From: Lachnospiraceae bacterium
Lineage (GTDB): Bacteria; Bacillota; Clostridia; Lachnospirales; Lachnospiraceae
Direction: 5' to 3'
Length of the DNA stretch: 64,000 bases
Assembly: GCA_017450485.1 (NCBI GenBank)
Contig: JAFSTN010000040.1
Location: 37,945-101,944 of the forward strand
Part shown: positions 1-64,000 of the stretch, one piece after another
Position numbering within the stretch: the first letter of the stretch is position 1
Layout of the letters: each line of letters starts with the position of its first letter
Program-made: the position numbers and the translations under genes
The notes under the pieces: generated by a model
What the model saw: the letters and a program-made list of their open reading frames with translations, nothing else
Database searches by the model: none
Told to the model about the DNA's origin: nothing

Positions 1-693
1 ACGGCTCTCGATGAGGGGAGTGCGGATTTTGCCGTTCTGCCTATAGAGAACTCAACGGCCGGCACGGTTTCGCAGGTATTTGATCTGCTGGTCGAATTCG
101 AAAACTATATAGTAGGTGAGCAGGTCATCAAAGTTGAGCATTGTCTGATGGGACTGCCGGAGAGCGATTTATCGCATATTACCACGGTGTACTCACACCC
201 GCAGTCGCTTCTGCAGTCTGCGAGATACTTAAATGAACATCCGGAATGGAAGCAGATAGGTATGCAGAATAATGCTTTTGCCGCAGCCAGAGTCAGAGAC
301 GACCGCGATCCGTCCCAGGCCGCCATTGCCAGTGAGCGTGCCGCATCCATATACGGATTGAAGGTTTACGAAAAGGGGGTGAACCAGGCCGAGGATAACC
401 AGACCAGGTTCATCATAGTCTGCAATCAGAAGATATTCCTGCGTGATTCGACTCATGTGAGCATATGTCTGGAGGTGCCCCATGCGAGCGGTTCACTGTA
501 CCATATGCTGTCTCATTTCATATATAACGATCTGAATATGACCAAGATCGAATCCCGTCCCATAGAGGACAGGGATTGGGAATACAGGTTTTTCATAGAA
601 TTTGAAGGCAACCTGTCAGAGCCCGCCGTGAAGAATGCGATCCGGGGACTCAGAGAGGAAGCCAGGATGCTGAAGGTGATAGGATGTTTCTAG
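1..693 (+). CDS. pheA: Prephenate dehydratase, C-terminal part (5' end outside window)
   Basis: The frame is open from base 1, so the start lies upstream. The visible part holds the catalytic-domain motif VLPIENSTAGTV near its beginning and a C-terminal ACT regulatory domain. The ACT domain shows the TRFIIV motif and the ESRP motif used for phenylalanine binding in this family. The enzyme converts prephenate to phenylpyruvate in phenylalanine synthesis in the cytoplasm. In Clostridia it is often fused to an N-terminal chorismate mutase; whether that is so here cannot be seen. The stop overlaps the next gene by 10 bases, which suggests translational coupling. Confidence 0.93.
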   Translation, partial: TALDEGSADFAVLPIENSTAGTVSQVFDLLVEFENYIVGEQVIKVEHCLMGLPESDLSHITTVYSHPQSLLQSARYLNEHPEWKQIGMQNNAFAAARVRDDRDPSQAAIASERAASIYGLKVYEKGVNQAEDNQTRFIIVCNQKIFLRDSTHVSICLEVPHASGSLYHMLSHFIYNDLNMTKIESRPIEDRDWEYRFFIEFEGNLSEPAVKNAIRGLREEARMLKVIGCF

Positions 694-1991
694 AATACGA
701 TGAACTGATCATATACAAGGAACTTGCGGATGACCCTGTTCTGGCGCTTATGTGCGAGTGCCTGTCGTCATATTCCTCTACCGAGACCAGGGATATGGAG
801 CTGGCCCGCAAACAGCTGGTCGGCGCGATCAGACCGATGGTCGCGTATTGTGAGGAAAGGGCACTGAAGGGAAATCTGTGGTCCGCATACCTGACGGACC
901 GCCTGCTGAATGCCGAGAACGCATATACATATGCCTGTGAGGCGAATGCAGATACGGCGGGCAGTATAGCTGATCTGGTCCTTCATGATATGGAGATCAT
1001 TTTCCGTATGTTCAATGCCGATCTGAAAGGTGCGCTCAAAGCTCTGGGGCTGAGCGGGCTCGAGATTGTGCTCGATTATGTGCCGGCCTGTGACTCACGT
1101 ATTTACAGTGTTCAGATACGCGATCGCATATGTGATCTGGCAGAACAGCTCGCATGCAGCGGTTCCGCCATACGCTTTAAGGACATACTCACCAGGTTCT
1201 ATATAGGATACGGGGCAGGAGCGCTGGGGCTTCACAGGGCCTTTTCAATAGAAGCGGACAGAGACGGGGCTATGCACATCGTACCCGTGCTCAATATGAT
1301 CCCGATGACGCTGGATGATCTGGTCGGATATGAGAATGCGAAGCACAAGCTTACCGAGAACACGGAGGCTTTCGTGGAAAAGAAGCCTGCCAATAATTGC
1401 CTCCTGTACGGGGATGCCGGTACCGGCAAATCCAGCTGTATACGTGCACTTGCCACACAATACTACAATCGCGGACTCCGAATCATACAGGTTCACCGTG
1501 ACCAGTTCGAGTATCTGTCAGAGCTGATTTCGGTCATCAAAAACCGGAATTACCGATTCATCATATATATGGACGACCTGAGTTTCGAGGATTTCGAGAC
1601 CGATTATAAATATCTGAAAGCCGTCATAGAGGGCGGGCTGGAGCAGCGCCCCGGTAATGTGCTGATCTATGCGACTTCCAACAGACGTCATCTGATCAAG
1701 GAGACCTCATCCGATCGTAATGATTATGATGAAGATATGCACAGATCGGATACCATGGCCGAGAAGCTTTCTTTGAGCCAGAGATTCGGAGTTCAGATAT
1801 ATTTCGGAGCTCCCGTCAAAAAGGAATACGATCTGATAGTCACGGAGCTTGCCAAGCGCGCGGGAATCAACATGAGCGAAGATGAACTGATCCTGGAAGC
1901 GAATAAATGGGAGCTGTCACACGGCGGCAGATCGGGCCGCACGGCGAGACAGTTTATCGACCATCTTCTGGGTTGCGGACAGGAGGGGTGA
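684..1991 (+). CDS. DUF815-type AAA+ ATPase
   Basis: A 435-residue protein of the DUF815 family of P-loop ATPases. The N-terminal ~220 residues are helical with no recognisable motif. A Walker A site GDAGTGKSS lies around residues 242-250 and a Walker B-like IIYMDDLSF around 292-300. These are followed by a LIYATSNRRHL stretch typical of the family, a sensor-like position. There are no membrane segments. The cellular role of the family is not established. The ATG overlaps the end of pheA, and the stop is 5 bases before the start of ppx, so it is co-transcribed with the polyphosphate genes. No function beyond ATP hydrolysis can be assigned from sequence. Confidence 0.85.
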   Translation: MFLEYDELIIYKELADDPVLALMCECLSSYSSTETRDMELARKQLVGAIRPMVAYCEERALKGNLWSAYLTDRLLNAENAYTYACEANADTAGSIADLVLHDMEIIFRMFNADLKGALKALGLSGLEIVLDYVPACDSRIYSVQIRDRICDLAEQLACSGSAIRFKDILTRFYIGYGAGALGLHRAFSIEADRDGAMHIVPVLNMIPMTLDDLVGYENAKHKLTENTEAFVEKKPANNCLLYGDAGTGKSSCIRALATQYYNRGLRIIQVHRDQFEYLSELISVIKNRNYRFIIYMDDLSFEDFETDYKYLKAVIEGGLEQRPGNVLIYATSNRRHLIKETSSDRNDYDEDMHRSDTMAEKLSLSQRFGVQIYFGAPVKKEYDLIVTELAKRAGINMSEDELILEANKWELSHGGRSGRTARQFIDHLLGCGQEG

Positions 1992-1996
1992 AAGGA

Positions 1997-3535
1997 TTGA
2001 AAACTTTTGCAGCGATCGACATAGGTTCATATGAACTGGAACTCAAGCTGTTTGAGATGTCAGTGAAGAACGGGATCAAGCAGATCGATTCGATACGCCA
2101 TCAGATAGATCTGGGTACGGATGCGTATGTGAGTGACAAGATCAGCAATGCAAAACTCGATGAAATGTGCCGTGTGCTCAAGGAGTACAAGGATATCTGT
2201 GATGCGATGAAGATCGATGACTATGTCGCATATTGTACATCGGCGGTCAGGGAGGCATCCAACTCGGCGATCATCCTGGACCGTATCAAGCTGCGCAGCG
2301 GCCTGGAGGCATCGATACTCAGCAATTCCGAGCAGAGATTCCTGCATTACAAGGCAGTGGCATACAGGGACAGTGAGATATTTGAGGATATGGTAAAGGA
2401 GCCGACAGCCATACTGGATATAGGAGGCAGCTCCATACAGGTATCCCTGTTCGAGGACGGCAAGCTCATCACGACTCAGAATATGATGCTCGGCGTATTG
2501 AGGCTGGCTGAGCGCATGGCACATCTGAATGCCAGGACGAGTCAGTATGAGGACGTGCTTGCGGAGCTCACCGATACACAGCTTTCGGTTTTTAAGAAGC
2601 TTTATCTGAAAGATTTCGTCATCAGGAACCTGATCCTGGTGGATGACTATATTTCCAAAGCCTATACGAGACTTCCCGCGGAGTACGTTTCGCAGGAGCT
2701 TGACACGGATTCGGTGGATAATCTTCTGAGGATCATGCGCAAGCATACTCTCTCGGAAGTTTCAAAGATACTTGCTCTTCCCGAGGATGATGTGACATTA
2801 TGTCACATATCGGCCATTATGCTCAAGAGGATATGTGATATTTCTGATGTGAAGCGCATATGGATCCCGGGTGTCACTCTCGGCGATGGCATGGCATACG
2901 ACTATGCCGAAGCTCATAAGTTCATCAGCAAAGGCCATGATTTCGAAGCCGATATCATAAGTTCGGCACGTGCATTGGCCAGGAAATACATGGGTTCAAA
3001 GAAAAGGGGAGAAACTCTCGAAAGCATTGCCCTGGGCATATTCGATGCAATGAAAAAGAAGCACGGCCTCGGCGCGCGTGAGAGACTTATGCTCCGCATA
3101 ACCACCATATTGCATGACTGCGGCAAGTACATCAGCATGGCCAATCTCGGGGAATGCTCATATAACATCATCATGTATTCCGAGATCATCGGACTCTCAC
3201 ACATCGAACGGGAGATAGTGGCCAACGTGGTCAAGTACAATCATCTGGAATACTCGTATCGTGATGTGTGGGAACAGTCTTCGGATCTGGATGAGAGAGA
3301 CTGCCTGATCATGGCTAAGCTGATCGCTATCCTTCGCCTTGCGAACGGACTTGACAGATCCCACAAGCAGAAGTTTAAGGATGTGAAGATATCACTTAAA
3401 GAAGATGAACTGATCTTTACACTTGATACGCAGGTTGATATAACGCTGGAGAAAGGCCTGTTTTATAACCGGGCGGAGTTTTTTGATGAAGTGTTCAGCG
3501 TTCATCCGGTCATAAGACAGAAGTCTCAGGTATAG
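1997..3535 (+). CDS. ppx: Exopolyphosphatase / GppA-type phosphatase with C-terminal HD domain
   Basis: The Ppx/GppA family releases orthophosphate from the ends of polyphosphate or hydrolyses pppGpp; sequence alone does not decide between them. The N-terminus carries the ASKHA-fold phosphate loop AAIDIGSYELEL. The second loop AILDIGGSSIQVSL lies about 140 residues in. The C-terminal half has an HD-type motif, LHDCGKY. I chose the TTG at 1997 (512 residues) because AGGAGGGG at 1981-1988 sits 8 bases before it. A GTG at 1988 overlaps that site, and an upstream ATG at 1907 would run deep into the previous gene. The gene lies between the DUF815 ATPase and ppk1. Confidence 0.88.
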   Translation: MKTFAAIDIGSYELELKLFEMSVKNGIKQIDSIRHQIDLGTDAYVSDKISNAKLDEMCRVLKEYKDICDAMKIDDYVAYCTSAVREASNSAIILDRIKLRSGLEASILSNSEQRFLHYKAVAYRDSEIFEDMVKEPTAILDIGGSSIQVSLFEDGKLITTQNMMLGVLRLAERMAHLNARTSQYEDVLAELTDTQLSVFKKLYLKDFVIRNLILVDDYISKAYTRLPAEYVSQELDTDSVDNLLRIMRKHTLSEVSKILALPEDDVTLCHISAIMLKRICDISDVKRIWIPGVTLGDGMAYDYAEAHKFISKGHDFEADIISSARALARKYMGSKKRGETLESIALGIFDAMKKKHGLGARERLMLRITTILHDCGKYISMANLGECSYNIIMYSEIIGLSHIEREIVANVVKYNHLEYSYRDVWEQSSDLDERDCLIMAKLIAILRLANGLDRSHKQKFKDVKISLKEDELIFTLDTQVDITLEKGLFYNRAEFFDEVFSVHPVIRQKSQV

Positions 3536-3571
3536 TCCGGCACACCGTGGATGGACGGCGGAGGAATCGAT

Positions 3572-5776
3572 ATGGCAACTAAGGAAAAGGATAAGGTCAA
3601 AGAAAAGGATAAGATCAGGAAGGCGCGCGACTATACGGATCCTTCACTGTATATCAACAGGGAGCTGAGCTGGCTTGAATTTGATGAACGTATACTTGAG
3701 GAAGCCAGAGACAGGAACAATCCTTTGATGGAGCGCGCGAAATTCCTGGGGATAGCCATGTCAAATCTGGATGAATTCTTTATGGTGCGTGTTGCTTCAC
3801 TCAAGGATATGGTTGAAGCCGGTTATACCAAAAGGGACATTGCCGGAATGACCGCCGCACAGCAGCTTAAGGCTGTCAGCTCCGCAGCTCAGGAACTGTC
3901 AAGGAGTGCCTATAATACTCTGAATCATATGCTCATACCCGCATTCAAAAAAAAGGGTATAGAGATTCTCTGTGACCACGCTGAAATGACCGAAGCGGAA
4001 TGCGATTTCGCCGACAGATATTTCGAGGAAAGCGTATATCCGGTACTGACGCCTATGGCAGTGGATTCCTCGAGACCTTTTCCCGTGATCGCCAATAAGA
4101 CATTGAATATCTGCGCGCTGGTCGCAGTGCCCGAGGGCGGACTTCTCGGAAATGCGCCGTCAAAGGGGAATATGTTCGCCACGGTCCAGGTTCCGTCGGG
4201 ACTTCCCAGGTTCATAGAGCTGCCCGTATCCGGAACCAGACGGTTCATCCTCCTGGAGCAGATCATACTGCGCAATATCCACAAGGTTTTCACCGGATAT
4301 GCCATTGCGGGACTGGCAGTCTACAGAGTGACCAGGAGTGCCGACTTTAATATAGATGAGGATGAGAGCGGAGATCTGCTCCATGAGATAGAGAAGCAGC
4401 TCAAGGAACGTCGCCGCGGACATGCCGTGGAGCTTGAGATAGATAAGGGAGCGGACAAAAGGCTTCTGGACAAGCTGCGTAACGAACTCGAACTGGATGA
4501 TGATGACGTATACCGGGCTGACGGCCCGCTGGATCTCTCGTTCCTGATGAAATTGTACGGCATCTCCGGAGTGGATGATCTGAAGGAACATTCCTATGCC
4601 TCACCGCAGCCGGTGCCGGAGTTTGAGGGAGCCGATGATCTGTTTGAGGTAATAAGGAACGGAGATGTTCTGATGCATCATCCCTATGAGAGCTTCACTC
4701 CCGTGGTGGATTTCATATCCGGGGCCGCTTCAGATCCCGATGTGCTCGCGATCAAGCAGACGCTCTATCGCGTGAGCGGCAATTCGCCGATCATCAAAGC
4801 ACTGGCCAGGGCCGCCGAGAACGGCAAGCAGGTCACCGTGCTTGTTGAGCTTAAGGCCAGATTCGATGAAGAGAATAATATCGTATGGGCGAGGATGCTT
4901 GAGAATGCGGGCTGCCATGTCATATACGGTCTGGTAGGGCTGAAGACCCACTCGAAGATAACTCTCGTAGTCAGACGGGAGGAGGACGGCATACGCAGAT
5001 ATGTGCATTTGAGTACAGGCAACTATAATGATACTACTGCCAAACTCTACACCGATCTCGGCCTGTTCACCTGCTCGGAGCTGATCGGAGAAGATGCTAC
5101 CGCAGTGTTTAATATGCTCAGCGGTTATTCGGAACCCAGAGGATGGAATAAACTCTCTGTCGCTCCGCTCTGGCTCAAGGACAGATTCCTGTATCTGATA
5201 GAACGTGAGAAAGAGAATGCTCTGGCCGGCCGTGAAGCGCATATTATAGCTAAAATGAACGCGCTGTGCGATCCGGATATCATCGCCGCGCTCTATGCGG
5301 CTTCGGCGGCGGGCGTACGTACGGAACTGATCGTCAGGGGGATATGTTCGCTCAGAGTGGGGATCCCCGGAATAAGCGAGAATATCACCGTCAGGTCTAT
5401 AGTCGGCAACTATCTGGAGCATGCCAGGATATTCTATTTCTGCAATGACGGTAAAGACGAGTACTACCTCGCCAGTTCCGACTGGATGCCACGTAATCTG
5501 GAGAGGCGTGTGGAGATCATGTTCCCGGTAGAGAAACCCGAGCTCAGGGAAAAACTTGCACACATACTGGATGTGCAGCTGCGGGATACGCTCAAAGCTC
5601 ATGAGATGATGCCTGACGGTAATTACAGGCGCATAGACTTAAGAGGTAAGGAGAAGCTGTGTGCTCAGCTGGTGCTGAGCCGCGAGACCGTGATGGAAGC
5701 CGACAGGATCAAGAGCGAAGCAGCCCAGAGCCGGGTATTCATACCGGAAACCGGCAGGCCGCACGGTGCGATATAA
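3572..5776 (+). CDS. ppk1: Polyphosphate kinase 1
   Basis: This enzyme makes inorganic polyphosphate reversibly from ATP through a phosphohistidine intermediate. The 734 residues are the usual length for PPK1. The N domain shows NRELSWLEFDERILEEA and NLDEFFMVR. The catalytic histidines appear as GLKTHSK (His460) and VHLSTGNYND (His479). Their spacing of 19 equals that of the E. coli pair 435/454. A Lys-rich charged stretch (KEKDKVKEKDK) precedes the first domain. The ATG at 3572 is preferred over the in-frame ATG at 3551 because GGAGGAA lies about 6 bases upstream of it. maf follows without a gap. Confidence 0.96.
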   Translation: MATKEKDKVKEKDKIRKARDYTDPSLYINRELSWLEFDERILEEARDRNNPLMERAKFLGIAMSNLDEFFMVRVASLKDMVEAGYTKRDIAGMTAAQQLKAVSSAAQELSRSAYNTLNHMLIPAFKKKGIEILCDHAEMTEAECDFADRYFEESVYPVLTPMAVDSSRPFPVIANKTLNICALVAVPEGGLLGNAPSKGNMFATVQVPSGLPRFIELPVSGTRRFILLEQIILRNIHKVFTGYAIAGLAVYRVTRSADFNIDEDESGDLLHEIEKQLKERRRGHAVELEIDKGADKRLLDKLRNELELDDDDVYRADGPLDLSFLMKLYGISGVDDLKEHSYASPQPVPEFEGADDLFEVIRNGDVLMHHPYESFTPVVDFISGAASDPDVLAIKQTLYRVSGNSPIIKALARAAENGKQVTVLVELKARFDEENNIVWARMLENAGCHVIYGLVGLKTHSKITLVVRREEDGIRRYVHLSTGNYNDTTAKLYTDLGLFTCSELIGEDATAVFNMLSGYSEPRGWNKLSVAPLWLKDRFLYLIEREKENALAGREAHIIAKMNALCDPDIIAALYAASAAGVRTELIVRGICSLRVGIPGISENITVRSIVGNYLEHARIFYFCNDGKDEYYLASSDWMPRNLERRVEIMFPVEKPELREKLAHILDVQLRDTLKAHEMMPDGNYRRIDLRGKEKLCAQLVLSRETVMEADRIKSEAAQSRVFIPETGRPHGAI

Positions 5777-6403
5777 ATGATGAAGATATACCTGGCAAGC
5801 GCATCGCCAAGGCGGCGCGAGATCATGGAGAAAATAGGAATAGACGCACAGATATGTGTATCGGGGGCTGATGAGGAGACCGAGCTTGCGGATCCCGCTG
5901 ACATCGTCGAACTGCTATCCGGACGCAAGGCCGAGAGCGTAGCCGATGAGATAGATGCCGATCGGGGCATTGATCTGTCAGAGGGATACTGTGTGATAGG
6001 CGCGGATACCGTAGTCAGCATAGACGGACATATATTGGGCAAGCCGGAGGATGAGGCCGATGCCCGGCGGATGCTGGAAACACTCTCGGGACGCACACAT
6101 CAGGTTTACACGGGCGTATCGCTCGTGATCAGGCAGCCGTCGTCTTCCGCAGGTGAGAACAGAGGGGATCGTGAGATCGTGTCTTTCCATGAGAAGACCG
6201 ATGTGGTGTTCTGCGAGATGACGGATGAGGAGATAGATGCATACATCGCCACCGGAGACCCGATGGATAAGGCGGGGGCATACGGAGTGCAATCCTATGC
6301 CGCGCCCTTTGTCAGTGCGATATACGGAGATTATTACAACGTGATGGGGCTTCCCGCATGCCGCCTCTATCATGAGTTGAAACGGAGGATCAACTATGTA
6401 TGA
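5777..6403 (+). CDS. maf: Maf-family nucleoside triphosphate pyrophosphatase
   Basis: A 208-residue Maf protein. The family hydrolyses dTTP, UTP or modified pyrimidine/methylated nucleotides to monophosphates and so guards the nucleotide pool. The motifs are all present: SASPRR at the N-terminus, GADTVV, the KPEDEADARRML stretch with SGRTHQVYTGV, and DPMDKAGAYG. Either of two consecutive ATG codons (5777 or 5780) may be used. It begins directly after the ppk1 stop. An insertion of about 15 residues after LVIRQPS gives a slightly longer than average protein. The substrate subclass was not resolved. Confidence 0.93.
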   Translation: MMKIYLASASPRRREIMEKIGIDAQICVSGADEETELADPADIVELLSGRKAESVADEIDADRGIDLSEGYCVIGADTVVSIDGHILGKPEDEADARRMLETLSGRTHQVYTGVSLVIRQPSSSAGENRGDREIVSFHEKTDVVFCEMTDEEIDAYIATGDPMDKAGAYGVQSYAAPFVSAIYGDYYNVMGLPACRLYHELKRRINYV

Positions 6404-6653
6404 TGAAAGGGTCATAACCGCTTTTCTGGATCATCAGCTGGATCTGTATCCCGAACCGGTGGCCGACAGTGCCGAGGAGGCCGGAGATTTTCTGGAGGAG
6501 ACCATGGCAGCCGTGGCCGATTCCCGCCGTGAAGTAACAGAGTATCTCGAAGAGGTTGGTGTGGATACGGAAGGACTGAGCGAAGAGGAGATATTTGCCA
6601 TGCCTGAGATCATTGAGGTCGGAGACGGACGATATCTGATACTGGAGATATGA
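6396..6653 (+). CDS. Small acidic hypothetical protein
   Basis: An 85-residue protein I do not recognise. It is strongly acidic with many Glu, Asp and Val, and has no Cys, no membrane segment and no signal peptide. The predicted form is mostly helical, with a short hydrophobic beta-like tail (GRYLILEI). It overlaps the end of maf by 8 bases in another frame, with the ATG just inside the maf stop, so it is probably translationally coupled. It is the last gene of the pheA-ppx-ppk1-maf run, because a new promoter starts 38 bases further on. Its coding nature is supported by the overlap and typical codon use only. Confidence 0.6.
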   Translation: MYDERVITAFLDHQLDLYPEPVADSAEEAGDFLEETMAAVADSRREVTEYLEEVGVDTEGLSEEEIFAMPEIIEVGDGRYLILEI

Positions 6654-6690
6654 GATATGCGCAAAACTTCCGTTTAAGCGCAAAAATCTC

Positions 6691-6719
6691 TTGACACGGG
6701 GAGTTACCTCGCATACAAT
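6691..6719 (+). promoter_or_regulatory. Sigma-A type promoter of rpsT
   Basis: TTGACA at 6691-6696 and TACAAT at 6714-6719 are separated by 17 bases, close to the consensus for the vegetative sigma factor. The start of transcription would fall near 6726, which leaves a short leader of about 37 bases before the rpsT GTG. Confidence 0.85.
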
Positions 6720-6762
6720 AGATTCCGCACGTTTTAGTTTTATTTTTTGAGGAGGATGGATC

Positions 6763-7023
6763 GTGGCTAATATCAAATCTGCTAAGAAGCGTATTCTGGT
6801 TACACAGACCAAGACTGATCGTAATAAAGCCATCAAGTCCGGTGTTAAGACCGCAATCAAGAAGGTCGAAGCCGCTGTAGAGTCAGGTGATAAGGCAGCA
6901 GCAACAGAAGCACTTACCGCTGCTACTTCCACTATTGACAAGGCTTGCACCAAGGGTGTGTATCATAAGAACAACGCGTCACGCAAGGTTTCAAGACTTG
7001 CCGGTGCAGTAGCACAGATGTGA
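6763..7023 (+). CDS. rpsT: 30S ribosomal protein S20
   Basis: An 86-residue basic protein of the S20 family, which binds 16S rRNA in the small subunit. It begins ANIKSAKKRILV and carries the typical Lys/Ala-rich helices, ending in a HKNNASRKVSRLA motif. The start is the GTG at 6763, preceded by GAGGAGGA 7-8 bases upstream; there is no ATG nearby in frame. It is monocistronic, with a strong promoter in front and an intrinsic terminator 33 bases after the stop. Confidence 0.97.
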   Translation: MANIKSAKKRILVTQTKTDRNKAIKSGVKTAIKKVEAAVESGDKAAATEALTAATSTIDKACTKGVYHKNNASRKVSRLAGAVAQM

Positions 7024-7055
7024 CATTGTTCTTTCACCGATAGCTTATAAAATAT

Positions 7056-7081
7056 AAACCCCCGGATTATCGGGGGTTTTT
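7056..7081. terminator. Bidirectional intrinsic terminator between rpsT and carD-like gene
   Basis: CCCCCG at 7059-7064 pairs with CGGGGG at 7071-7076 around a 6-base loop, followed by a run of five T on the + strand. On the - strand the hairpin is followed by TTTATATTTT, so it can end both rpsT and the convergent gene at 7137. Confidence 0.88.
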
Positions 7082-7136
7082 GTCGTGTGATTCGCCGCCG
7101 GTATCCCGCGGCTTTCGAATATGGCTCTTGTTCCTG

Positions 7137-7658
7137 TCAGGACTTTTTCTTCGGGGCCCGACCACGTATACGGGTGGTGATGTAGTCGTTTACTTCAGCC
7201 TTATCCATGCCGAGAGCAAACGCGATCTCTGCATACAGAAGCTCTTCAGCCTGCTTAAAGTATCTCTCGTCAACGGCGGTGTTCTTTTTGCCCTGATCCT
7301 CTCTGAGCTTCTTGCGGGAGTATATGGTCTTGATTATACCGACCAGAGCTTCCGGAGAGCCGCTTCTGACAGCATTCTTATAACACTGTTCCCTAAGCTT
7401 GTCATTCTCGACCCAGACCTCCTCTATACTGGGGATCGAGTCGATCACATCCTCGGCTTCGCCCTTCGTCATGGCCGCGCGGATGCTGCTGGCATCGGCA
7501 TCGACGGAGACATACAGCGTTGATCCTCTGCCATCAAGGGGAGTCATCACATAAAACAGTTTATCCCTGTCGATTCCGGCCATATCAAGGTGAGTTATGT
7601 CATCTATGTGGCATACACCCTTGCTTGTCTTCATTACATAATCACCTACTGCAAACAC
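7137..7658 (-). CDS. CarD/CdnL-like RNA polymerase-binding transcription regulator
   Basis: The N-terminal FAVGDYVMKTSKGVCHIDDI is the Tudor-like RNA polymerase interaction domain of the CarD_CdnL_TRCF family. The rest is helical and basic, ending in KKKS, as in CarD proteins that stabilise open promoter complexes. I chose the GTG at 7658 (173 residues) because its codon follows a strong AAAGGAGAAGG site by about 6 bases. A TTG seven codons further upstream lies ahead of that site and is less likely. It stands alone, convergent with rpsT and divergent from lepA. The precise target promoters cannot be deduced. Confidence 0.82.
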   Translation of the reverse strand: MFAVGDYVMKTSKGVCHIDDITHLDMAGIDRDKLFYVMTPLDGRGSTLYVSVDADASSIRAAMTKGEAEDVIDSIPSIEEVWVENDKLREQCYKNAVRSGSPEALVGIIKTIYSRKKLREDQGKKNTAVDERYFKQAEELLYAEIAFALGMDKAEVNDYITTRIRGRAPKKKS

Positions 7659-7689
7659 TGTACCTTCTCCTTTCCACAAATATACAATG

Positions 7690-7719
7690 ATTGTATCATA
7701 TTTGATTTTTGAATTTCAA
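7690..7719 (-). promoter_or_regulatory. Probable sigma-A promoter of the carD-like gene
   Basis: On the minus strand TTGAAA (7719-7714) and TACAAT (7695-7690) are 18 bases apart. They would start a transcript near 7683, about 25 bases before the GTG. The surroundings are A+T rich. Confidence 0.65.
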
Positions 7720-7883
7720 AGTGTTTTTTGACGAAAATTTACAGAGAAAGCACTGAAAATACGCGTGTTATATATATTTTTTTTTCGAGATATGGTATTA
7801 TTTTTAGGGTATATGTGTGATAATGCGGAAGATGTTGTATTATGGCATTTTTCAGTACAAAATATACGATCATGGAATAATTA

Positions 7884-7912
7884 TTGACGGACTTTCCGAT
7901 TGCATATGTTAT
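7884..7912 (+). promoter_or_regulatory. Probable promoter of the lepA operon
   Basis: TTGACG at 7884-7889 and TGTTAT at 7907-7912 are 17 bases apart, giving a start near 7919, about 28 bases before lepA. The preceding A+T rich stretch 7720-7880 lies between divergent genes and shows nothing else I can name. Confidence 0.6.
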
Positions 7913-7946
7913 TGCTGCGGATCGGGTGCGGACAGAGGAGTCATAA

Positions 7947-9752
7947 GTGGATCAACAGCATATTAGAAATTTCTGTATAGTGGCACATATCGACCACGGT
8001 AAATCCACTCTCGCAGACCGTATCATAGAAGCAACCGGACTGCTTACCAGCCGTGAGATGCAGGAGCAGGTCCTGGACAATATGGATCTGGAACGCGAGC
8101 GTGGCATCACGATCAAATCCCAGGCGGTCAGGACCGTATATAAGGCAAAGAACGGTGAGGAGTATATTTTCAATCTGATAGACACTCCCGGACACGTGGA
8201 CTTCAATTATGAGGTATCCAGATCGCTGGCAGCCTGCGACGGAGCCATTCTGGTAGTGGATGCGGCCCAGGGCATAGAGGCGCAGACCCTGGCGAACGTC
8301 TATCTGGCTCTGGACCATGACCTGGATGTATTCCCGGTCATCAATAAGATCGACCTGCCGAGCGCAGACCCCGACCGGGTGAAGGACGAGATAGAGGACT
8401 GCATCGGCATAGAGGCTCAGGATGCTCCCCTCATCAGCGCGAAGCAGGGGATAGGTATCGATGAGGTGCTGGAGGCTGTAGTTGAGAAGATCCCCGCACC
8501 CCAGGGTGATCCCGATGCTCCGCTGAAGGCGCTGATATTCGATTCCATATATGATTCGTATAAGGGTGTGATCATTTTCTGCCGAATCAGAGAGGGCAGG
8601 GTGAGGAAGGGTACCCGCATCAGGATGATGGCTACCGGTGCATGCGAAGAAGTGGTGGAGGTAGGCTTTTTCGGCGCGGGAGCATTCAATCCCTGTGAAG
8701 AGCTGTCTGCCGGCATGGTCGGCTATATCACCGCATCGATCAAGAATGTCAAGATGACCCGCGTGGGCGATACGGTAACGGATGATGACAGACCCTGTGC
8801 GGAGCCTTTGCCGGGATATAAAAAGGTCAATTCGATGGTCTACTGTGGCATGTATCCCGCGGACGGCGCGAAATATCCGGATCTGCGAGATGCACTGGAG
8901 AAGCTGCAGTTAAATGATGCCTCTCTCAACTATGAGCCCGAGACTTCGATCGCACTGGGTTTCGGATTCAGGTGCGGTTTCCTCGGACTGCTCCATCTGG
9001 AGATCATCCAGGAGAGACTGGAGAGAGAGTATAATCTCGATCTGGTGACTACAGCCCCCGGCGTGGTATACCGTGTACACAAGACTGACGGAGAGGTCAT
9101 AGAGCTGACCAACCCGTCCAACCTGCCTGAGGCGAATCTGATAGATTATATGGAGGAGCCCGTGGTCTCGGCGGAGATTATGGTGAACGGAGAGTTCATA
9201 GGCTCCATTATGCAGCTGTGCCAGGAGAGACGCGGCAAATACATCAGTACGGAATACATAGAGAGCACCAGGGCTTTGCTTAAGTACGAGCTCCCGCTCA
9301 ATGAGATCATCTACGATTTCTTCGATGCGCTTAAGAGCAGGTCCAGGGGATATGCTTCTTTTGACTATGAGTTCAAGGGCTACGAAAAGGCAGAACTCGT
9401 GAAGCTCGACATATTGATCAACCGTGAGGAGGTTGATGCGCTCAGCTTCATCGTGCATGCTGACTCAGCCTACGAACGCGGACGCAAAATGTGCGTCAAG
9501 CTCAAGGATGAGATACCGAGACACCTCTTCGAGATCCCGATCCAGGCGGCTGTCGGTGGCAAGATCATAGCACGCGAGACAGTGAAGGCCATGCGCAAGG
9601 ATGTGCTTGCCAAGTGCTACGGCGGTGATATCACACGTAAGAAGAAGCTGCTCGAGAAACAGAAAGAGGGCAAGAAGCGCATGAGGCAGATCGGCACCGT
9701 GGAGGTACCGCAGGCTGCATTTATGAGCGTGCTCAAGCTGGATGATGAGTAA
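7947..9752 (+). CDS. lepA: Translation factor GTPase EF4 (LepA)
   Basis: A 601-residue ribosomal GTPase, the full length for EF4. It acts on stalled or mispositioned ribosomes, with a reported role in back-translocation or subunit biogenesis. The G1 motif AHIDHGKST is near residue 10, the G3 motif DTPGHVDF follows, and the G4 motif NKIDLP is present. The C-terminal LepA-specific domain contains [19 protein letters not shown] and [15 protein letters not shown]. The start is the GTG at 7947, preceded by AGAGGAG. The end overlaps hemW by 11 bases, an order seen widely in bacteria. Confidence 0.97.
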
Positions 9753-10857
9753 GCTGGCACTATATATACATATTCCTTTCTGTGCGCGCAAATGCAGATA
9801 CTGTGACTTCCTGTCATTCGATGACAGGTATGCATTGACCGGCAGATATATCGACAGGCTGGGGCGTGAGATAGGCGACGGGGCTGATGAGTACGGTGAA
9901 TATGAAGTCAGCAGTATATATATAGGCGGAGGCACACCGTCGATACTCCGAACCGGCATGATCGGTGATCTGATGAGGATCGTTCATGAAGCATATGATG
10001 TGGATGAGGACGCGGAGATCAGCATAGAGGTCAATCCGGGCAGTGCTGACGCAGCCAAACTTGCAGAGTACAGAAGCTGCGGTATCAACAGATTAAGTAT
10101 AGGATTGCAGTCGGCGCACGACCATGAGCTTATTACACTCGGACGCATACATACACTGGCTGATTTTGAGGATACCTACCGTACGGCCCGGGAAGCCGGG
10201 TTTGATAATATAAATATAGATCTGATATCCGCGATTCCGGGGCAGGATACAGAGAGCTGGAGATCGACTCTTGATTACGTCACGGCTCTTGAGCCTGAGC
10301 ACATATCAGCCTACAGCCTCCAGCTGGAGGAAGGGACGTACTTTGACGATCATCGGGATGAATATGACTGGGTCGACGAGGACACGGACCGCGAGATGTA
10401 TCATATGACAGCGGATGTACTTGGGAATGCCGGATATGACAGATACGAGATATCCAATTATGCACGCCCGGGGTATGAGTGCAGACATAATATTGTTTAC
10501 TGGCGGGGCGGCGCTTACCTGGGATTCGGCATTGGCGCAGCATCATATGCGGACGGTGTCAGATTCAGGAATACCGACAGCATAGAGGAGTATCTCAAGG
10601 GGGCCGGATGTACGGAGAGTATTCCCTTATCCGAGTCGGATATGATGGCGGAATTCATGTTTCTGGGATTGCGCATGACAGCAGGTGTCAGCAGGAAAGA
10701 GTTTGAAGACAGATTTTTCCGTTCGATCGAGGATGTTTATCCGCATCAGATCGGGGAGTGCATCAGGGACGGTCTTATCACGGATACGCAGGACGGATAT
10801 CGTCTTACGGATCGCGGATCAGATATAAGTAATTTTGTTTTTGCAAAGTTTCTTTAA
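9742..10857 (+). CDS. hemW: HemW-type radical SAM protein (coproporphyrinogen oxidase-like heme chaperone)
   Basis: A 371-residue radical SAM protein. The iron-sulphur motif is FCARKCRYC (Cys14, 18, 21 from the first ATG), and the glycine-rich SAM motif is IYIGGGTPS. The [26 protein letters not shown] and [16 protein letters not shown] stretches are HemW hallmarks. The extra Cys of true HemN (CxxxCxxC followed by a fourth Cys) is absent. A role in heme insertion rather than protoporphyrin synthesis is therefore the safer reading. ATG codons at 9742 and 9745 are both possible, each within the lepA end. Confidence 0.92.
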
Positions 10858-10874
10858 GGACGCAAGGGGGAATC

Positions 10875-12011
10875 ATGCAATTTGTCAAAATCGAAGATCT
10901 AAAGCCCGGAATGAGGATCGCCAGACCTATCTATTCCAAAAAGGGAGTACTGCTTTTTGAACGTGACTCCAAGCTTAACCAGAACGGAATAGACAGCATC
11001 AAGAACTTCGGTCTGATAGGATTGTTCGTGCTCGAGCCCGCCGAACCCGCTCCGCCGATGACGCCGGAGGATATAGAGTTTGAGCGTTTCCAGACCATTA
11101 ATTCGTTTGCGATACAGGATGAGCTTAATTCCATGCTCAATAACCGGAAGTTTATCAAGCTTCCCAACATAGTGGCTGATATCACCAAGAGTTACGGTCT
11201 GCTCGATAAGAAGATCAATTTTGCCCAGAGCCTGCGTACCAAAGAGGACTACATATACAGACACTGTCTGAATGTCGCTATGCTGTGTGCCATTCTCGGT
11301 CATAAGTACGGCCTCAGAAATGAGGAAATGAGAGATACCATCACATCGGCCATAGTGCACGATATCGGCAAACTGATGGCTCCGGCCGAATTAAGGGATA
11401 AGGAAGACCGTGATATTCAGGATGAGAGAGCGCTTGAGAACTACCAGCTGGAGGGCTTTGATATACTCGATGAGATGTTCCAGAGCTCACCGAATGTAAA
11501 GCGTATAGCTGCACAGTCCCTGACCATACTCCAAAACTACAGGGAAGGGATCGAGCGTCCGAATATGAAGCAGGTAGAGGGCACCAAGATCATGGTCGTG
11601 GCCGAGTATTTCGATACGCTCACTGCGATGAGGTTTGGCGGAAAGCCGGAGTCCGAGTTGGATGTACTCCGTAACATGCAGGCTGCTCCCGAGACTTTTG
11701 ACCCGGGCGCGGTCAAAGCGCTTATCGACAGTATCAACATATTATCCGAAGGCATAAGCGTAGTCCTGAGTACGGGTGACACGGCGCTTATCCTGCAGGA
11801 GAATCCCAGAAATATACTCAGGCCCACGGTCCTGTGCTTCAGAGACAATACGATCATGAACCTGGCTGATACATATATGTTCGGTGACATAGAAGTGACC
11901 AGCATCATGAAGACACTGGATAACAGGCACGTAATGAGCAGAGATATGCTGAACGGGCAATCCGGTGATGCGGCTGACGCTGCAAATGCCGGCGGGGAGG
12001 ACGACCAATGA
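10875..12011 (+). CDS. Degenerate HD-GYP-type protein
   Basis: A 378-residue cytoplasmic protein. Residues 1-55 match the small N-terminal domain common in HD-GYP proteins (FVKIEDLKPGMRIARPIY). The core follows with RHCLNV (His130) and VHDIGK (His162-Asp163). Where the family has HPxxG, this protein has NYQLEG. Where HHExxDGxGYP is expected, it has QSLTILQNYREGIERPN near 214-230. The second half of the metal site and the GYP motif are therefore missing. It may sense cyclic di-GMP or another ligand, or act as a scaffold, rather than being an active phosphodiesterase. Its stop overlaps the pilT start by 4 bases. Confidence 0.78.
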   Translation: MQFVKIEDLKPGMRIARPIYSKKGVLLFERDSKLNQNGIDSIKNFGLIGLFVLEPAEPAPPMTPEDIEFERFQTINSFAIQDELNSMLNNRKFIKLPNIVADITKSYGLLDKKINFAQSLRTKEDYIYRHCLNVAMLCAILGHKYGLRNEEMRDTITSAIVHDIGKLMAPAELRDKEDRDIQDERALENYQLEGFDILDEMFQSSPNVKRIAAQSLTILQNYREGIERPNMKQVEGTKIMVVAEYFDTLTAMRFGGKPESELDVLRNMQAAPETFDPGAVKALIDSINILSEGISVVLSTGDTALILQENPRNILRPTVLCFRDNTIMNLADTYMFGDIEVTSIMKTLDNRHVMSRDMLNGQSGDAADAANAGGEDDQ

Positions 12012-13087
12012 TTGATATTAACAGATTACTTACTACGGCAGTTGAGGCAGGCGCTTCGGATATACATCTGACAGTCGGGATCCCGCCCAAGATGCGTGTG
12101 AACGGCAGACTGCTGAGCCTGCCGGCTTATGATGAAGAAGGCCATGAAGTCACTGCCAGACTGATGCCTCCGGACACTCTCGCCATCGCCAGCTCGATCA
12201 TGGACGACAAGCAGATGGCCCTGTTTGAAGAGAGGGGCGAGTATGATATGTCATACTCGGTGCTGCATGTCGGACGATATCGTGTGAATGTGTTTAAACA
12301 GAGAGGTTCGATCGCGATGGCGCTCAGACTCGTGGGCACGGAGATACCCGATCCCGTGGCTCTGGGACTGCCCGAGTCTGTTGTTAAGCTGGCAGAGTGC
12401 AAGAGAGGCCTGGTCCTGGTTACCGGACCTACGGGCTCCGGTAAGTCAACCACTCTGGCCAGTATCATAGACCGGATCAACAAGACCAGAGATGCTCATG
12501 TCATCACTCTGGAAGACCCGATAGAGTATCTGCACAGACATGATATGTCGATAGTCAATCAGCGAGAGATCGGACTGGATTCGTCTTCATATGCCTTGGC
12601 TCTGCGCGCGGCACTCAGAGAGGATCCCGATGTCATACAGGTCGGTGAGATGAGAGACTACGATACCATGTCGGTGGCTATCACCGCAGCTGAGACCGGC
12701 CATCTGGTTTTGTCTACACTGCATACCATGAATGCTCCGTCTACCGTGGAGCGTATCATAGATATATTCCCGTCTCATCAGCAGCAGCAGGTCAAGATAC
12801 AGCTCTCCAACGTGCTTCAGGCCGTTATATCACAGCAGCTGGTTCCCACAGCTGACGGCAAGGGGCGTATCGCAGCATTTGAACTGATGTACCCCGACCC
12901 CGCTATCAGACATTCCATTCATGATGGTAACGTGAACATGCTGGCCGGACAGATCCAGACCGGTGCTTCGCGCGGTATGATCTCGATGGACGATGCCCTG
13001 ATTAAGCTGTTCAGGGAGGGCAGGATCACACGCGAGACAGCCATTGAGTTCGCGCAGAACAAGGAAACCATGGCCAACAAGGTCTGA
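12008..13087 (+). CDS. pilT: PilT-type twitching motility ATPase
   Basis: A 359-residue hexameric secretion-superfamily ATPase, the normal size of PilT, which powers retraction of type IV pili at the inner face of the membrane. The N-terminus ASDIHLTVGIPPKMRVNG is family-specific. Walker A is GPTGSGKST, the Walker B region REDPDVIQVGEMRD, and the His box GHLVLSTLHT. The C-terminal helices follow as usual. It overlaps the HD-GYP-like gene by ATGA and is the last gene of the lepA run. No pilin or pilB gene lies nearby. Confidence 0.93.
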   Translation: MIDINRLLTTAVEAGASDIHLTVGIPPKMRVNGRLLSLPAYDEEGHEVTARLMPPDTLAIASSIMDDKQMALFEERGEYDMSYSVLHVGRYRVNVFKQRGSIAMALRLVGTEIPDPVALGLPESVVKLAECKRGLVLVTGPTGSGKSTTLASIIDRINKTRDAHVITLEDPIEYLHRHDMSIVNQREIGLDSSSYALALRAALREDPDVIQVGEMRDYDTMSVAITAAETGHLVLSTLHTMNAPSTVERIIDIFPSHQQQQVKIQLSNVLQAVISQQLVPTADGKGRIAAFELMYPDPAIRHSIHDGNVNMLAGQIQTGASRGMISMDDALIKLFREGRITRETAIEFAQNKETMANKV

Positions 13088-13117
13088 CACCCGGGGACGG
13101 TCGGTCAGTACCTGAAC

Positions 13118-14299
13118 CTAGCGGTTCAGTTGTTCATTTCCGCCGTCTAATACATACCGGCTCCCCTTCTGCAATATATATCCCTTCATCGACAGCTGCA
13201 TGAGTAGCGTATACAGCCTGCCGGCATCGAGCCCCGTTGCATTCTGCAGAGCCGAGATGGTCTGCGGATGATAGTCCATAGCTGACATGAGCGTCTTCTC
13301 ATCATCCGAGAGCATACCCGCAGTCGCCAGAGTCATCTGGACAGCCTCATCTGCGCTTCTTCTCGTATCTGCGTTCTTTTTCGTATCCTCGTTCATATTT
13401 GGTACAGGATAGTGCTCTTCTCCGCGATATATCGATATATCCTTGAGAAAATCCTGCACGGATGTGATTATCCCCGCACCCTGGCGGATAAGTCTGTTGC
13501 ATCCTTGACTGAGCGGGTCGCATACTCTGCCGGGGAGTGCATAGACATCCCGCCCCTGTTCGAGGGCCTGATCCGCAGTGATGAGAGAACCCGAACGTTC
13601 TCTGGCTTCCACGACTATGACTATATCGGACAATGCAGATATGATTCGGTTCCTCAGGGGGAACTGTCCGCTCTGCGGACTGACCCCGGGATGATATTCG
13701 GATATCAGTCCTCCCGACACGGAGAGTTTATCGTACAGATTCCTGTTTCCCTCCGGATAGCAGATATCCACTCCGCATCCGAGTACTCCGCACGAGTATC
13801 CTCCACCCTCGAGAGCGGCTTCCTGTGCGATACCGTCTATACCTCTTGCCATACCGCTTATGACCGGGATTTTGGCATCCGCCAGAGCGAGAGCGAGCTT
13901 CCGGGCCATCAGCCTGCCGTATTCCGAACAGTTCCTGGCACCTACTATGGCTATGCTCATAACATCGGGATCGGGCAGTTTTCCTTTGACATATATTCCC
14001 TGAGGGGGATCGTAAATATTCTTCAGCTTACGCGGATACAGTGGATGCCCGTAGTGATAGAATGTGATCCCTGTGCGGAGCATTTCTTCGTAGCTTCTCC
14101 TGACTTCCGATTCATCTCTGGATGAGATGATGAGCTGACTGACCGGGAGGGAGAGCTTTAATTCCGCGGAATCCAATTCTTTTGGGGTCAGCTTCCATAT
14201 TTCCTCCAGACTTCCGGCATATTCCAGCAGGTTTCTTACCGTTCCGTTTCCTACACCGTCGAGATTCGACAGCCAGTATGCATACAGTATTTCTTCCAT
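13118..14299 (-). CDS. dprA: DNA processing protein DprA (Smf)
   Basis: A 393-residue DprA. It loads RecA onto single-stranded DNA taken up in transformation. The Rossmann-fold core shows AIVGARNCSEYG, SGMARGIDGIAQEAAL and GCGVDICYPEGN. These are followed by PLRNRIISALSD and RSGSLITADQALEQGR and a C-terminal winged-helix region with GRLYTLLMQLSMKGY. I chose the ATG at 14299 because AAAGGAG sits 9 bases before it; the open frame extends 13 codons further but lacks a ribosome site. It is read with comM, 64 bases downstream of that gene. Confidence 0.95.
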   Translation of the reverse strand: MEEILYAYWLSNLDGVGNGTVRNLLEYAGSLEEIWKLTPKELDSAELKLSLPVSQLIISSRDESEVRRSYEEMLRTGITFYHYGHPLYPRKLKNIYDPPQGIYVKGKLPDPDVMSIAIVGARNCSEYGRLMARKLALALADAKIPVISGMARGIDGIAQEAALEGGGYSCGVLGCGVDICYPEGNRNLYDKLSVSGGLISEYHPGVSPQSGQFPLRNRIISALSDIVIVVEARERSGSLITADQALEQGRDVYALPGRVCDPLSQGCNRLIRQGAGIITSVQDFLKDISIYRGEEHYPVPNMNEDTKKNADTRRSADEAVQMTLATAGMLSDDEKTLMSAMDYHPQTISALQNATGLDAGRLYTLLMQLSMKGYILQKGSRYVLDGGNEQLNR

Positions 14300-14363
14300 A
14301 TATAATATCTCCTTTCCGTTGGACGATGCCGGCCCCAATACATGGGACGACTTCCGCCCTGCT

Positions 14364-15950
14364 CTACCTTCCCCAGTATCCGGCGCCGCTGGTACGGTAG
14401 AAGAGAGCTTCCGACAGATGTGCCTCGGTTATATTATCGCAGTCTTCGAGGTCAGCGATGGTTCTCGACAGCTTGAGTATCCGGTGATAACTCCTGGCGG
14501 ACAGCCCCAGGCTTTCGTATGCCGAGCTTATCAGGAGCTGTTCCCGGGAACCCAGCCTGCAGTATTTCTCGATGTCGTGTCCGCTCATCTCTGCATTGAA
14601 ACGTATCTTCATATCCCTGAAACGGCAGGTCTGCCGTTCTCTCGCAGCTTCTATCCGGGATCTCATGTCGGCGCTGGACATCGAGGGACCCTGATCGGCA
14701 TATTCGGGATTGCACAGCTCCACCGCTTCCGCTTCACAGCAGATATCTATCCTGTCAAGCAGCGGACCGGAGATACGGTTGATGTACCTGGAGACCTGTG
14801 AAGGCGAGCACCTGCATTTGTTCATGTCCGGATAGTATCCGCAGGGGCAGGGATTACATGCCGCTACCAGCATGAAGTCGGCGGGATAGGTATACGCCCC
14901 CGCATTTCTTATGATCCGTATCTGTTTATCCTCAAGAGGCTGTCGCATTACATCAAGAGTGCTTCTGTCAAACTCGGTCATTTCGTCTAGAAAAAGCACT
15001 CCTCTGTGAGCGAGTGATATGATACCGGGACGCGGGTGGTTGCCGCCTCCGGCCAGTGCCTGCTCGGTCACCGTATGATGCGGGGCTATATACGGACGCG
15101 AGGCCACCAGGGGTTCGCCGCTTTTCAACATTCCGGCTACCGAATATATGGCCGTCACTTCCAACGCTTCCTCCGGAGTCAGAGGAGGGAGGATAGACGG
15201 CATGCGTTTGGCGATCATGGTTTTGCCCGATCCCGGCGGACCTATCATGAGCATATGGTGAAAACCGGCTGCCGCGACCATGGCGGCGCGCTTGATGGTA
15301 TCCTGGCCACGTACATCCAGGAAGTCCGGAGCTTCCCTCAGTGCTGTGTTCAGATATGCCTCGATATCGAAGCTGTCAGCTTTTCGGAGCGATATGAAGC
15401 CGCCTTCTTCTCTGCCGTCGCTGCCGTCACCAGGTCCTGCTCCGCTCTGCATATACTCACACACTTCACTTAAGTATGACGCTCCGAGTACTTCTATGCC
15501 GGGGACCAGAGAACCTTCGCGGATGTTCACGATGGGGAGTATCACCTTTTTGATTCCGTGAGAGGCGGCCGAACGCACGATGGGGAGTATCCCGCGTACA
15601 CTGCGCAGATCTCCGTCGAGACCGAGTTCTCCGATGAAGAGCGTGCTCTCGAGGTCACGAGCGGGTATCTGACCGGTTGCGACCAGTATGCCTATGGCTA
15701 TGGGCAGATCGTAGGATGTACCGGATTTGCGTATGCTTGCGGGAGAAAGATTGACGTTCAGGCAGGATGCAGGCAGAGAGAAACCGCTGTTCCTGAGGGC
15801 GACTTTAACACGCTCCCGGGCTTCTCTTACCTCGCTGCCGAGATAACCTACCATTTGGAAACATGGGAGTCCTGCGGAAGAGTCTACTTCCACACGTATC
15901 AGATCGCATTGGAGACCGGACAAAGCTCCGGTCATGATATGACAGAACAT
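14364..15950 (-). CDS. comM: YifB/ComM-family Mg-chelatase-like AAA+ ATPase
   Basis: A 528-residue protein with an N-terminal Lon-protease-like ChlI domain (MVGYLGSEVREARERVKVA, SPASIRKSGTSYDLPIA). A central AAA+ module follows, with Walker A GPPGSGKTMIAKRM and Walker B GVLFLDEMTEF, and the LMAACNPCPCGY-like motif is present as LVAACNPCPCGYY. ComM is a hexameric helicase that promotes branch migration during natural transformation. Together with dprA this forms a DNA-uptake/recombination pair. The ATG at 15950 is preceded by GGAAAGG; an ATG five codons later is an alternative. Confidence 0.94.
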   Translation of the reverse strand: MFCHIMTGALSGLQCDLIRVEVDSSAGLPCFQMVGYLGSEVREARERVKVALRNSGFSLPASCLNVNLSPASIRKSGTSYDLPIAIGILVATGQIPARDLESTLFIGELGLDGDLRSVRGILPIVRSAASHGIKKVILPIVNIREGSLVPGIEVLGASYLSEVCEYMQSGAGPGDGSDGREEGGFISLRKADSFDIEAYLNTALREAPDFLDVRGQDTIKRAAMVAAAGFHHMLMIGPPGSGKTMIAKRMPSILPPLTPEEALEVTAIYSVAGMLKSGEPLVASRPYIAPHHTVTEQALAGGGNHPRPGIISLAHRGVLFLDEMTEFDRSTLDVMRQPLEDKQIRIIRNAGAYTYPADFMLVAACNPCPCGYYPDMNKCRCSPSQVSRYINRISGPLLDRIDICCEAEAVELCNPEYADQGPSMSSADMRSRIEAARERQTCRFRDMKIRFNAEMSGHDIEKYCRLGSREQLLISSAYESLGLSARSYHRILKLSRTIADLEDCDNITEAHLSEALFYRTSGAGYWGR

Positions 15951-16006
15951 ATGATGTGCCTTTCCGCATGAGAGACACAGGATATGTGCTTATGAACAGT
16001 GGAATC

Positions 16007-16036
16007 ATTGTAATTGAGTGCCGGCGGACATGTCAA
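16007..16036 (-). promoter_or_regulatory. Promoter of comM-dprA
   Basis: On the minus strand TTGACA (16036-16031) and TACAAT (16012-16007) are separated by 18 bases. It lies back to back with the topA promoter in the 191-base divergent gap. Confidence 0.72.
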
Positions 16037-16049
16037 TGCTTTTTTATTC

Positions 16050-16078
16050 TTGCCAACTGATTTTTTTTGGTGTATATT
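16050..16078 (+). promoter_or_regulatory. Promoter of topA-codY
   Basis: TTGCCA at 16050-16055 and TATATT at 16073-16078 with a 17-base spacer fit a vegetative promoter. Transcription would start near 16085, about 57 bases ahead of topA. Confidence 0.65.
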
Positions 16079-16141
16079 CGTTGTTATCGTGTCCGGACTG
16101 TATGCATTGCCCGGCACAATCAAGTTATTCAGAGGAGTATT

Positions 16142-18127
16142 ATGGCGAAGTATCTGGTTATAGTGGAGTCACCTGCCAAGGTGAAGACCATCAGTAAATT
16201 CCTGGGTTCAAACTACACAGTCATGGCCAGCAACGGTCATGTGAGAGATCTGCCGAAGTCATCTCTCGGTATAGATACCGAGCATGATTATGAACCTAAA
16301 TACATCACGATCCGCGGCAAAGGTGACATTCTGGCAGCCCTTCGTAAGGAAGTAAAGAAAGCCGAGAAGATCTATCTTGCAACGGACCCTGACCGTGAGG
16401 GAGAGGCTATCAGTTGGCACCTCATGGCGGCCTTGAACCTGCAGGATAAGAAGGTGTATCGAATCACCTTCAATGAGATCACGAAGAATGCGGTTAAGGA
16501 ATCTCTTAAGAATGCGCGCGAGATAGATATGGATCTCGTAGATGCGCAGCAGGCCAGAAGATGCCTGGACAGAGTAGTGGGATATCGTATATCTCCTCTC
16601 CTGTGGGCTAAGATCAAGAGAGGCCTGTCGGCCGGCAGAGTGCAGTCCGTGGCATTGCGTATCATATGTGACAGAGAAGAAGAAATAGATGCGTTTGTTC
16701 CCGAGGAGTATTGGACTATAGATGCCTCTTTTGACATAAAAGGAGCGAAGCTCCCTCTGGTGGCGCACTATTACGGCACCTCATCCGAGAAGTGCGACAT
16801 ACATAACGAGTCCGAAGCAGATGAGATACTCAAAAGACTCCACTCGCAGAAGTTCATCGTAGATGAAGTTAAGAATTCAACCAGAACCCGTAAGGCTCCG
16901 CTTCCTTTCACCACATCCACGCTTCAGCAGGAAGCTTCCAAAACACTGAATTATTCCACACAGAAGACCATGAGACTTGCGCAGCAGCTGTATGAGGGAG
17001 TGGAAGTCAAAGGACAGGGGACCATAGGACTCATCACCTACCTGCGTACCGATTCCACCAGAGTGTCCGCGGAAGCCGAGGCCATGGCACAGAGCTATAT
17101 CAAGGCCAATTACGGAGATAAATATCTGGGCAGCAGGCAGCAGGCCGATAAGGATGATCACAAGATCCAGGATGCGCACGAAGCCATCCGCCCGTCGAAT
17201 ATTGAGCTGACACCACAGGCTGTTAGGAACGATCTGTCCAGAGATCTGCTTAGACTCTATACGCTTATTTGGAAAAGATTCGCAGCCAGCCGTATGAGCG
17301 ATGCGGTCTACGATACCACATCCGTAAAGATCGGAGCGGGAAGTGATGTGTTCACGGTATCTGCATCGAGTCTGGGATTTGACGGATTTATGAGCGTATA
17401 CAAGGATGATGATGACAAGGCCGAGCCCAACGTTCTGCCCAAGAAACTGGATAAGGGTGAGGAACTTAAGCTCGCCGATCTGGAGAAAAAACAGCATTTC
17501 ACGCAGAGTGCGCCTCATTATACCGAGGCTTCGCTTGTCAGAGCCATGGAAGAGCTCGGTATCGGACGTCCCAGTACCTATGCGCCTACCATCACCACGA
17601 TACTCGGCCGCAGATATATCATCAAGGAAGACAAGAATCTCTATGTCACCGAGCTTGGCGAAGTGGTCAATAAGATGATGAAGGAATCGTTCCCGTCTAT
17701 CGTAGATGTGAACTTCACCGCCAATATGGAAACGCTTCTGGACGGTGTCGAAGAGGGCAAGGTCAAATGGAAGACCGTGCTGGAGAACTTCTATCCCGAT
17801 CTGGACGAAGCGGTCAGGGAGGCGGAAAAAAACCTGGAACAGGTTAAGATTGCCGACGAAGAATCCGATGAAATATGTGAGCTCTGTGGCAGGACTATGG
17901 TTTATAAATATGGTCCCCACGGCAAATTCCTGGCCTGCCCCGGTTTCCCGGAGTGCCGCAACACCAAGCCTTTCCTTGAGAAGACCGGTGCCAAATGTCC
18001 TAAATGCGGTAATGACATAGTGGTCAGGAAGACCAAGAAAGGGCGCAGATATTACGGCTGTATCGGATATCCCGACTGCGATTATATGTCATGGCAGAGA
18101 CCGAAGACCCCCGAGAAAGAGGATTGA
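16142..18127 (+). CDS. topA: DNA topoisomerase I
   Basis: A 661-residue type IA topoisomerase that relaxes negative supercoils. The Toprim domain begins LVIVESPAKVKTI, with ATDPDREGEAISWH as the metal site. The active-site tyrosine is Tyr300 in GLITYLRTDSTR. Two C-terminal zinc ribbons follow: CELCGRTM...CPGFPEC and CPKCGND...CIGYPDC. The open frame reaches back 25 codons, but the ATG at 16142 follows AGAGGAG closely and gives the normal MAKYLVIVESPAK start. codY begins 3 bases after the stop. Confidence 0.97.
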   Translation: MAKYLVIVESPAKVKTISKFLGSNYTVMASNGHVRDLPKSSLGIDTEHDYEPKYITIRGKGDILAALRKEVKKAEKIYLATDPDREGEAISWHLMAALNLQDKKVYRITFNEITKNAVKESLKNAREIDMDLVDAQQARRCLDRVVGYRISPLLWAKIKRGLSAGRVQSVALRIICDREEEIDAFVPEEYWTIDASFDIKGAKLPLVAHYYGTSSEKCDIHNESEADEILKRLHSQKFIVDEVKNSTRTRKAPLPFTTSTLQQEASKTLNYSTQKTMRLAQQLYEGVEVKGQGTIGLITYLRTDSTRVSAEAEAMAQSYIKANYGDKYLGSRQQADKDDHKIQDAHEAIRPSNIELTPQAVRNDLSRDLLRLYTLIWKRFAASRMSDAVYDTTSVKIGAGSDVFTVSASSLGFDGFMSVYKDDDDKAEPNVLPKKLDKGEELKLADLEKKQHFTQSAPHYTEASLVRAMEELGIGRPSTYAPTITTILGRRYIIKEDKNLYVTELGEVVNKMMKESFPSIVDVNFTANMETLLDGVEEGKVKWKTVLENFYPDLDEAVREAEKNLEQVKIADEESDEICELCGRTMVYKYGPHGKFLACPGFPECRNTKPFLEKTGAKCPKCGNDIVVRKTKKGRRYYGCIGYPDCDYMSWQRPKTPEKED

Positions 18128-18130
18128 TCT

Positions 18131-18919
18131 ATGGGAAACGTGCAGCTTCTTGACAAGACCCGGAAGATAGGAAAACTTCTGCATAACAACAATTCGGGTA
18201 AAGTTGTATTTAATGATATTTGCCGGATTATGGGCGATACACTCGGATCAAGTGTAATGGTCATAAGCCGTAAGGGCAAGATACTGGGAGTGAGCCATCA
18301 TAAGGACGTGGATGCCATCGAGGAATATGTGAGCGGGGACATCGCCACATTCATAGATGCATCTCTGAATGACCGTCTCCTGAGTGTTCTGTCGACCAAG
18401 GAAAACGTCAATCTGTCCACTCTTGGTTTTGAACGTACGGATACGTCCAAGTACATGGCGATGATCACACCGATAGTGATTTCGGGAGAGCGTCTGGGTA
18501 CGCTTTTCCTCTACAAGAGTGGCGAACAGTACGATATAGATGATATAATACTGTGTGAGTACGGTACTACCGTTGTCGGATTGGAAATGCTCAGAGCCGT
18601 CAGTGAAGAGACGGCCGAGGAGGATCGTAAGGTCGCAGTAGTACAGGGTGCGATAGCCACTCTGTCATATTCGGAGCTGGATGCCATCGTCAGGGTGTTT
18701 GACGAGCTGAACGGTTTCGAAGGCATGATAGTTGCCAGCCGTGTGGCGGACAGGGCCGGGATCACCAGATCCGTGATCGTCAATGCGATGCGCAAGTTTG
18801 AGAGCGCAGGCGTTATAGAATCCAGATCATCCGGAATGAAAGGAACATACATCAAGGTCGTCAATGATGCGGTGTATGATGAGCTGGATAAGGTTAAGCG
18901 GTCCGGCAAGGTGAAATAG
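18131..18919 (+). CDS. codY: GTP-sensing global transcription regulator CodY
   Basis: A 262-residue CodY. The N-terminal GAF domain (branched-chain amino acid sensing) starts LLDKTRKIGKLL. The winged helix-turn-helix spans about residues 195-243, with ASRVADRAGITRSVIVNAM and GMKGTYIKV nearly identical to the family pattern. CodY with GTP and isoleucine represses nutrient-acquisition and often motility genes in Firmicutes. It is co-transcribed with topA, and the fla/che operon lies immediately downstream as in Bacillus subtilis. The xerC and hslVU genes that sit before codY there are missing. Confidence 0.97.
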   Translation: MGNVQLLDKTRKIGKLLHNNNSGKVVFNDICRIMGDTLGSSVMVISRKGKILGVSHHKDVDAIEEYVSGDIATFIDASLNDRLLSVLSTKENVNLSTLGFERTDTSKYMAMITPIVISGERLGTLFLYKSGEQYDIDDIILCEYGTTVVGLEMLRAVSEETAEEDRKVAVVQGAIATLSYSELDAIVRVFDELNGFEGMIVASRVADRAGITRSVIVNAMRKFESAGVIESRSSGMKGTYIKVVNDAVYDELDKVKRSGKVK

Positions 18920-18964
18920 ATCATCATTTAATAACGGATTATGGACAGCGGATACGCTGTATGT

Positions 18965-19002
18965 AAAGGGACTTCAGATGACTGGGGTCCCTTTTGTGTT
19001 TT
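18965..19002 (+). terminator. Intrinsic terminator after codY
   Basis: AAAGGGAC at 18965-18972 pairs perfectly with GTCCCTTT at 18987-18994 across a 14-base loop, followed by TTGTGTTTTT. A small hairpin ACAGCG-GATA-CGCTGT at 18945-18960 sits just before it. Confidence 0.75.
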
Positions 19003-19078
19003 TCCGGATCCGCACTGTATCGACCATGGCATTCGGGGATGCCACCGCTCCACAACAGAATGTGGTTTACATAATGAT

Positions 19079-19103
19079 AAAGCACTATATCTTGTGCTTT
19101 TTT
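19079..19103 (+). terminator. Second terminator-like hairpin before the fla/che promoter
   Basis: AAAGCAC at 19079-19085 pairs with GTGCTTT at 19094-19100 around an 8-base loop, ending in six T. Two weaker hairpins lie at 19027-19042 and 19051-19066. It probably strengthens separation of codY from the flagellar operon. Confidence 0.6.
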
Positions 19104-19115
19104 GGTCAAAAGACC

Positions 19116-19143
19116 TTGAAGTTTGGTTTTATTATTCTATAAT
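19116..19143 (+). promoter_or_regulatory. Sigma-A type promoter of the fla/che operon
   Basis: TTGAAG at 19116-19121 and a perfect TATAAT at 19138-19143 are 16 bases apart. The start of transcription would be near 19150, about 25 bases before flgB. A short palindrome GGTC-AAAA-GACC (19104-19115) abuts the -35 box and could be a regulator site. No clear CodY box (AATTTTCWGAAAATT) is visible. Confidence 0.75.
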
Positions 19144-19175
19144 AGTAGTGTGTATATTTATGGAGGAGTATGCCT

Positions 19176-19574
19176 ATGAGTACGCTGATCGACACACATG
19201 CCTTTGATTACATCAATGTTCTGGATAAGGCAGCCGATGCTTCCTGGCTTCGTAACGAAGCCATTGCGAACAATATCGCAAACATCGATACGCCGTATTA
19301 CAAGAGACAGGATGTCAATTTTGAGGATGCACTTAATCAGGCACTGAAATGGACACATATGTCCGATCTGGATCGTCAGGTGCATAACGTGAGTATGCGC
19401 AGACTGTCGGTAGGCACATATACCGATTCCGCGGGATATAGCTATCGCGTAGACGATAACAACGTCGATCTGGATACCGAGTCGGCAGAGCTGGCAGCCA
19501 ACCAGATCAAGTACAACGGTATAGCGAATTCCATCAAAGCGGAGTTCCAGAACCTGAGAACGGTCATCAAGTAG
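19176..19574 (+). CDS. flgB: Flagellar proximal rod protein FlgB
   Basis: A 132-residue rod protein. The N-terminal NEAIANNIANIDTPYYKR is the flagellar rod-family signature, and the C-terminal helix LAANQIKYNGIANSIKAEFQNLR packs against it in the rod. Export is through the type III apparatus without a cleaved signal. An ATG at 19170 lies only 1-2 bases from the GGAGGAG site. The ATG at 19176 has normal spacing of about 7 and is preferred. It is the first gene of the fla/che operon. Confidence 0.95.
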   Translation: MSTLIDTHAFDYINVLDKAADASWLRNEAIANNIANIDTPYYKRQDVNFEDALNQALKWTHMSDLDRQVHNVSMRRLSVGTYTDSAGYSYRVDDNNVDLDTESAELAANQIKYNGIANSIKAEFQNLRTVIK

Positions 19575-19591
19575 GGTAGGAGGGCACAGAT

Positions 19592-20038
19592 ATGAGTATA
19601 TTCAATTCATTTGATATAAATGCTTCCGGTCTGACCGCCCAGCGGTTCCGTATGGATATCATATCCGAGAACGTGGCCAATGCGAATACGACACGTACCG
19701 AAGACGGCACCCCTTATGTACGCAAGGTCGTTACTTTTGAGGAAAAAGGAGAAGCCAAGTCCTTCTCAAGGATATTCCACAGTGCGCTTAACGACCGCAA
19801 GCAGGGCGGCGTTAAGGTCGGCGGCGTGTATGAGGATACCTGGACCCAGGCGAATATGGTATATGATCCCTCTCATCCCGATGCCGATGAGAACGGATAT
19901 GTGACTTATCCCAACGTCAATATCGTCACCGAGATGACGAACCTGATAGATGCGAGCCGTTCATACGAGGCGAATGCCACAGCGTTCAACGCCTCCAAGT
20001 CCATCGCTTCCCGCGGACTTGATATGGGCAACACCTGA
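19592..20038 (+). CDS. flgC: Flagellar proximal rod protein FlgC
   Basis: A 148-residue rod protein. It has the rod signature ASGLTAQRFRMDIISENVANAN near the N-terminus and the C-terminal VNIVTEMTNLIDASRSYEANATAFNASK coiled helix. The paired termini are typical of FlgC. It follows flgB by 17 bases with a TAGGAGG site and precedes fliE, the usual Gram-positive order. Confidence 0.96.
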   Translation: MSIFNSFDINASGLTAQRFRMDIISENVANANTTRTEDGTPYVRKVVTFEEKGEAKSFSRIFHSALNDRKQGGVKVGGVYEDTWTQANMVYDPSHPDADENGYVTYPNVNIVTEMTNLIDASRSYEANATAFNASKSIASRGLDMGNT

Positions 20039-20058
20039 TGAGAGGAGTGTGATGATAT

Positions 20059-20400
20059 ATGCCTATGGTCAGTGATGCTATAGATATCACCCGTCTTCGC
20101 AATGTGTCATCGGGTGCCGTCAGACAGGTGGCAAAGAGTGCACCGACCAATTCGATCGACGCATATAATACCAATAAATTCAGCGATCTGCTCACCACTG
20201 CGATGGATAATCTGTCGGTTACGAACGGATATCTGTCTGATATGGAGAATGAGGAGATCAAGTGGTCTCTGGGCGAGTCAAAGAACACTCATGACCTTAC
20301 TATCGCCATACAGAAGGCCAGCACAGCATTGCAATACACGGTTGCGGTGCGAGATAAGATAATCGAAGCATACAAGGAACTTATGCAGATGCAGATCTGA
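20059..20400 (+). CDS. fliE: Flagellar hook-basal body protein FliE
   Basis: A 113-residue FliE, the adaptor between MS ring and rod. The C-terminal helices contain THDLTIAIQKASTALQYTVAVRDKIIEAYKE, with the family pattern of a conserved H-x-xxxAxxxAxxxL run ending in QIxAYxEIMRM, here ending LMQMQI. The N-terminal half is variable, as in the family. The ATG at 20059 follows GAGGAG with slightly long spacing. Confidence 0.93.
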   Translation: MPMVSDAIDITRLRNVSSGAVRQVAKSAPTNSIDAYNTNKFSDLLTTAMDNLSVTNGYLSDMENEEIKWSLGESKNTHDLTIAIQKASTALQYTVAVRDKIIEAYKELMQMQI

Positions 20401-20429
20401 TATATGAGCAGGCATGCTGAGGAGAGATT

Positions 20430-22037
20430 ATGATTGACAGATTGAGGAGTATCTGGCAGAGGATACTGGAGTGGTGGAACAGATTCACCACCAGACAGAA
20501 GACCATAATAATCGTGGTCGCAGCCGTTGTGCTGATCGCGATAGGTATACTGGTGACGGTACTCACGAGAGACAAGTATATCACCATATATGTTGCCGAG
20601 ACTACCGAAGAGACCACTGCCGTGACGACGGTATTGGAAGAAAACGATATTGCTTACAAGGTTTCCGATGACGGTCTGAGTGTATTGATACTCGAGGAGA
20701 ATCAGTCTCAGGCGAATCTCGCACTCGGATCCAACAGTCTGAAGTCCAGCTCCTACGGCATAGAGAATGTTACGGAGGGCGGCATCGCCACCACGGAGGC
20801 GAACACGCAGCGTAAGTACATCGTATATCTGGAAAGCCAGCTGGAGAATGATTTTATAGCACAGTTTGATGCGATCAAATCTGCTCATGTGGAACTTCAT
20901 ATTCCCACAGATGACGGCACTCTGATCGCAAAACAGGAAGAGTCAAGCGCATCCATATTGCTCGAGCTGGAGGAGGAATTCACTCCGGAGCAGGCATCGT
21001 TCCTCGCCAGAGCCGTAGCTACCGCGATAGGCAATGAGACCACCAATAACGTGGTCGTTATGGATACACAGGGCAATATGCTCTTTTCCGGTGAAGACAA
21101 TTACTCTACGGCCGGTACGACAGGGTCGGCCCTGACAGTTAAAGGACAGGCCGAGACCGCACTTAAGAACGAAGTGCGGTCGGTATTGCTTGGAACCAAG
21201 GAATTTGACGAGGTTGAAGTGGCATGTACTCTGAGCATGGATTTTTCCACCAGAGAGGATACAGACCATACATATACCCCCGCAGAAGGCCAGAAGCAGG
21301 GTGTACTCGCTCATGAAGAGAATTATTCGTCCGACAGTGCGAACAACGGCGGCGGAGTACCCGGCACGGACTCCAATACCGAGAACGATACCACGTATGT
21401 GATCCAGGATAACAGCCGGAGTAACTCGTCGGTGAACGAGGAACTCCGTGACTATCTGCCGAACGAGCACATCACAGTGACTTCCACTCCTGCAGGCAAG
21501 ATCAATTACGGTGATTCGTCAATAGCGCTCACGGCCATATCCTATAACGTGATCCGTGAGGAGGATGCCGAGACACAGGGCCTGCTGGACGGCATAACCT
21601 GGGAGGAATACAAGCTCGCCAACAACACCCGTACCAAGCTTGATGTAGACGAGGATCTGGTTGATGTTGTATCCAAGGCAACCGGCATCCCGGTCGCGAA
21701 GATCGCCTTTGCGGCATATTCACAGAATGTATTCTTCGACAAAGAGGGTTCGAAGTTCAGTCCTACCGACTTCATACAGATAGCACTGATCGTGATCATA
21801 CTGGCACTGCTCGCCTTCGTAGTGCTCAGAAGCATGCAGAGAGAGAAAACCGAGGAAGAGCCTCAGGAAGAACTCAGTGTGGAGGATCTGCTTCAGTCCA
21901 CACCGGAGTCCGAACTGGAGGATATATCCATGGAGGATGAATCCGAGACCAAGAAGGCGATCAACAAGTTCGTTGAAGACAACCCCGAAGCCGCAGCGTT
22001 ACTCTTGCGTAACTGGCTGAACGAGGAATGGGGATAA
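20430..22037 (+). CDS. fliF: Flagellar MS-ring protein FliF
   Basis: A 535-residue FliF, the membrane ring on which the basal body assembles. The first transmembrane helix is at about residues 28-48. The YscJ-like ring-building domains follow, with LESQLENDFIAQFDAIKSAHVELHIP. A Ser/Asn-rich periplasmic-side insert lies around residues 290-340. The second membrane helix is near residues 448-468, and the acidic C-terminal FliG-binding tail ends in AALLLRNWLNEE, which matches the conserved tail. Confidence 0.97.
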   Translation: MIDRLRSIWQRILEWWNRFTTRQKTIIIVVAAVVLIAIGILVTVLTRDKYITIYVAETTEETTAVTTVLEENDIAYKVSDDGLSVLILEENQSQANLALGSNSLKSSSYGIENVTEGGIATTEANTQRKYIVYLESQLENDFIAQFDAIKSAHVELHIPTDDGTLIAKQEESSASILLELEEEFTPEQASFLARAVATAIGNETTNNVVVMDTQGNMLFSGEDNYSTAGTTGSALTVKGQAETALKNEVRSVLLGTKEFDEVEVACTLSMDFSTREDTDHTYTPAEGQKQGVLAHEENYSSDSANNGGGVPGTDSNTENDTTYVIQDNSRSNSSVNEELRDYLPNEHITVTSTPAGKINYGDSSIALTAISYNVIREEDAETQGLLDGITWEEYKLANNTRTKLDVDEDLVDVVSKATGIPVAKIAFAAYSQNVFFDKEGSKFSPTDFIQIALIVIILALLAFVVLRSMQREKTEEEPQEELSVEDLLQSTPESELEDISMEDESETKKAINKFVEDNPEAAALLLRNWLNEEWG

Positions 22038-22065
22038 GGAGTAGAATTAGGAGTTAAGCTACGTA

Positions 22066-23079
22066 ATGGCTAAGTTGAGCGATGAAATGGGAGGCCTTCA
22101 GAAGGCTGCGATACTGCTGATAGCACTTGGGCCCGAGAAGTCTGCTTTGATATTCAAGCATCTCAAGGAGGAGGAGATAGAGGAACTCACTCTCGAGATC
22201 GCCAATACCAGAAGCATAACCCCACAGATCAAGGAAGATGTCATAAACGAATTCTATCAGGTGTGTCTGGCCCAGCAATACATTGCGGAGGGCGGTATTT
22301 CCTATGCGAAGGAGCTGCTCGAAAAATCCTTCGGCGAGGACCGTGCAAAGGACGTTATCGGCAAGCTGACCGCATCTCTTCAGGTCAAGCCGTTCGAATT
22401 TATCAGAAAAACAGATGCTTCCCAGTTACTTAACTTCATACAGGATGAGCATCCTCAAACCATTGCCCTGATCCTTTCGTATCTGTCATCCGCACAGGCC
22501 GCACTTATCATCAGTGCCCTGCATCCGGACAGACAGGCGGATGTGGCGAAGAGAATCGCTGTTATGGACAGGACCTCTCCCGAGGTCATCAAGGAGGTCG
22601 AGAAAGTGCTCGAATCCAAACTCTCGAGTCTGGTCAATCAGGATTACACGATCATCGGCGGCGTCGACAGCGTGGTCGAGATACTCAATACGGTGGACCG
22701 TGGTACAGAGAAGCATATCATGGAGACTCTGGAGATCGAGGAGCCCGAGCTGGCAGACGAGATCCGGCGCAAGATGTTCGTGTTCGAGGATATTCTGCTT
22801 CTGGACGACCGTGCTATACAGAGGGTGCTGCGTGATGTCGAGAATAATGATCTGGCTATCTCGCTCAAGGGTGCCAATCAGGAGGTTCAGAATGCTATAT
22901 TCAACAACCTGTCCAAGCGTCTTGCATCCATGATCAAGGAAGATATGGAATTCATGGGTCCTGTACGTATGAAGGATGTTGAGGAAGCACAGCAGAAGAT
23001 AGTTAATGTAATACGTAAGCTCGAAGATTCGGGTGAGATCGTAATATCCAGAGGCGGAGGAGACGAGATAATTGTCTAG
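22066..23079 (+). CDS. fliG: Flagellar motor switch protein FliG
   Basis: A 337-residue C-ring protein linking FliF to FliM and meeting the stator. The N-terminal LQKAAILLIALGPEKSALIFKHL and the armadillo middle EHPQTIALILSYL are clear. In the C-terminal charged torque helix, KMFVFEDILLLDDRAIQRVLRDV carries the conserved charges that interact with MotA. Its stop overlaps the start of fliH by 8 bases. Confidence 0.97.
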   Translation: MAKLSDEMGGLQKAAILLIALGPEKSALIFKHLKEEEIEELTLEIANTRSITPQIKEDVINEFYQVCLAQQYIAEGGISYAKELLEKSFGEDRAKDVIGKLTASLQVKPFEFIRKTDASQLLNFIQDEHPQTIALILSYLSSAQAALIISALHPDRQADVAKRIAVMDRTSPEVIKEVEKVLESKLSSLVNQDYTIIGGVDSVVEILNTVDRGTEKHIMETLEIEEPELADEIRRKMFVFEDILLLDDRAIQRVLRDVENNDLAISLKGANQEVQNAIFNNLSKRLASMIKEDMEFMGPVRMKDVEEAQQKIVNVIRKLEDSGEIVISRGGGDEIIV

Positions 23080-23980
23080 TAATCTGGTTAAATTCTACAA
23101 TACGACTCCTCAGGAAGATTCCAAACTCATTGATACCAACAGCCTCGTAGAAAAGAAATTAAAAGAGGTGGCCGCCAAAGCCAAAAAGAAGGCGGAAGCT
23201 AAGCCCGCGAGCGGTGAGACACTGGTGGCCAGTGAGAATGCAGAGGCGGGATTTGTCGAAGGACTTGATGCGGATCAGATAGAAGCTCTGATCACGGACG
23301 GAGATGACGAGAGTAATGTCATCAAAGCGGTCGATCCCACGGAGGAGGCTGAGAACATACGCCTGGCCGCCAGAGCGGAAGCTGACGAGATAGTTGCTAC
23401 CGCAGAGCAGCTGGCCAGAGAGTTCAAGGAGAACAGCCGCCGCGAAGCTGAGATCGAATGTACCAGAATCCGTGCCGATGCCAAGCAGGAAGGGTATCAG
23501 GCGGGACTGGTACAGGCTCAGGATGAGTATGCCGCGCGTATGCAGGAAGTGGATATGCGTGAGCAGGAGCTGATGCAGAATTATGAGGCTCTGTGCGACG
23601 AACTGGAACCACGGTTCATCAGTGCGATCACGAGCATCTACGAGCAGATATTCAAGGTCGAGCTCGGACAGTATGAACCCATACTCGCACAGCTGATAGC
23701 CGGCGCGATGCGCGGAGTCGAGAGCAGCAAGTCGTATATAGTCCATATATCACGTGAAGACTATGAGGATATCAACGATACCCACAGGAAGCTTCTCGAG
23801 GAAGCGGCACCGGGATGTAAAGTGGATATCATAGAGGATGTGGGGCTGAACCGCAATCAATGTATGCTGGAGACCGAGAACGGGATATTTGACTGCGGGC
23901 TGGATACTCAGCTGACAGAGCTTCGCAATAAGCTGATGATATTAAGCTTCGAGCCTGCGGGTCCCGTGGCGGAGGGGTGA
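23072..23980 (+). CDS. fliH: Flagellar export ATPase regulator FliH
   Basis: A 302-residue FliH-type stator of the export ATPase. A long charged helix (residues ~85-165, rich in Ala, Glu, Arg) precedes the C-terminal V-type ATPase E-subunit-like domain, with FISAITSIYEQIFKVEL. The start is a TTG at 23072 inside the end of fliG, with GGAGGAG 8 bases before it. Its place between fliG and fliI supports the call more than its weakly conserved sequence does. Confidence 0.88.
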   Translation: MSSNLVKFYNTTPQEDSKLIDTNSLVEKKLKEVAAKAKKKAEAKPASGETLVASENAEAGFVEGLDADQIEALITDGDDESNVIKAVDPTEEAENIRLAARAEADEIVATAEQLAREFKENSRREAEIECTRIRADAKQEGYQAGLVQAQDEYAARMQEVDMREQELMQNYEALCDELEPRFISAITSIYEQIFKVELGQYEPILAQLIAGAMRGVESSKSYIVHISREDYEDINDTHRKLLEEAAPGCKVDIIEDVGLNRNQCMLETENGIFDCGLDTQLTELRNKLMILSFEPAGPVAEG

Positions 23981-23981
23981 C

Positions 23982-25304
23982 GTGGGTCTTGATATCGATT
24001 TCGAAAAATACAACCGTGTATTGGATGAACCGCTGATCCGCAATATGGGCAGGATCGAAAATGTCATCGGTCTGAGTATAGAGTCCAAGGGCCCCGAGGC
24101 AAAACTCGGCGATCTGTGTAAGATATTCACCGGATCGGATGATGAGTTCATATATGCAGAAGTTATCGGTTTCAAAGACGGCAAAACTCTGCTGAGCCCC
24201 TATCAGGCAACTGACGGTATATCGATAGGATGCCGCGTGGAGAATACGAATGCACCTCTTATGGTGACCGTATCCGATCAGCTGCTCGGACATGTGCTGG
24301 ACAGTCTGGGCAATTGCGAAGAGCTCGGATTTATCGAAGGCCCCAGGGTTGAGGTGGATGCCCAGGCCATCAGCGCCATGGACAGAGTGGTCATAGATGA
24401 GGTCCTGTCACTGGGCGTCAAAGCTGTAGACGGTTTGCTGACTATAGGTAAAGGTCAGCGTATCGGCATCTTCGCCGGGTCCGGTGTCGGCAAGTCTACT
24501 CTGATGGGTATGTTTGCACGTAATACCAATGCCGATATCAATGTGATCGCTCTGATCGGAGAGCGAGGCAGAGAAGTCAAGGAATTCATAGAGCGTGACC
24601 TGGGTCCGGAAGGTATGGCCAGATCGGTCGTAGTGGTCGCCACCAGCGACAGGACAGCTCTTGAACGCAAAAAAGCCGCTATGACCGCCACTGCGATAGC
24701 TGAATATTTCAGAGATCAGGGACGGGATGTATTGCTGATGATGGATTCGCTCACCCGTTTCTCAATGGCGCAGCGAGAGATAGGTCTGGCGAGCGGAGAG
24801 CCTCCGGTGTCGAGAGGATATCCGCCGAGTGTATACTCGCAGATGCCGAGACTGCTGGAGCGCGCGGGCAAGAATGCCAAAGGCTCTATAACCGGACTGT
24901 ACACCGTACTGGTGGATGGAGATGACTTCAACGAACCCATAACAGATACCGCGAGAGGTATCCTTGACGGGCATATAGTACTGGACCGCAAGCTTGCCCA
25001 GAAGAATCATTATCCCGCCATAGATGTACTTGCCTCGGTGTCGAGGTGCATGTCCAGCCTGGTGAGCAAGGAACATAAGCGCTACGCCGGCAAGCTCAAG
25101 AGCACGATGGCCACATATCGTGACGCAGAGGACCTGATCAATATAGGCGCATATAAGGCCGGATCGAACCCGGATATAGATTATTCCATCAGCATGAACG
25201 GACCGATCAACGAGTTTCTCTGCCAGGAAACTGACGAGAAGCTTGATTACGATGATGCGCTGGCTCTGCTGGCTAAGATGTTCGGATCGGAGCAAGGCGC
25301 GTAA
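23982..25304 (+). CDS. fliI: Flagellum-specific export ATPase FliI
   Basis: A 440-residue ATPase of the F1-beta type that helps feed substrates into the flagellar export gate. Walker A is GSGVGKSTL. The family stretches GERGREVKEFIERDLG, LLMMDSLTRFSMAQREIGLA and GEPPVSRGYPPSVYSQMPRL (split by only a few residues) are intact. The GTG start at 23982 follows GGAGGGG by 4-5 bases, 1 base after the fliH stop. Confidence 0.97.
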   Translation: MGLDIDFEKYNRVLDEPLIRNMGRIENVIGLSIESKGPEAKLGDLCKIFTGSDDEFIYAEVIGFKDGKTLLSPYQATDGISIGCRVENTNAPLMVTVSDQLLGHVLDSLGNCEELGFIEGPRVEVDAQAISAMDRVVIDEVLSLGVKAVDGLLTIGKGQRIGIFAGSGVGKSTLMGMFARNTNADINVIALIGERGREVKEFIERDLGPEGMARSVVVVATSDRTALERKKAAMTATAIAEYFRDQGRDVLLMMDSLTRFSMAQREIGLASGEPPVSRGYPPSVYSQMPRLLERAGKNAKGSITGLYTVLVDGDDFNEPITDTARGILDGHIVLDRKLAQKNHYPAIDVLASVSRCMSSLVSKEHKRYAGKLKSTMATYRDAEDLINIGAYKAGSNPDIDYSISMNGPINEFLCQETDEKLDYDDALALLAKMFGSEQGA

Positions 25305-25322
25305 GCCTGCGGGTAGTATCAT

Positions 25323-25781
25323 ATGGCGGTATTCAGATACAGACTGCAGAACATACTCAATATCAAGAACCAGCTGGAAACCCAGGCTGAGATGGAGTTT
25401 GGGCTGGCCCAGGCCAGACTCAACGAAGAGGAAGCCAGACTTGAAGCTCTCATAGCCCGCAGGGACGGATATATCGAGGAAGGCCGGAGGTTGCGCCTGG
25501 ACGAGCTGGACGTTGTCAAACTGGCAGAGAACGAACGCTCCGTCAAGGTTATGGAAGAGTTTATCGAGGGCCAGAGAGAAAATGTCAGGCTGGCCGAGAG
25601 GGCAGTGGAAACCGCCAGAGTCAAACTCACCGAGGCGATGAAAGAGGTCAAGGTCCAGGAAAAACTCAGGGAACATGCTTTTGAAGAGTTCCTGGAAGAA
25701 CAGAAAGCTGTAGAGGCCAAAGAAATAGACGAACTGGTTAGTTATAAATACGGTCAAAAAGGAAACTTAAACAATGGCTGA
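25323..25781 (+). CDS. fliJ: Flagellar export chaperone FliJ
   Basis: A 152-residue, almost wholly alpha-helical coiled-coil protein. It has the N-terminal FRYRLQNILNIKNQLE signature of Gram-positive FliJ. It works as the central stalk of the FliI ring and escorts unloaded chaperones. No membrane segment is seen. The end overlaps the MotE-like gene by 8 bases. Confidence 0.92.
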   Translation: MAVFRYRLQNILNIKNQLETQAEMEFGLAQARLNEEEARLEALIARRDGYIEEGRRLRLDELDVVKLAENERSVKVMEEFIEGQRENVRLAERAVETARVKLTEAMKEVKVQEKLREHAFEEFLEEQKAVEAKEIDELVSYKYGQKGNLNNG

Positions 25782-26655
25782 CGAAGCGGTACTTGATCCC
25801 GAAGAAGAGAAAAAACAAATAAAGGCAGAGAAAAAGGCTCTTAAGAAGGAACAGAAAGAGGCACAGAAGGAAGCCAAAGCGAGAGCCAAGGAAATCGCCA
25901 AAAGAGAGGACGAGCTGCTGGACGGAGAAGATGATGCGGGTGGTCTGTCTATTGCCATGGTCACGATCATTATCATCGTGATATGGATAGCCATCCTTGC
26001 ACTTCTTATCAAGCTCGATGTCGGCGGACTCGGCTCCACGGTCATGAGACCGCTGATCAAGGATGTGCCTGTGCTTAATGCCATTCTTCCCGCAGAGTCC
26101 AGCCTGGGCAGCAACCTGTCCACGACCGAGGAGGACCCTTATATGGGATTCTCGTCGTTGGAGGAGGCTGTGGCATATATTCGACAGCTTGAGCGCGAGA
26201 TGGCTGAGATGCAGAACAGTTCGGGCAATGACAGTGCGCGTGTGGAGGCTCTTGAAGCCGAGATCGACAGATTGAAGACTTTTGAGAAAGCGCAGGTCGA
26301 TTTCCAACGTATCAAGGACGAGTTCTACAATGAGGTCATATATGCCGAGAACGGCCCCGGGCTTGAAGCATATCAGAAATACTATGAGTCAATAGATCCG
26401 GAAAAGGCGGAAGCGCTTTATCAGCAGGTTATCAAACAGGTCGAAGCCGATAAGGAGATGGAAGACTATGTAGCGGCCTACTCGGCCATGAAGCCCAAGG
26501 AAGCCGCCCAGATATTTGAAGCTATGACCGATAATCTGGCGCTGGCGGCGCGTATACTTGAAAATATGGACTCCGACAGCCGCGGTAAGATACTCGGCGC
26601 CATGGACAAGGATGTAGCCGCAAAAATTACCAAATTAATGGATCCTCAGGGTTAA
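25774..26655 (+). CDS. MotE/YlxF-type membrane protein
   Basis: A 293-residue protein. A highly charged Lys/Glu N-terminal helix covers residues 1-50. One membrane helix follows at about 55-80 (SIAMVTIIIIVIWIAILALL). A coiled-coil region comes next, and then a C-terminal MgtE-N-like domain: AYSAMKPKEAAQIFEAM and AARILENMDSDSRGKIL. Its position between fliJ and fliK matches ylxF of Bacillus subtilis. The family includes MotE, a stator chaperone in other bacteria, so a role in stator or basal-body assembly is likely but inferred. Confidence 0.8.
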   Translation: MADEAVLDPEEEKKQIKAEKKALKKEQKEAQKEAKARAKEIAKREDELLDGEDDAGGLSIAMVTIIIIVIWIAILALLIKLDVGGLGSTVMRPLIKDVPVLNAILPAESSLGSNLSTTEEDPYMGFSSLEEAVAYIRQLEREMAEMQNSSGNDSARVEALEAEIDRLKTFEKAQVDFQRIKDEFYNEVIYAENGPGLEAYQKYYESIDPEKAEALYQQVIKQVEADKEMEDYVAAYSAMKPKEAAQIFEAMTDNLALAARILENMDSDSRGKILGAMDKDVAAKITKLMDPQG

Positions 26656-26679
26656 GGCAAACCCCGGATCTACCGATAT
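26653..26679 (+). promoter_or_regulatory. Candidate flagellar sigma factor (sigma-28 type) promoter before fliK
   Basis: TAAG at 26653-26656 and ACCGATAT at 26672-26679 are 15 bases apart. They match TAAA-N15-GCCGATAA at 9 of 12 positions. The 91-base gap before fliK is one of the longer ones in the operon, and a TATAAT overlaps the site. This could be chance. Confidence 0.35.
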
Positions 26680-26746
26680 AATAGTTGTATGGGAATTCCA
26701 TACACGTATGTTACACAGCACATTGAAAACATAAAGGAGGAATCAA

Positions 26747-28249
26747 ATGACTACTGGTCGCATTACCGACATGGGCATTCCGATGCCATATGTCAATGAA
26801 GCAGGCGGCAACCCTCCGGTGAACGGGCAGGACTTTATGGGGAAGTTCAAGACCGCGATGGAAACTCAGGCCACGGCTATCAATGATCTGGTACCGGGCA
26901 AAGAGCAGACACCGGTTCAGACACAGACTTCCGGCGACACACCCGGGGCAAAGGAAGTGAGTAAAGCCTCCAAAGCAGGAGCCGACAGAGAAAACATCAA
27001 GAGCAATGTTGAAAGGGAACCTGCCAAGGCCGGAAAAGGAGAGGTGAAAGCCGAAGATGCCGAAAAGGCAGCCGAGACGGTCACACCGGAGACGGCGGAA
27101 GCGATCGATGAAGCGGTACAAAGCGTGATCGCGGAAGTAGCGGAGCTGCTTGATCTGACTCCCGAAGAAGTACAGGCTGCAATCGAAGACCTGGGGATGA
27201 CGATGAACGATATGCTGGATCCCGCTAATATGACCGGACTGGTCGCTGCACTATCGGGTAATCAGGACACAGTAACACTGCTGACAGACGAAGACCTCTA
27301 TCAGACACTTGGAGACCTTCAGGAATTTGTGACAGGCACGAGAGAGAACCTCATGAGCGAGCTGGACCTATCGCAGGAAGCCTTGAATGAGGTGCTGGAT
27401 CAGACAGAAGAGCTGGTACAGCAACCGGCCCCGGGAGACACAGATCCTATCCCGACAGAAGTTGATCCTGTTGCGGAGAATCCCCTGGAAGGGATGAAGG
27501 ATTTCAAGATGACCACAACGGTAAACGGTGAGAGCGTTTCGATGGACGTAAGGGTAGATGATACTACCGGAACACAGATCGTAACGAATGTTGACCGAAG
27601 CGGTTCATCGGAGTCGGAACAGAGGCAGCCGTCACAGGAAGGCTCCGGACACAATGATCTGAACAGAGGTGACAGATCATCCGAAGCTCCCCTCTTTACC
27701 CAGACAACACAATTTAATAACGATATACAGGACTTCACGGAATTGACCGATGAAGTCACAAGCTTCAGAACGGAAAGCTCTGATATAGCCAACCAGATCA
27801 TGGAGAACATGAGAGCGAATATCAGACCCGACGTAACGGAGCTGGAGATGAATCTCCACCCCGCAAGCCTCGGCAATGTCAGAGTTAATCTGACAGCTCA
27901 GAACGGACAGGTTACGGCACAGTTCCTCGCTCAGAACGAATCCGTCAGAGCGGCGATCGAGAGCCAGGTAGTACAGCTCAGGGAAACACTCGAAGCACAG
28001 GGCGTAAAGATCGAAGCAGTCGAGGTAGCGGTAGCCGGCCAGGGATTTGACAGGAACCGCGACAGCGGCGGAAGCAGGGGCGAAAACCCCGAGCGCGAGG
28101 CAGGCAGAACAGCCGGAATAGGACGGACCAGGAGAATAGACTTAAACGCCATGGAAGGCGATGAAGCATTCGAAGAACTTGAGGATGCGGACAGAATAGC
28201 CGCAGAAATGATGGCACACGACGGAAATACGGTAGATTACACAGCCTGA
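26747..28249 (+). CDS. fliK: Flagellar hook-length control protein FliK
   Basis: A 500-residue exported molecular ruler. The long N-terminal region is low-complexity, acidic and Thr/Glu/Pro rich. The conserved C-terminal Flg_hook domain is at about residues 360-445, with ELEMNLHPASLGNVRVNLT and VRAAIESQVVQLRETLEA, which switch the export gate from hook to filament substrates. A strong AAGGAGG site precedes the ATG. The gene is followed by flgD and flgE, its functional partners. Confidence 0.93.
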   Translation: MTTGRITDMGIPMPYVNEAGGNPPVNGQDFMGKFKTAMETQATAINDLVPGKEQTPVQTQTSGDTPGAKEVSKASKAGADRENIKSNVEREPAKAGKGEVKAEDAEKAAETVTPETAEAIDEAVQSVIAEVAELLDLTPEEVQAAIEDLGMTMNDMLDPANMTGLVAALSGNQDTVTLLTDEDLYQTLGDLQEFVTGTRENLMSELDLSQEALNEVLDQTEELVQQPAPGDTDPIPTEVDPVAENPLEGMKDFKMTTTVNGESVSMDVRVDDTTGTQIVTNVDRSGSSESEQRQPSQEGSGHNDLNRGDRSSEAPLFTQTTQFNNDIQDFTELTDEVTSFRTESSDIANQIMENMRANIRPDVTELEMNLHPASLGNVRVNLTAQNGQVTAQFLAQNESVRAAIESQVVQLRETLEAQGVKIEAVEVAVAGQGFDRNRDSGGSRGENPEREAGRTAGIGRTRRIDLNAMEGDEAFEELEDADRIAAEMMAHDGNTVDYTA

Positions 28250-28291
28250 TCCGCAACCGCCCAACCGCCAATGGCGTGAAAGGAGTAACGA

Positions 28292-28945
28292 ATGAGCGCA
28301 ATAGCACATATAGAAAACGGTGAGATAGTTACAAGCGCTACTCAGGATTCTTTAAGCAAGTCAAAGCCCGGGACAGCGAATAAGGATGACTTCCTCCAGC
28401 TGCTCGTGGCTCAGATGAAATACCAGGATCCGATGGAGCCTACCGAGAACACCCAGTGGGTATCACAGTACGCACAGTTCTCTCAGGTTGAAGAGCTCCA
28501 GAACATGGCACAGAACATGTCGCTTTCCAGAGCATCGGGGCTCGTCGGACAGACGGTTATCATGAGTGTGGAGAATGACAAGGGCGAAGCCACCGAGGTT
28601 GAGGGTAACGTAGATTTCGTATCATACGAAGGCGGAAACGCATATCTGTCTATAAACGGTGAACTCTATGCCATGAGCGACTTGAAGCACGTGGTAGACA
28701 GCAAGTATCTGGCAGCCATGGAAAACACTAAAGGATTTGTAGAAGCTCTCGGTAAACTTCCCGATGTCAATCTGCTGACCCTGGAAGATAAATCCCGGGT
28801 AGAGGAAGTGACATCCAAGTATTACAACCTAAGCGACTGGGAGAAGAGCTTACTCGGAAGCGATGAGTTCAAAGCCAGACTCGACACTTACATAAGCAGG
28901 ATGATGGCACTCGTCAAAGAAAGCGAAAGCGCAGACGGCGAATGA
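28292..28945 (+). CDS. flgD: Flagellar hook scaffolding protein FlgD
   Basis: A 217-residue hook cap protein. The conserved N-terminal KDDFLQLLVAQMKYQDPMEP and QYAQFSQVEELQNM, needed for export and capping, are complete. The C-terminal part has a short beta-rich segment and an unusual helical tail of about 70 residues that is not part of the core family. It lies between fliK and the TIGR02530-type gene. Confidence 0.95.
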   Translation: MSAIAHIENGEIVTSATQDSLSKSKPGTANKDDFLQLLVAQMKYQDPMEPTENTQWVSQYAQFSQVEELQNMAQNMSLSRASGLVGQTVIMSVENDKGEATEVEGNVDFVSYEGGNAYLSINGELYAMSDLKHVVDSKYLAAMENTKGFVEALGKLPDVNLLTLEDKSRVEEVTSKYYNLSDWEKSLLGSDEFKARLDTYISRMMALVKESESADGE

Positions 28946-28970
28946 TCATTGATCACAAAGAGGTAACAGG

Positions 28971-29375
28971 ATGCAGGTCATAAACAATCATATAAATATA
29001 AATCAGGCAGCCGAACAGCTCCTGAATAATAAGACCGGCAACTCCACAGAGACGGGCACTCACGGATTATCATTTCAGGATATCCTGCAGGCCAAGACAG
29101 ATGAAGCCAAGGCTCCCGGGATATCCCTGAAGTTCTCGAAACATGCGGCAGGCAGACTCGAGGACAGAAACATCCGGATGACACCCAACCAAATGGAGAG
29201 ACTGACCGAAGGAACGGTCAGGGCGCAGATGAAAGGAATCAAGGACTCACTCGTAATGGTCGATTCACTCGCATTTATCGTGAACGTACCGAATCAGACA
29301 GTAGTCACTGCCATGGATCAGACAGAAACAGACGACAATATATTCACCAATATTGATGGTGCAGTGATAGCTTAA
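28971..29375 (+). CDS. Flagellar operon protein of the TIGR02530 type
   Basis: A 134-residue protein resembling the family that sits between flgD and flgE in many Firmicutes. The conserved core is KFSKHAAGRLEDRNIRM followed by VMVDSLAFIVNVPNQTVVTA. The molecular role is unknown. Position and the lack of any signal peptide suggest it helps hook assembly or is exported by the flagellar gate. The N-terminal ~35 residues are Asn/Thr/Gln rich. Confidence 0.85.
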   Translation: MQVINNHININQAAEQLLNNKTGNSTETGTHGLSFQDILQAKTDEAKAPGISLKFSKHAAGRLEDRNIRMTPNQMERLTEGTVRAQMKGIKDSLVMVDSLAFIVNVPNQTVVTAMDQTETDDNIFTNIDGAVIA

Positions 29376-29417
29376 AGCTACAGCTGAAAGCTAAATTGAG
29401 AAGGAGGGCATTGCCTT

Positions 29418-31034
29418 ATGATGAGATCACTTTTTTCCGGCGTCGCAGGTCTTAAGACCCACCAGACGAGGATGGACGTAATCGGTAACAATATAGCAAA
29501 CGTTAACACCACAGCATACAAGTCACAGTCCATGACATTCCAGGATCTGCTCTATCAGACAACCCAGAATGCATCGGCTGCAAATGCCAACACCGGTGCC
29601 GGCGGTATCAACGCCCGCCAGATCGGTCTCGGTGCAAAGACAGGTGCCATTTCCACAGCGATCACCCAGCAGGGTAGTGCACAGAGCACCAATAATCCTT
29701 TCGATATCATGATCACCGGCGAAAGCTTCTTCGTTGTATCCAACGGATCCAACAATTTCTTCACCAGAGACGGTTCCTTCTGCGTGGACGGTGTAGGTAA
29801 TCTGGTTATGAGTTCCACCGGTTACACCGTAATGGGGTGGCAGTCCGATAAGGATGGCAATGTTATCCAGGATAAGGTTTCTCCTCTGCGCATCATGTCT
29901 GCTGAAAACATGACCTATCCTCCGGAGGCTACCAGCCTTGCTTATGTATCCGGTATAGTGGACAGAAACGATGTCCAGGTATCCTCCAGCACCGGCCGAG
30001 TTATCGGACTGAGCTTCTACGATAACCTCGGTTATCAGTACAATGCCAGATTCTCTATCCATGAGATAGACGGAGCTTCAGGCAAGTTCTATATCCAGCT
30101 TGACAAGATACTGGATTCCACCGGAAATGAAGTTACTACTGCAGGTGAGTCGTTTGGTGCCGATCTGACTTTTACTCAGGGAAAGGAATTCGTTAAGGGT
30201 CAGCTGGATAGCACAAAGTACAAGATAGAAGTGTATAAAAACGATTCAAATGAAGATGTTTTCGGCATCTTTAATATAGCCGATGAGCCTACAAAGGATA
30301 ATGTATTATCGCTGTCCGGAAATGATTTGGCAGCGGCTTATAATGCGACAGACGAGAAAGATGCTGACGGTAACGTTGTATGGCAGATAGATACTACTTC
30401 GGCTACATTTGATCCGAAGACAGGACTTACCACTATTTCGGGAACCAGAACGGCAAAGGGTGCAACTAATTTGGTATTCAACGCTGATACGGGATATTTC
30501 GTAGGCGTGGGCAATCCGGCATCCGATTCATCCATGAAGCTTAACTTCACCAGCCAGAACTTCTCGCCCATAACCATAGATTTCTCAAATACCACGATGT
30601 TCAACAATAACGGAACATCCACGGTCGGAGCCACCAACGGTAACACGGCTGGCTTAGGAACCGGTAGAAGACTCGGTGAGCTCTCCGGCGTATCCGTATC
30701 CAAGGACGGCATCATCACCGGTACTTACGATAACGGACAGAGCAAGATCCTCGGACAGATCGCAGTAGCCGCATTTGCCAATGCGGCGGGTCTTGAGAAA
30801 TACGGAGATAACCTGTATACATCAACTCCCAACTCGGGTGAGTTCGACGGCATCGGTATAGATATTACCGCAAACGGCGACTACATGACATCCGGTGTTC
30901 TGGAGATGAGTAACGTTGACCTGGCAGGCGAGTTCACCACGATGATCACCACACAGCGTGGTTTCCAGGCTAACTCACGTATCATCACCGTATCGGACTC
31001 CATGCTTGAGGAACTCACGAACCTGAAGAGATAA
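29418..31034 (+). CDS. flgE: Flagellar hook protein FlgE
   Basis: A 538-residue hook subunit. The N-terminal SGVAGLKTHQTRMDVIGNNIAN and C-terminal NVDLAGEFTTMITTQRGFQANSRIITVSD helices are the conserved assembly parts. The central part (about residues 235-375) is Thr/Ser/Asp rich and appears richer in A+T than its surroundings, fitting a variable surface-exposed domain. It is longer than enterobacterial FlgE (about 400 residues). ATG codons at 29418 and 29421 are both possible, after GAAGGAGGG. Confidence 0.95.
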   Translation: MMRSLFSGVAGLKTHQTRMDVIGNNIANVNTTAYKSQSMTFQDLLYQTTQNASAANANTGAGGINARQIGLGAKTGAISTAITQQGSAQSTNNPFDIMITGESFFVVSNGSNNFFTRDGSFCVDGVGNLVMSSTGYTVMGWQSDKDGNVIQDKVSPLRIMSAENMTYPPEATSLAYVSGIVDRNDVQVSSSTGRVIGLSFYDNLGYQYNARFSIHEIDGASGKFYIQLDKILDSTGNEVTTAGESFGADLTFTQGKEFVKGQLDSTKYKIEVYKNDSNEDVFGIFNIADEPTKDNVLSLSGNDLAAAYNATDEKDADGNVVWQIDTTSATFDPKTGLTTISGTRTAKGATNLVFNADTGYFVGVGNPASDSSMKLNFTSQNFSPITIDFSNTTMFNNNGTSTVGATNGNTAGLGTGRRLGELSGVSVSKDGIITGTYDNGQSKILGQIAVAAFANAAGLEKYGDNLYTSTPNSGEFDGIGIDITANGDYMTSGVLEMSNVDLAGEFTTMITTQRGFQANSRIITVSDSMLEELTNLKR

Positions 31035-31067
31035 CACTGATATAACCCGGATATAAGCTTGTTTTTT

Positions 31068-31105
31068 GGGGAACTGCCTCCGGGCAGCTCCCCTTTGGGG
31101 TTTTT
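31068..31105 (+). terminator. Internal terminator-like hairpin between flgE and flbD
   Basis: GGGGAACTGCC at 31068-31078 pairs with GGCAGCTCCCC at 31083-31093 with one mismatch. It is followed by TTTGGGGTTTTT. The broken T run suggests partial termination, which would lower expression of flbD-motAB and everything after it relative to the hook genes. Confidence 0.6.
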
Positions 31106-31131
31106 GACAAATTAAAACACGGAGGTTTGAC

Positions 31132-31314
31132 ATGATCGAAGTTACAAAGATCAACGGAGTAAAAGTGCTCATAAATCCTGACCTTATCGAGCTTGTTGAG
31201 GAGACTCCGGATACGGTGGTTTCCTTTACTACCGGTCGTAAAATTATCATAAAAGAAAGTAGACAAGACATTAAAGAGTTGGTAAAATCGTATAGAAAGG
31301 ATATTTTTGCATAG
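31132..31314 (+). CDS. flbD: FlbD/SwrD-type flagellar protein
   Basis: A 60-residue protein with the family pattern IEVTKINGVKVLINPDLIELVEETPDTVV and a C-terminal basic tail. In Bacillus subtilis the homologue SwrD lies at the same place after the hook gene and raises motor torque, probably through the stators. Here the motAB genes follow directly, which agrees with such a role. The ATG follows CGGAGG by 6 bases. Confidence 0.88.
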   Translation: MIEVTKINGVKVLINPDLIELVEETPDTVVSFTTGRKIIIKESRQDIKELVKSYRKDIFA

Positions 31315-31399
31315 AAACAGCCGTATTCTTTGGGTAAGGGAATACTATGGCTTGTTTTTGTGCGTGAATGCCTTACATAAGTTTTGACGGAGATTTATC

Positions 31400-32200
31400 G
31401 TGGATATTGCTTCACTGCTTGGCTTAATCATATGTCTGGGCCTTGTCATATTTGGTATCGTATTTGGCAACAGCTTCAGCGTCATCATTAACTTTCTTGA
31501 CGCTCCTTCGGCGCTCATCACCTTCGGTGGTGCTTTCTGTTGTATCCTCGCAGCTAATTCGATCCCCAGCTTTGTGAACGGACTTAAATCGTTCAAGCTG
31601 ATTTTGAAGGTTCCCAACTTCAACACGGGTGAGATCATCGGCAAGATCATAGAGCTTTCCAACGTAGCGCGTAAGGAGGGCCTGCTTGCTTTGGAGGAGG
31701 CTGCCGGTAATCTTGACGATCCCTTCCTGAGGAAGGGCATCATGCTCGTTGTCGACGGTACCGACCCCGAGCTTGTAAGAGGCATTATGGAGACTGAGCT
31801 GGTATCCATCGAGGACAGGCATAAGGGTGTTATCGGATTCTGGGAGGATCTGGGAGCCATGGGTCCTGCCTGGGGTATGATCGGTACCCTGGTCGGACTG
31901 GTCAACATGCTTCAGAACATGGATGACCCCTCGTCTATCGGTCCCGCCATGGCGGTAGCGTTGCTGACCACCCTGTACGGATCCATGCTGGCGAACTGGA
32001 TATGCGCGCCTGTAGGCATGAAGCTGAAGAAGAACAATGCCATAGAGATGCAGGCCAAAGAGATAGAGATAGAGGGACTTCTTTCCATACAGGCCGGAGA
32101 GAACCCCAGAGTTATAGAGGAGAAGCTGAAGTCGTTCCTGGCGCCCAAAGATCGCGAGGGCATAGGTACGGATTCAGGCGGAGGTGGAGAGGATGGCTAA
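31400..32200 (+). CDS. motA: Flagellar motor stator protein MotA
   Basis: A 266-residue membrane protein with four hydrophobic helices: two near the N-terminus, ending by about residue 55, and two at about 150-210. The cytoplasmic loop between helices 2 and 3 is charged, with the ARKEGLLALEEA pattern that meets FliG. The stretch GPAWGMIGTLVGLVNML is typical. The GTG start at 31400 has a weak site, and no better start is visible. motB overlaps by 8 bases. Confidence 0.95.
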   Translation: MDIASLLGLIICLGLVIFGIVFGNSFSVIINFLDAPSALITFGGAFCCILAANSIPSFVNGLKSFKLILKVPNFNTGEIIGKIIELSNVARKEGLLALEEAAGNLDDPFLRKGIMLVVDGTDPELVRGIMETELVSIEDRHKGVIGFWEDLGAMGPAWGMIGTLVGLVNMLQNMDDPSSIGPAMAVALLTTLYGSMLANWICAPVGMKLKKNNAIEMQAKEIEIEGLLSIQAGENPRVIEEKLKSFLAPKDREGIGTDSGGGGEDG

Positions 32201-33035
32201 CAGAAAGCCCGATGAACCGCCGAAAGGCGCGCCGGCGTGGCAATCGACTTTTGCCGATCTGATGAACCTGCTCCTCTGCTTCTTCGTTTTGCTTTTCTCG
32301 ATGTCCTCGATCAACGAGGAGAAATACGAGCTCATAGTCGCTTCATTCAGTAAGTCGACTTTTAGCATATTCGAAGCAGGCTCCAGTGCTATCGGAGACG
32401 GCGTACTGGTATCGAACGGAGTCAGTCAGCTGAATGAGCTGTCTGATTATATCAATTCCATGGGACTCAACTCCGACGGTGAGGAGTACGAAGTTCAGGC
32501 AGAAGAAACAACTACGGCCGACTCCGAGACTCAGACCGATATGATGGAAGAGATGACACAGTCCGGTTTGGAAGAGTCCGAAGAGCTGGCGGAACGTATT
32601 CAGGAAGCTCTCGAAGAGAACGAGATGCAGAATGAAGTTGACATAGATTTCACGTCCCAGTATGTGCAGCTTACACTCAAGGGATCGATACTGTTTGATT
32701 CGGGAAGTGTGGAGCTGAAGGACGAGTGCATACCGGTTCTTGACCTGATAGGCGTTATTCTGGATAAGTACGCCAGGAGTACTATCGAGATAGAGGGACA
32801 TACCGATAACGTTCCGATGCACGGCGCCAAGTATTCCAATAACGACGAGCTGAGTGCCGGACGTGCCCTGTCGGTATTCAATTACCTGATAAGCACTACA
32901 AGCCTTGACCCTGCGACCGTCAAGCATGCGGGCAGAGGCGAATATGTGCCGGTGGCCGACAATTCGACCGCAGAGGGCCGCAGCAAGAACAGACGTGTAG
33001 AGATCAAGATTTATAATTCACTGAATAATTATTAG
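32193..33035 (+). CDS. motB: Flagellar motor stator protein MotB
   Basis: A 280-residue protein. The single N-terminal membrane helix contains the ion-binding aspartate, Asp22, in STFADLMNLLLCFFVLLFSM. A Glu/Thr-rich linker follows, and then an OmpA-like peptidoglycan-binding domain with the GHTDNVPMHG motif and SAGRALSV. Whether the motor uses protons or sodium was not decided. The ATG at 32193 is preferred over the GTG at 32184 because GGAG lies between them. Confidence 0.95.
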   Translation: MANRKPDEPPKGAPAWQSTFADLMNLLLCFFVLLFSMSSINEEKYELIVASFSKSTFSIFEAGSSAIGDGVLVSNGVSQLNELSDYINSMGLNSDGEEYEVQAEETTTADSETQTDMMEEMTQSGLEESEELAERIQEALEENEMQNEVDIDFTSQYVQLTLKGSILFDSGSVELKDECIPVLDLIGVILDKYARSTIEIEGHTDNVPMHGAKYSNNDELSAGRALSVFNYLISTTSLDPATVKHAGRGEYVPVADNSTAEGRSKNRRVEIKIYNSLNNY

Positions 33036-33063
33036 GGATTGACCCCGGATCCGAAAGGAAGCC

Positions 33064-33582
33064 ATGAAAAGAAATCTGTTATCAATAGTTATACTGGTAC
33101 TTGTTCTCATTAACACCGTGCTGAGCGTGGTGTTGATGGTATCGGTGGTAGGCACCGCCAAGAAGACGTCCGCGCTTATCGACGGCATATCGGAGGCGCT
33201 CAGCCTGGAGATCGAGTCACAGACCAGTTCGGATGTTAATTCATCGGCTATCCCGATGACGAGCATTGCTGTATTCAATCTGTCCGATTCCATGACGATA
33301 CCTCTTAAGGACAGCGGAGACGGCAAGGCCCATTACTGCCTGCTCAATGCGAGCTTTTCGATCAATAAGGAATCCCCGGATTACGAGACATACGGAGAGG
33401 ACTGGAGTGCGCAGGAGAGTCTGATCAGAGATGCTGTTTATACCGTGGTAAGTCAGTATACCATGGAGGAAGCCAAGGTTAATCAGGAACTCATCAAGCA
33501 GCAGATACTTGAGAGAGTTCAGGCTATGTTTAATTCGGATTTTGTGTTTAATGTATCGTTCGGTGAGTACATGTTCCAGTAA
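33064..33582 (+). CDS. fliL: Flagellar basal body-associated protein FliL
   Basis: A 172-residue protein with one N-terminal membrane helix (about 4-27, LLSIVILVLVLINTVLSVVL) and an extracytoplasmic stomatin-like domain. The C-terminus ends with the pattern VFNVSFGEYMFQ, close to the usual FliL ending. FliL rings surround and stabilise the stators. Its location right after motAB and before fliM fits. The N-terminal half of the outer domain is weakly conserved. Confidence 0.85.
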   Translation: MKRNLLSIVILVLVLINTVLSVVLMVSVVGTAKKTSALIDGISEALSLEIESQTSSDVNSSAIPMTSIAVFNLSDSMTIPLKDSGDGKAHYCLLNASFSINKESPDYETYGEDWSAQESLIRDAVYTVVSQYTMEEAKVNQELIKQQILERVQAMFNSDFVFNVSFGEYMFQ

Positions 33583-33614
33583 GAGGACCAGGCGGACATG
33601 GGAGGTGAGCCGGA

Positions 33615-34595
33615 TTGAGTGAGGTTCTGTCACAAAATGAGATAGATAATCTGCTGGCAGCCTTAAGCACCGGTGAGCTGGATGCAGACGCGCTTACTGA
33701 TACTGCTGAGAAGCAGGTCAAGAACTACGATTTCAAACGTCCGGCGAAGTTCTCCAAGGAGCACTTAAGGACACTGGAGATCATACATGAGCATTACGGC
33801 AGGCTTTTGTCGACGAACCTGCCGGTGTACCTTAGAAAGACGGTACAGGTTGCTGTGGCCAGTTCGGAGACCGTTACTTTCTCCGAGTTTACCAACGCGC
33901 TTGCTTCGCCGTCCATATTGGGGATCATTAATTTCCATCCCCTGAACGGTACGATAATCCTGGACATGGCACCGAATCTCGGATTCGCGATGATAGACAG
34001 GATGCTCGGCGGACAAGGTAATGCACTTGACAGGAACAGGGACTTCTCCGAGATAGAGATGACCATATTACAGAAGATGATGGTTGTCTGCATGCAGCTG
34101 ATGCGCGATCCCTGGAAGAACGTAGTCGAGGTTAATCCCGTTCTGGATCGTATAGAGACGAATCCGGCATTTGCACAGATAATCTCTCCGAGTGACATGA
34201 TCGCGATCGTAACATTGAATGTCAAGATAGGCGACACAGAGGGATTCTTCAATATATGTCTTCCTTTCTTTACATTGGAAGACGTTATGGATAAGCTTAA
34301 TACCAAGTTCTGGTTCTCCAACATGACGGAGGTCAGCGGTGAAGAATACGGCAATTATATCGAAGCCATGATACGTCATGTAGATATACCTATCCGGGCC
34401 GTGCTCGGAGAAAGCAGCATATCGGTAGGCGACTTCATGATGCTGCAACCCGGAGATGTTATCCGGGTGGATACCGATGTAGATTCCGAACTGGATGTAT
34501 ATGTCGGTAATATCCGTAAGTTTACAGGCTTGCCCGGATATAATAAGGACAAGTTCGCGATGAAGATCACATCCGTGATCAGAGAGGAGGACTGA
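33615..34595 (+). CDS. fliM: Flagellar motor switch protein FliM
   Basis: A 326-residue switch protein. The N-terminal EVLSQNEIDNLLAAL binds phosphorylated CheY. The middle CheC-like domain includes HYGRLLSTNLPVYLRKTVQV and FAMIDRMLGGQG, followed by a C-terminal SpoA domain that contacts FliY. The start is a TTG at 33615, preceded by GGGAGGTGAG; no closer ATG exists in frame. Confidence 0.96.
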   Translation: MSEVLSQNEIDNLLAALSTGELDADALTDTAEKQVKNYDFKRPAKFSKEHLRTLEIIHEHYGRLLSTNLPVYLRKTVQVAVASSETVTFSEFTNALASPSILGIINFHPLNGTIILDMAPNLGFAMIDRMLGGQGNALDRNRDFSEIEMTILQKMMVVCMQLMRDPWKNVVEVNPVLDRIETNPAFAQIISPSDMIAIVTLNVKIGDTEGFFNICLPFFTLEDVMDKLNTKFWFSNMTEVSGEEYGNYIEAMIRHVDIPIRAVLGESSISVGDFMMLQPGDVIRVDTDVDSELDVYVGNIRKFTGLPGYNKDKFAMKITSVIREED

Positions 34596-34599
34596 CTGC

Positions 34600-35832
34600 A
34601 TGGATGGAATGCTGTCGCAGGACGAGATTAATGCGCTCCTAAACGGCATGGATGTAGGCTCCGACAGCGGAGGAGATTCCGGTTCCAGTTCTGATGCAGA
34701 GGCAGGTGCAGCGCCTGATTCCGGCGGTTCCAAAGTGGGTGACGATGAATTATCTGCAATGGAATGCGATGCCATTGGCGAGGTAGCCAACATATCAATG
34801 GGTTCCTCGGCCACGACGCTGTATTCGCTGGTCAATCGAAAGGTCAATATCACGACTCCCACGGTTACGTTGGCAACCTGGGACAATGTCATAGCCGATT
34901 ACGAGAAGCCATGTGTATTTATTCAGATCAAATATACAGTCGGCTTGGATGGGTCGAACATCCTGGTACTCAAACAGCATGACGTGCTCGTGATCACCGA
35001 CCTGATGATGGGCGGAGACGGTCAGAACGTAGAGGATACCGAGCTGAGTGAACTTCATCTGTCGGCTATATCGGAAGCCATGAACCAGATGATGGGTGCG
35101 TCGGCGACCTCGCTGTCAACCATGTTGGGCAAGATGATCGACATATCTCCTCCGGAGGCCTCACAGGTAGATTTTACCGAAGGCAAATCGGGATCGGAGA
35201 TCGCGGAATTCCTCGGAGGAACATTCGCGAAGATTGCTTTCAGGATGCAGATAGATGATCTGGTTGATTCAACTATTATGCAGCTGTATCCGCTGGATTT
35301 CGCCAAGGATCTGTGTAACGTATTCCTGGCAAGCCAGTCACCCGAACCGGCACCGGCAGCAGCGCCTGAACCCGAGCCCGTAGCACCTTCCGCTCCGGTC
35401 ACACCGGTGGCACCTCCACCGCAGATGCAGGCGGCGCCCCAGGCAGCACCCGATCCGATGATGGCGGGATACGCGCAACCGATGCCACAGATGTATGCGC
35501 AGCCGATGCCGCAGATGTACGCGCAACCGATGGCACCTACCAATGTCACTCCGGCGCAGTTCCAGAATCTGGCACCGAATCTGGCAGGAATATCCGGAGG
35601 CGAGAATATCGGCATCATCATGGATGTTCCACTGGAGGTTACCGTAGAACTGGGTAGGACCAGCAAATCGATTTCGGAAATACTTGATTTTGCTCCCGGT
35701 ACGATCCTGGAGCTTGACAAGATAGCGGGAGAACCCGTAGACGTCCTGGTCAACGGTAAGTTCGTTGCAAAAGGCGAAGTAGTAGTTATAGAAGAAAGTT
35801 TCGGCGTTCGCGTCACAGAAATCATCAAATAA
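34600..35832 (+). CDS. fliY: Flagellar motor switch phosphatase FliY (FliN-type)
   Basis: A 410-residue protein with three parts. An N-terminal CheY-P-binding peptide (MLSQDEINALLNG) comes first. A CheC-like phosphatase domain follows, with both active-site helices (ECDAIGEVANISMG and HLSAISEAMNQMMG). A C-terminal SpoA/FliN domain covers about 325-410. Between the last two lies a Pro/Ala/Met/Gln-rich linker of roughly 80 residues with short repeats. FliY forms the bottom of the C-ring and removes phosphate from CheY-P, replacing both FliN and CheZ functions. Confidence 0.94.
   Translation: MDGMLSQDEINALLNGMDVGSDSGGDSGSSSDAEAGAAPDSGGSKVGDDELSAMECDAIGEVANISMGSSATTLYSLVNRKVNITTPTVTLATWDNVIADYEKPCVFIQIKYTVGLDGSNILVLKQHDVLVITDLMMGGDGQNVEDTELSELHLSAISEAMNQMMGASATSLSTMLGKMIDISPPEASQVDFTEGKSGSEIAEFLGGTFAKIAFRMQIDDLVDSTIMQLYPLDFAKDLCNVFLASQSPEPAPAAAPEPEPVAPSAPVTPVAPPPQMQAAPQAAPDPMMAGYAQPMPQMYAQPMPQMYAQPMAPTNVTPAQFQNLAPNLAGISGGENIGIIMDVPLEVTVELGRTSKSISEILDFAPGTILELDKIAGEPVDVLVNGKFVAKGEVVVIEESFGVRVTEIIK
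35470..35532 (+). repeat. 24-base tandem repeat in the fliY linker
   Basis: Two full copies (35470-35493 and 35494-35517) and a 15-base partial copy encode YAQPMPQM units. Copies differ at a few third positions (tac/tat, caa/cag, cca/ccg). Confidence 0.85.
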
Positions 35833-35847
35833 TAGGAGACAAGAGAA

Positions 35848-36210
35848 ATGGCAAAAAACATTTTAATTTGCGATGATGCAGCTTTCATGAGAATGATGAT
35901 CAAGGACATTCTGACCAAGAATGGCTACAACATTGCAGGAGAGGCTGAGAATGGAGCTATGGCAGTTGATAAGTACAATGAGACCAAACCCGATCTCGTA
36001 CTTATGGATATCACGATGCCTGAGATGGATGGTATCCAGGCTCTGAAGAAGATCAAGGAGAATGATCCTTCAGCCTCTGTTATCATGTGCTCGGCTATGG
36101 GCCAGCAGGCTATGGTTATCGAATCTATTCAGTCGGGCGCCAGAGACTTCATAGTTAAGCCTTTCCAGGCAGACAGAGTATTGGAAGCTGTACAGAAGGT
36201 TCTCGGATAA
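35848..36210 (+). CDS. cheY: Chemotaxis response regulator CheY
   Basis: A 120-residue single receiver domain. The acidic pair is at Asp9-Asp10, the phosphorylation site is Asp54 in LVLMDITMPEMDG, the Ser/Thr switch lies in MCSAMGQ and the lysine in FIVKPFQ. Phosphorylated by CheA, it binds FliM and FliY to set motor direction. The last base of its stop is shared with the fliO start codon, so the two are tightly coupled. Confidence 0.96.
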   Translation: MAKNILICDDAAFMRMMIKDILTKNGYNIAGEAENGAMAVDKYNETKPDLVLMDITMPEMDGIQALKKIKENDPSASVIMCSAMGQQAMVIESIQSGARDFIVKPFQADRVLEAVQKVLG

Positions 36211-36569
36211 TGGGCTCTTCCTACGCCCAGTTTATAGTTGTACTGCTTATATTTGTCGGGGTTTTGGCGGTAACTCTCTGGGTGACCAGATGGATGTCGG
36301 GATATCAGAGGGTTAAGGGCAGTGACTCCAATATCGGTCTGATCGACAGCCAGACCATAGGTAATGGCAAATACATACAGATAGTACGTCTGGGTGACAG
36401 GTATTTTGCTTTGGCTGTATCCAAGGATAATGTCAGTCTGATCAGTGAACTGGACAAAGATTCTCTTATCATACGAGAAGGGAATTCTCAGACTGCGTCA
36501 TTTAAGGATATTCTGTCCGGCATTAGACCGGCTCCCGGTGGTGATACTATTGAAAACGAGAACAAGTAA
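36210..36569 (+). CDS. fliO: Flagellar biosynthesis protein FliO (FliZ)
   Basis: A 119-residue protein with one N-terminal membrane helix (about residues 6-25, FIVVLLIFVGVLAVTLWVT) and a small cytoplasmic beta domain with IQIVRLGDRYFALAVSKDNVSLI. This pattern matches FliO, which helps assemble the FliP pore. It overlaps the end of cheY by 1 base and the start of fliP by about 20. Confidence 0.86.
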   Translation: MGSSYAQFIVVLLIFVGVLAVTLWVTRWMSGYQRVKGSDSNIGLIDSQTIGNGKYIQIVRLGDRYFALAVSKDNVSLISELDKDSLIIREGNSQTASFKDILSGIRPAPGGDTIENENK

Positions 36570-37443
36570 CAGACGAAACTGTCTTCATATAGTGAGAATA
36601 ATATGCCTGCTGGTTACGGTGGGCATATTGTGTGTGTCGGGACCGGCTACCATGCAGGTGTATGCCGTTGAGCAGATCGACAATGAGCATCACCTGACCG
36701 GTGACACTGAGGACAGTACCAATATCGACAATCCCGGAACGAGCGAAACACCGGAAGATCTTGCGGAACTTAATATAGCCAATACCGTGACCATAACATA
36801 TGCAAACGGCAACGGTCAGATAAACGGTGCATTAAGGATACTCATTATCCTGACTGCGATATCGCTGGCACCTTTTCTTATCATTATGCTCACGTGCTTC
36901 ACCAGGATCATCGTGGTGTTGCATTTCACGAGAATGGCGCTGAACACTCAGACAGCTCCTCCCAATAATGTTTTGATCGCATTGGCGCTGTTCCTGACTT
37001 TCTTTATCATGCAGCCCACCATCCTGACGGTATATAACGAAGCCATAGTGCCGTTTGAGGCAGGTGAGCTGGATGCGCCGGAAGCCTTTGAGGCCGGTAT
37101 GAAGCCGATACGCGAGTTTATGTATCCCCAGACCCAGCGCAAGGATCTGCAGATGTTCCTGGATATATCCCGGACGGAATGGGACGGAACACTGGAATCC
37201 ATACCGAATGCGGTCCTGATTCCGAGCTTTATCATAAGTGAGCTGAGGAGTGCGTTCATTATCGGCTTCCTGATCTATATACCTTTTATCATTATAGATA
37301 TGGTGGTGGCGTCGACGTTGATGAGTATGGGTATGATGATGCTGCCGCCGACCACGATATCCGCACCGTTCAAGATATTGCTCTTCGTGTTGGCTGATGG
37401 CTGGAATCTGGTCATCATGAACGTAGTCAAGACATATTTCTGA
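36550..37443 (+). CDS. fliP: Flagellar export gate protein FliP
   Basis: A 297-residue core subunit of the export gate. A hydrophobic segment at about residues 14-30 looks like a cleaved signal peptide, ending near VYAVEQ. An acidic stretch of about 50 residues follows, and then the membrane core. Family landmarks are CFTRIIVVLHFTRMALNTQTAPPN (partly), ALFLTFFIMQPTILTVYNEA, and GMMMLPPTTISAPFKILLF. The frame is open further upstream. I chose the TTG at 36550 because it places the signal peptide normally, but the ribosome site (GGTGGTG) is weak and the start is uncertain. Confidence 0.92.
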   Translation: MKTRTSNRRNCLHIVRIICLLVTVGILCVSGPATMQVYAVEQIDNEHHLTGDTEDSTNIDNPGTSETPEDLAELNIANTVTITYANGNGQINGALRILIILTAISLAPFLIIMLTCFTRIIVVLHFTRMALNTQTAPPNNVLIALALFLTFFIMQPTILTVYNEAIVPFEAGELDAPEAFEAGMKPIREFMYPQTQRKDLQMFLDISRTEWDGTLESIPNAVLIPSFIISELRSAFIIGFLIYIPFIIIDMVVASTLMSMGMMMLPPTTISAPFKILLFVLADGWNLVIMNVVKTYF

Positions 37444-37456
37444 CAGGAGGATCCGC

Positions 37457-37726
37457 ATGGCCATAGAAGATGTTACACAGATCATAGGTGATGCACTCTT
37501 TACGATACTCAAGACTGCGCTGCCGGTATTGCTTGTGAGTCTTTGCGTGGGCTTGATCGTATCCATTTTTCAGACTGTTACATCCATTCAGGAACAGACG
37601 CTGACCTTCGTTCCCAAGGTTATAGCCATCTTCCTGACGCTTACTCTGATAGGTAACTGGATGCTGAATAATATATTGACTTATATAGACGGGTTATGGG
37701 GGAATTTCGCAGTATATATCAGGTGA
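37457..37726 (+). CDS. fliQ: Flagellar export gate protein FliQ
   Basis: An 89-residue protein with two membrane helices (about 13-35 and 53-75). The motifs are LKTALPVLLVSLCVGLIVSIFQ and SIQEQTLTFVPKVIAI, as in all FliQ proteins. Four copies surround the FliP-FliR pore. The ATG follows AGGAGG by about 8 bases. Confidence 0.96.
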   Translation: MAIEDVTQIIGDALFTILKTALPVLLVSLCVGLIVSIFQTVTSIQEQTLTFVPKVIAIFLTLTLIGNWMLNNILTYIDGLWGNFAVYIR

Positions 37727-37730
37727 TGTG

Positions 37731-38513
37731 ATGTTAGATATCCATTTCACATACAGCGATCTGCAACATTTTCTCCTCATCCTCATGAGGGTGGCTTCTT
37801 TTGTTTTTGTAGCACCCTTTTTCAACGGTAATAACCAGACTCCGAGACGTGTCAAGGCGGGTTTCAGCGTTATGCTTGCGATACTGCTGTTTGGCATGGT
37901 GGAAAAGACGGATCTGGCGTTTGATACCGAGATCGAGTACGCGATCATAGTGATGAAGGAGACCATATGCGGACTCCTGATAGGCCTGGGAGCGCAGTTG
38001 TGCACCGCAGTAGCTGTCCTGGCCGGATATATCGTGGATATAGAGACGGGTATGAGTATGGCGCAGGTGTTTGATGTGAACACCAGGCAGCAGGTATCTA
38101 TCTCGAGCGGAATCTATAATTATTCGTTTCTGCTGATCATGGTGATATCGGGTGTTTATAAGTATCTTCTGGGAGCGCTTGTAGATTCGTTTACATTGAT
38201 CCCGATCGGCGGACAGGTGTTTCACACAGAGCAGCTCGTGGGCCAGATAATAGCTTTTATGGGACAGTACATGTCCATAGGATTCAGGGTGGCCCTCCCG
38301 ATCTTCTGCTGTATCCTGATACTGAATTCGGTTTTGGGCATACTTGCGAAGGTTGCGCCTCAGATGAATATGTTTGCTGTCGGTATGCAGCTTAAAGTAT
38401 TGACGGGCCTGTCTCTGTTATATATTTCGACCTTTACTCTTCCGAAGATATCGGAGTTCATATTTACGGAGATGAGACGTATGATAGTTGGTTTTGTAGA
38501 GGGTATGATGTGA
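37731..38513 (+). CDS. fliR: Flagellar export gate protein FliR
   Basis: A 260-residue hydrophobic protein with about six membrane helices. The family pattern appears in RVASFVFVAPFFNGNNQTPRRVKAGF and ETGMSMAQVFDV. One copy completes the FliPQR pore. A GTG at 37728 directly before the ATG at 37731 is an alternative start. The last bases overlap flhB (GTGA-type overlap). Confidence 0.95.
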   Translation: MLDIHFTYSDLQHFLLILMRVASFVFVAPFFNGNNQTPRRVKAGFSVMLAILLFGMVEKTDLAFDTEIEYAIIVMKETICGLLIGLGAQLCTAVAVLAGYIVDIETGMSMAQVFDVNTRQQVSISSGIYNYSFLLIMVISGVYKYLLGALVDSFTLIPIGGQVFHTEQLVGQIIAFMGQYMSIGFRVALPIFCCILILNSVLGILAKVAPQMNMFAVGMQLKVLTGLSLLYISTFTLPKISEFIFTEMRRMIVGFVEGMM

Positions 38514-39622
38514 GCCTGAAGTATGATCTTCAGTTCTTCGCCAAGGACGGCCCCGGCGGAGAGAAAACAGAACCGGCTACCGCCAAGAAGTTAAGGGATG
38601 CCCGCAGAGAAGGTCAGGTGGCAAAGAGCAGGGAAGTATCGAATGCTGCGATGCTGCTCGCACTGTTCGTGTTCCTGAGCCTGGTGGTTGGTTATTACGG
38701 ATCCAGCTTCCTGAATATTTTTGATATGGTATATAACCGTATTCCGGAGTGGACCGTTATGCATGGCGGAGAGATCCCGCTTGCTACGATCTATGCCGCT
38801 TTACGGGATATCATATTCAAGTTCCTGGTCATAGTGCTGCCGGCATTGATCATCGGATTTGTGGTACCTTTCATAGCAAATCTGGTACAGGTCAAATGGT
38901 CACCGACCACTAAACCGATGCAACCCAAATTCAGCAAGCTCAATCCGCTTAACGGTATCAAGAGGATATTTTCGCTGAATTCGCTGATGGAGCTTCTTAA
39001 GTCGATCCTCAAGATCGCCATCATCGGTTTTGTGGTTTATCTGTATATCAGGAGGGAACAGAACAGATTCCTGATCTTATTGGAATTGCCGGTAATGGAT
39101 GCGCTGAGTCAGTTACTTGGCGTGATCGTTACCATAGGAATAAGGATCTCCGCTGTGTATGTCGTTCTGGCTGCCGCTGACTACATTTACCAGAAATGGA
39201 AGTTCAGCGAGGACATGAAGATGACCAAGCAGGAAGTCAAGGACGAGTACAAGAACATGGAGGGAGATCCGCAGATCAAGTCACAGCAGAAGGCAAGAAT
39301 GCTGCAGGCATCCAGGCGTCGTATGATGACACGCCTTCCGGAAGCCGATGTAGTCATCACGAACCCGACGCATTACGCAGTGGCCATTAAGTACGATCCC
39401 GACCTGTATGATGCTCCTTTTGTGATAGCGAAGGGCAGTGATTATCTGGCCGCCAGGATCAAAGAGATCGCTGCGGAGAATCATATCGAGATAGTAGAGA
39501 ATAAACCCCTCGCCCGTATGCTTTATGCAAACGTCGAGGTCGATCAGATCGTACCGCCTGAGTTATATCAGGCAGTGGCCGAGGTTCTGGCCTTTGTATA
39601 TCACTTACAGGGCAGAGTCTGA
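38510..39622 (+). CDS. flhB: Flagellar export switch protein FlhB
   Basis: A 370-residue protein. The N-terminal EKTEPATAKKLRDARREGQVAKS is the family signature. Four membrane helices follow (about 28-215), and then a cytoplasmic domain with the self-cleavage site NPTH at residues 285-288. Cleavage there is needed for the switch to filament substrates, acting with FliK. The GTG at 38510 overlaps the fliR stop. Confidence 0.96.
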   Translation: MSLKYDLQFFAKDGPGGEKTEPATAKKLRDARREGQVAKSREVSNAAMLLALFVFLSLVVGYYGSSFLNIFDMVYNRIPEWTVMHGGEIPLATIYAALRDIIFKFLVIVLPALIIGFVVPFIANLVQVKWSPTTKPMQPKFSKLNPLNGIKRIFSLNSLMELLKSILKIAIIGFVVYLYIRREQNRFLILLELPVMDALSQLLGVIVTIGIRISAVYVVLAAADYIYQKWKFSEDMKMTKQEVKDEYKNMEGDPQIKSQQKARMLQASRRRMMTRLPEADVVITNPTHYAVAIKYDPDLYDAPFVIAKGSDYLAARIKEIAAENHIEIVENKPLARMLYANVEVDQIVPPELYQAVAEVLAFVYHLQGRV

Positions 39623-39643
39623 AACTATAGAAAGGAGGAGCAC

Positions 39644-41686
39644 ATGGGTAAGTTTAAATTTGCTGACGTCGGTGTCGCCACGTATCTGCTCATAGCGTTC
39701 GTCATGATGATCGTTCCGATGCCTGAATGGCTGCTGGATATTTTCCTGACAGCCGATATGGGTATCAGCTTTACCATCCTCTTTACTTCCATGTTTGCCG
39801 AGGAAGTACTGGGCATGAGTTTCTATCCCACCATGCTGCTCTTCTCAACCATATTCCGTATCGCTCTGAACGTATCATCGACGAGACTGATCCTTGCACA
39901 GGGCAGTGCCGGTAACGTTATCCAGGTGTTCGGTGAGTTCGTGGGCGGCGGTGATCTGGTCATAGGTATCATCGTGTATCTGATCCTGGTCATCGTCCAG
40001 TTCGTTGTTATCAATAAAGGTTCGGAGAGAGTTGCCGAGGTAACGGCGAGATTTACTCTGGATGCCATGCCTGGTAAGCAGATGGCTATCGATGCCGACC
40101 TGAATACCGGAGCCATCACGGATGAAGAAGCCAAAGCCAGACGAGATAAGATACAGGAAGAAGCCACCTTTTTCGGCTCCATGGATGGTGCTGTCAAGTT
40201 CGTAAAGGGAGATGCAAACGCCGGCCTGATCATAACCGCGATCAATATCGTGGGCGGTATAGCAATGGGTGTCCTCAGGATGGGCATGGATGTTGCCACT
40301 GCGCTCAACTGGTATACGATACTGACCATAGGCGACGGTCTGGTAAGTATGATCTCTTCACTCCTGATATCACTGGCGACAGGTATCCTGGTAACCAAGG
40401 GGTCCAAAACGGCGGATTTCGGTTCGACCCTGCTGTCGCAGTTGTTCGGTATACCGAAAGCATTATATATAGTAGGCGGAGTGCTCGCTTTCCTGGGAAT
40501 AGTCACTCCTTTGAACACTGTGCTTTTTGTGGTAGCCGGAGCGATATTCATTATCGTAGCCAGAGTCATAGCCGGCACGATAGAGACTGCGAAGATCGAG
40601 TCCGAGGTTGAGAGCGAGGAAGCTGCCGCAGAGGAGATCAGGCAGCCCGAGAATGTCACTTCGCTGCTTAATGTGGATCCTATAGAGCTGGAGTTCGGAT
40701 ACGGTATCATCCCTCTGGCAGATGTTAACCAGGGCGGCGACCTGCTGGATCGAGTGGTCATGATCAGACGACAGATAGCGCTGGAACTCGGTACCGTGGT
40801 GCCTATCATCCGTTTGCGCGATAACATACAGCTCAATCCGAACCAGTATATCATCAAGATCAAGGGTGTACAGGTATCGGAGGGAGAGATACTTTTTGAC
40901 CATTATATGGCGATGAATCCCGGATTCATCACCGAGAAGATCCCGGGTATAGATACCACGGAGCCTTCATTCGGCCTCCCGGCCACATGGATCACTGAGG
41001 GACAGCGAGAAAAGGCTGAGAGCATGGGATATACGGTAGTTGATCCTCCGTCCATAATCGCCACTCATCTGACCGAGGTCATCAGACAGCATATCGCTGA
41101 ACTGCTGACGCGTCAGGATGTACAGAACCTGATCGACAACCTCAAAGAGACCAATCCTTCGATCGTAGACGAACTCGTACCGAAGCTGCTTGGTCTCGGT
41201 GAAGTGCAGAAGGTTCTGCAGAATCTCCTGTCGGAGGGCATATCCATCCGTGACCTGCTGACCATATTTGAGACCATGGCGGATTATGCGACTACGACCA
41301 GAGATACGGATATTCTCACCGAATACATTCGTCAGGCCTTGAAGAGAGCCATATCCAATAAGTTCTTCCCTGCCAACGAGACTACCCAGGTAGTGACTGT
41401 GGATCCTGCACTTGAGCAGGACATCATGGCGAGCGTGAAGCAGACTGAACAGGGTGCATATCTGACGATGGATCCTCAGAAGATCGAAGCTATCATGGCG
41501 AGTGTGAAAGAACAGATGGATAAACTGGAGAATCTCGGCAAGAATCCGATAATAGTCACTTCTCCAATCGTCAGGATATATTTTAAGAAGCTTACGGAAG
41601 AATACTTTAAGGACCTGATAGTAGTGTCCTATAATGAGTTAGAGACCAATATCAGTATTCAATCTATAGGAACGGTAACAGCTTAA
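39644..41686 (+). CDS. flhA: Flagellar export gate protein FlhA
   Basis: A 680-residue protein. It has about eight membrane helices in the first 320 residues, with the FHIPEP-type stretch RFTLDAMPGKQMAIDADLN. A cytoplasmic ring domain follows that docks chaperone-substrate complexes (GYGIIPLADVNQGGDLLDRV). It is the largest gate component and likely couples ion flow to export. A strong AAAGGAGGAG site precedes the ATG. Confidence 0.97.
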   Translation: MGKFKFADVGVATYLLIAFVMMIVPMPEWLLDIFLTADMGISFTILFTSMFAEEVLGMSFYPTMLLFSTIFRIALNVSSTRLILAQGSAGNVIQVFGEFVGGGDLVIGIIVYLILVIVQFVVINKGSERVAEVTARFTLDAMPGKQMAIDADLNTGAITDEEAKARRDKIQEEATFFGSMDGAVKFVKGDANAGLIITAINIVGGIAMGVLRMGMDVATALNWYTILTIGDGLVSMISSLLISLATGILVTKGSKTADFGSTLLSQLFGIPKALYIVGGVLAFLGIVTPLNTVLFVVAGAIFIIVARVIAGTIETAKIESEVESEEAAAEEIRQPENVTSLLNVDPIELEFGYGIIPLADVNQGGDLLDRVVMIRRQIALELGTVVPIIRLRDNIQLNPNQYIIKIKGVQVSEGEILFDHYMAMNPGFITEKIPGIDTTEPSFGLPATWITEGQREKAESMGYTVVDPPSIIATHLTEVIRQHIAELLTRQDVQNLIDNLKETNPSIVDELVPKLLGLGEVQKVLQNLLSEGISIRDLLTIFETMADYATTTRDTDILTEYIRQALKRAISNKFFPANETTQVVTVDPALEQDIMASVKQTEQGAYLTMDPQKIEAIMASVKEQMDKLENLGKNPIIVTSPIVRIYFKKLTEEYFKDLIVVSYNELETNISIQSIGTVTA

Positions 41687-41687
41687 G

Positions 41688-42953
41688 ATGATCATTAAGA
41701 AGTTTACAGCCAAAACCGAAGCAGAGGCTACGGCCGAGGCCAGAAAAGAGCTTGGTCCCAATGTTGTGATCATGAACGTGAGGAGCGTTAAGCAAAAGGG
41801 AATATTCTATTTCCTGAAGCCGCCTCTGATGGAAGTGACTGTGGCTCTGGAGGAAGAGGGTGAACCCGGCGCGGTTCGCCGGCGGGTAGTGACTCCCGAA
41901 CCTCCCGCATCGTCCGATCCGGTCAGAGAGGCAGTCAGTCAGGTGAGCTCACTGGTCAATGCCGATCTGGAGAAAGAAAAAGAGAAAAAACAGGAAGAGG
42001 AGTATCACGAGTCCGTAATAGAAGAGAAGCTTGATTCACTGCAGAGTCTGCTTGAAAAGCAGATTTCGACTCCATCGGTCACCGCTGAACCGGAACAGTC
42101 AAAACCTGTGCCCCAGCCTGCCACCGAGGATGAATCCGAGGTTACGGATGTGGATGCGGAGCTTCTGAAGTTCATGAAACTCCTGTATAACACGATGATA
42201 GATAATGAGGTCAACGAAAAGGTTGCAAATGCGATCATAGAGGAGACCCGTAAGTCCGCCAAACCGGGTATGCCGTTTGATTACGCGCTGGCGGCCACCT
42301 ATCAGAAGATGGTACTGAAATTTGGTACTCCCCAGGCCATATCACCTGCTTCGCGAGGGCCCAAGGTCGTGTTCTTCATTGGACCTACGGGTGTAGGCAA
42401 GACTACCACCATAGCGAAGATAGCATCGCAGTTTTCCGTGGATCAGGGCAAGAAAGTTGCCCTGCTTACTGCCGATACTTACAGGATAGCCGCAGCGGAG
42501 CAGCTTCGTACATATGCAAATATCCTGGAAGTACCTTTCCGTATCATATATGCGGTTGAGGAAGTTGAACAGGCACTTGAGGATTTTGCCGCATATGATT
42601 ACATCCTGGTGGATACGGCCGGACATTCGCATCAGAATGAATCGCAGCGGGATCAGATGAACGGATTTATCCACTCCGTGGACGGATTGGCCGAAAAGGA
42701 AACCTTCCTCGTGCTTTCCGCCACTACCAAATACAGAGATCTGATCAGTATAGCCGATACATATACGGCCATGACAGATTACAAGCTTATCTTCACCAAG
42801 CTGGATGAGACCACGACTCTCGGCAACCTTTTGAATCTGAAACTGCATACGGGTACGACTATATCGTATGTTACCAACGGACAGAACGTGCCGGATGATA
42901 TTGCTCCTTTTAATCCGCAGAAGACGGTCAAGCTTCTGCTGGGCGGTAAATAA
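41688..42953 (+). CDS. flhF: Flagellar SRP-type GTPase FlhF
   Basis: A 421-residue GTPase of the SRP54/FtsY class that controls flagellar position. The N-terminal B domain (1-130) is charged and partly disordered. The NG domain has P-loop GPTGVGKTTTIAKIA, ADTYRIAAAEQLRTYA, DTAGHSHQN and TKLDETTTLGNLLNL. The ATG is 1 base after the flhA stop. flhG follows, and the FlhG N-terminus usually activates FlhF. Confidence 0.95.
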   Translation: MIIKKFTAKTEAEATAEARKELGPNVVIMNVRSVKQKGIFYFLKPPLMEVTVALEEEGEPGAVRRRVVTPEPPASSDPVREAVSQVSSLVNADLEKEKEKKQEEEYHESVIEEKLDSLQSLLEKQISTPSVTAEPEQSKPVPQPATEDESEVTDVDAELLKFMKLLYNTMIDNEVNEKVANAIIEETRKSAKPGMPFDYALAATYQKMVLKFGTPQAISPASRGPKVVFFIGPTGVGKTTTIAKIASQFSVDQGKKVALLTADTYRIAAAEQLRTYANILEVPFRIIYAVEEVEQALEDFAAYDYILVDTAGHSHQNESQRDQMNGFIHSVDGLAEKETFLVLSATTKYRDLISIADTYTAMTDYKLIFTKLDETTTLGNLLNLKLHTGTTISYVTNGQNVPDDIAPFNPQKTVKLLLGGK

Positions 42954-42967
42954 GCAAAGGGTATAAG

Positions 42968-43855
42968 ATGGATCAGGCTACAGGCTTAAGAAATCTCGTA
43001 AAATCGAATAATACTCCGACAAGACCGATATCCAGAGTCATAACCGTGACCAGCGGTAAGGGCGGGGTCGGCAAGTCCAATACGTCCATCAATCTGGCGA
43101 TCCAGTTTCGCAAGCTTGGCCAGAGGGTCATCATATTGGATGCCGATTTCGGTCTGGCGAACATCGAGATCATGTTCGGTGCGGTACCAAAGCATAATCT
43201 CTGCGATCTGATATATCAGAACAAGAGTATCAGGGAGATCATTACCTGGGGGCCTATGGAGGTCGGATTCATTTCGGGCGGAAGCGGTATTGCCGGTATG
43301 TCGAATCTCAGCCGCGATTATCTGACCTACATCATACAGAATCTGGCCGAACTCGATGCCATTGCGGACATTATTATAGTAGATACGGGTGCGGGCATCT
43401 CCGACGCCGTACTGGAATTCCTGGTAGCCAGCGGTGAGATACTGCTGGTAACCACTCCGGAGCCCACATCCATAACGGACTCATATTCATTGCTCAAGGC
43501 GCTTAACAGACATGACCGTTTTGATCGAGATTATTCCCAGATCAAAGTGGTGGCGAACAAGGTCGATTCGGATTCCGAGGGACAGGCTTTATTTAATAAG
43601 CTCAATGCCGTTGTCAACAGATACCTGCATCTGCCGATCTCTTATCTCGGAGCGGTACCGCAGGATCAGCAGCTGGTCAAGGCGGTTATGCAGCAGATGC
43701 CTGTATCGATACAGCATCCGACAGCCAAATCATCGCTGGCATATGAGAACATAGCTGCCAAACTCATGAACATAGATCCCGACAAGCTTCACAAGCGCGG
43801 GATGGCCGCATTCTTTTCACATATAGTAACAACTGCAAAAAAGGCACAAAATTGA
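42968..43855 (+). CDS. flhG: Flagellar number regulator FlhG (YlxH), MinD-like ATPase
   Basis: A 295-residue MinD/ParA-type ATPase. The N-terminal DQATGLRNLVKS is the Gln-containing helix that stimulates FlhF. The deviant Walker A is TSGKGGVGKSNTS, and the second motif is LDADFGLANIEIMFG. A C-terminal amphipathic stretch suits membrane binding. It limits flagellar number and helps C-ring assembly through FliM/FliY. Confidence 0.94.
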   Translation: MDQATGLRNLVKSNNTPTRPISRVITVTSGKGGVGKSNTSINLAIQFRKLGQRVIILDADFGLANIEIMFGAVPKHNLCDLIYQNKSIREIITWGPMEVGFISGGSGIAGMSNLSRDYLTYIIQNLAELDAIADIIIVDTGAGISDAVLEFLVASGEILLVTTPEPTSITDSYSLLKALNRHDRFDRDYSQIKVVANKVDSDSEGQALFNKLNAVVNRYLHLPISYLGAVPQDQQLVKAVMQQMPVSIQHPTAKSSLAYENIAAKLMNIDPDKLHKRGMAAFFSHIVTTAKKAQN

Positions 43856-43877
43856 TCGATAAGAGCAGGAGGGGTAT

Positions 43878-44609
43878 ATGCTTTCTAAATATGTAGTCGT
43901 AGGTAATCGCGTCGAATTACAGGCGGTCAAGCGCCTTAATCTGAATCAGGATCGCGAAAACGATGAGAGAAAGGTCTATACGACCAAAGTGTATGATATC
44001 GTCTCGGACGAGCGTATTGAGCTTCTGATGCCCATGGAGCAGACCAAACTCATACTTCTGCCCGTGGACGGTGAATATGAGCTGTGTTTCTATACCGATA
44101 ACGGATTATATCAGTGTGTGGCCAAGGTCGTGGACCGTTACAGGGACAACAACATATATGTGCTGGCTCTCGATCTGACCACTAACCTGCGGAAGTATCA
44201 GCGCAGAGAGTTCTACAGATTCAGCTGTGCCCTGGAGATGAATTCCCGTGAGCTCCTGAAGGAGGAGATCGAGTCTCTGAACAATTCGCATAACGCTCTT
44301 CAGCCCGAACTTCCGCTCAAACGAAGTGTTATCGTGGATATCAGCGGCGGTGGTCTGCGATTTGTATCCAATCTGGAGTATGAGAAGGGCAGCATGATAC
44401 TGTGTAACTATAATCTGGTGGTAGATAATGTGCAGAAGCATTACAGTCTGGTCGGAAAGGTACTCTCGGTCGAGGAACTCGAGAACAGACCGGGCGTGTA
44501 TGAGCACCGTGTCCAGTATGTAAATATGGATGTTGATGAACGAGAAGAGATAATCAAGTACATTTTCAACGAAGAACGTAAGAGCCGGCATAAAGAAAAG
44601 GGGATGTAA
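43878..44609 (+). CDS. YcgR-like PilZ-domain cyclic di-GMP-binding protein
   Basis: A 243-residue cytoplasmic protein. An N-terminal YcgR-N-type domain (1-100) is followed by a PilZ domain with its two ligand motifs: RREFYR (Arg110 and Arg114) and DISGGG (Asp154, Ser156, Gly159). Proteins of this type slow the motor or stators when cyclic di-GMP is high. It is inserted between flhG and cheB, a place where B. subtilis has no gene, and ends 1 base before cheB. Confidence 0.88.
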   Translation: MLSKYVVVGNRVELQAVKRLNLNQDRENDERKVYTTKVYDIVSDERIELLMPMEQTKLILLPVDGEYELCFYTDNGLYQCVAKVVDRYRDNNIYVLALDLTTNLRKYQRREFYRFSCALEMNSRELLKEEIESLNNSHNALQPELPLKRSVIVDISGGGLRFVSNLEYEKGSMILCNYNLVVDNVQKHYSLVGKVLSVEELENRPGVYEHRVQYVNMDVDEREEIIKYIFNEERKSRHKEKGM

Positions 44610-44610
44610 C

Positions 44611-45681
44611 ATGAAAAAAATACTACTAGTTGATGACTCTGCACTCATGAGAAGGGTGCTTGGTGATATAATTGATTCAGATTCCAAATTTCATGTAGAA
44701 GATCGGGCCAATAACGGCATAGAGGCACTTGAGAAGCTGCAGAAGAATACATACGATGCAGTGGTGTTGGATGTCAATATGCCGCAGATGGATGGGATCA
44801 CCCTGTTAAAGGAGCTTCACAAGAAGAAGATCAATGTCAGAGTCATGATGGCATCTACCGATACCATGGAAGGCGCTAAAGTCACTCTGGACGCTCTTGA
44901 TCTCGGAGCCCTGGATTTCATACATAAACCGAGTAACGCATTTGACTGTAAGGAAGCCGACTTCCAGAAGCGTATGCTCAGGACACTCGAAAGTGTATGT
45001 ATGTCCAAGGTACCTTCTTTCGAACCGGCGCTCACGATGGAATCCATCAAGACGTCGAGGAAGGTCGTAGAGCTTGTCAGTAAGCATGCAACGACAGCAA
45101 CGACATCCAAGATCGTAGCGATAGCCTCTTCAACGGGCGGGCCGAAAGCATTGCAGTCCGTTATACCGAACCTGCCGAGTAATCTGGCAGCGCCGGTAGT
45201 ACTCGTACAGCATATGCCGGTCGGTTTTACCGCTTCACTGGCAGACCGGTTGAACTCACTGAGCGAAGTGACCGTGACCGAAGCTAAAGAGGGTGATGTT
45301 CTGGAGCCGGGACATGTCTATATCTCGCAGGGGGGTAAGCACATGAATGTCCTGACGATGGCCAGCAAGTATTCAATCCATTATACCGACGAACCTACCA
45401 GAGAAGGAGTCAAGCCCTGTGCCAACTATATGTATGAATCGCTGGCATCATCCAAAGTCAGTGAGATCGTATGTGTGGTAATGACCGGCATGGGAGCAGA
45501 CGGTACAGAAGGTATTGTCCATCTGAAAGAGAAGAAGAAAGTACATGTCATAACCCAGACTGAAGGAACCTGTGCTGTTTACGGTATGCCGAAAGCAGCC
45601 GTGAAGCAGGGGCTTTCGGATCAGCAGGTTCCTCTCGATCAGATAGCACAGGAAATCGTTATGAACGTAGGCGTTCGATAA
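44611..45681 (+). CDS. cheB: Chemoreceptor methylesterase CheB
   Basis: A 356-residue response regulator. The receiver domain has Asp54 in VVLDVNMPQMDG. The C-terminal esterase has the catalytic triad Ser174 (IASSTGGPKA), His201 (VQHMPVGFT) and Asp297 (MTGMGADG). It removes methyl groups from glutamates of chemoreceptors and deamidates glutamines during adaptation. The partner methyltransferase cheR is not in the window. Confidence 0.95.
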   Translation: MKKILLVDDSALMRRVLGDIIDSDSKFHVEDRANNGIEALEKLQKNTYDAVVLDVNMPQMDGITLLKELHKKKINVRVMMASTDTMEGAKVTLDALDLGALDFIHKPSNAFDCKEADFQKRMLRTLESVCMSKVPSFEPALTMESIKTSRKVVELVSKHATTATTSKIVAIASSTGGPKALQSVIPNLPSNLAAPVVLVQHMPVGFTASLADRLNSLSEVTVTEAKEGDVLEPGHVYISQGGKHMNVLTMASKYSIHYTDEPTREGVKPCANYMYESLASSKVSEIVCVVMTGMGADGTEGIVHLKEKKKVHVITQTEGTCAVYGMPKAAVKQGLSDQQVPLDQIAQEIVMNVGVR

Positions 45682-45704
45682 AAAGAAAGGAATGGTGGAA
45701 CCAA

Positions 45705-47822
45705 ATGGATGTAAGTCAATATTTGGACATTTTTCTGGATGAGGCCGGCGAGCACCTCCAGAGCTTGAGCGATCAGATCATGATCCTCGAGCAGGAGCCG
45801 GAGAATGAGGACACTATCAACGAGATATTCCGTGCCGCACATTCACTCAAGGGTATGGCAGGTACCATGGGCTATAAGAACATGCAGAACCTGACACACG
45901 ACATGGAGAATGTGTTCTCCGAAGTGAGAAACGGTAATATCAAGATCAAGTCTGACATGATAGATGTTCTTTTCCAGTGTCTCGATGCGCTGGAAGCTTA
46001 TACGAACAATATCCGTGAGAGCTCCGATGAGGGAACCGAGACCAACGAGAACCTGATCAAGGCTCTGAACGATATACTTAACGGCGGAACGGGCGGATCA
46101 TCCGGTGGAGCCAAGAAGGAAGAAGCCAAGGAAGAAAAGGCTCCCGAGGCTGCAGCCGCATCAGGCGATGAGGCCTGGAAGCATATCAAGCTCGGCGATA
46201 CCGAGACATCCGTTCTCGGAGAAGCATTGAAACAGGGCAAGACTCCTTACGGTCTGACCGTTAAGGTTCAGGAGTCATGCATTCTGAAAGCTGCCAGAGC
46301 TTTTCTGGTGTTCAAAGCAGTTGAAGAACTCGGTGAAGTTATCATTTCCGATCCTTCCACTCAGGATATAGAGGATGAGAAATTTGATTTCGAGTTCTCA
46401 CTTATAACCATTTCCGATAAGCCTTTGGATCAGATCATCCGCGCTGCTTCCGCAGTGTCCGAGATCGAGTCCGTTACCGGCGGTGTGCTTGACCTTGACA
46501 GCACTGAGATCGATACAGACGAGGAAGAAGAGGAAGCTGCTCCCGCTGAAGCGATTGCTGAAAAAGCCGAAGAGCAGTCCGAGGCTCCCGCAAAGAGCAA
46601 TGCTCCCGTACCCGCAGGCGCCGCAAATGCCAAGAGTGATAAGAAGCCCGTAGGAAAGCCCGTTGTTAACAGGACTGTCCGCGTAGATATCGAGAAACTC
46701 GATGTGCTGATGAATCTGGTCAGCGAGCTGATCATTGCCAAGAACTCACTGGTTGCTGCAAGCGGAAGCACCGAAGACCGCATCAATTCCGCCATTACGG
46801 ATCAGGTGGAATACCTCGAGTCGGTTACGACCAGCCTTCACGAATCGGTTATGAAGGTTCGAATGGTACCTATCGAGAGTGTTGTTTCCAAGTTCCCCCG
46901 TATGATCAGAGATCTGTCCAAGAAGCTCGGCAAGAAGATGGAACTGTACATGTCCGGTGAAGACACTGAACTGGACCGTACCGTTGTGGATGAGATCGGC
47001 GATCCTCTGATGCACCTGCTCCGTAACTCTGCCGACCATGGTCTTGAATCCGCTGAGATACGTAAGGAGAGAGGCAAGCCCGAGGTTGGATCGATCTTCC
47101 TGGATGCTTATCAGGAAGGTAATAACGTTATCATCGAGGTCAGAGATGACGGTAACGGTATCGATACCGAGGCAGTTAAAGCCAAGGCTATAGAGAGAGG
47201 CGTTATCACTCCCGAGCAGGGTGATAATATGACCGAGAAGGAGATCATCGATCTGCTGTTCCACGCAGGTTTCTCCACTGCCAAGGTCGTATCCGATGTA
47301 TCCGGCAGAGGAGTGGGTCTGGACGTTGTTAAATCCAAGATCGAGTCTCTGAGCGGTGAGGTTGAAGTTAAGAGCAAGCTGGGAGAGGGCTCCACATGGA
47401 CCATCAGACTTCCTCTGACTCTGGCCATTATTCAGGCTCTCATGGTTACCGTCGGAGGCGAGAAGTATGCTATATCGCTCGGATCCATTCAGACCATAGA
47501 GAATATCTCCAGAAGCAGTATCAAGCTTGTTGAGAACAAAGAGGTTATCCATTTGAGAGGAACCGTTATCCCTCTGATCGATCTGCATGATGTACTTGAT
47601 GCGCCTCGTCTCGAAGAAGAGGATCCCGAGCACATTATCGTGGTTATCGTTAAGAAGGGTGATAAGCTTGCAGGTCTTGTGGTCGATCAGCTTATCGGCC
47701 AGCAGGAGGTGGTTATCAAGTCGCTCGGCAAGTATATCAACAGATGTAAGGTTATAAGTGGCGCTACGATCCTTGGTGATGGCGAAGTTGCTCTGATCCT
47801 GGATGCGAACGTGCTGATCTGA
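45705..47822 (+). CDS. cheA: Chemotaxis histidine kinase CheA
   Basis: A 705-residue kinase. The P1 Hpt domain has phosphohistidine His46 in RAAHSLKGMAGT. The P2 region lies around 155-260, with acidic/Ala-rich linkers (260-315). P3 dimerisation is near 320-385. P4 shows the N box LLRNSADHGLES and G boxes RDDGNGID and GRGVGLDVVKSKI. P5 is the CheW-like domain at the end. It phosphorylates CheY and CheB in response to receptors. A GAAAGGAATGG site precedes the ATG. Confidence 0.97.
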   Translation: MDVSQYLDIFLDEAGEHLQSLSDQIMILEQEPENEDTINEIFRAAHSLKGMAGTMGYKNMQNLTHDMENVFSEVRNGNIKIKSDMIDVLFQCLDALEAYTNNIRESSDEGTETNENLIKALNDILNGGTGGSSGGAKKEEAKEEKAPEAAAASGDEAWKHIKLGDTETSVLGEALKQGKTPYGLTVKVQESCILKAARAFLVFKAVEELGEVIISDPSTQDIEDEKFDFEFSLITISDKPLDQIIRAASAVSEIESVTGGVLDLDSTEIDTDEEEEEAAPAEAIAEKAEEQSEAPAKSNAPVPAGAANAKSDKKPVGKPVVNRTVRVDIEKLDVLMNLVSELIIAKNSLVAASGSTEDRINSAITDQVEYLESVTTSLHESVMKVRMVPIESVVSKFPRMIRDLSKKLGKKMELYMSGEDTELDRTVVDEIGDPLMHLLRNSADHGLESAEIRKERGKPEVGSIFLDAYQEGNNVIIEVRDDGNGIDTEAVKAKAIERGVITPEQGDNMTEKEIIDLLFHAGFSTAKVVSDVSGRGVGLDVVKSKIESLSGEVEVKSKLGEGSTWTIRLPLTLAIIQALMVTVGGEKYAISLGSIQTIENISRSSIKLVENKEVIHLRGTVIPLIDLHDVLDAPRLEEEDPEHIIVVIVKKGDKLAGLVVDQLIGQQEVVIKSLGKYINRCKVISGATILGDGEVALILDANVLI

Positions 47823-47841
47823 TAGATAGGAGGATACAATA

Positions 47842-48288
47842 ATGGATGAACTGTCAACCGTAAGAACCAGTATCCAGTACATAGTAGTTAAACTGGGGGA
47901 GGAACGATTTGGCATTAACATCAGTTATGTGGATAATATCGTTCGTATGCAGAGGATGACCAGAGTTCCCGAGGTCGCTCCGTACATCAAGGGCGTTATC
48001 AATCTGCGAGGCGAAGTAGTGCCTGTAATGAGTACACGTATCAAGATGGGACTTGACCCCGACGTTGAGACCAATGCCACGAGGATCATCATCCTTAAGT
48101 TCGAGCAGCAGGGCTTTATCGGATTCATAGTTGATGCAGTTAACGAGGTTGTTACTCTCGATGCCGAATCCATAGAGAAGGTCGCCGATCAGAAACAGGA
48201 TGGAGCTTTCGTTCAGGGCGTAGGCAAATCCAACGACGGACTTATTTCGATTCTTGATCTTAATGCATTGATTAACGAGCAGGTTTAA
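47842..48288 (+). CDS. cheW: Chemotaxis coupling protein CheW
   Basis: A 148-residue SH3-like coupling protein that joins CheA to receptors. The typical stretches are YIVVKLGEERFGINISYV, VPEVAPYIKGVINLRGEVVPV and FIVDAVNEVVTLD. It follows cheA by 20 bases and uses the same strong AGGAGG type site. Confidence 0.96.
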   Translation: MDELSTVRTSIQYIVVKLGEERFGINISYVDNIVRMQRMTRVPEVAPYIKGVINLRGEVVPVMSTRIKMGLDPDVETNATRIIILKFEQQGFIGFIVDAVNEVVTLDAESIEKVADQKQDGAFVQGVGKSNDGLISILDLNALINEQV

Positions 48289-48301
48289 AGGAGAATACTA
48301 A

Positions 48302-48934
48302 ATGGCTGAGACTATGTCTTTGAATGACGTCAATTCAATGTATTTTGACGTTTTAAAAGAAATAGGTAATATCGGAGCCGGTAATGCAACGACGGCTCTG
48401 GCACAGATGCTTGGAACCAAGGTCGACATGTCGGTTCCCCAGGTATCCCTTCTGGACTTCAAGGATGTCGGTGAGATCGTGGGCGGCGAAGAGCTTATCA
48501 TGGTCGGCATTTTGCTGGGTGTAGAAGGTGATATCACCGGTAGTATTATGTTTATGATAGAGAAGGAAGGCGCCCGTCATCTGACCAATAAGCTTATGAT
48601 GGGTATGGGGGCATCGGAACCCGGCGAGGATTTTAACGAGATGGAGCTTTCCGCTCTTCGTGAGGTCGGTAATATCATCACCGGAGCTTATCTGAATGCG
48701 CTTTCCGGTCTGACCAATCTGTGCATATATCCTTCGACCCCTGATCTGACAGTGGATATGGCAGGAGCTATCCTCAGTGTTCCCGCTATCCAGTTCGGTA
48801 TTCAGGGCGATCAGATATTGCTTATTAAGAATAATTTCTTTGACGAAGTAGAATTAGACGGATTTTTCATTTTGCTTCCCGATGTCGAATCATACGGGAC
48901 TATCCTGAAAGCACTTGGAATATCCTCTTTATAA
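48302..48934 (+). CDS. cheC: CheY-P phosphatase CheC
   Basis: A 210-residue protein with the two-fold repeated active-site helix. The copies are DVLKEIGNIGAGNATTALA near the start and LSALREVGNIITGAYLNAL in the second half, each with the Glu...Asn pair used to remove phosphate from CheY-P. CheC also binds CheD, encoded next, to link adaptation with receptor deamidation. Confidence 0.96.
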   Translation: MAETMSLNDVNSMYFDVLKEIGNIGAGNATTALAQMLGTKVDMSVPQVSLLDFKDVGEIVGGEELIMVGILLGVEGDITGSIMFMIEKEGARHLTNKLMMGMGASEPGEDFNEMELSALREVGNIITGAYLNALSGLTNLCIYPSTPDLTVDMAGAILSVPAIQFGIQGDQILLIKNNFFDEVELDGFFILLPDVESYGTILKALGISSL

Positions 48935-48952
48935 TTACCTGGAGTTGATGTA

Positions 48953-49444
48953 ATGGCTGATATAGTTAAAGTAGGTATGGCAGACCTCAACCTGTGCCAG
49001 GCCCCCGACGGCATTACGACGTTGGGACTCGGTTCATGTGTTGGAGTGGCCTTGAGAGAACCGGGGAAACCCTGGGGCGGATTGGCACATGTTATGCTTC
49101 CCGATTCTACTGCGATCAGTTCGAACGGACCGGTTAATATTCCGAAATTTGCCGACACCGGTGTGGACGAGCTCATCAAGCGCATGGTTTCCAAGGGATG
49201 TAATAAAGCTAAGCTTGTAGCCAAGATCGCAGGTGGTGCCCAGATGTTCGCGCACGCCACCAGCGACAAGATGATGCGTGTGGGCGATCGTAATGTTGAG
49301 GCGGTTAAGAAGAAACTTGCCGAGCATCGTATACCGATACTTGCTGAGGATACCGGACTTAACTACGGTCGTACCGTTATATTCTATCCGGAGAGCGGTG
49401 ATTTCGTGATCCGTTCCGTCGGCAGGCCCGATAAGACTATCTGA
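48953..49444 (+). CDS. cheD: Chemoreceptor glutamine deamidase CheD
   Basis: A 163-residue deamidase. The catalytic Cys29 (LGLGSCVGV) and His46 (LAHVMLPD) are present, and KIAGGAQMF follows in the core. It deamidates receptor glutamines and stimulates CheC. The gene order cheC-cheD matches B. subtilis. Confidence 0.96.
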   Translation: MADIVKVGMADLNLCQAPDGITTLGLGSCVGVALREPGKPWGGLAHVMLPDSTAISSNGPVNIPKFADTGVDELIKRMVSKGCNKAKLVAKIAGGAQMFAHATSDKMMRVGDRNVEAVKKKLAEHRIPILAEDTGLNYGRTVIFYPESGDFVIRSVGRPDKTI

Positions 49445-49461
49445 TGGTCTGAGGTAATCGT

Positions 49462-49980
49462 ATGCCTGACGATTTGAGAGATGACGGATATCCCGATGGT
49501 AACGGTGGAAGAAACGAGGACAGGGATCGTGTAGGCGAGAATGCGCAAGCTGACCGTGATAACACCCCGCCTCATATGGAGGTCGATGTATCCAGACCTC
49601 TGACTGCTAAAGAAAGAGAAGCAGAGAAGCTTCGCCGCATGGCGGAGCTGGAAGAAGAAAAACGCAGACAGAAAGAAGAGGACGATCGTAAGAAGGAGCT
49701 GAACCGCCGACGCAAAAAGCGCAGGCTTATAACCCCCGGAATCGTCCTTGCAGTGGGAGCGATATCAAGTATCACGATGTTTTTGATGAAGTTCGAAAAC
49801 AAACGTATGCTTATATGGCTCCTGGTGATATTGCTGGTATCATGGATGATAGGAAGCCTCATTCAGTATATGTTTGAGCGCTTTGCGGCAGAAAACGAAA
49901 AAGTCATATCCGATGAGGGAGAAGTGATCAACAGAGGACTTGCGCCTTCAGAGGAGGTAAAGGCCGAAGAGGATGGATGA
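49462..49980 (+). CDS. Unknown highly charged membrane protein between cheD and the flagellar sigma gene
   Basis: A 172-residue protein I do not recognise. Residues 1-45 are Asp/Asn/Gly/Arg rich and probably disordered. Residues 48-88 form a very charged Glu/Lys/Arg helix, likely a coiled coil. Two hydrophobic helices follow (about 90-108 and 114-136), and then an acidic C-terminal tail. The terminal bases overlap the sigma factor gene by 8, and the next ribosome site lies inside it, so the two are coupled. The position suggests a motility-linked role, but no function can be named. Confidence 0.75.
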   Translation: MPDDLRDDGYPDGNGGRNEDRDRVGENAQADRDNTPPHMEVDVSRPLTAKEREAEKLRRMAELEEEKRRQKEEDDRKKELNRRRKKRRLITPGIVLAVGAISSITMFLMKFENKRMLIWLLVILLVSWMIGSLIQYMFERFAAENEKVISDEGEVINRGLAPSEEVKAEEDG

Positions 49981-50743
49981 AAACGGTCGCAAGAGGCTGT
50001 GGGACGATTATAAGCGGACCGGAGCTTCTGAAATCAGGGAAAAACTCATACTGGAGTACGCTCCTCTCGTGAAACTTGTAGCAGGTCGTCTGTCCATGTA
50101 TCTCGGGTACAACGTGGAATATGATGATCTGTGCAGTTATGGCATTTTCGGACTTATAGATGCCATAGATAAGTTCGATATGCTGAAGGACGTCAAGTTT
50201 GAGACCTATGCATCACTGCGTATCAGAGGGTCGATCCTGGATCAGATACGTAAGATGGATTGGATTCCCCGTACTGTCCGTCAGCGTCAGAGACAGATCG
50301 ATGCTGCCATACATGAGATCGAACTTGCCACGGGCAAAACGGCCACTGATGAGCAGATAGCCGAGAAGCTTGGACTGACAGATGACGAATACACCGACTG
50401 GCAGTCGCAGATGAAGGTCACGGGAGTTATTTCGCTGGACGAGTTTACCGAGTCCGGCAGTGATATATCCAATGACAGATACGGCAACAGCCACTTCGAC
50501 GGGCCCGAGGAGGCTATTGAGAAGGACGAACTCAAACAGATGCTTGCGGAGGCCCTTCAGACTCTTACCGAGAAGGAACAGCAGGTCATACTCCTATACT
50601 ACTATGAAGATCTGACGCAAAAGGAGATCAGTGACATCATGAATGTGTCCGAATCCAGAGCATCACAGCTGCATAGCAAAGCATTGCAGAAACTTCAGAA
50701 GAAGCTTGGTAGGTATATGAATATACTTACGGACAATATATAA
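49973..50743 (+). CDS. fliA: Flagellar/motility sigma factor (FliA/SigD/WhiG family)
   Basis: A 256-residue sigma-70 family factor. Region 2 contains EYDDLCSYGIFGLIDAIDKFD and TYASLRIRGSILDQIRKMDWIPR. Region 3 includes GKTATDEQIAEKLGL, and region 4 LTEKEQQVILLYYYEDLTQKEI with the helix-turn-helix MNVSESRASQLHSKAL. It directs polymerase to late flagellar genes such as flagellin. Encoding it deep in the early operon makes late genes depend on completion of that transcript. An anti-sigma gene (flgM) is not in the window. Confidence 0.94.
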   Translation: MDENGRKRLWDDYKRTGASEIREKLILEYAPLVKLVAGRLSMYLGYNVEYDDLCSYGIFGLIDAIDKFDMLKDVKFETYASLRIRGSILDQIRKMDWIPRTVRQRQRQIDAAIHEIELATGKTATDEQIAEKLGLTDDEYTDWQSQMKVTGVISLDEFTESGSDISNDRYGNSHFDGPEEAIEKDELKQMLAEALQTLTEKEQQVILLYYYEDLTQKEISDIMNVSESRASQLHSKALQKLQKKLGRYMNILTDNI

Positions 50744-50766
50744 AGTATTGGGGGTTATAGTTACAT

Positions 50767-52359
50767 ATGAACGGGTATTTCAGGATTTCCACGACCGCTA
50801 CATCTACCAATCTGGAACTCTTCGCACCTAAAGACGGCGGAACTCCGGTTAAAACAGGTGAGATAATATCATATCTGACAGGTAAGACTATTCCGTATGA
50901 TGCCGGAAGCCTCGGCAAGGCAATTGATGTGGCGGCTACTAAAGATACTACCGTCACCCTTAATATGACACCCTGTGTAGCTATATCCGAATCGTGCGAG
51001 GTCGCGATATCTCCGGATAAGATGCAGGCTACTGTCAGACTCTACTGTGCAAGCGTGGGCGGTAAGAATCTGGACGCCGCCGACATAAAGAGCAGTCTGG
51101 CCGCCAGAGGAGTATCGTACGGGCTGAAGGAAGATGTAATAGCCGATATCATTGCCAATCCCAGGTATTGTGAAGATATACTGGTAGCGGAGGGGACTGC
51201 TCCGGGTGAGAGCACGGATGGCTATATCGAGTATCTGTTCAATACGGACAGAAGGCAGAGACCGACTGTTCTTGAAGACGGAAGCGTGGACTTTTTCCAT
51301 CTGAATGTGCTGCAGGTGTGTGCTGCGGGACAGGAGATAGCGAAGCTCCATCCCTCAGTACGGGGAGAAGACGGTAAAGCCCTGGACGGATCTATAGTCC
51401 GCTCCAGAGAACCGAAGGAAGTCAAGTTCAAGTACGGTGCCAATATCCATGTAAGCGATGACGGCACGACTCTGATCTCCGATGTGGACGGTAATGTGAG
51501 TCTGGTCGGCGATCAGGTTTTCGTTAATAATTCTCTTACATTCGAAGCGGTCAGCACCGCTACGGGAAACATCGATTTCGAGGGAAGCGTGGTCATTACC
51601 GGTAATATAGATACCAACTTCGAGGTCAGAGTAAAGGGCGATGTGACCGTAAACGGCGTTATCGAAGGCGCTTATGTGGAAGCCGGCGGAAATATCATCG
51701 TTGCCCGTGGCGTGAACGGTATGGGGAAGGCCGTACTGAAGGCCGGCGGCAATATCATAGCGAAGTATCTCGAGAACGTGACTGCAAACGCAGGCGGATA
51801 CATACAGGCCGAGGCCATCATGCATTCCAACGTGTCTGCCGCGGGCGATATCATCGTGGACGGCCGAAAGGGAATGCTGTCAGGCGGACATGCCACTGCC
51901 GGAGGCATGATAGAGGTAAAGAATCTCGGGTCCGAAATGGCAAACGATACGATCGTGGAGGTAGGTCTGTCGCCTATGATCAAGCGTGAGATCGCCGATC
52001 TGAGGAATCAGGCAGCCGAGAAGCAGAAGACTCTGGATCAGATCATGCCCGTACTCAATAACATGGCTATGAAGATCAAGTCCGGAGCCGTTCTGACCGA
52101 CGATCAGAAGAAATACGTCGGCCAGCTGATGGGTGTTCAGAAGACTACGGATGAAGAGCTTGCATCTGTAATGGTCAGACTGGCAGAGCTTGAGAATGCA
52201 TATAATGTGGATACACCGGCCGAGGTCAAAGTGAAGGGCACCGCATATCCGGGCGCCAGAGTGTGTATCTCGGATGTGTCCATGTCCGTTAAGCAGCCTG
52301 CCAAGTATTGCAAGTTCGTGAAGCTGCGCGGGGATGTCAAGCTGACATCATATGACTGA
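50767..52359 (+). CDS. FapA (DUF342) family protein
   Basis: A 530-residue protein. The N-terminal FapA-type domain is followed by a repeated right-handed beta-helix region with many Gly-Asn-Ile repeats (GNIDFEGSVVITGNI, VKGDVTVNGVIEGAYVEAGG, AGGNIIAKYLENV). The end is a coiled-coil region (RNQAAEKQKTLDQIMPVL) and a small beta domain. The family occurs near flagellar and polar genes in Clostridia and Vibrio. Its exact function is uncertain, though a polar or surface-sensing role has been proposed for some members. It follows the sigma gene by 23 bases. Confidence 0.85.
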   Translation: MNGYFRISTTATSTNLELFAPKDGGTPVKTGEIISYLTGKTIPYDAGSLGKAIDVAATKDTTVTLNMTPCVAISESCEVAISPDKMQATVRLYCASVGGKNLDAADIKSSLAARGVSYGLKEDVIADIIANPRYCEDILVAEGTAPGESTDGYIEYLFNTDRRQRPTVLEDGSVDFFHLNVLQVCAAGQEIAKLHPSVRGEDGKALDGSIVRSREPKEVKFKYGANIHVSDDGTTLISDVDGNVSLVGDQVFVNNSLTFEAVSTATGNIDFEGSVVITGNIDTNFEVRVKGDVTVNGVIEGAYVEAGGNIIVARGVNGMGKAVLKAGGNIIAKYLENVTANAGGYIQAEAIMHSNVSAAGDIIVDGRKGMLSGGHATAGGMIEVKNLGSEMANDTIVEVGLSPMIKREIADLRNQAAEKQKTLDQIMPVLNNMAMKIKSGAVLTDDQKKYVGQLMGVQKTTDEELASVMVRLAELENAYNVDTPAEVKVKGTAYPGARVCISDVSMSVKQPAKYCKFVKLRGDVKLTSYD

Positions 52360-52388
52360 TGTACAGTTGTTTGATATGGAGGTAGACT

Positions 52389-52712
52389 ATGGCAATAGGC
52401 GCTATAGAAATGCAGGGCCAGATACTCCGTACTCAGGATTACGCATCGATCAAGGCCCAGGAAGATACCAAAAGTGAAGTAAATCAGGCCGATATACACA
52501 ATGCCAGACAGACCGAGGAAGTACGTCAGTTCAATCGTGTATCCGGCACTCAGCAGAGTAACCGAGGCGCAAATGACGGCAATGCCGCCGATCAGGGCAG
52601 CAATCAGTATACCGGAGACGGCGGGGCCAAAAGACGCGAAGCCAGAGAGGCCAGAGCCAGAGACGGTAAGGTACTCTTAAAAGCGGTGGAACATATAGAT
52701 ATTCAAGGTTGA
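52389..52712 (+). CDS. Small Gln/Asn/Arg-rich hypothetical protein
   Basis: A 107-residue soluble, low-complexity protein without recognised family. Residues 5-60 are Gln/Asn/Asp rich with helical segments (MQGQILRTQDYASIKAQED). The second half has Asp/Gly/Asn repeats and then a basic Arg/Ala helix (AKRREAREARARDGKVLL). There are no cysteines or membrane segments. It has an AGGAGG-like site (GGAGG at 52379-52383) and sits between the FapA gene and the SwrB-like gene, 15 bases before the latter. It could be a flagellar accessory or chaperone-like peptide; nothing firm can be said. Confidence 0.6.
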   Translation: MAIGAIEMQGQILRTQDYASIKAQEDTKSEVNQADIHNARQTEEVRQFNRVSGTQQSNRGANDGNAADQGSNQYTGDGGAKRREAREARARDGKVLLKAVEHIDIQG

Positions 52713-52727
52713 TACGGGACTGTACAT

Positions 52728-53594
52728 ATGATATTGGAAATAATCATCGGAGCGCTTGGAATAGCGCTCCTTATAGCGGGATATGTGATCCCGGCGCGCA
52801 AAGAAGAAGATGAATCGGTGGAAACCTTTTCCAGAGATCAGGTTCATGAGATGGTTTCGGAGGAGGTCAATGCCGTCAAAGGCCGTATCGACGATATAGT
52901 CGATGAGACGGTCCAGTATGCCATCGAGAAAACCGAGCGCAGCATGGACAGACTCAGCAATGAGAAGATGATGGCTGTCAGCGAGTATTCCGACACCGTG
53001 CTGGATCAGATCAATAAGAGTCATGAGGAAGTTGTATTTCTGTATGACATGCTTAACGATAAGCATGAGAATCTGAAAGAGACTGTTGCCGAGGCTACAC
53101 GTAAAGCCGATGAAGTAGATGAAAAGGTGAAGAATGCGGAGGAGAACCTCGCGCCCCTCGTAGCCAGGATCGAGAGTCGTGTCGAGGCGGAGGCTTCAGC
53201 TCCCGCTCCGGATACACCGGCTGTTCAGGAGAATGACAGCGAGACGGAAGCAGCGGGAAGAACCCGTCCACGTCGTAAACCCGTACCGATCGTTAAAAAC
53301 GAACCCGTGATCGCAGCTCCGGTTGTACCGGATATCGAAGATGATGAGGCGGATATGGATCCGAATGAGGACTATCTGGAGGATGAGTGGGAAGACTTCG
53401 ATGATACCGAAGACGACACCGATCCGGACGGCCCTGAGATCACCTTTAGCGCGAGATCTCCCGGAAGCCGTAACAGTAACGACCGGATCCTGGAGCTGCA
53501 CAAAGCCGGTAAGTCCAATATGGCGATCGCCAAGGAACTGGGATTGGGTATCGGCGAAGTTAAGTTAGTCATAGATCTGTTTAAGGGACTGTGA
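52728..53594 (+). CDS. SwrB/YlxL-like membrane protein with C-terminal helix-turn-helix
   Basis: A 288-residue protein. An N-terminal membrane helix covers residues 1-20 (MILEIIIGALGIALLIAGYV). A long cytoplasmic coiled coil follows (about 30-150), then an acidic Asp/Glu-rich linker (200-245). A short C-terminal domain DRILELHKAGKSNMAIAKELGLG...VKLVIDLFKGL looks like a helix-turn-helix. This architecture and the place after the sigma gene and before rpsB match B. subtilis SwrB, which promotes basal-body maturation. Homology is an inference because most of the length is low complexity. Confidence 0.68.
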   Translation: MILEIIIGALGIALLIAGYVIPARKEEDESVETFSRDQVHEMVSEEVNAVKGRIDDIVDETVQYAIEKTERSMDRLSNEKMMAVSEYSDTVLDQINKSHEEVVFLYDMLNDKHENLKETVAEATRKADEVDEKVKNAEENLAPLVARIESRVEAEASAPAPDTPAVQENDSETEAAGRTRPRRKPVPIVKNEPVIAAPVVPDIEDDEADMDPNEDYLEDEWEDFDDTEDDTDPDGPEITFSARSPGSRNSNDRILELHKAGKSNMAIAKELGLGIGEVKLVIDLFKGL

Positions 53595-53595
53595 T

Positions 53596-54327
53596 ATGAA
53601 TCTGAAATACTATCTGAAAGGTTTAGGCCTCGGACTTATAGTAACGGCTCTGGTTCTGGGGATACATCATGCACGGACGAAGAATGCCGTGATGACTGAT
53701 GCCCAGATCAAGGAGAGAGCAGCCGAGCTGGGCATGGTCGATGGTTCCACACGTCTGATCGAAGAGATCCCCAGTACGGAAGAAATGCTTGCCGACATAC
53801 AGGATAATGATGTGACCGATGTCACATCAGATAACAGTGATTCCGATGTTACATCCAATGATTCGGAAACAGCCGATCAAGATGTTGATCAGACCGAAAC
53901 AAGCGAAGATGTGATCGCGGATGCAAATGCTCTGCTCGAGGATACCACCGCCGAGATCGATACGGATGCTCCCGATGATCCCGGATTGGACTATCCCACC
54001 GAAGATGGGTCTTTCACTATGCTGGAGCCTGAGACCATTACCGCAGAGCCCATATCTGAGGCCGTGTCCGAAACCGATCATGAGTTCACTCCCACCGCGG
54101 GCGCATCAGACAGCGGAAGCAGTGCCGGAAGCATTACCATATCCTCCGGCGATTCGTCGGACAGAGTCGCGCGTAAGCTGGCGGATGCCGGCATCGTATC
54201 ATCGGCCGCCGAGTATGACCGGTTCCTGTGCAGTCACGGATATGACAGGATTCTCCGTACAGGTACATATTCTTTCAATGCCGGCATGAGCGATGATGAG
54301 ATAGCCCGTATGATCACGGGCAGGTGA
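53596..54327 (+). CDS. Membrane-anchored protein with MltG-like N-terminal (LysM-like) module only
   Basis: A 243-residue protein. A membrane anchor spans about residues 9-25, and a long acidic Asp/Thr/Ser-rich outer segment runs to about residue 170. The C-terminal 70 residues resemble the first subdomain of MltG/YceG endolytic transglycosylases: ISSGDSSDRVARKLADAGIV...YDRFLCSHGYDRILRTGTYSF...MSDDEIARMITG. The catalytic domain of MltG is absent, so it is probably not an enzyme. It may bind cell wall near the flagellum. It is the last gene of the fla/che operon, 1 base after the SwrB-like stop. Confidence 0.7.
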   Translation: MNLKYYLKGLGLGLIVTALVLGIHHARTKNAVMTDAQIKERAAELGMVDGSTRLIEEIPSTEEMLADIQDNDVTDVTSDNSDSDVTSNDSETADQDVDQTETSEDVIADANALLEDTTAEIDTDAPDDPGLDYPTEDGSFTMLEPETITAEPISEAVSETDHEFTPTAGASDSGSSAGSITISSGDSSDRVARKLADAGIVSSAAEYDRFLCSHGYDRILRTGTYSFNAGMSDDEIARMITGR

Positions 54328-54374
54328 CCGCGGATTCCTGAGTACCGGAACATTGGATTTTTCACGGGAATCTC

Positions 54375-54403
54375 TTGATTTCTGTATATATAAGTAGTAT
54401 TAT
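54375..54403 (+). promoter_or_regulatory. Promoter of rpsB-tsf
   Basis: TTGATT at 54375-54380 and TATTAT at 54398-54403 are 17 bases apart, with transcription starting near 54410. It gives a leader of about 150 bases. The start point falls inside the terminator hairpin that follows. Confidence 0.65.
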
Positions 54404-54407
54404 AGTT

Positions 54408-54433
54408 GGGCATGCGCTTGCATGTCCTTTTTT
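54408..54433 (+). terminator. Intrinsic terminator of the fla/che operon, overlapping the rpsB start site
   Basis: GGGCATGC at 54408-54415 and GCATGTCC at 54420-54427 pair (one G-U) around a GCTT loop, followed by six T. Read-through from the flagellar operon would form the full hairpin. Transcripts begun near 54410 would lack the first bases of the stem. Confidence 0.75.
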
Positions 54434-54481
54434 GTGCAACACGGCAGAGCGGACCCGGAGCGTATATGCGGCAAATAATCA

Positions 54482-54531
54482 CGTGCATATTTCCGTATGG
54501 TGCCTGATAAGCTTCACGGGTTAGATGCACG
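54482..54531 (+). promoter_or_regulatory. Possible structured leader of rpsB
   Basis: CGTGCAT at 54482-54488 is complementary to ATGCACG at 54525-54531, and CCGT (54493-54496) to ACGG (54516-54519) inside. This could fold as a small stem-loop just before the GGAGG site of rpsB. Autoregulation by S2 through such leaders is known in other bacteria, but this one is not matched to a named family. Confidence 0.4.
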
Positions 54532-54558
54532 GAAGTTCAACCAAATGGAGGTTTTGAA

Positions 54559-55338
54559 ATGAGCGTAGTATCAATGAAACAGTTACTGGAAGCAGGTGTT
54601 CACTTCGGACACCAGACCCGCAGATGGAACCCTAAGATGGCTCCCTACATCTTTACCGAGCGTAACGGGATCCATATCATCGACCTGCAGAAGTCAGTAG
54701 GCAAGGTTGATGAGGCTTACAATGCGGTATTCGATATCGCTTCCCAGGGCGGTACCATCCTTTTCGTAGGTACCAAGAAGCAGGCTCAGGATGCGGTTAA
54801 GACCGAGGCTGAGCGTTGCGGTATGTTCTATGTAAATGAGAGATGGCTCGGTGGTATGCTGACCAACTTCCGTACCATTCGTTCACGTGTAGACAGACTC
54901 AAAGCTATCGAGAGAATGTCTGAAGACGGTACATTTGATGTACTTCCCAAGAAGGAAGTAGTACAGCTGCGTAAGGAGTGGGAGAAGCTTGAGAAGAACC
55001 TCGGCGGTATCAAGAAAATGACCCGCATTCCCGACGCTATCTTCGTAGTGGATCCCAAGAAAGAGCACATCTGCGTACAGGAAGCTCATTCACTCGGCAT
55101 CACACTGATCGGTATCGGTGATACCAACTGCGATCCCGAAGAGCTTGATTACGTGATCCCCGGCAATGACGATGCTATCCGTGCCGTTAAGCTTCTTACA
55201 TCCAAGATGGCAGATGCAGTCATCGAAGCAAACCAGGGTGAAGAGATGGTTACGGCAGATGAGATGGCAGGAGATGCAGAAGAGGCAGAAGCAGCAGAAG
55301 CAGCAGATATCGAAGAGGTAGCTGCTGAAGAAGAATAA
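54559..55338 (+). CDS. rpsB: 30S ribosomal protein S2
   Basis: A 259-residue S2 with the signatures [21 protein letters not shown] near the N-terminus and [17 protein letters not shown] further on. The acidic Glu/Ala C-terminal tail of about 25 residues is common in Clostridia. It is paired with tsf as in most bacteria. An ATGGAGG site lies 9 bases ahead of the ATG. Confidence 0.97.
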
Positions 55339-55361
55339 GATAGATTGAGGAGGATATAGAT

Positions 55362-56282
55362 ATGGCTGAGATTACAGCATCCATGGTCAAGGAACTGCGC
55401 GAGACTACAGGCGCAGGTATGATGGACTGCAAAAAGGCACTTGCCGAGACAGACGGCAATATGGAAGAAGCTATCGAGGTGCTCAGAAAGAGCGGCGCTG
55501 CCAAGGCTGAGAAGAAGGCCGGCAGGATCGCAGCAGAGGGTATCTGCCGAGTAGCTATAGATAATGATAAGACAGCTGCAGTTGTTGAGGTTAACTCCGA
55601 GACAGACTTCGTAGCAAAGAATGAAGTATTCCAGAGCTTCGTAGAGGGTGTTGCAAAGCAGGCGCTCGCTTCCGGAGCAAATGATGTCGAAGCTCTCCTT
55701 GAGGAGAAGTGGAACGAGGATGCTTCCAAGACCGTTAAGGATGTTCTGGTTGAGAAGACCGCTACTATCGGCGAGAAGCTTTCTGTCAGAAGATTCGAGA
55801 AGGCATCCGGTGACTGCGTAGTCTCTTATCTGCACGGTGGCGGACGTATCGGCGTGGTTGTAGCTGCTGACGGCGCAGGTAATGATGCATCCGTTAAGGA
55901 AGCTCTTACCAACGTAGCAATGCAGATCGCAGCCATGAGCCCCAAGTTCATCGCCGACAGCGACGTTGACCAGTCCTATATCGATCATGAGACCGAGATC
56001 CTCAAGGCTCAGATGGATGCAGATCCCAAGGAAGCCGCAAAGCCCGAGCAGGTCAAGGCCGGTATCATCAAGGGCCGTGTAAATAAGCTGCTCAAGGATG
56101 TCGTACTCCTTGATCAGGTATATGTCAGAGCAGAGGATGGCAAGCAGTCGGTAGCACAGTACCTTGCATCCGTTAATAAGGACCTCAAGCTTACCAAGTT
56201 CATCCGTTTCGAGGTAGGTGAGGGCATGGAGAAGAAGAACGAAGATTTTGCGGCTGAAGTTGCAGCTCAGATGAACGCCTGA
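55362..56282 (+). CDS. tsf: Translation elongation factor Ts
   Basis: A 306-residue EF-Ts, the nucleotide exchange factor of EF-Tu. The N-terminal UBA-like domain has KELRETTGAGMMDCKKAL, and the core has VVEVNSETDFVAKNE. The last third shows QVYVRAEDGKQSVAQYL and ends normally. The gene follows rpsB by 23 bases with a GAGGAGG site and is closed by an intrinsic terminator. Confidence 0.97.
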   Translation: MAEITASMVKELRETTGAGMMDCKKALAETDGNMEEAIEVLRKSGAAKAEKKAGRIAAEGICRVAIDNDKTAAVVEVNSETDFVAKNEVFQSFVEGVAKQALASGANDVEALLEEKWNEDASKTVKDVLVEKTATIGEKLSVRRFEKASGDCVVSYLHGGGRIGVVVAADGAGNDASVKEALTNVAMQIAAMSPKFIADSDVDQSYIDHETEILKAQMDADPKEAAKPEQVKAGIIKGRVNKLLKDVVLLDQVYVRAEDGKQSVAQYLASVNKDLKLTKFIRFEVGEGMEKKNEDFAAEVAAQMNA

Positions 56283-56308
56283 TTCTTCCGAATCGATGTA
56301 AATATGAG

Positions 56309-56338
56309 GCACCCGGGTTATATATCCGGGTGCTTTTT
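56309..56338 (+). terminator. Intrinsic terminator of rpsB-tsf
   Basis: GCACCCGG at 56309-56316 pairs perfectly with CCGGGTGC at 56326-56333, followed by five T. Confidence 0.9.
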
Positions 56339-56360
56339 ATACTCTCGCACGGGGTTTATA

Positions 56361-56369
56361 TGCTATACT
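56361..56369 (+). promoter_or_regulatory. Extended -10 promoter of the sulfhydrylase gene
   Basis: TGCTATACT at 56361-56369 contains a TG extension and a TATACT box. The -35 region is weak. Transcription would start near 56376, about 30 bases before the ATG. No S-box or T-box leader is present. Confidence 0.55.
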
Positions 56370-56406
56370 TATTTAGATATTATTCTACCCAAAGGAGAGG
56401 CTTACG

Positions 56407-57690
56407 ATGAGTGATTACAGGATCAATACCAAATGTGTACAGGGCGGTTATACACCGGGCAACGGAGAACCCAGACAGATACCTATCATACAGTCCACGA
56501 CATTTAAGTATGATACGAGTGAGGATATGGGTAAGCTATTTGATCTGGAGGCGAGCGGATACTTTTATACCAGGCTTCAGAATCCCACGAATGATCTCGT
56601 GGCAGCGAAGATCGCCGAGCTTGAGGGCGGTACCGCGGCCATGCTCACCAGTTCCGGTCAGGCGGCGAACTTCTTTGCACTCTTTAATATATGCGAATGC
56701 GGATCGCATATCGTGGCTTCGTCATCCATATACGGAGGAACCTTCAACCTGATTGCTGTAACTATGGCTAAAATGGGCATAGATGTGACATTTGTCACAC
56801 CGGATGCAAGCGAGGAAGAGCTGAACGCGGCTTTCCGTGATAATACCCGGGCCATGTTCGGAGAGACTATCGCCAATCCTGCGCTTACGGTGCTTGATAT
56901 TGAGAAGTTCGCCCGTGTGGCTCATGCCCATGGAGTACCGCTCATTGTAGATAATACATTCCCGACTCCCGTCAACTGCCGTCCCATAGAGTGGGGAGCC
57001 GATATCGTTACCCACTCCACCACCAAGTATATGGATGGTCACGGTGCTGCGGTTGGCGGCGCCATAGTTGATTCCGGTAAGTTCGACTGGATGGCACATG
57101 CCGATAAGTTCCCCGGTCTGTGTACTCCCGATGACTCATACCATGGGATCACCTATGCCGAGAAGTTTGGGATTGGCGGAGCTTTCATAACCAAGTGTAC
57201 GGCACAGCTGATGCGTGATTTCGGCTGCATACAGTCGCCGCAGAATGCTTTTCTGTTAAATCTCGGACTGGAATCTCTGCATGTGCGTATGCCCAGACAC
57301 GTGGAGAACGGACAGGCGGTAGCCGAGTTCCTGGAGGCACAGCCTCAGGTCACTCACGTAAGCTACCCCGGTCTCAAATCAGATAAATACTATGAAACGG
57401 CAAAGAAGTATATGCCTAACGGCGGTTGCGGAGTGGTGAGCTTCGAGCTGGCCGGTGGCAGGGCCGCAGCGGAGAAGTTCATGAAGAATCTGAAGCTGGC
57501 TGCGATCGAGACGCATGTCGCCGATGCGCGTACATGCTGTCTGAACCCCGCTACCAGCACACACCGTCAGATGACTGATGAGCAGCTCGCCGAAGCAGGC
57601 ATTCCCGCCGGACTTGTTCGTATGTCCTGCGGACTTGAGGACAAGCAAGACCTGATAGATGATCTGTCCCAGGCCCTGGCTTCGGTTTGA
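56407..57690 (+). CDS. metY: O-acetylhomoserine sulfhydrylase (aminocarboxypropyltransferase)
   Basis: A 427-residue PLP enzyme of the Cys/Met metabolism family that makes homocysteine from O-acetylhomoserine and sulfide. Family stretches are GEPRQIPIIQSTTFKYD, FYTRLQNPTNDLVAAKIAELEGG and GSHIVASSSIYGGT. The PLP lysine is Lys207 in HSTTKYMDGHG, and the end shows RMSCGLEDKQDLIDDL. An AAAGGAGAGG site precedes the ATG. MetB/MetZ-type activities cannot be excluded, but the length over 420 residues and sequence style favour MetY. Confidence 0.9.
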   Translation: MSDYRINTKCVQGGYTPGNGEPRQIPIIQSTTFKYDTSEDMGKLFDLEASGYFYTRLQNPTNDLVAAKIAELEGGTAAMLTSSGQAANFFALFNICECGSHIVASSSIYGGTFNLIAVTMAKMGIDVTFVTPDASEEELNAAFRDNTRAMFGETIANPALTVLDIEKFARVAHAHGVPLIVDNTFPTPVNCRPIEWGADIVTHSTTKYMDGHGAAVGGAIVDSGKFDWMAHADKFPGLCTPDDSYHGITYAEKFGIGGAFITKCTAQLMRDFGCIQSPQNAFLLNLGLESLHVRMPRHVENGQAVAEFLEAQPQVTHVSYPGLKSDKYYETAKKYMPNGGCGVVSFELAGGRAAAEKFMKNLKLAAIETHVADARTCCLNPATSTHRQMTDEQLAEAGIPAGLVRMSCGLEDKQDLIDDLSQALASV

Positions 57691-57694
57691 TATT

Positions 57695-58741
57695 ATGAAG
57701 AAAGCATTCAAAGCTGCAGGGATCATTCTCGGAGCGATCATACTGATCCCTGTATTATTCGTTGCATATCTGAGGATCACGATGTATTCGCCCGAAGCCG
57801 AGGAGAAGCTTGAGGTCCATCCCGGGAGCGCCACCGTGAGTGAGGGAGACGAACTCAGTATCCTGACGTTTAATCTGGGTTATGCCGGCTACAATAAGAG
57901 CGAGGATTTCTTTATGGACGGAGGAAAGGGTGTACTCCCCGAGTCCTCGGATGCAGTCATGGAGAATCTGTCCGGCATAGCATCAGCGATCAACGAGCAG
58001 GATTGCGATATCGTGATGGCTCAGGAAGTTGATGTGGATTCACACAGGTCATATAACATCAACGAGGTGGCTTACCTCAGTTCATCCATCGGCATGCAGC
58101 CTGTTTTTGCATGCAATTATAAGGTCGCATTCGTACCTTATCCGATACCTCCTCTGGGTAAAACCTACAGCGGACTGGCTACTTATACACGCCTGAACGT
58201 ACGTGAGGCGGTGAGATATGCTCTGCCCGAAGCCGCACCGTGGTATATGTCGCCGGGGTATCTCAAGAGATGTCTGCTCGTGGAACGTATCCCGGTTGAG
58301 GATTCGGATAAGGAGCTTGTCCTGATCAATCATCATCTGGAGGCATATACCGATGAAGAGAAAAGGGATGGGCAGTTTAAGGTGCTCAATAACCTGATCG
58401 AGGAGGAGTATGCCAGGGGCAATTACGTGATCGTCGGAGGTGATTTCAATCAGGAATTCGAGATGAACAACAATCCTCCGATACTCTCGGAGACAGGATG
58501 GCTTCCCGGTGAGATCAAAGCTTCGGATATCCCCGAAGGTTTCTATGCGGCAGTAGCCGATAATGCACCTTCGTGCCGTTCACTTGAAGCACCCTTTGAA
58601 AGCAATGAGACATCTCAGGTGTATATCATAGACGGATTCATATTATCCGATAATGTGGAAGTGAAGTCGGTCGAAGTGTGTGATTACGGGTTCGCGAGTT
58701 CCGATCATAACCCTGTCCGTCTGGAGGTCAGACTCAGATGA
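57695..58741 (+). CDS. Endonuclease/exonuclease/phosphatase family protein with N-terminal membrane anchor
   Basis: A 348-residue protein. A hydrophobic helix (about residues 7-27) anchors it, so the catalytic domain is probably outside the membrane. The fold's motifs are visible: LTFNLGYAG, AQEVD, LINHHLEAY, VGGDFNQEF and the catalytic SSDHNPVRLEV at the end. Possible substrates include nucleic acids, phosphodiesters or phospholipids, and cannot be chosen. The ATG at 57695 is 4 bases after metY; the open frame begins earlier, inside metY, and is not used. Confidence 0.85.
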   Translation: MKKAFKAAGIILGAIILIPVLFVAYLRITMYSPEAEEKLEVHPGSATVSEGDELSILTFNLGYAGYNKSEDFFMDGGKGVLPESSDAVMENLSGIASAINEQDCDIVMAQEVDVDSHRSYNINEVAYLSSSIGMQPVFACNYKVAFVPYPIPPLGKTYSGLATYTRLNVREAVRYALPEAAPWYMSPGYLKRCLLVERIPVEDSDKELVLINHHLEAYTDEEKRDGQFKVLNNLIEEEYARGNYVIVGGDFNQEFEMNNNPPILSETGWLPGEIKASDIPEGFYAAVADNAPSCRSLEAPFESNETSQVYIIDGFILSDNVEVKSVEVCDYGFASSDHNPVRLEVRLR

Positions 58742-58792
58742 AAACCAGCAAAGCTAAGTTCTATGTGCGGGAGTAGATTAGCGGAGGAATGT

Positions 58793-61700
58793 ATGGGGAT
58801 CAAATCGTCAAGTTATGAGTTGGAATTTGTAAACGGCGGTGTGGAAGTCAGGAAAAGCGGTGAAACGCTGTACTTCAACCGCCGTCCTTTGTATGCATAT
58901 GTCAAGACAGCTATGGCGGTGACGGAATTCTATGACATGCCGTACGCGGACTGTGAAACATTGGATGACGGGAAGGTGAAGGCCGGCGGCATCATGGAGA
59001 CACCCGGCGGATCAAGGCTTGAATTTGAGGACATATATGAGGTACAGCAGGACGGCTTTCTCATCTCGCGTACATTGAAGGTGCTTAACAAAGGCGCCGA
59101 CGACCTGGGCTTTGCATCCAAGATATCACTGGTGCTGGCTGATGCGGATACCGTCAGGGATTATCACTGCTTCGCGCCTTCTACCTGGTACAGGGATAAC
59201 GAATACGCCCGTCCGAACGTGATAGGAGTAGATGCGGAATGTGAGTATCACTGGAGAAAGGAGACCGGGCTTACGTTGCCTCTTTTTGCCGCTCAGAGCA
59301 AAAGAAACGGTGAAACGGTCATGTTCTCCCGTAATAAGGCTGATGTCACTCTCCCCGGAACGAGAGAATATCATTTCACTCAGGCCATAGACAGGGATTA
59401 TACCGTGGGCGCTATCGGACTCTCCAGACCCGAGGCGCGCACTCTTAACTATCTGTATTACGGATTCCCGGTGCGCAAGGATACCGAAGCAGTGGCTGAA
59501 GGCCTGACCATCGATTACGTATATCCCGGATCCGACGGACAGGTGGGCGACAGGCAGCAGTTATATGATGTCGATTACATGATGAGGACCAAGTCCTTCA
59601 ACAGGGTGCTTCATCCCATGGAGATCGGATTCACGGATCACTATGAGGTACGGCTGGATCTCGGATGTTTCGATGATTATTACCGGATGATGCGCTGGGC
59701 ATGGCGTTCGGTATATGACAGGCTGCGGGATGATCTGTTCGAGGTCGATCAGGAATTGCAGTATCACAATAATATCAACGCGCTGAAAGCACTGGCCAGA
59801 GATTACGGAGACGGTGTGTGGGGCGTGCCTTTTTCCGCTTTTCTCCCGGGCATGGATGTGGACAGCATCTCGCTCCAGTTCGGATTCGTCGGACAGCAGC
59901 CCGGTATCGGCTACCAGCTGATGGTATACGGCTACCGTGAGGATGACCGGGAGGCACTCGATAAAGGACGGAATATAGTCAGCTTCTGGGCGAAGAATGG
60001 CTTGAATGAAAACGGATCGCCCAACGGGTGTTACAGCCCCATCAACCGGGCTTTCGAACCCTACCCGATATGGCTGCGCATGTCAGCCGACGGTCTGGAG
60101 AATATTCTGGATGCTTATGTTCTGACAGCCGGTCACGGAGAGGAGCATGCCGACTGGCTTGAGTTCTGCGAGAGGGCAGCAGGCTTTTTCCTGGGAGTCC
60201 AGAATGATGACGGCTCCTTCTATCGTGCGTATGAGCCGGACGGAAAGATGAGAATGGATTCGAAGGCCAACACGATCAGCATAGTCAGATTCTTCGTCAA
60301 TCTATATCAGGTGACCGGCAAGGCGGAGTACAGGGATTGTGCCCTGAGAGCCGGCAAGTGGTCATATGACAACGTCTATAAGCATATGGAGTACAGAGGC
60401 TCCACCTGTGACAACACCGATATCACAGATAATGAGTCGGGTATCTATGCAATGTTCGGTTTCCTCGCGCTCTACGATCTGACCGGAGAGGGTAAGTGGC
60501 TGGATGCTTTGCTCGGAGCCGCTGACTATACGGAGACGTGGACATATTCATGGAGCTTCCCGGTGTATTGCAATGTACCGCATTCTCCTCTGAAGGACCG
60601 ATCCATCAGCGGACTCAGTCCGGTTACCGTCGGCGGAGGCGGCGGTGATATGTATATGGCTGCATGCGCATTTCTCTACTACCGCATATACGTGATCACC
60701 GGCGATGAGCATTACAGGGATTACGCGGAGTTCATCCATAACAATTCCAGACAGGCGAATGATGTCTACGGTGAATATGGTTATGCCCTGCAGGGACTGT
60801 CCTGGGAGGGTACGTGGTTCGCCGATCAGGTCATAGAATCCCTGCATCACTGGCTGCCCTGGGTTACTTACGTAGAGGTTGATCCCACATCGCGGCTCCT
60901 GGATTCTTTCGGAGCCTATGACATAGCCGGTTGCGAGAAGCTTCGGACCGGTAAGAATGAGAAATGCGTCCGAAAGCCCGGGAAGTATGCGCAGCTGTGG
61001 CTCGGATATAGAGAAAAGAAGAATAACAGGGACTTAAGGCAGCTTAAAAAGGTGATCTTCCTCGGCGCAGACAGTTCCGATGCAGTGGCGAAGAATGCCG
61101 CGAAAGAGCTGACGAACGGCCTGCGGGAGATGCTGGACACAGAGCCGGAGATAGTCTTCGGCGCGGATCCCGCACCGAATGAGGTCACATGCGGCAGGGA
61201 TATTCTGGACAACGAGGAATATGCCGTTTCACTTACCGATGACTCCATAACCATCGAATCCAAAAGCAATACCGGGATCCTCTACGGTGTATTCGATATA
61301 CTGCGGACAGTAGCTGTGGGTAAAAGCGTGGTTGAGACATATAAAGACGGCAGGCGTGTCCGCCCTTCCAATCCGCTCAGGATGCTGAACCACTGGGACA
61401 ACATGGATGGAAGCATAGAGAGAGGGTATTCCGGAGAGTCATTTTTCTATGTGAATAATGAGATCGTCATCAACGAGCGTACACGGGATTATGCGAGACT
61501 CATAGCCTCAGTCGGCATAAACGCCGTAGTCATCAACAATGTCAATGTGAAGGATGCCGCCTCATACATGATCACCGACAGGTATTACGAGCGCCTGGAA
61601 AAGCTCGGCTCGATATTTGCCGGATACGGGATCAGATTATTCTTAAGCCTGAATTATGCATCGACCATAGAGATAGGCGGACTGGACAGTGCCGATCCTC

Positions 61701-62977
61701 TGGATGAGAAAGTGATCGAATGGTGGAAGGCTAAGATGGCCGAGGTTTTCGCAAAGATACCGTCACTGGGCGGATTCCTCGTAAAAGCTGACTCGGAAGG
61801 ACGTCCGGGGCCTTTTACATACGGCAGGACACAGGCAGACGGAGCAAACATGCTCGCGGACATAGTTAAAGACTATGGCGGGATCATCATATGGAGATGC
61901 TTCGTATATAACTGCAGGCAGGACTGGCGAGATTATAAGACCGACAGAGCCAGGTCGGCGTTTGATAATTTCATGCCCATGGACGGGGATTATCATGGAA
62001 ACGTAATCCTCCAGATCAAGAACGGTCCCATGGATTTCCAGATCAGGGAACCCGTATCGCCTCTGATCGGGGGACTTAAGAAGACCAATCAGATGCTTGA
62101 GGTTCAGATCGCCCAGGAATACACCGGACACCAGATCGATGTATGCTATCTGATCCCCGAGTTTAAGGAGATACTGGGATTCAGGACTTTCTGCAGCGAA
62201 GCAAAGGATACCGTGGCGGACATAATCAGCGGGGAGACTTACGGCAGCAGATATTCGGGAATAGCAGCAGTCACCAATACTGGAAACACCCCGAACTGGA
62301 CCGGCAACTATCTCGCGGGAGCAAATCTCTACGGATTCGGCAGGATCGCCTTTGATACGGAGCTGTCCGCAGAGCAGATCGCGGAAGAGTTCGTCAGGAT
62401 GACCATCTCGGATGATGATGAGGTTGTGGAGACAATAGTCGGGATTTTACTTCCCTCGAGGGAGATATACGAGAGATACACCAGCCCTCTCGGAATCGGG
62501 TGGATGGTTCAGCCTGCGACCCACTACGGGTGCAGCGTCGACGGATACGAGTATGACAGGTGGGGTACATATCACAGGGCCGATCACCTGGGTATCGGAG
62601 TGGACAGGACCGATAAAGGAACCGGCTATGCGCTTCTGTACAATGAACCCAATGCATCCGTATACAATTCACCGGATGACTGTCCGGATGAGCTGGTGCT
62701 GTTTTTCCATCATCTGCCCTATACGCATAAGCTTCACAGTGGCAAGACCGTGATACAGCACATTTACGATACTCATTTCGAGGGATACGAAGAAGCAAAG
62801 CAGCTGGCCGCAAAATGGGATTCACTCAAGGGAAAGATAGATGATGTTGTCTATGAGAATGTCCGTGAGCGTTTCGAACTCCAGATATTGAATGCACGTG
62901 AGTGGTGCGACCAGGTGAATTCCTATTTCTATCGCAAGAGCGGGATACCGGATGAGCACGGCAGACAGATATGGTAA
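58793..62977 (+). CDS. Fusion of an unidentified (alpha/alpha)-barrel-like region with a GH67 alpha-glucuronidase
   Basis: A 1394-residue soluble protein without signal peptide. Residues about 1-285 look beta-rich, and 290-715 look like an (alpha/alpha) barrel with aromatic and acidic loops. I cannot name the family of this half. From about 748 it is a complete GH67 enzyme: N domain 748-850, then RMLNHWDNMDGSIERGY at the catalytic barrel start. The catalytic residues are Glu1002 (VKADSEGRPGPF), Asp1081 (IKNGPMDF) and Glu1109 (QIAQEYTG). Their spacings, 79 and 28, equal those I recall for the Geobacillus enzyme. GH67 removes 4-O-methylglucuronate from the end of xylo-oligosaccharides. The ATG at 58793 follows GGAGGAA; an ATG at 58763 lacks a site. 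Confidence 0.87.
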   Translation: MGIKSSSYELEFVNGGVEVRKSGETLYFNRRPLYAYVKTAMAVTEFYDMPYADCETLDDGKVKAGGIMETPGGSRLEFEDIYEVQQDGFLISRTLKVLNKGADDLGFASKISLVLADADTVRDYHCFAPSTWYRDNEYARPNVIGVDAECEYHWRKETGLTLPLFAAQSKRNGETVMFSRNKADVTLPGTREYHFTQAIDRDYTVGAIGLSRPEARTLNYLYYGFPVRKDTEAVAEGLTIDYVYPGSDGQVGDRQQLYDVDYMMRTKSFNRVLHPMEIGFTDHYEVRLDLGCFDDYYRMMRWAWRSVYDRLRDDLFEVDQELQYHNNINALKALARDYGDGVWGVPFSAFLPGMDVDSISLQFGFVGQQPGIGYQLMVYGYREDDREALDKGRNIVSFWAKNGLNENGSPNGCYSPINRAFEPYPIWLRMSADGLENILDAYVLTAGHGEEHADWLEFCERAAGFFLGVQNDDGSFYRAYEPDGKMRMDSKANTISIVRFFVNLYQVTGKAEYRDCALRAGKWSYDNVYKHMEYRGSTCDNTDITDNESGIYAMFGFLALYDLTGEGKWLDALLGAADYTETWTYSWSFPVYCNVPHSPLKDRSISGLSPVTVGGGGGDMYMAACAFLYYRIYVITGDEHYRDYAEFIHNNSRQANDVYGEYGYALQGLSWEGTWFADQVIESLHHWLPWVTYVEVDPTSRLLDSFGAYDIAGCEKLRTGKNEKCVRKPGKYAQLWLGYREKKNNRDLRQLKKVIFLGADSSDAVAKNAAKELTNGLREMLDTEPEIVFGADPAPNEVTCGRDILDNEEYAVSLTDDSITIESKSNTGILYGVFDILRTVAVGKSVVETYKDGRRVRPSNPLRMLNHWDNMDGSIERGYSGESFFYVNNEIVINERTRDYARLIASVGINAVVINNVNVKDAASYMITDRYYERLEKLGSIFAGYGIRLFLSLNYASTIEIGGLDSADPLDEKVIEWWKAKMAEVFAKIPSLGGFLVKADSEGRPGPFTYGRTQADGANMLADIVKDYGGIIIWRCFVYNCRQDWRDYKTDRARSAFDNFMPMDGDYHGNVILQIKNGPMDFQIREPVSPLIGGLKKTNQMLEVQIAQEYTGHQIDVCYLIPEFKEILGFRTFCSEAKDTVADIISGETYGSRYSGIAAVTNTGNTPNWTGNYLAGANLYGFGRIAFDTELSAEQIAEEFVRMTISDDDEVVETIVGILLPSREIYERYTSPLGIGWMVQPATHYGCSVDGYEYDRWGTYHRADHLGIGVDRTDKGTGYALLYNEPNASVYNSPDDCPDELVLFFHHLPYTHKLHSGKTVIQHIYDTHFEGYEEAKQLAAKWDSLKGKIDDVVYENVRERFELQILNAREWCDQVNSYFYRKSGIPDEHGRQIW

Positions 62978-63008
62978 GTAAGTTCGCGGCGGTTTAAGGG
63001 ACAACAAT

Positions 63009-63797
63009 ATGTATGGTGAGATGAGAGAAAACCCGGCAGAATACCGTAAAGTATTTGATACCATTCCGGAACAGTTTGACAGATTCAGACCGCGTTACAG
63101 TGCGGAGCTGTTTGCATATTTTATAGAGAAAGCAGGCATCGGAACCGGGACGAAGGTGCTGGAGATCGGTCCGGGAACCGGGCAGGCAACTGATCCGATC
63201 CTGGATACCGGCTGCGATTATAATGCGATCGAGCTGGGGGAGCACCTCTATGCCAAGATGAAGGAGAAATATGGCAGCCGGTCAAACTTCAGTATCGTGA
63301 ATGACGACTTCATCACCCATGATTTCGGAACCCGGAAGTTTGATGTGATCTATTCTGCGGCAACGATACAGTGGATCCCGGAGAGAATCGCTTTTCCCAA
63401 AACGCTGGAGCTGTTAAGGTCAGGCGGAACACTGGCAATGATGTATCTGATCGGTGATTATAAAACTCCAAACGAGGAACTGTACAGCAAGATCCAGAAG
63501 GTATATGACGAATACTATAAGCCGGTGACGGAATATAAGAACATGAAGGAGCCATTTGACTATCTTCATGCGACGGATTACGGTTACGTGGATATGACGC
63601 GGAAGGATTTCCACGGGAAACGGGTATTTACGGCAGATGAATATGTGCAGTATTGCGGTACACACAGCGACCATATACTGATCCCGGAGCCGTATAAGAC
63701 GAAATTCTTTGAGGGGCTTCGAAACACGGTACTTGCGGGAGGTGACAAGGTCGAATTCCGGGATACCTATGTGTTATATCTGGCGAAGAAACCATAG
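63009..63797 (+). CDS. SAM-dependent class I methyltransferase
   Basis: A 262-residue methyltransferase. The N-terminus has EQFDRFRPRYSAELF, common in a family of small-molecule methyltransferases. The SAM motif is VLEIGPGTGQATDPIL (residues ~52-67), followed by the acidic IELGEHL, DDF and FDVIYSAATIQWI stretches. The C-terminal part is family-typical. The substrate is unknown. It starts 31 bases after the GH67 fusion gene with a weak site (AAGGGA), so co-transcription is possible but not shown. Confidence 0.85.
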   Translation: MYGEMRENPAEYRKVFDTIPEQFDRFRPRYSAELFAYFIEKAGIGTGTKVLEIGPGTGQATDPILDTGCDYNAIELGEHLYAKMKEKYGSRSNFSIVNDDFITHDFGTRKFDVIYSAATIQWIPERIAFPKTLELLRSGGTLAMMYLIGDYKTPNEELYSKIQKVYDEYYKPVTEYKNMKEPFDYLHATDYGYVDMTRKDFHGKRVFTADEYVQYCGTHSDHILIPEPYKTKFFEGLRNTVLAGGDKVEFRDTYVLYLAKKP

Positions 63798-63823
63798 GTC
63801 ACTGGGGATAAGAAAACTCCCTT

Positions 63824-63851
63824 TTTACATTTGTGTTGCTCATGATAGAAT
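63824..63851 (+). promoter_or_regulatory. Possible promoter of the last, cut gene
   Basis: TTTACA at 63824-63829 and TAGAAT at 63846-63851 are 16 bases apart. A weak terminator-like GGGA...TCCC followed by T5 (63806-63826) overlaps its left edge and may close the methyltransferase transcript. Confidence 0.45.
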
Positions 63852-63883
63852 AATTCAATTCGAAGTTTGTTGGGAATGCAAAA

Positions 63884-64000
63884 ATGAAGAAATATGCTAT
63901 GCCGATCATTATGCTGGTTGTATTCGAAACGGTCGCAATTACCTTATGGCTGACAAAGAACAATCTGTTCTATCTGTTCAATTTCAGCTACATTGGTCTG
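63884..64000 (+). CDS. N-terminal end of a membrane protein (3' end outside window)
   Basis: 39 residues are visible, starting MKKYAMPIIMLVVFETVAI and containing a membrane helix, then a LFYLFNFSYIG stretch. This N-terminus reminds me of membrane 4Fe-4S binding (polyferredoxin-type) proteins common in Lachnospiraceae, but no cysteines are visible in the part present. The ribosome site before the ATG is weak (GGGA). The identity is a low-certainty guess. Confidence 0.55.
   Translation, partial: MKKYAMPIIMLVVFETVAITLWLTKNNLFYLFNFSYIGL

Follow-up and report, generated by a model that had tools for sequence, protein, structure and literature searches.

The gene analyzed here, from a 64,000-nucleotide stretch of Lachnospiraceae DNA (the window), encodes a protein of 1394 residues in which a front half that belongs, by gene order, to the XuaI family is joined to a predicted GH67 α-glucuronidase. 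We consider it, with a probability of about 0.6, to be a true fusion that would act as a cytosolic two-domain debranching enzyme on imported (glucurono)arabinoxylan fragments, the XuaI half being a putative toroid-fold glycosidase. Neither GH67 enzymes nor XuaI are new; what is added here is the fusion, the distribution of the front-half family, its link to GH127 and a set of candidate acids. The coordinates of the features are collected in Table 1.

Reading frame and α-glucuronidase half

The fused gene is a single open frame without internal stops, as claimed in an earlier sequence-only reading, and occurs as a single copy in the source genome. Translation from the first ATG gives 1404 residues (58763..62977), and translation from a second ATG, 30 bases further downstream, gives 1394. 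The later ATG was preferred because it has GGAGG just upstream and because the alignment of most front-half relatives begins at about this position. Its neighbors are an Exo_endo_phos gene on the upstream side and, on the downstream side, a methyltransferase gene, and no xylanase or transporter gene was seen directly adjoining it, which agrees with the same reading. The source genome contains two GH10, eight GH43 frames and one GH51. The host is a rumen-type gut bacterium.

By strong homology, residues 732-1394 are predicted to be a complete GH67 α-glucuronidase. In Pfam, Glyco_hydro_67M matched residues 856-1169 (E 6.2e-144, 479.5 bits against a cut-off of 23.5) and Glyco_hydro_67C residues 1170-1391 (E 2.7e-90, 302.2 bits, cut-off 27), and Glyco_hydro_67N over residues 735-835 scored 22.6 bits, just below its cut-off of 24.3. 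The best solved relative was α-glucuronidase 1k9d, which matched residues 732-1394 along their entire length (E 1.6e-242). Identical letters were found in 1k9d at E1002, D1081 and E1109, which we take to be the catalytic acids of GH67. The GH67 landmarks and the positions of these acids had been named from the sequence, and both the Pfam matches and the alignment bear them out. In a quick tree with SH-aLRT support only, this half grouped with the GH67 sequences of genomes G600, G598, G599 and G116 (support 100).

Table 1. Features of the fused gene and its flanks (positions in the window)
Feature	Position	Strand	Basis
Left flank, putative rpsB-, tsf- and sulfhydrylase-like genes and Exo_endo_phos gene; same genes precede stand-alone GH67 of XBB2008	54559..58741	+	Identity, in this order: 95%, matched by eye, 94% and 72%
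Entire fused gene (1394 residues and stop codon)	58793..62977	+	ORF list; single copy in genome
Front half, XuaI-family domain (by gene order), residues 1-717	58793..60943	+	Full-length alignment with stand-alone relatives; gene-order match to xuaI
GH127-profile-aligned part, residues 357-648, predicted (α/α)-toroid-like	59861..60736	+	hhalign
Codons of D540 to D546, both acids invariant 11/11; candidate catalytic residues	60410..60430	+	Alignment
Codon of E672, invariant 11/11; candidate catalytic residue	60806..60808	+	Alignment
Junction (residues 718-731), resembling neither parent family and lacking an in-frame ATG	60944..60985	+	Alignment
Predicted complete GH67 α-glucuronidase, residues 732-1394	60986..62974	+	Pfam and 1k9d match
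Codon of E1002 of GH67	61796..61798	+	1k9d alignment
Codon of D1081 of GH67	62033..62035	+	1k9d alignment
Codon of E1109 of GH67	62117..62119	+	1k9d alignment
Right flank, methyltransferase	63009..63797	+	77% homologue in G116, downstream of stand-alone GH67 with two genes between

Junction, flanks and distribution of the fusion

The two halves are bridged by 14 residues, and the first in-frame ATG after the junction is at M780 and the first GTG at V754. In 15 stand-alone front-half relatives, 14 to 22 residues lie between the CEKL place and the stop. Stand-alone GH67 genes start with an ATG three codons before a shared Tyr in three of four cases, and the fourth has a His there. The left-flank genes, which besides the Exo_endo_phos gene are presumably rpsB-, tsf- and sulfhydrylase-like, have their homologues in XBB2008 (taken to be genome G599), an isolate of the same genus in which two further genes separate them from GH67. 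On the right-hand side the comparison is with G116, a genome of another genus, where the stand-alone GH67 gene is followed by two genes and then by the methyltransferase homologue. Because both outer flanks match GH67 loci of relatives, the fused gene appears to occupy the ancestral GH67 site, with the XuaI part as the newcomer.

Four of the seven genomes of the genus gave matches, including the window's own. Both genes occur apart in XBB2008 (contigs C5 and C6) and in G598, where GH67 is present in two pieces at contig ends and has its own ATG; G600 has GH67 and one weak front-half match (24%), and neither half was found in G041, G597 and G601. GH67 matches were obtained in 38 of 397 genomes of the family, 69 of 392 of the order and 24 of 398 of the phylum, in overlapping sets that include the window's own genome, and the only GH67 frame longer than 864 residues in these sets was that of the window. 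No GH67 was found in the same frame or in the fetched DNA (flanks of up to 10 kb, several contigs being short) of the best 80 of 130 front-half relatives. Among the genomes and loci sampled, the fusion was seen in one genome only.

Its absence from all sampled relatives, together with the draft state of the assembly (49 contigs, 91% complete) and the location of the gene about 1 kb from a contig end, could indicate an assembly chimera or a missed stop and thus two genes in truth. We regard such an artefact as very improbable, since a chimera would need two joins, both outer flanks being from GH67 loci, and since the lack of an in-frame ATG before GH67 means that one missed stop leaves no normal GH67 gene. 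Furthermore, the GC and third-position GC contents of the halves agree (0.527/0.626 for one and 0.510/0.618 for the other), the third-position values being slightly above those of the flanking genes (GC 0.481-0.530, third-position GC 0.529-0.580). The flanks and the GH67 part without its own ATG at the junction make a true fusion much likelier to judge from the sequence, and the earlier proposal of a front half fused to a complete GH67 is sustained. The fusion would have arisen within one Lachnospiraceae genus, at the old GH67 site, when a XuaI-family gene landed directly 5′ of GH67 and the intervening stop and start were lost.

A true fusion could also be accidental, with both halves working on different substrates and the joining bringing nothing. 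The single occurrence, which leaves no other fusion to show selection for joining, the short junction unlike either parent, and the location of the two genes on different contigs in XBB2008 are in keeping with this. We nevertheless consider it distinctly unlikely, as both families are tied, by homology or operon company, to intracellular use of xylan fragments.

The front half and the XuaI family

Searches with residues 1-745 gave no Pfam match above cut-off; the GH127 catalytic domain came closest with 23.3 bits against 24.9 over about 70 residues, and GH76 (18.7 against 25.9 bits) and pectic lyase (14.3 against 22 bits) were also below. Nothing was above cut-off in NCBIfam. With the front half, a PDB sequence search returned only a chance-level ubiquitin match (E 1.5), and a PDB profile search gave nothing significant, its six matches having E values of 0.17 to 1; the best was an S-layer protein (E 0.17), and LanC-like toroids were found at E 0.52-0.95.

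The identity of the front half came from gene order. According to PMC9675976 and PMC11127375, the xua operon of Ruminiclostridium cellulolyticum encodes in order XuaD (GH51), XuaD′ (88 residues), GH43, GH8, GH39, the esterase XuaH, XuaI and the esterase XuaJ. In R. papyrosolvens (locus L082) the protein at the xuaI position has 51% identity to query residues 1-717, and the gene order is GH43, GH51, an 86-residue ORF, GH43, GH39 (named by its cluster with a scanned member), a 264-residue esterase, the 732-residue family member and a 627-residue SASA-type protein. Compared with the xua operon, the GH8 position has no ORF and there is an additional GH43; order and lengths otherwise agree. Because of this match to xuaI in order and length, the front half is by gene order a member of the XuaI family, the orthology coming from gene order and lengths and not from the R. 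cellulolyticum XuaI sequence. The sequence-only reading had suggested that the front half may represent a new family. Its Pfam matches were indeed all weak and below cut-off, but the novelty of the family is corrected, since gene order points to XuaI of the published operon.

PMC9675976 describes XuaI as a 732-residue protein 'of unknown function', in a study with Pfam and CAZy among its sources, and reports that the recombinant protein was obtained in small amount and proteolyzed, which prevented its study. PMC11127375 places xuaI within the xua operon and demonstrates feruloyl and p-coumaroyl esterase activity for XuaH and acetyl esterase activity for XuaJ. In the open PubMed Central literature we found no reported activity of XuaI and no reported GH67-XuaI fusion.

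Front-half matches were found in 8 of 250 genomes of the host family and 6 of 392 of the host order, the own genome included in both, and full-length relatives from another family of the order have 46, 46 and 43% identity. Scanning a named genome collection with an alignment of the full-length relatives yielded 130 relatives; the best 80 (L026-L105) were retained. These best 80 of 130 represent a stand-alone family of ~735 residues with 46-77% identity, occurring in Lachnospiraceae, other Clostridia, Paenibacillaceae, Bacillaceae and Microbacteriaceae. A plasmid collection gave three partial front-half matches (22-32% identity). For further comparison an alignment (A2) of 58 members was composed of the window, three relatives and 54 of the loci; the other 26 loci were partial, alike or, for L074, had a stop inside the match range. 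Relatives of the first ~340 residues were found solely within the front-half family and its distant kin. In the tree, the front half falls in a 12-row clade (100/100) with Lachnospiraceae, Clostridiales and Eubacterium genomes, on an end branch of 0.34 as compared with 0.11-0.29 in neighboring rows. A decayed front half was rejected, as the window differs at one near-invariant column and other rows at up to 15.

The gene company of the stand-alone relatives, counted over the best 80 of 130, included GH51 in 22 loci, GH43 in 16, a carboxylesterase in 15 (13 directly adjacent), an esterase-D type in 6, GH39 in 4 and a CE20-like gene in 3. At least one of these occurred in 38 of the 80 loci, directly adjoining the family gene on the same strand in 27, and none of them in 42. 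The suggested tie of the front half to intracellular xylan fragments is strengthened by these counts, the family often accompanying enzymes for arabinoxylan oligosaccharides. The 42 loci with none of these enzymes count against it, as do the 13 nearest loci listed, just two of which (L032 and L097) have such enzyme clusters, some of the contigs being short. Sugar-type ABC permeases were present in 44 of the 80 loci, and sugar-acid genes (IlvD, FAH, DHDPS, ALDH or enolase types) in 14. Enzyme clusters were named from family scans of one or few members each, and the names of the regulator and transporter clusters are putative. In Thermobacillus xylanilyticus (L052) the carboxylesterase beside the family gene may be the feruloyl esterase Tx-Est1, a lead from the description in PMC3541102 and not from sequence comparison.

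Predicted fold, role and comparison with known enzymes

The second part of the front half is, by profile comparison, a distant relative of GH127 with a predicted (α/α)-toroid, which fits the (α/α)-barrel-like region that had been recognized earlier. An hhalign comparison of the broad alignment A3 with six GH127 rows gave 94% probability (P 1.3e-7, 250 columns), and eleven control alignments (at most 12 members per cluster), run against A3, reached at most 0.4%. With A2 the probability was 85%; a test against just two GH127 rows gave a weak 16.8%. GH95, which has an (α/α) fold, scored like the negative controls, and therefore the profile test misses some (α/α) folds. GH127 contains Glu-x-Cys and Cys-Cys motifs with known roles. 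The former aligned to Ala623-x-Cys625, where all 58 members of A2 have the Ala, and the aligned region does not reach the Cys-Cys part; the Cys residues in columns kept in at least 55 of 58 (C459, C539 and C625) include no adjacent pair. Membership of GH127 was rejected on account of this replacement of the Glu and the Pfam catalytic domain score below cut-off. Four acids, D80, D540, D546 and E672, do not vary across all 11 rows compared, six of which are distant relatives, and D540, D546 and E672 are inferred to be candidate catalytic acids.

Weak matches among the 58 members (E up to 1) were to GH127 in 56 (best E 1e-8), GH76 in 52, pectic lyase in 39, GH88 in 16, GlcNAc 2-epimerase in 6 and C5-epimerase in 2. 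The lyase and epimerase matches suggest that the front half might be no hydrolase at all, and instead a toroid of a sugar-binding, epimerase-like or lyase-like kind, serving to hold or modify the oligosaccharide or a released sugar; the sugar-acid genes, with one ALDH above the cut-off for α-ketoglutaric semialdehyde dehydrogenase, point the same way. We consider this unlikely, because GH127 and GH76 are the commonest weak matches and the gene company consists chiefly of hydrolases and esterases, and sugar-acid genes would fit the use of a released pentose as well.

In the preferred reading, a debranching enzyme of two glycosidase domains, the protein is probably cytosolic, as it does not begin with a hydrophobic stretch and in view of the statement on XuaI in PMC9675976 and PMC11127375; no evident secretion signal was found in the fused protein. 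Imported fragments of (glucurono)arabinoxylan would be the substrate of both domains. The GH67 half, by homology, would cleave (4-O-methyl-)glucuronic acid off the terminal xylose in imported aldouronic acids, and the XuaI half would trim a further decoration, or a terminal sugar, from these fragments. A non-reducing end cleared by the XuaI half would be a substrate for GH67, which would explain why both halves are joined. An arabinoxylan side group is a first guess for the XuaI half, since esterase and GH51 genes adjoin its relatives. More tentatively, and in our estimate falling somewhat short of an even chance, the XuaI half may be the first member of an undescribed GH family that strips imported glucuronoarabinoxylan fragments of a side group or side chain, for example at feruloylated or doubly decorated units, with the bifunctional fusion handing the product to GH67.

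XuaI is one of the large proteins of an intracellular arabinoxylan system already in the literature. The natural joining of a XuaI-family protein to an enzyme whose substrate is known directs the search toward glucuronic-acid-bearing xylan fragments. It also provides another construct for expression, and it brings 80 or more family loci and a few candidate residues for mutation. The frequent presence of relatives in clusters for arabinoxylan digestion suggests that the partner of GH67 is an enzyme for xylan fragments, which is now testable.

Compared with known systems, the GH67 half resembles 1k9d and its kin over the whole length and in the key residues, whereas the sampled GH67 frames elsewhere have at most 864 residues and the present one has 1394 with a XuaI part in front. 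The front half shares with GH127 β-L-arabinofuranosidase a distant profile likeness over about 250 toroid columns, but has Ala623 in place of the Glu of the Glu-x-Cys motif. It is like XuaI in its length of about 732 residues, its esterase and SASA-type esterase flanks (in the R. papyrosolvens locus) and the lack of an evident signal peptide. Unlike stand-alone XuaI, it is joined to GH67 and located away from any xua-like operon.

Relatives of the front half

A further layer of distant stand-alone relatives of the fusion's front half (loci L003-L008, L010-L012 and L016) encodes proteins of about 680-780 aa with local identities of 22-34%. In the family scan two of these ten passed a Pfam cut-off, and GH127 genes lie near three of them. 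The distant relatives possibly represent several undescribed families within one superfamily.

In the tree of the XuaI family, the members from Microbacteriaceae (Actinomycetota; L069, L073, L090 and L093) were placed inside the Paenibacillaceae rows, and this nesting suggests that they arose by gene transfer.

Sugar-acid genes near XuaI-family genes

IlvD-type and DHDPS-type genes occur upstream of the XuaI-family gene in Ruminiclostridium cellobioparum (L083, L086), and FAH, ALDH and IlvD types downstream of it in Cohnella (L065, L088). These sugar-acid genes may serve oxidative pentose use alongside xylan-fragment breakdown.

GH51 and GH67 loci

The GH51 locus of the genome carrying the fusion is likely the arabinoxylan-fragment operon, and is unlinked to the XuaI-GH67 fusion. 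By eye, an apparent sugar-binding protein and two permeases precede the GH51 gene, with two GH43 genes farther upstream. In G600, a genome of the same genus, the stand-alone GH67 gene has unlike neighbors; the GH67 site therefore varies among species of the genus.

Positions of the GH51 and stand-alone GH67 loci
Feature	Position	Strand
GH51 locus, own genome (L152)	C9:82000-101000	
Stand-alone GH67, G600 (L145)	9985-11997	minus
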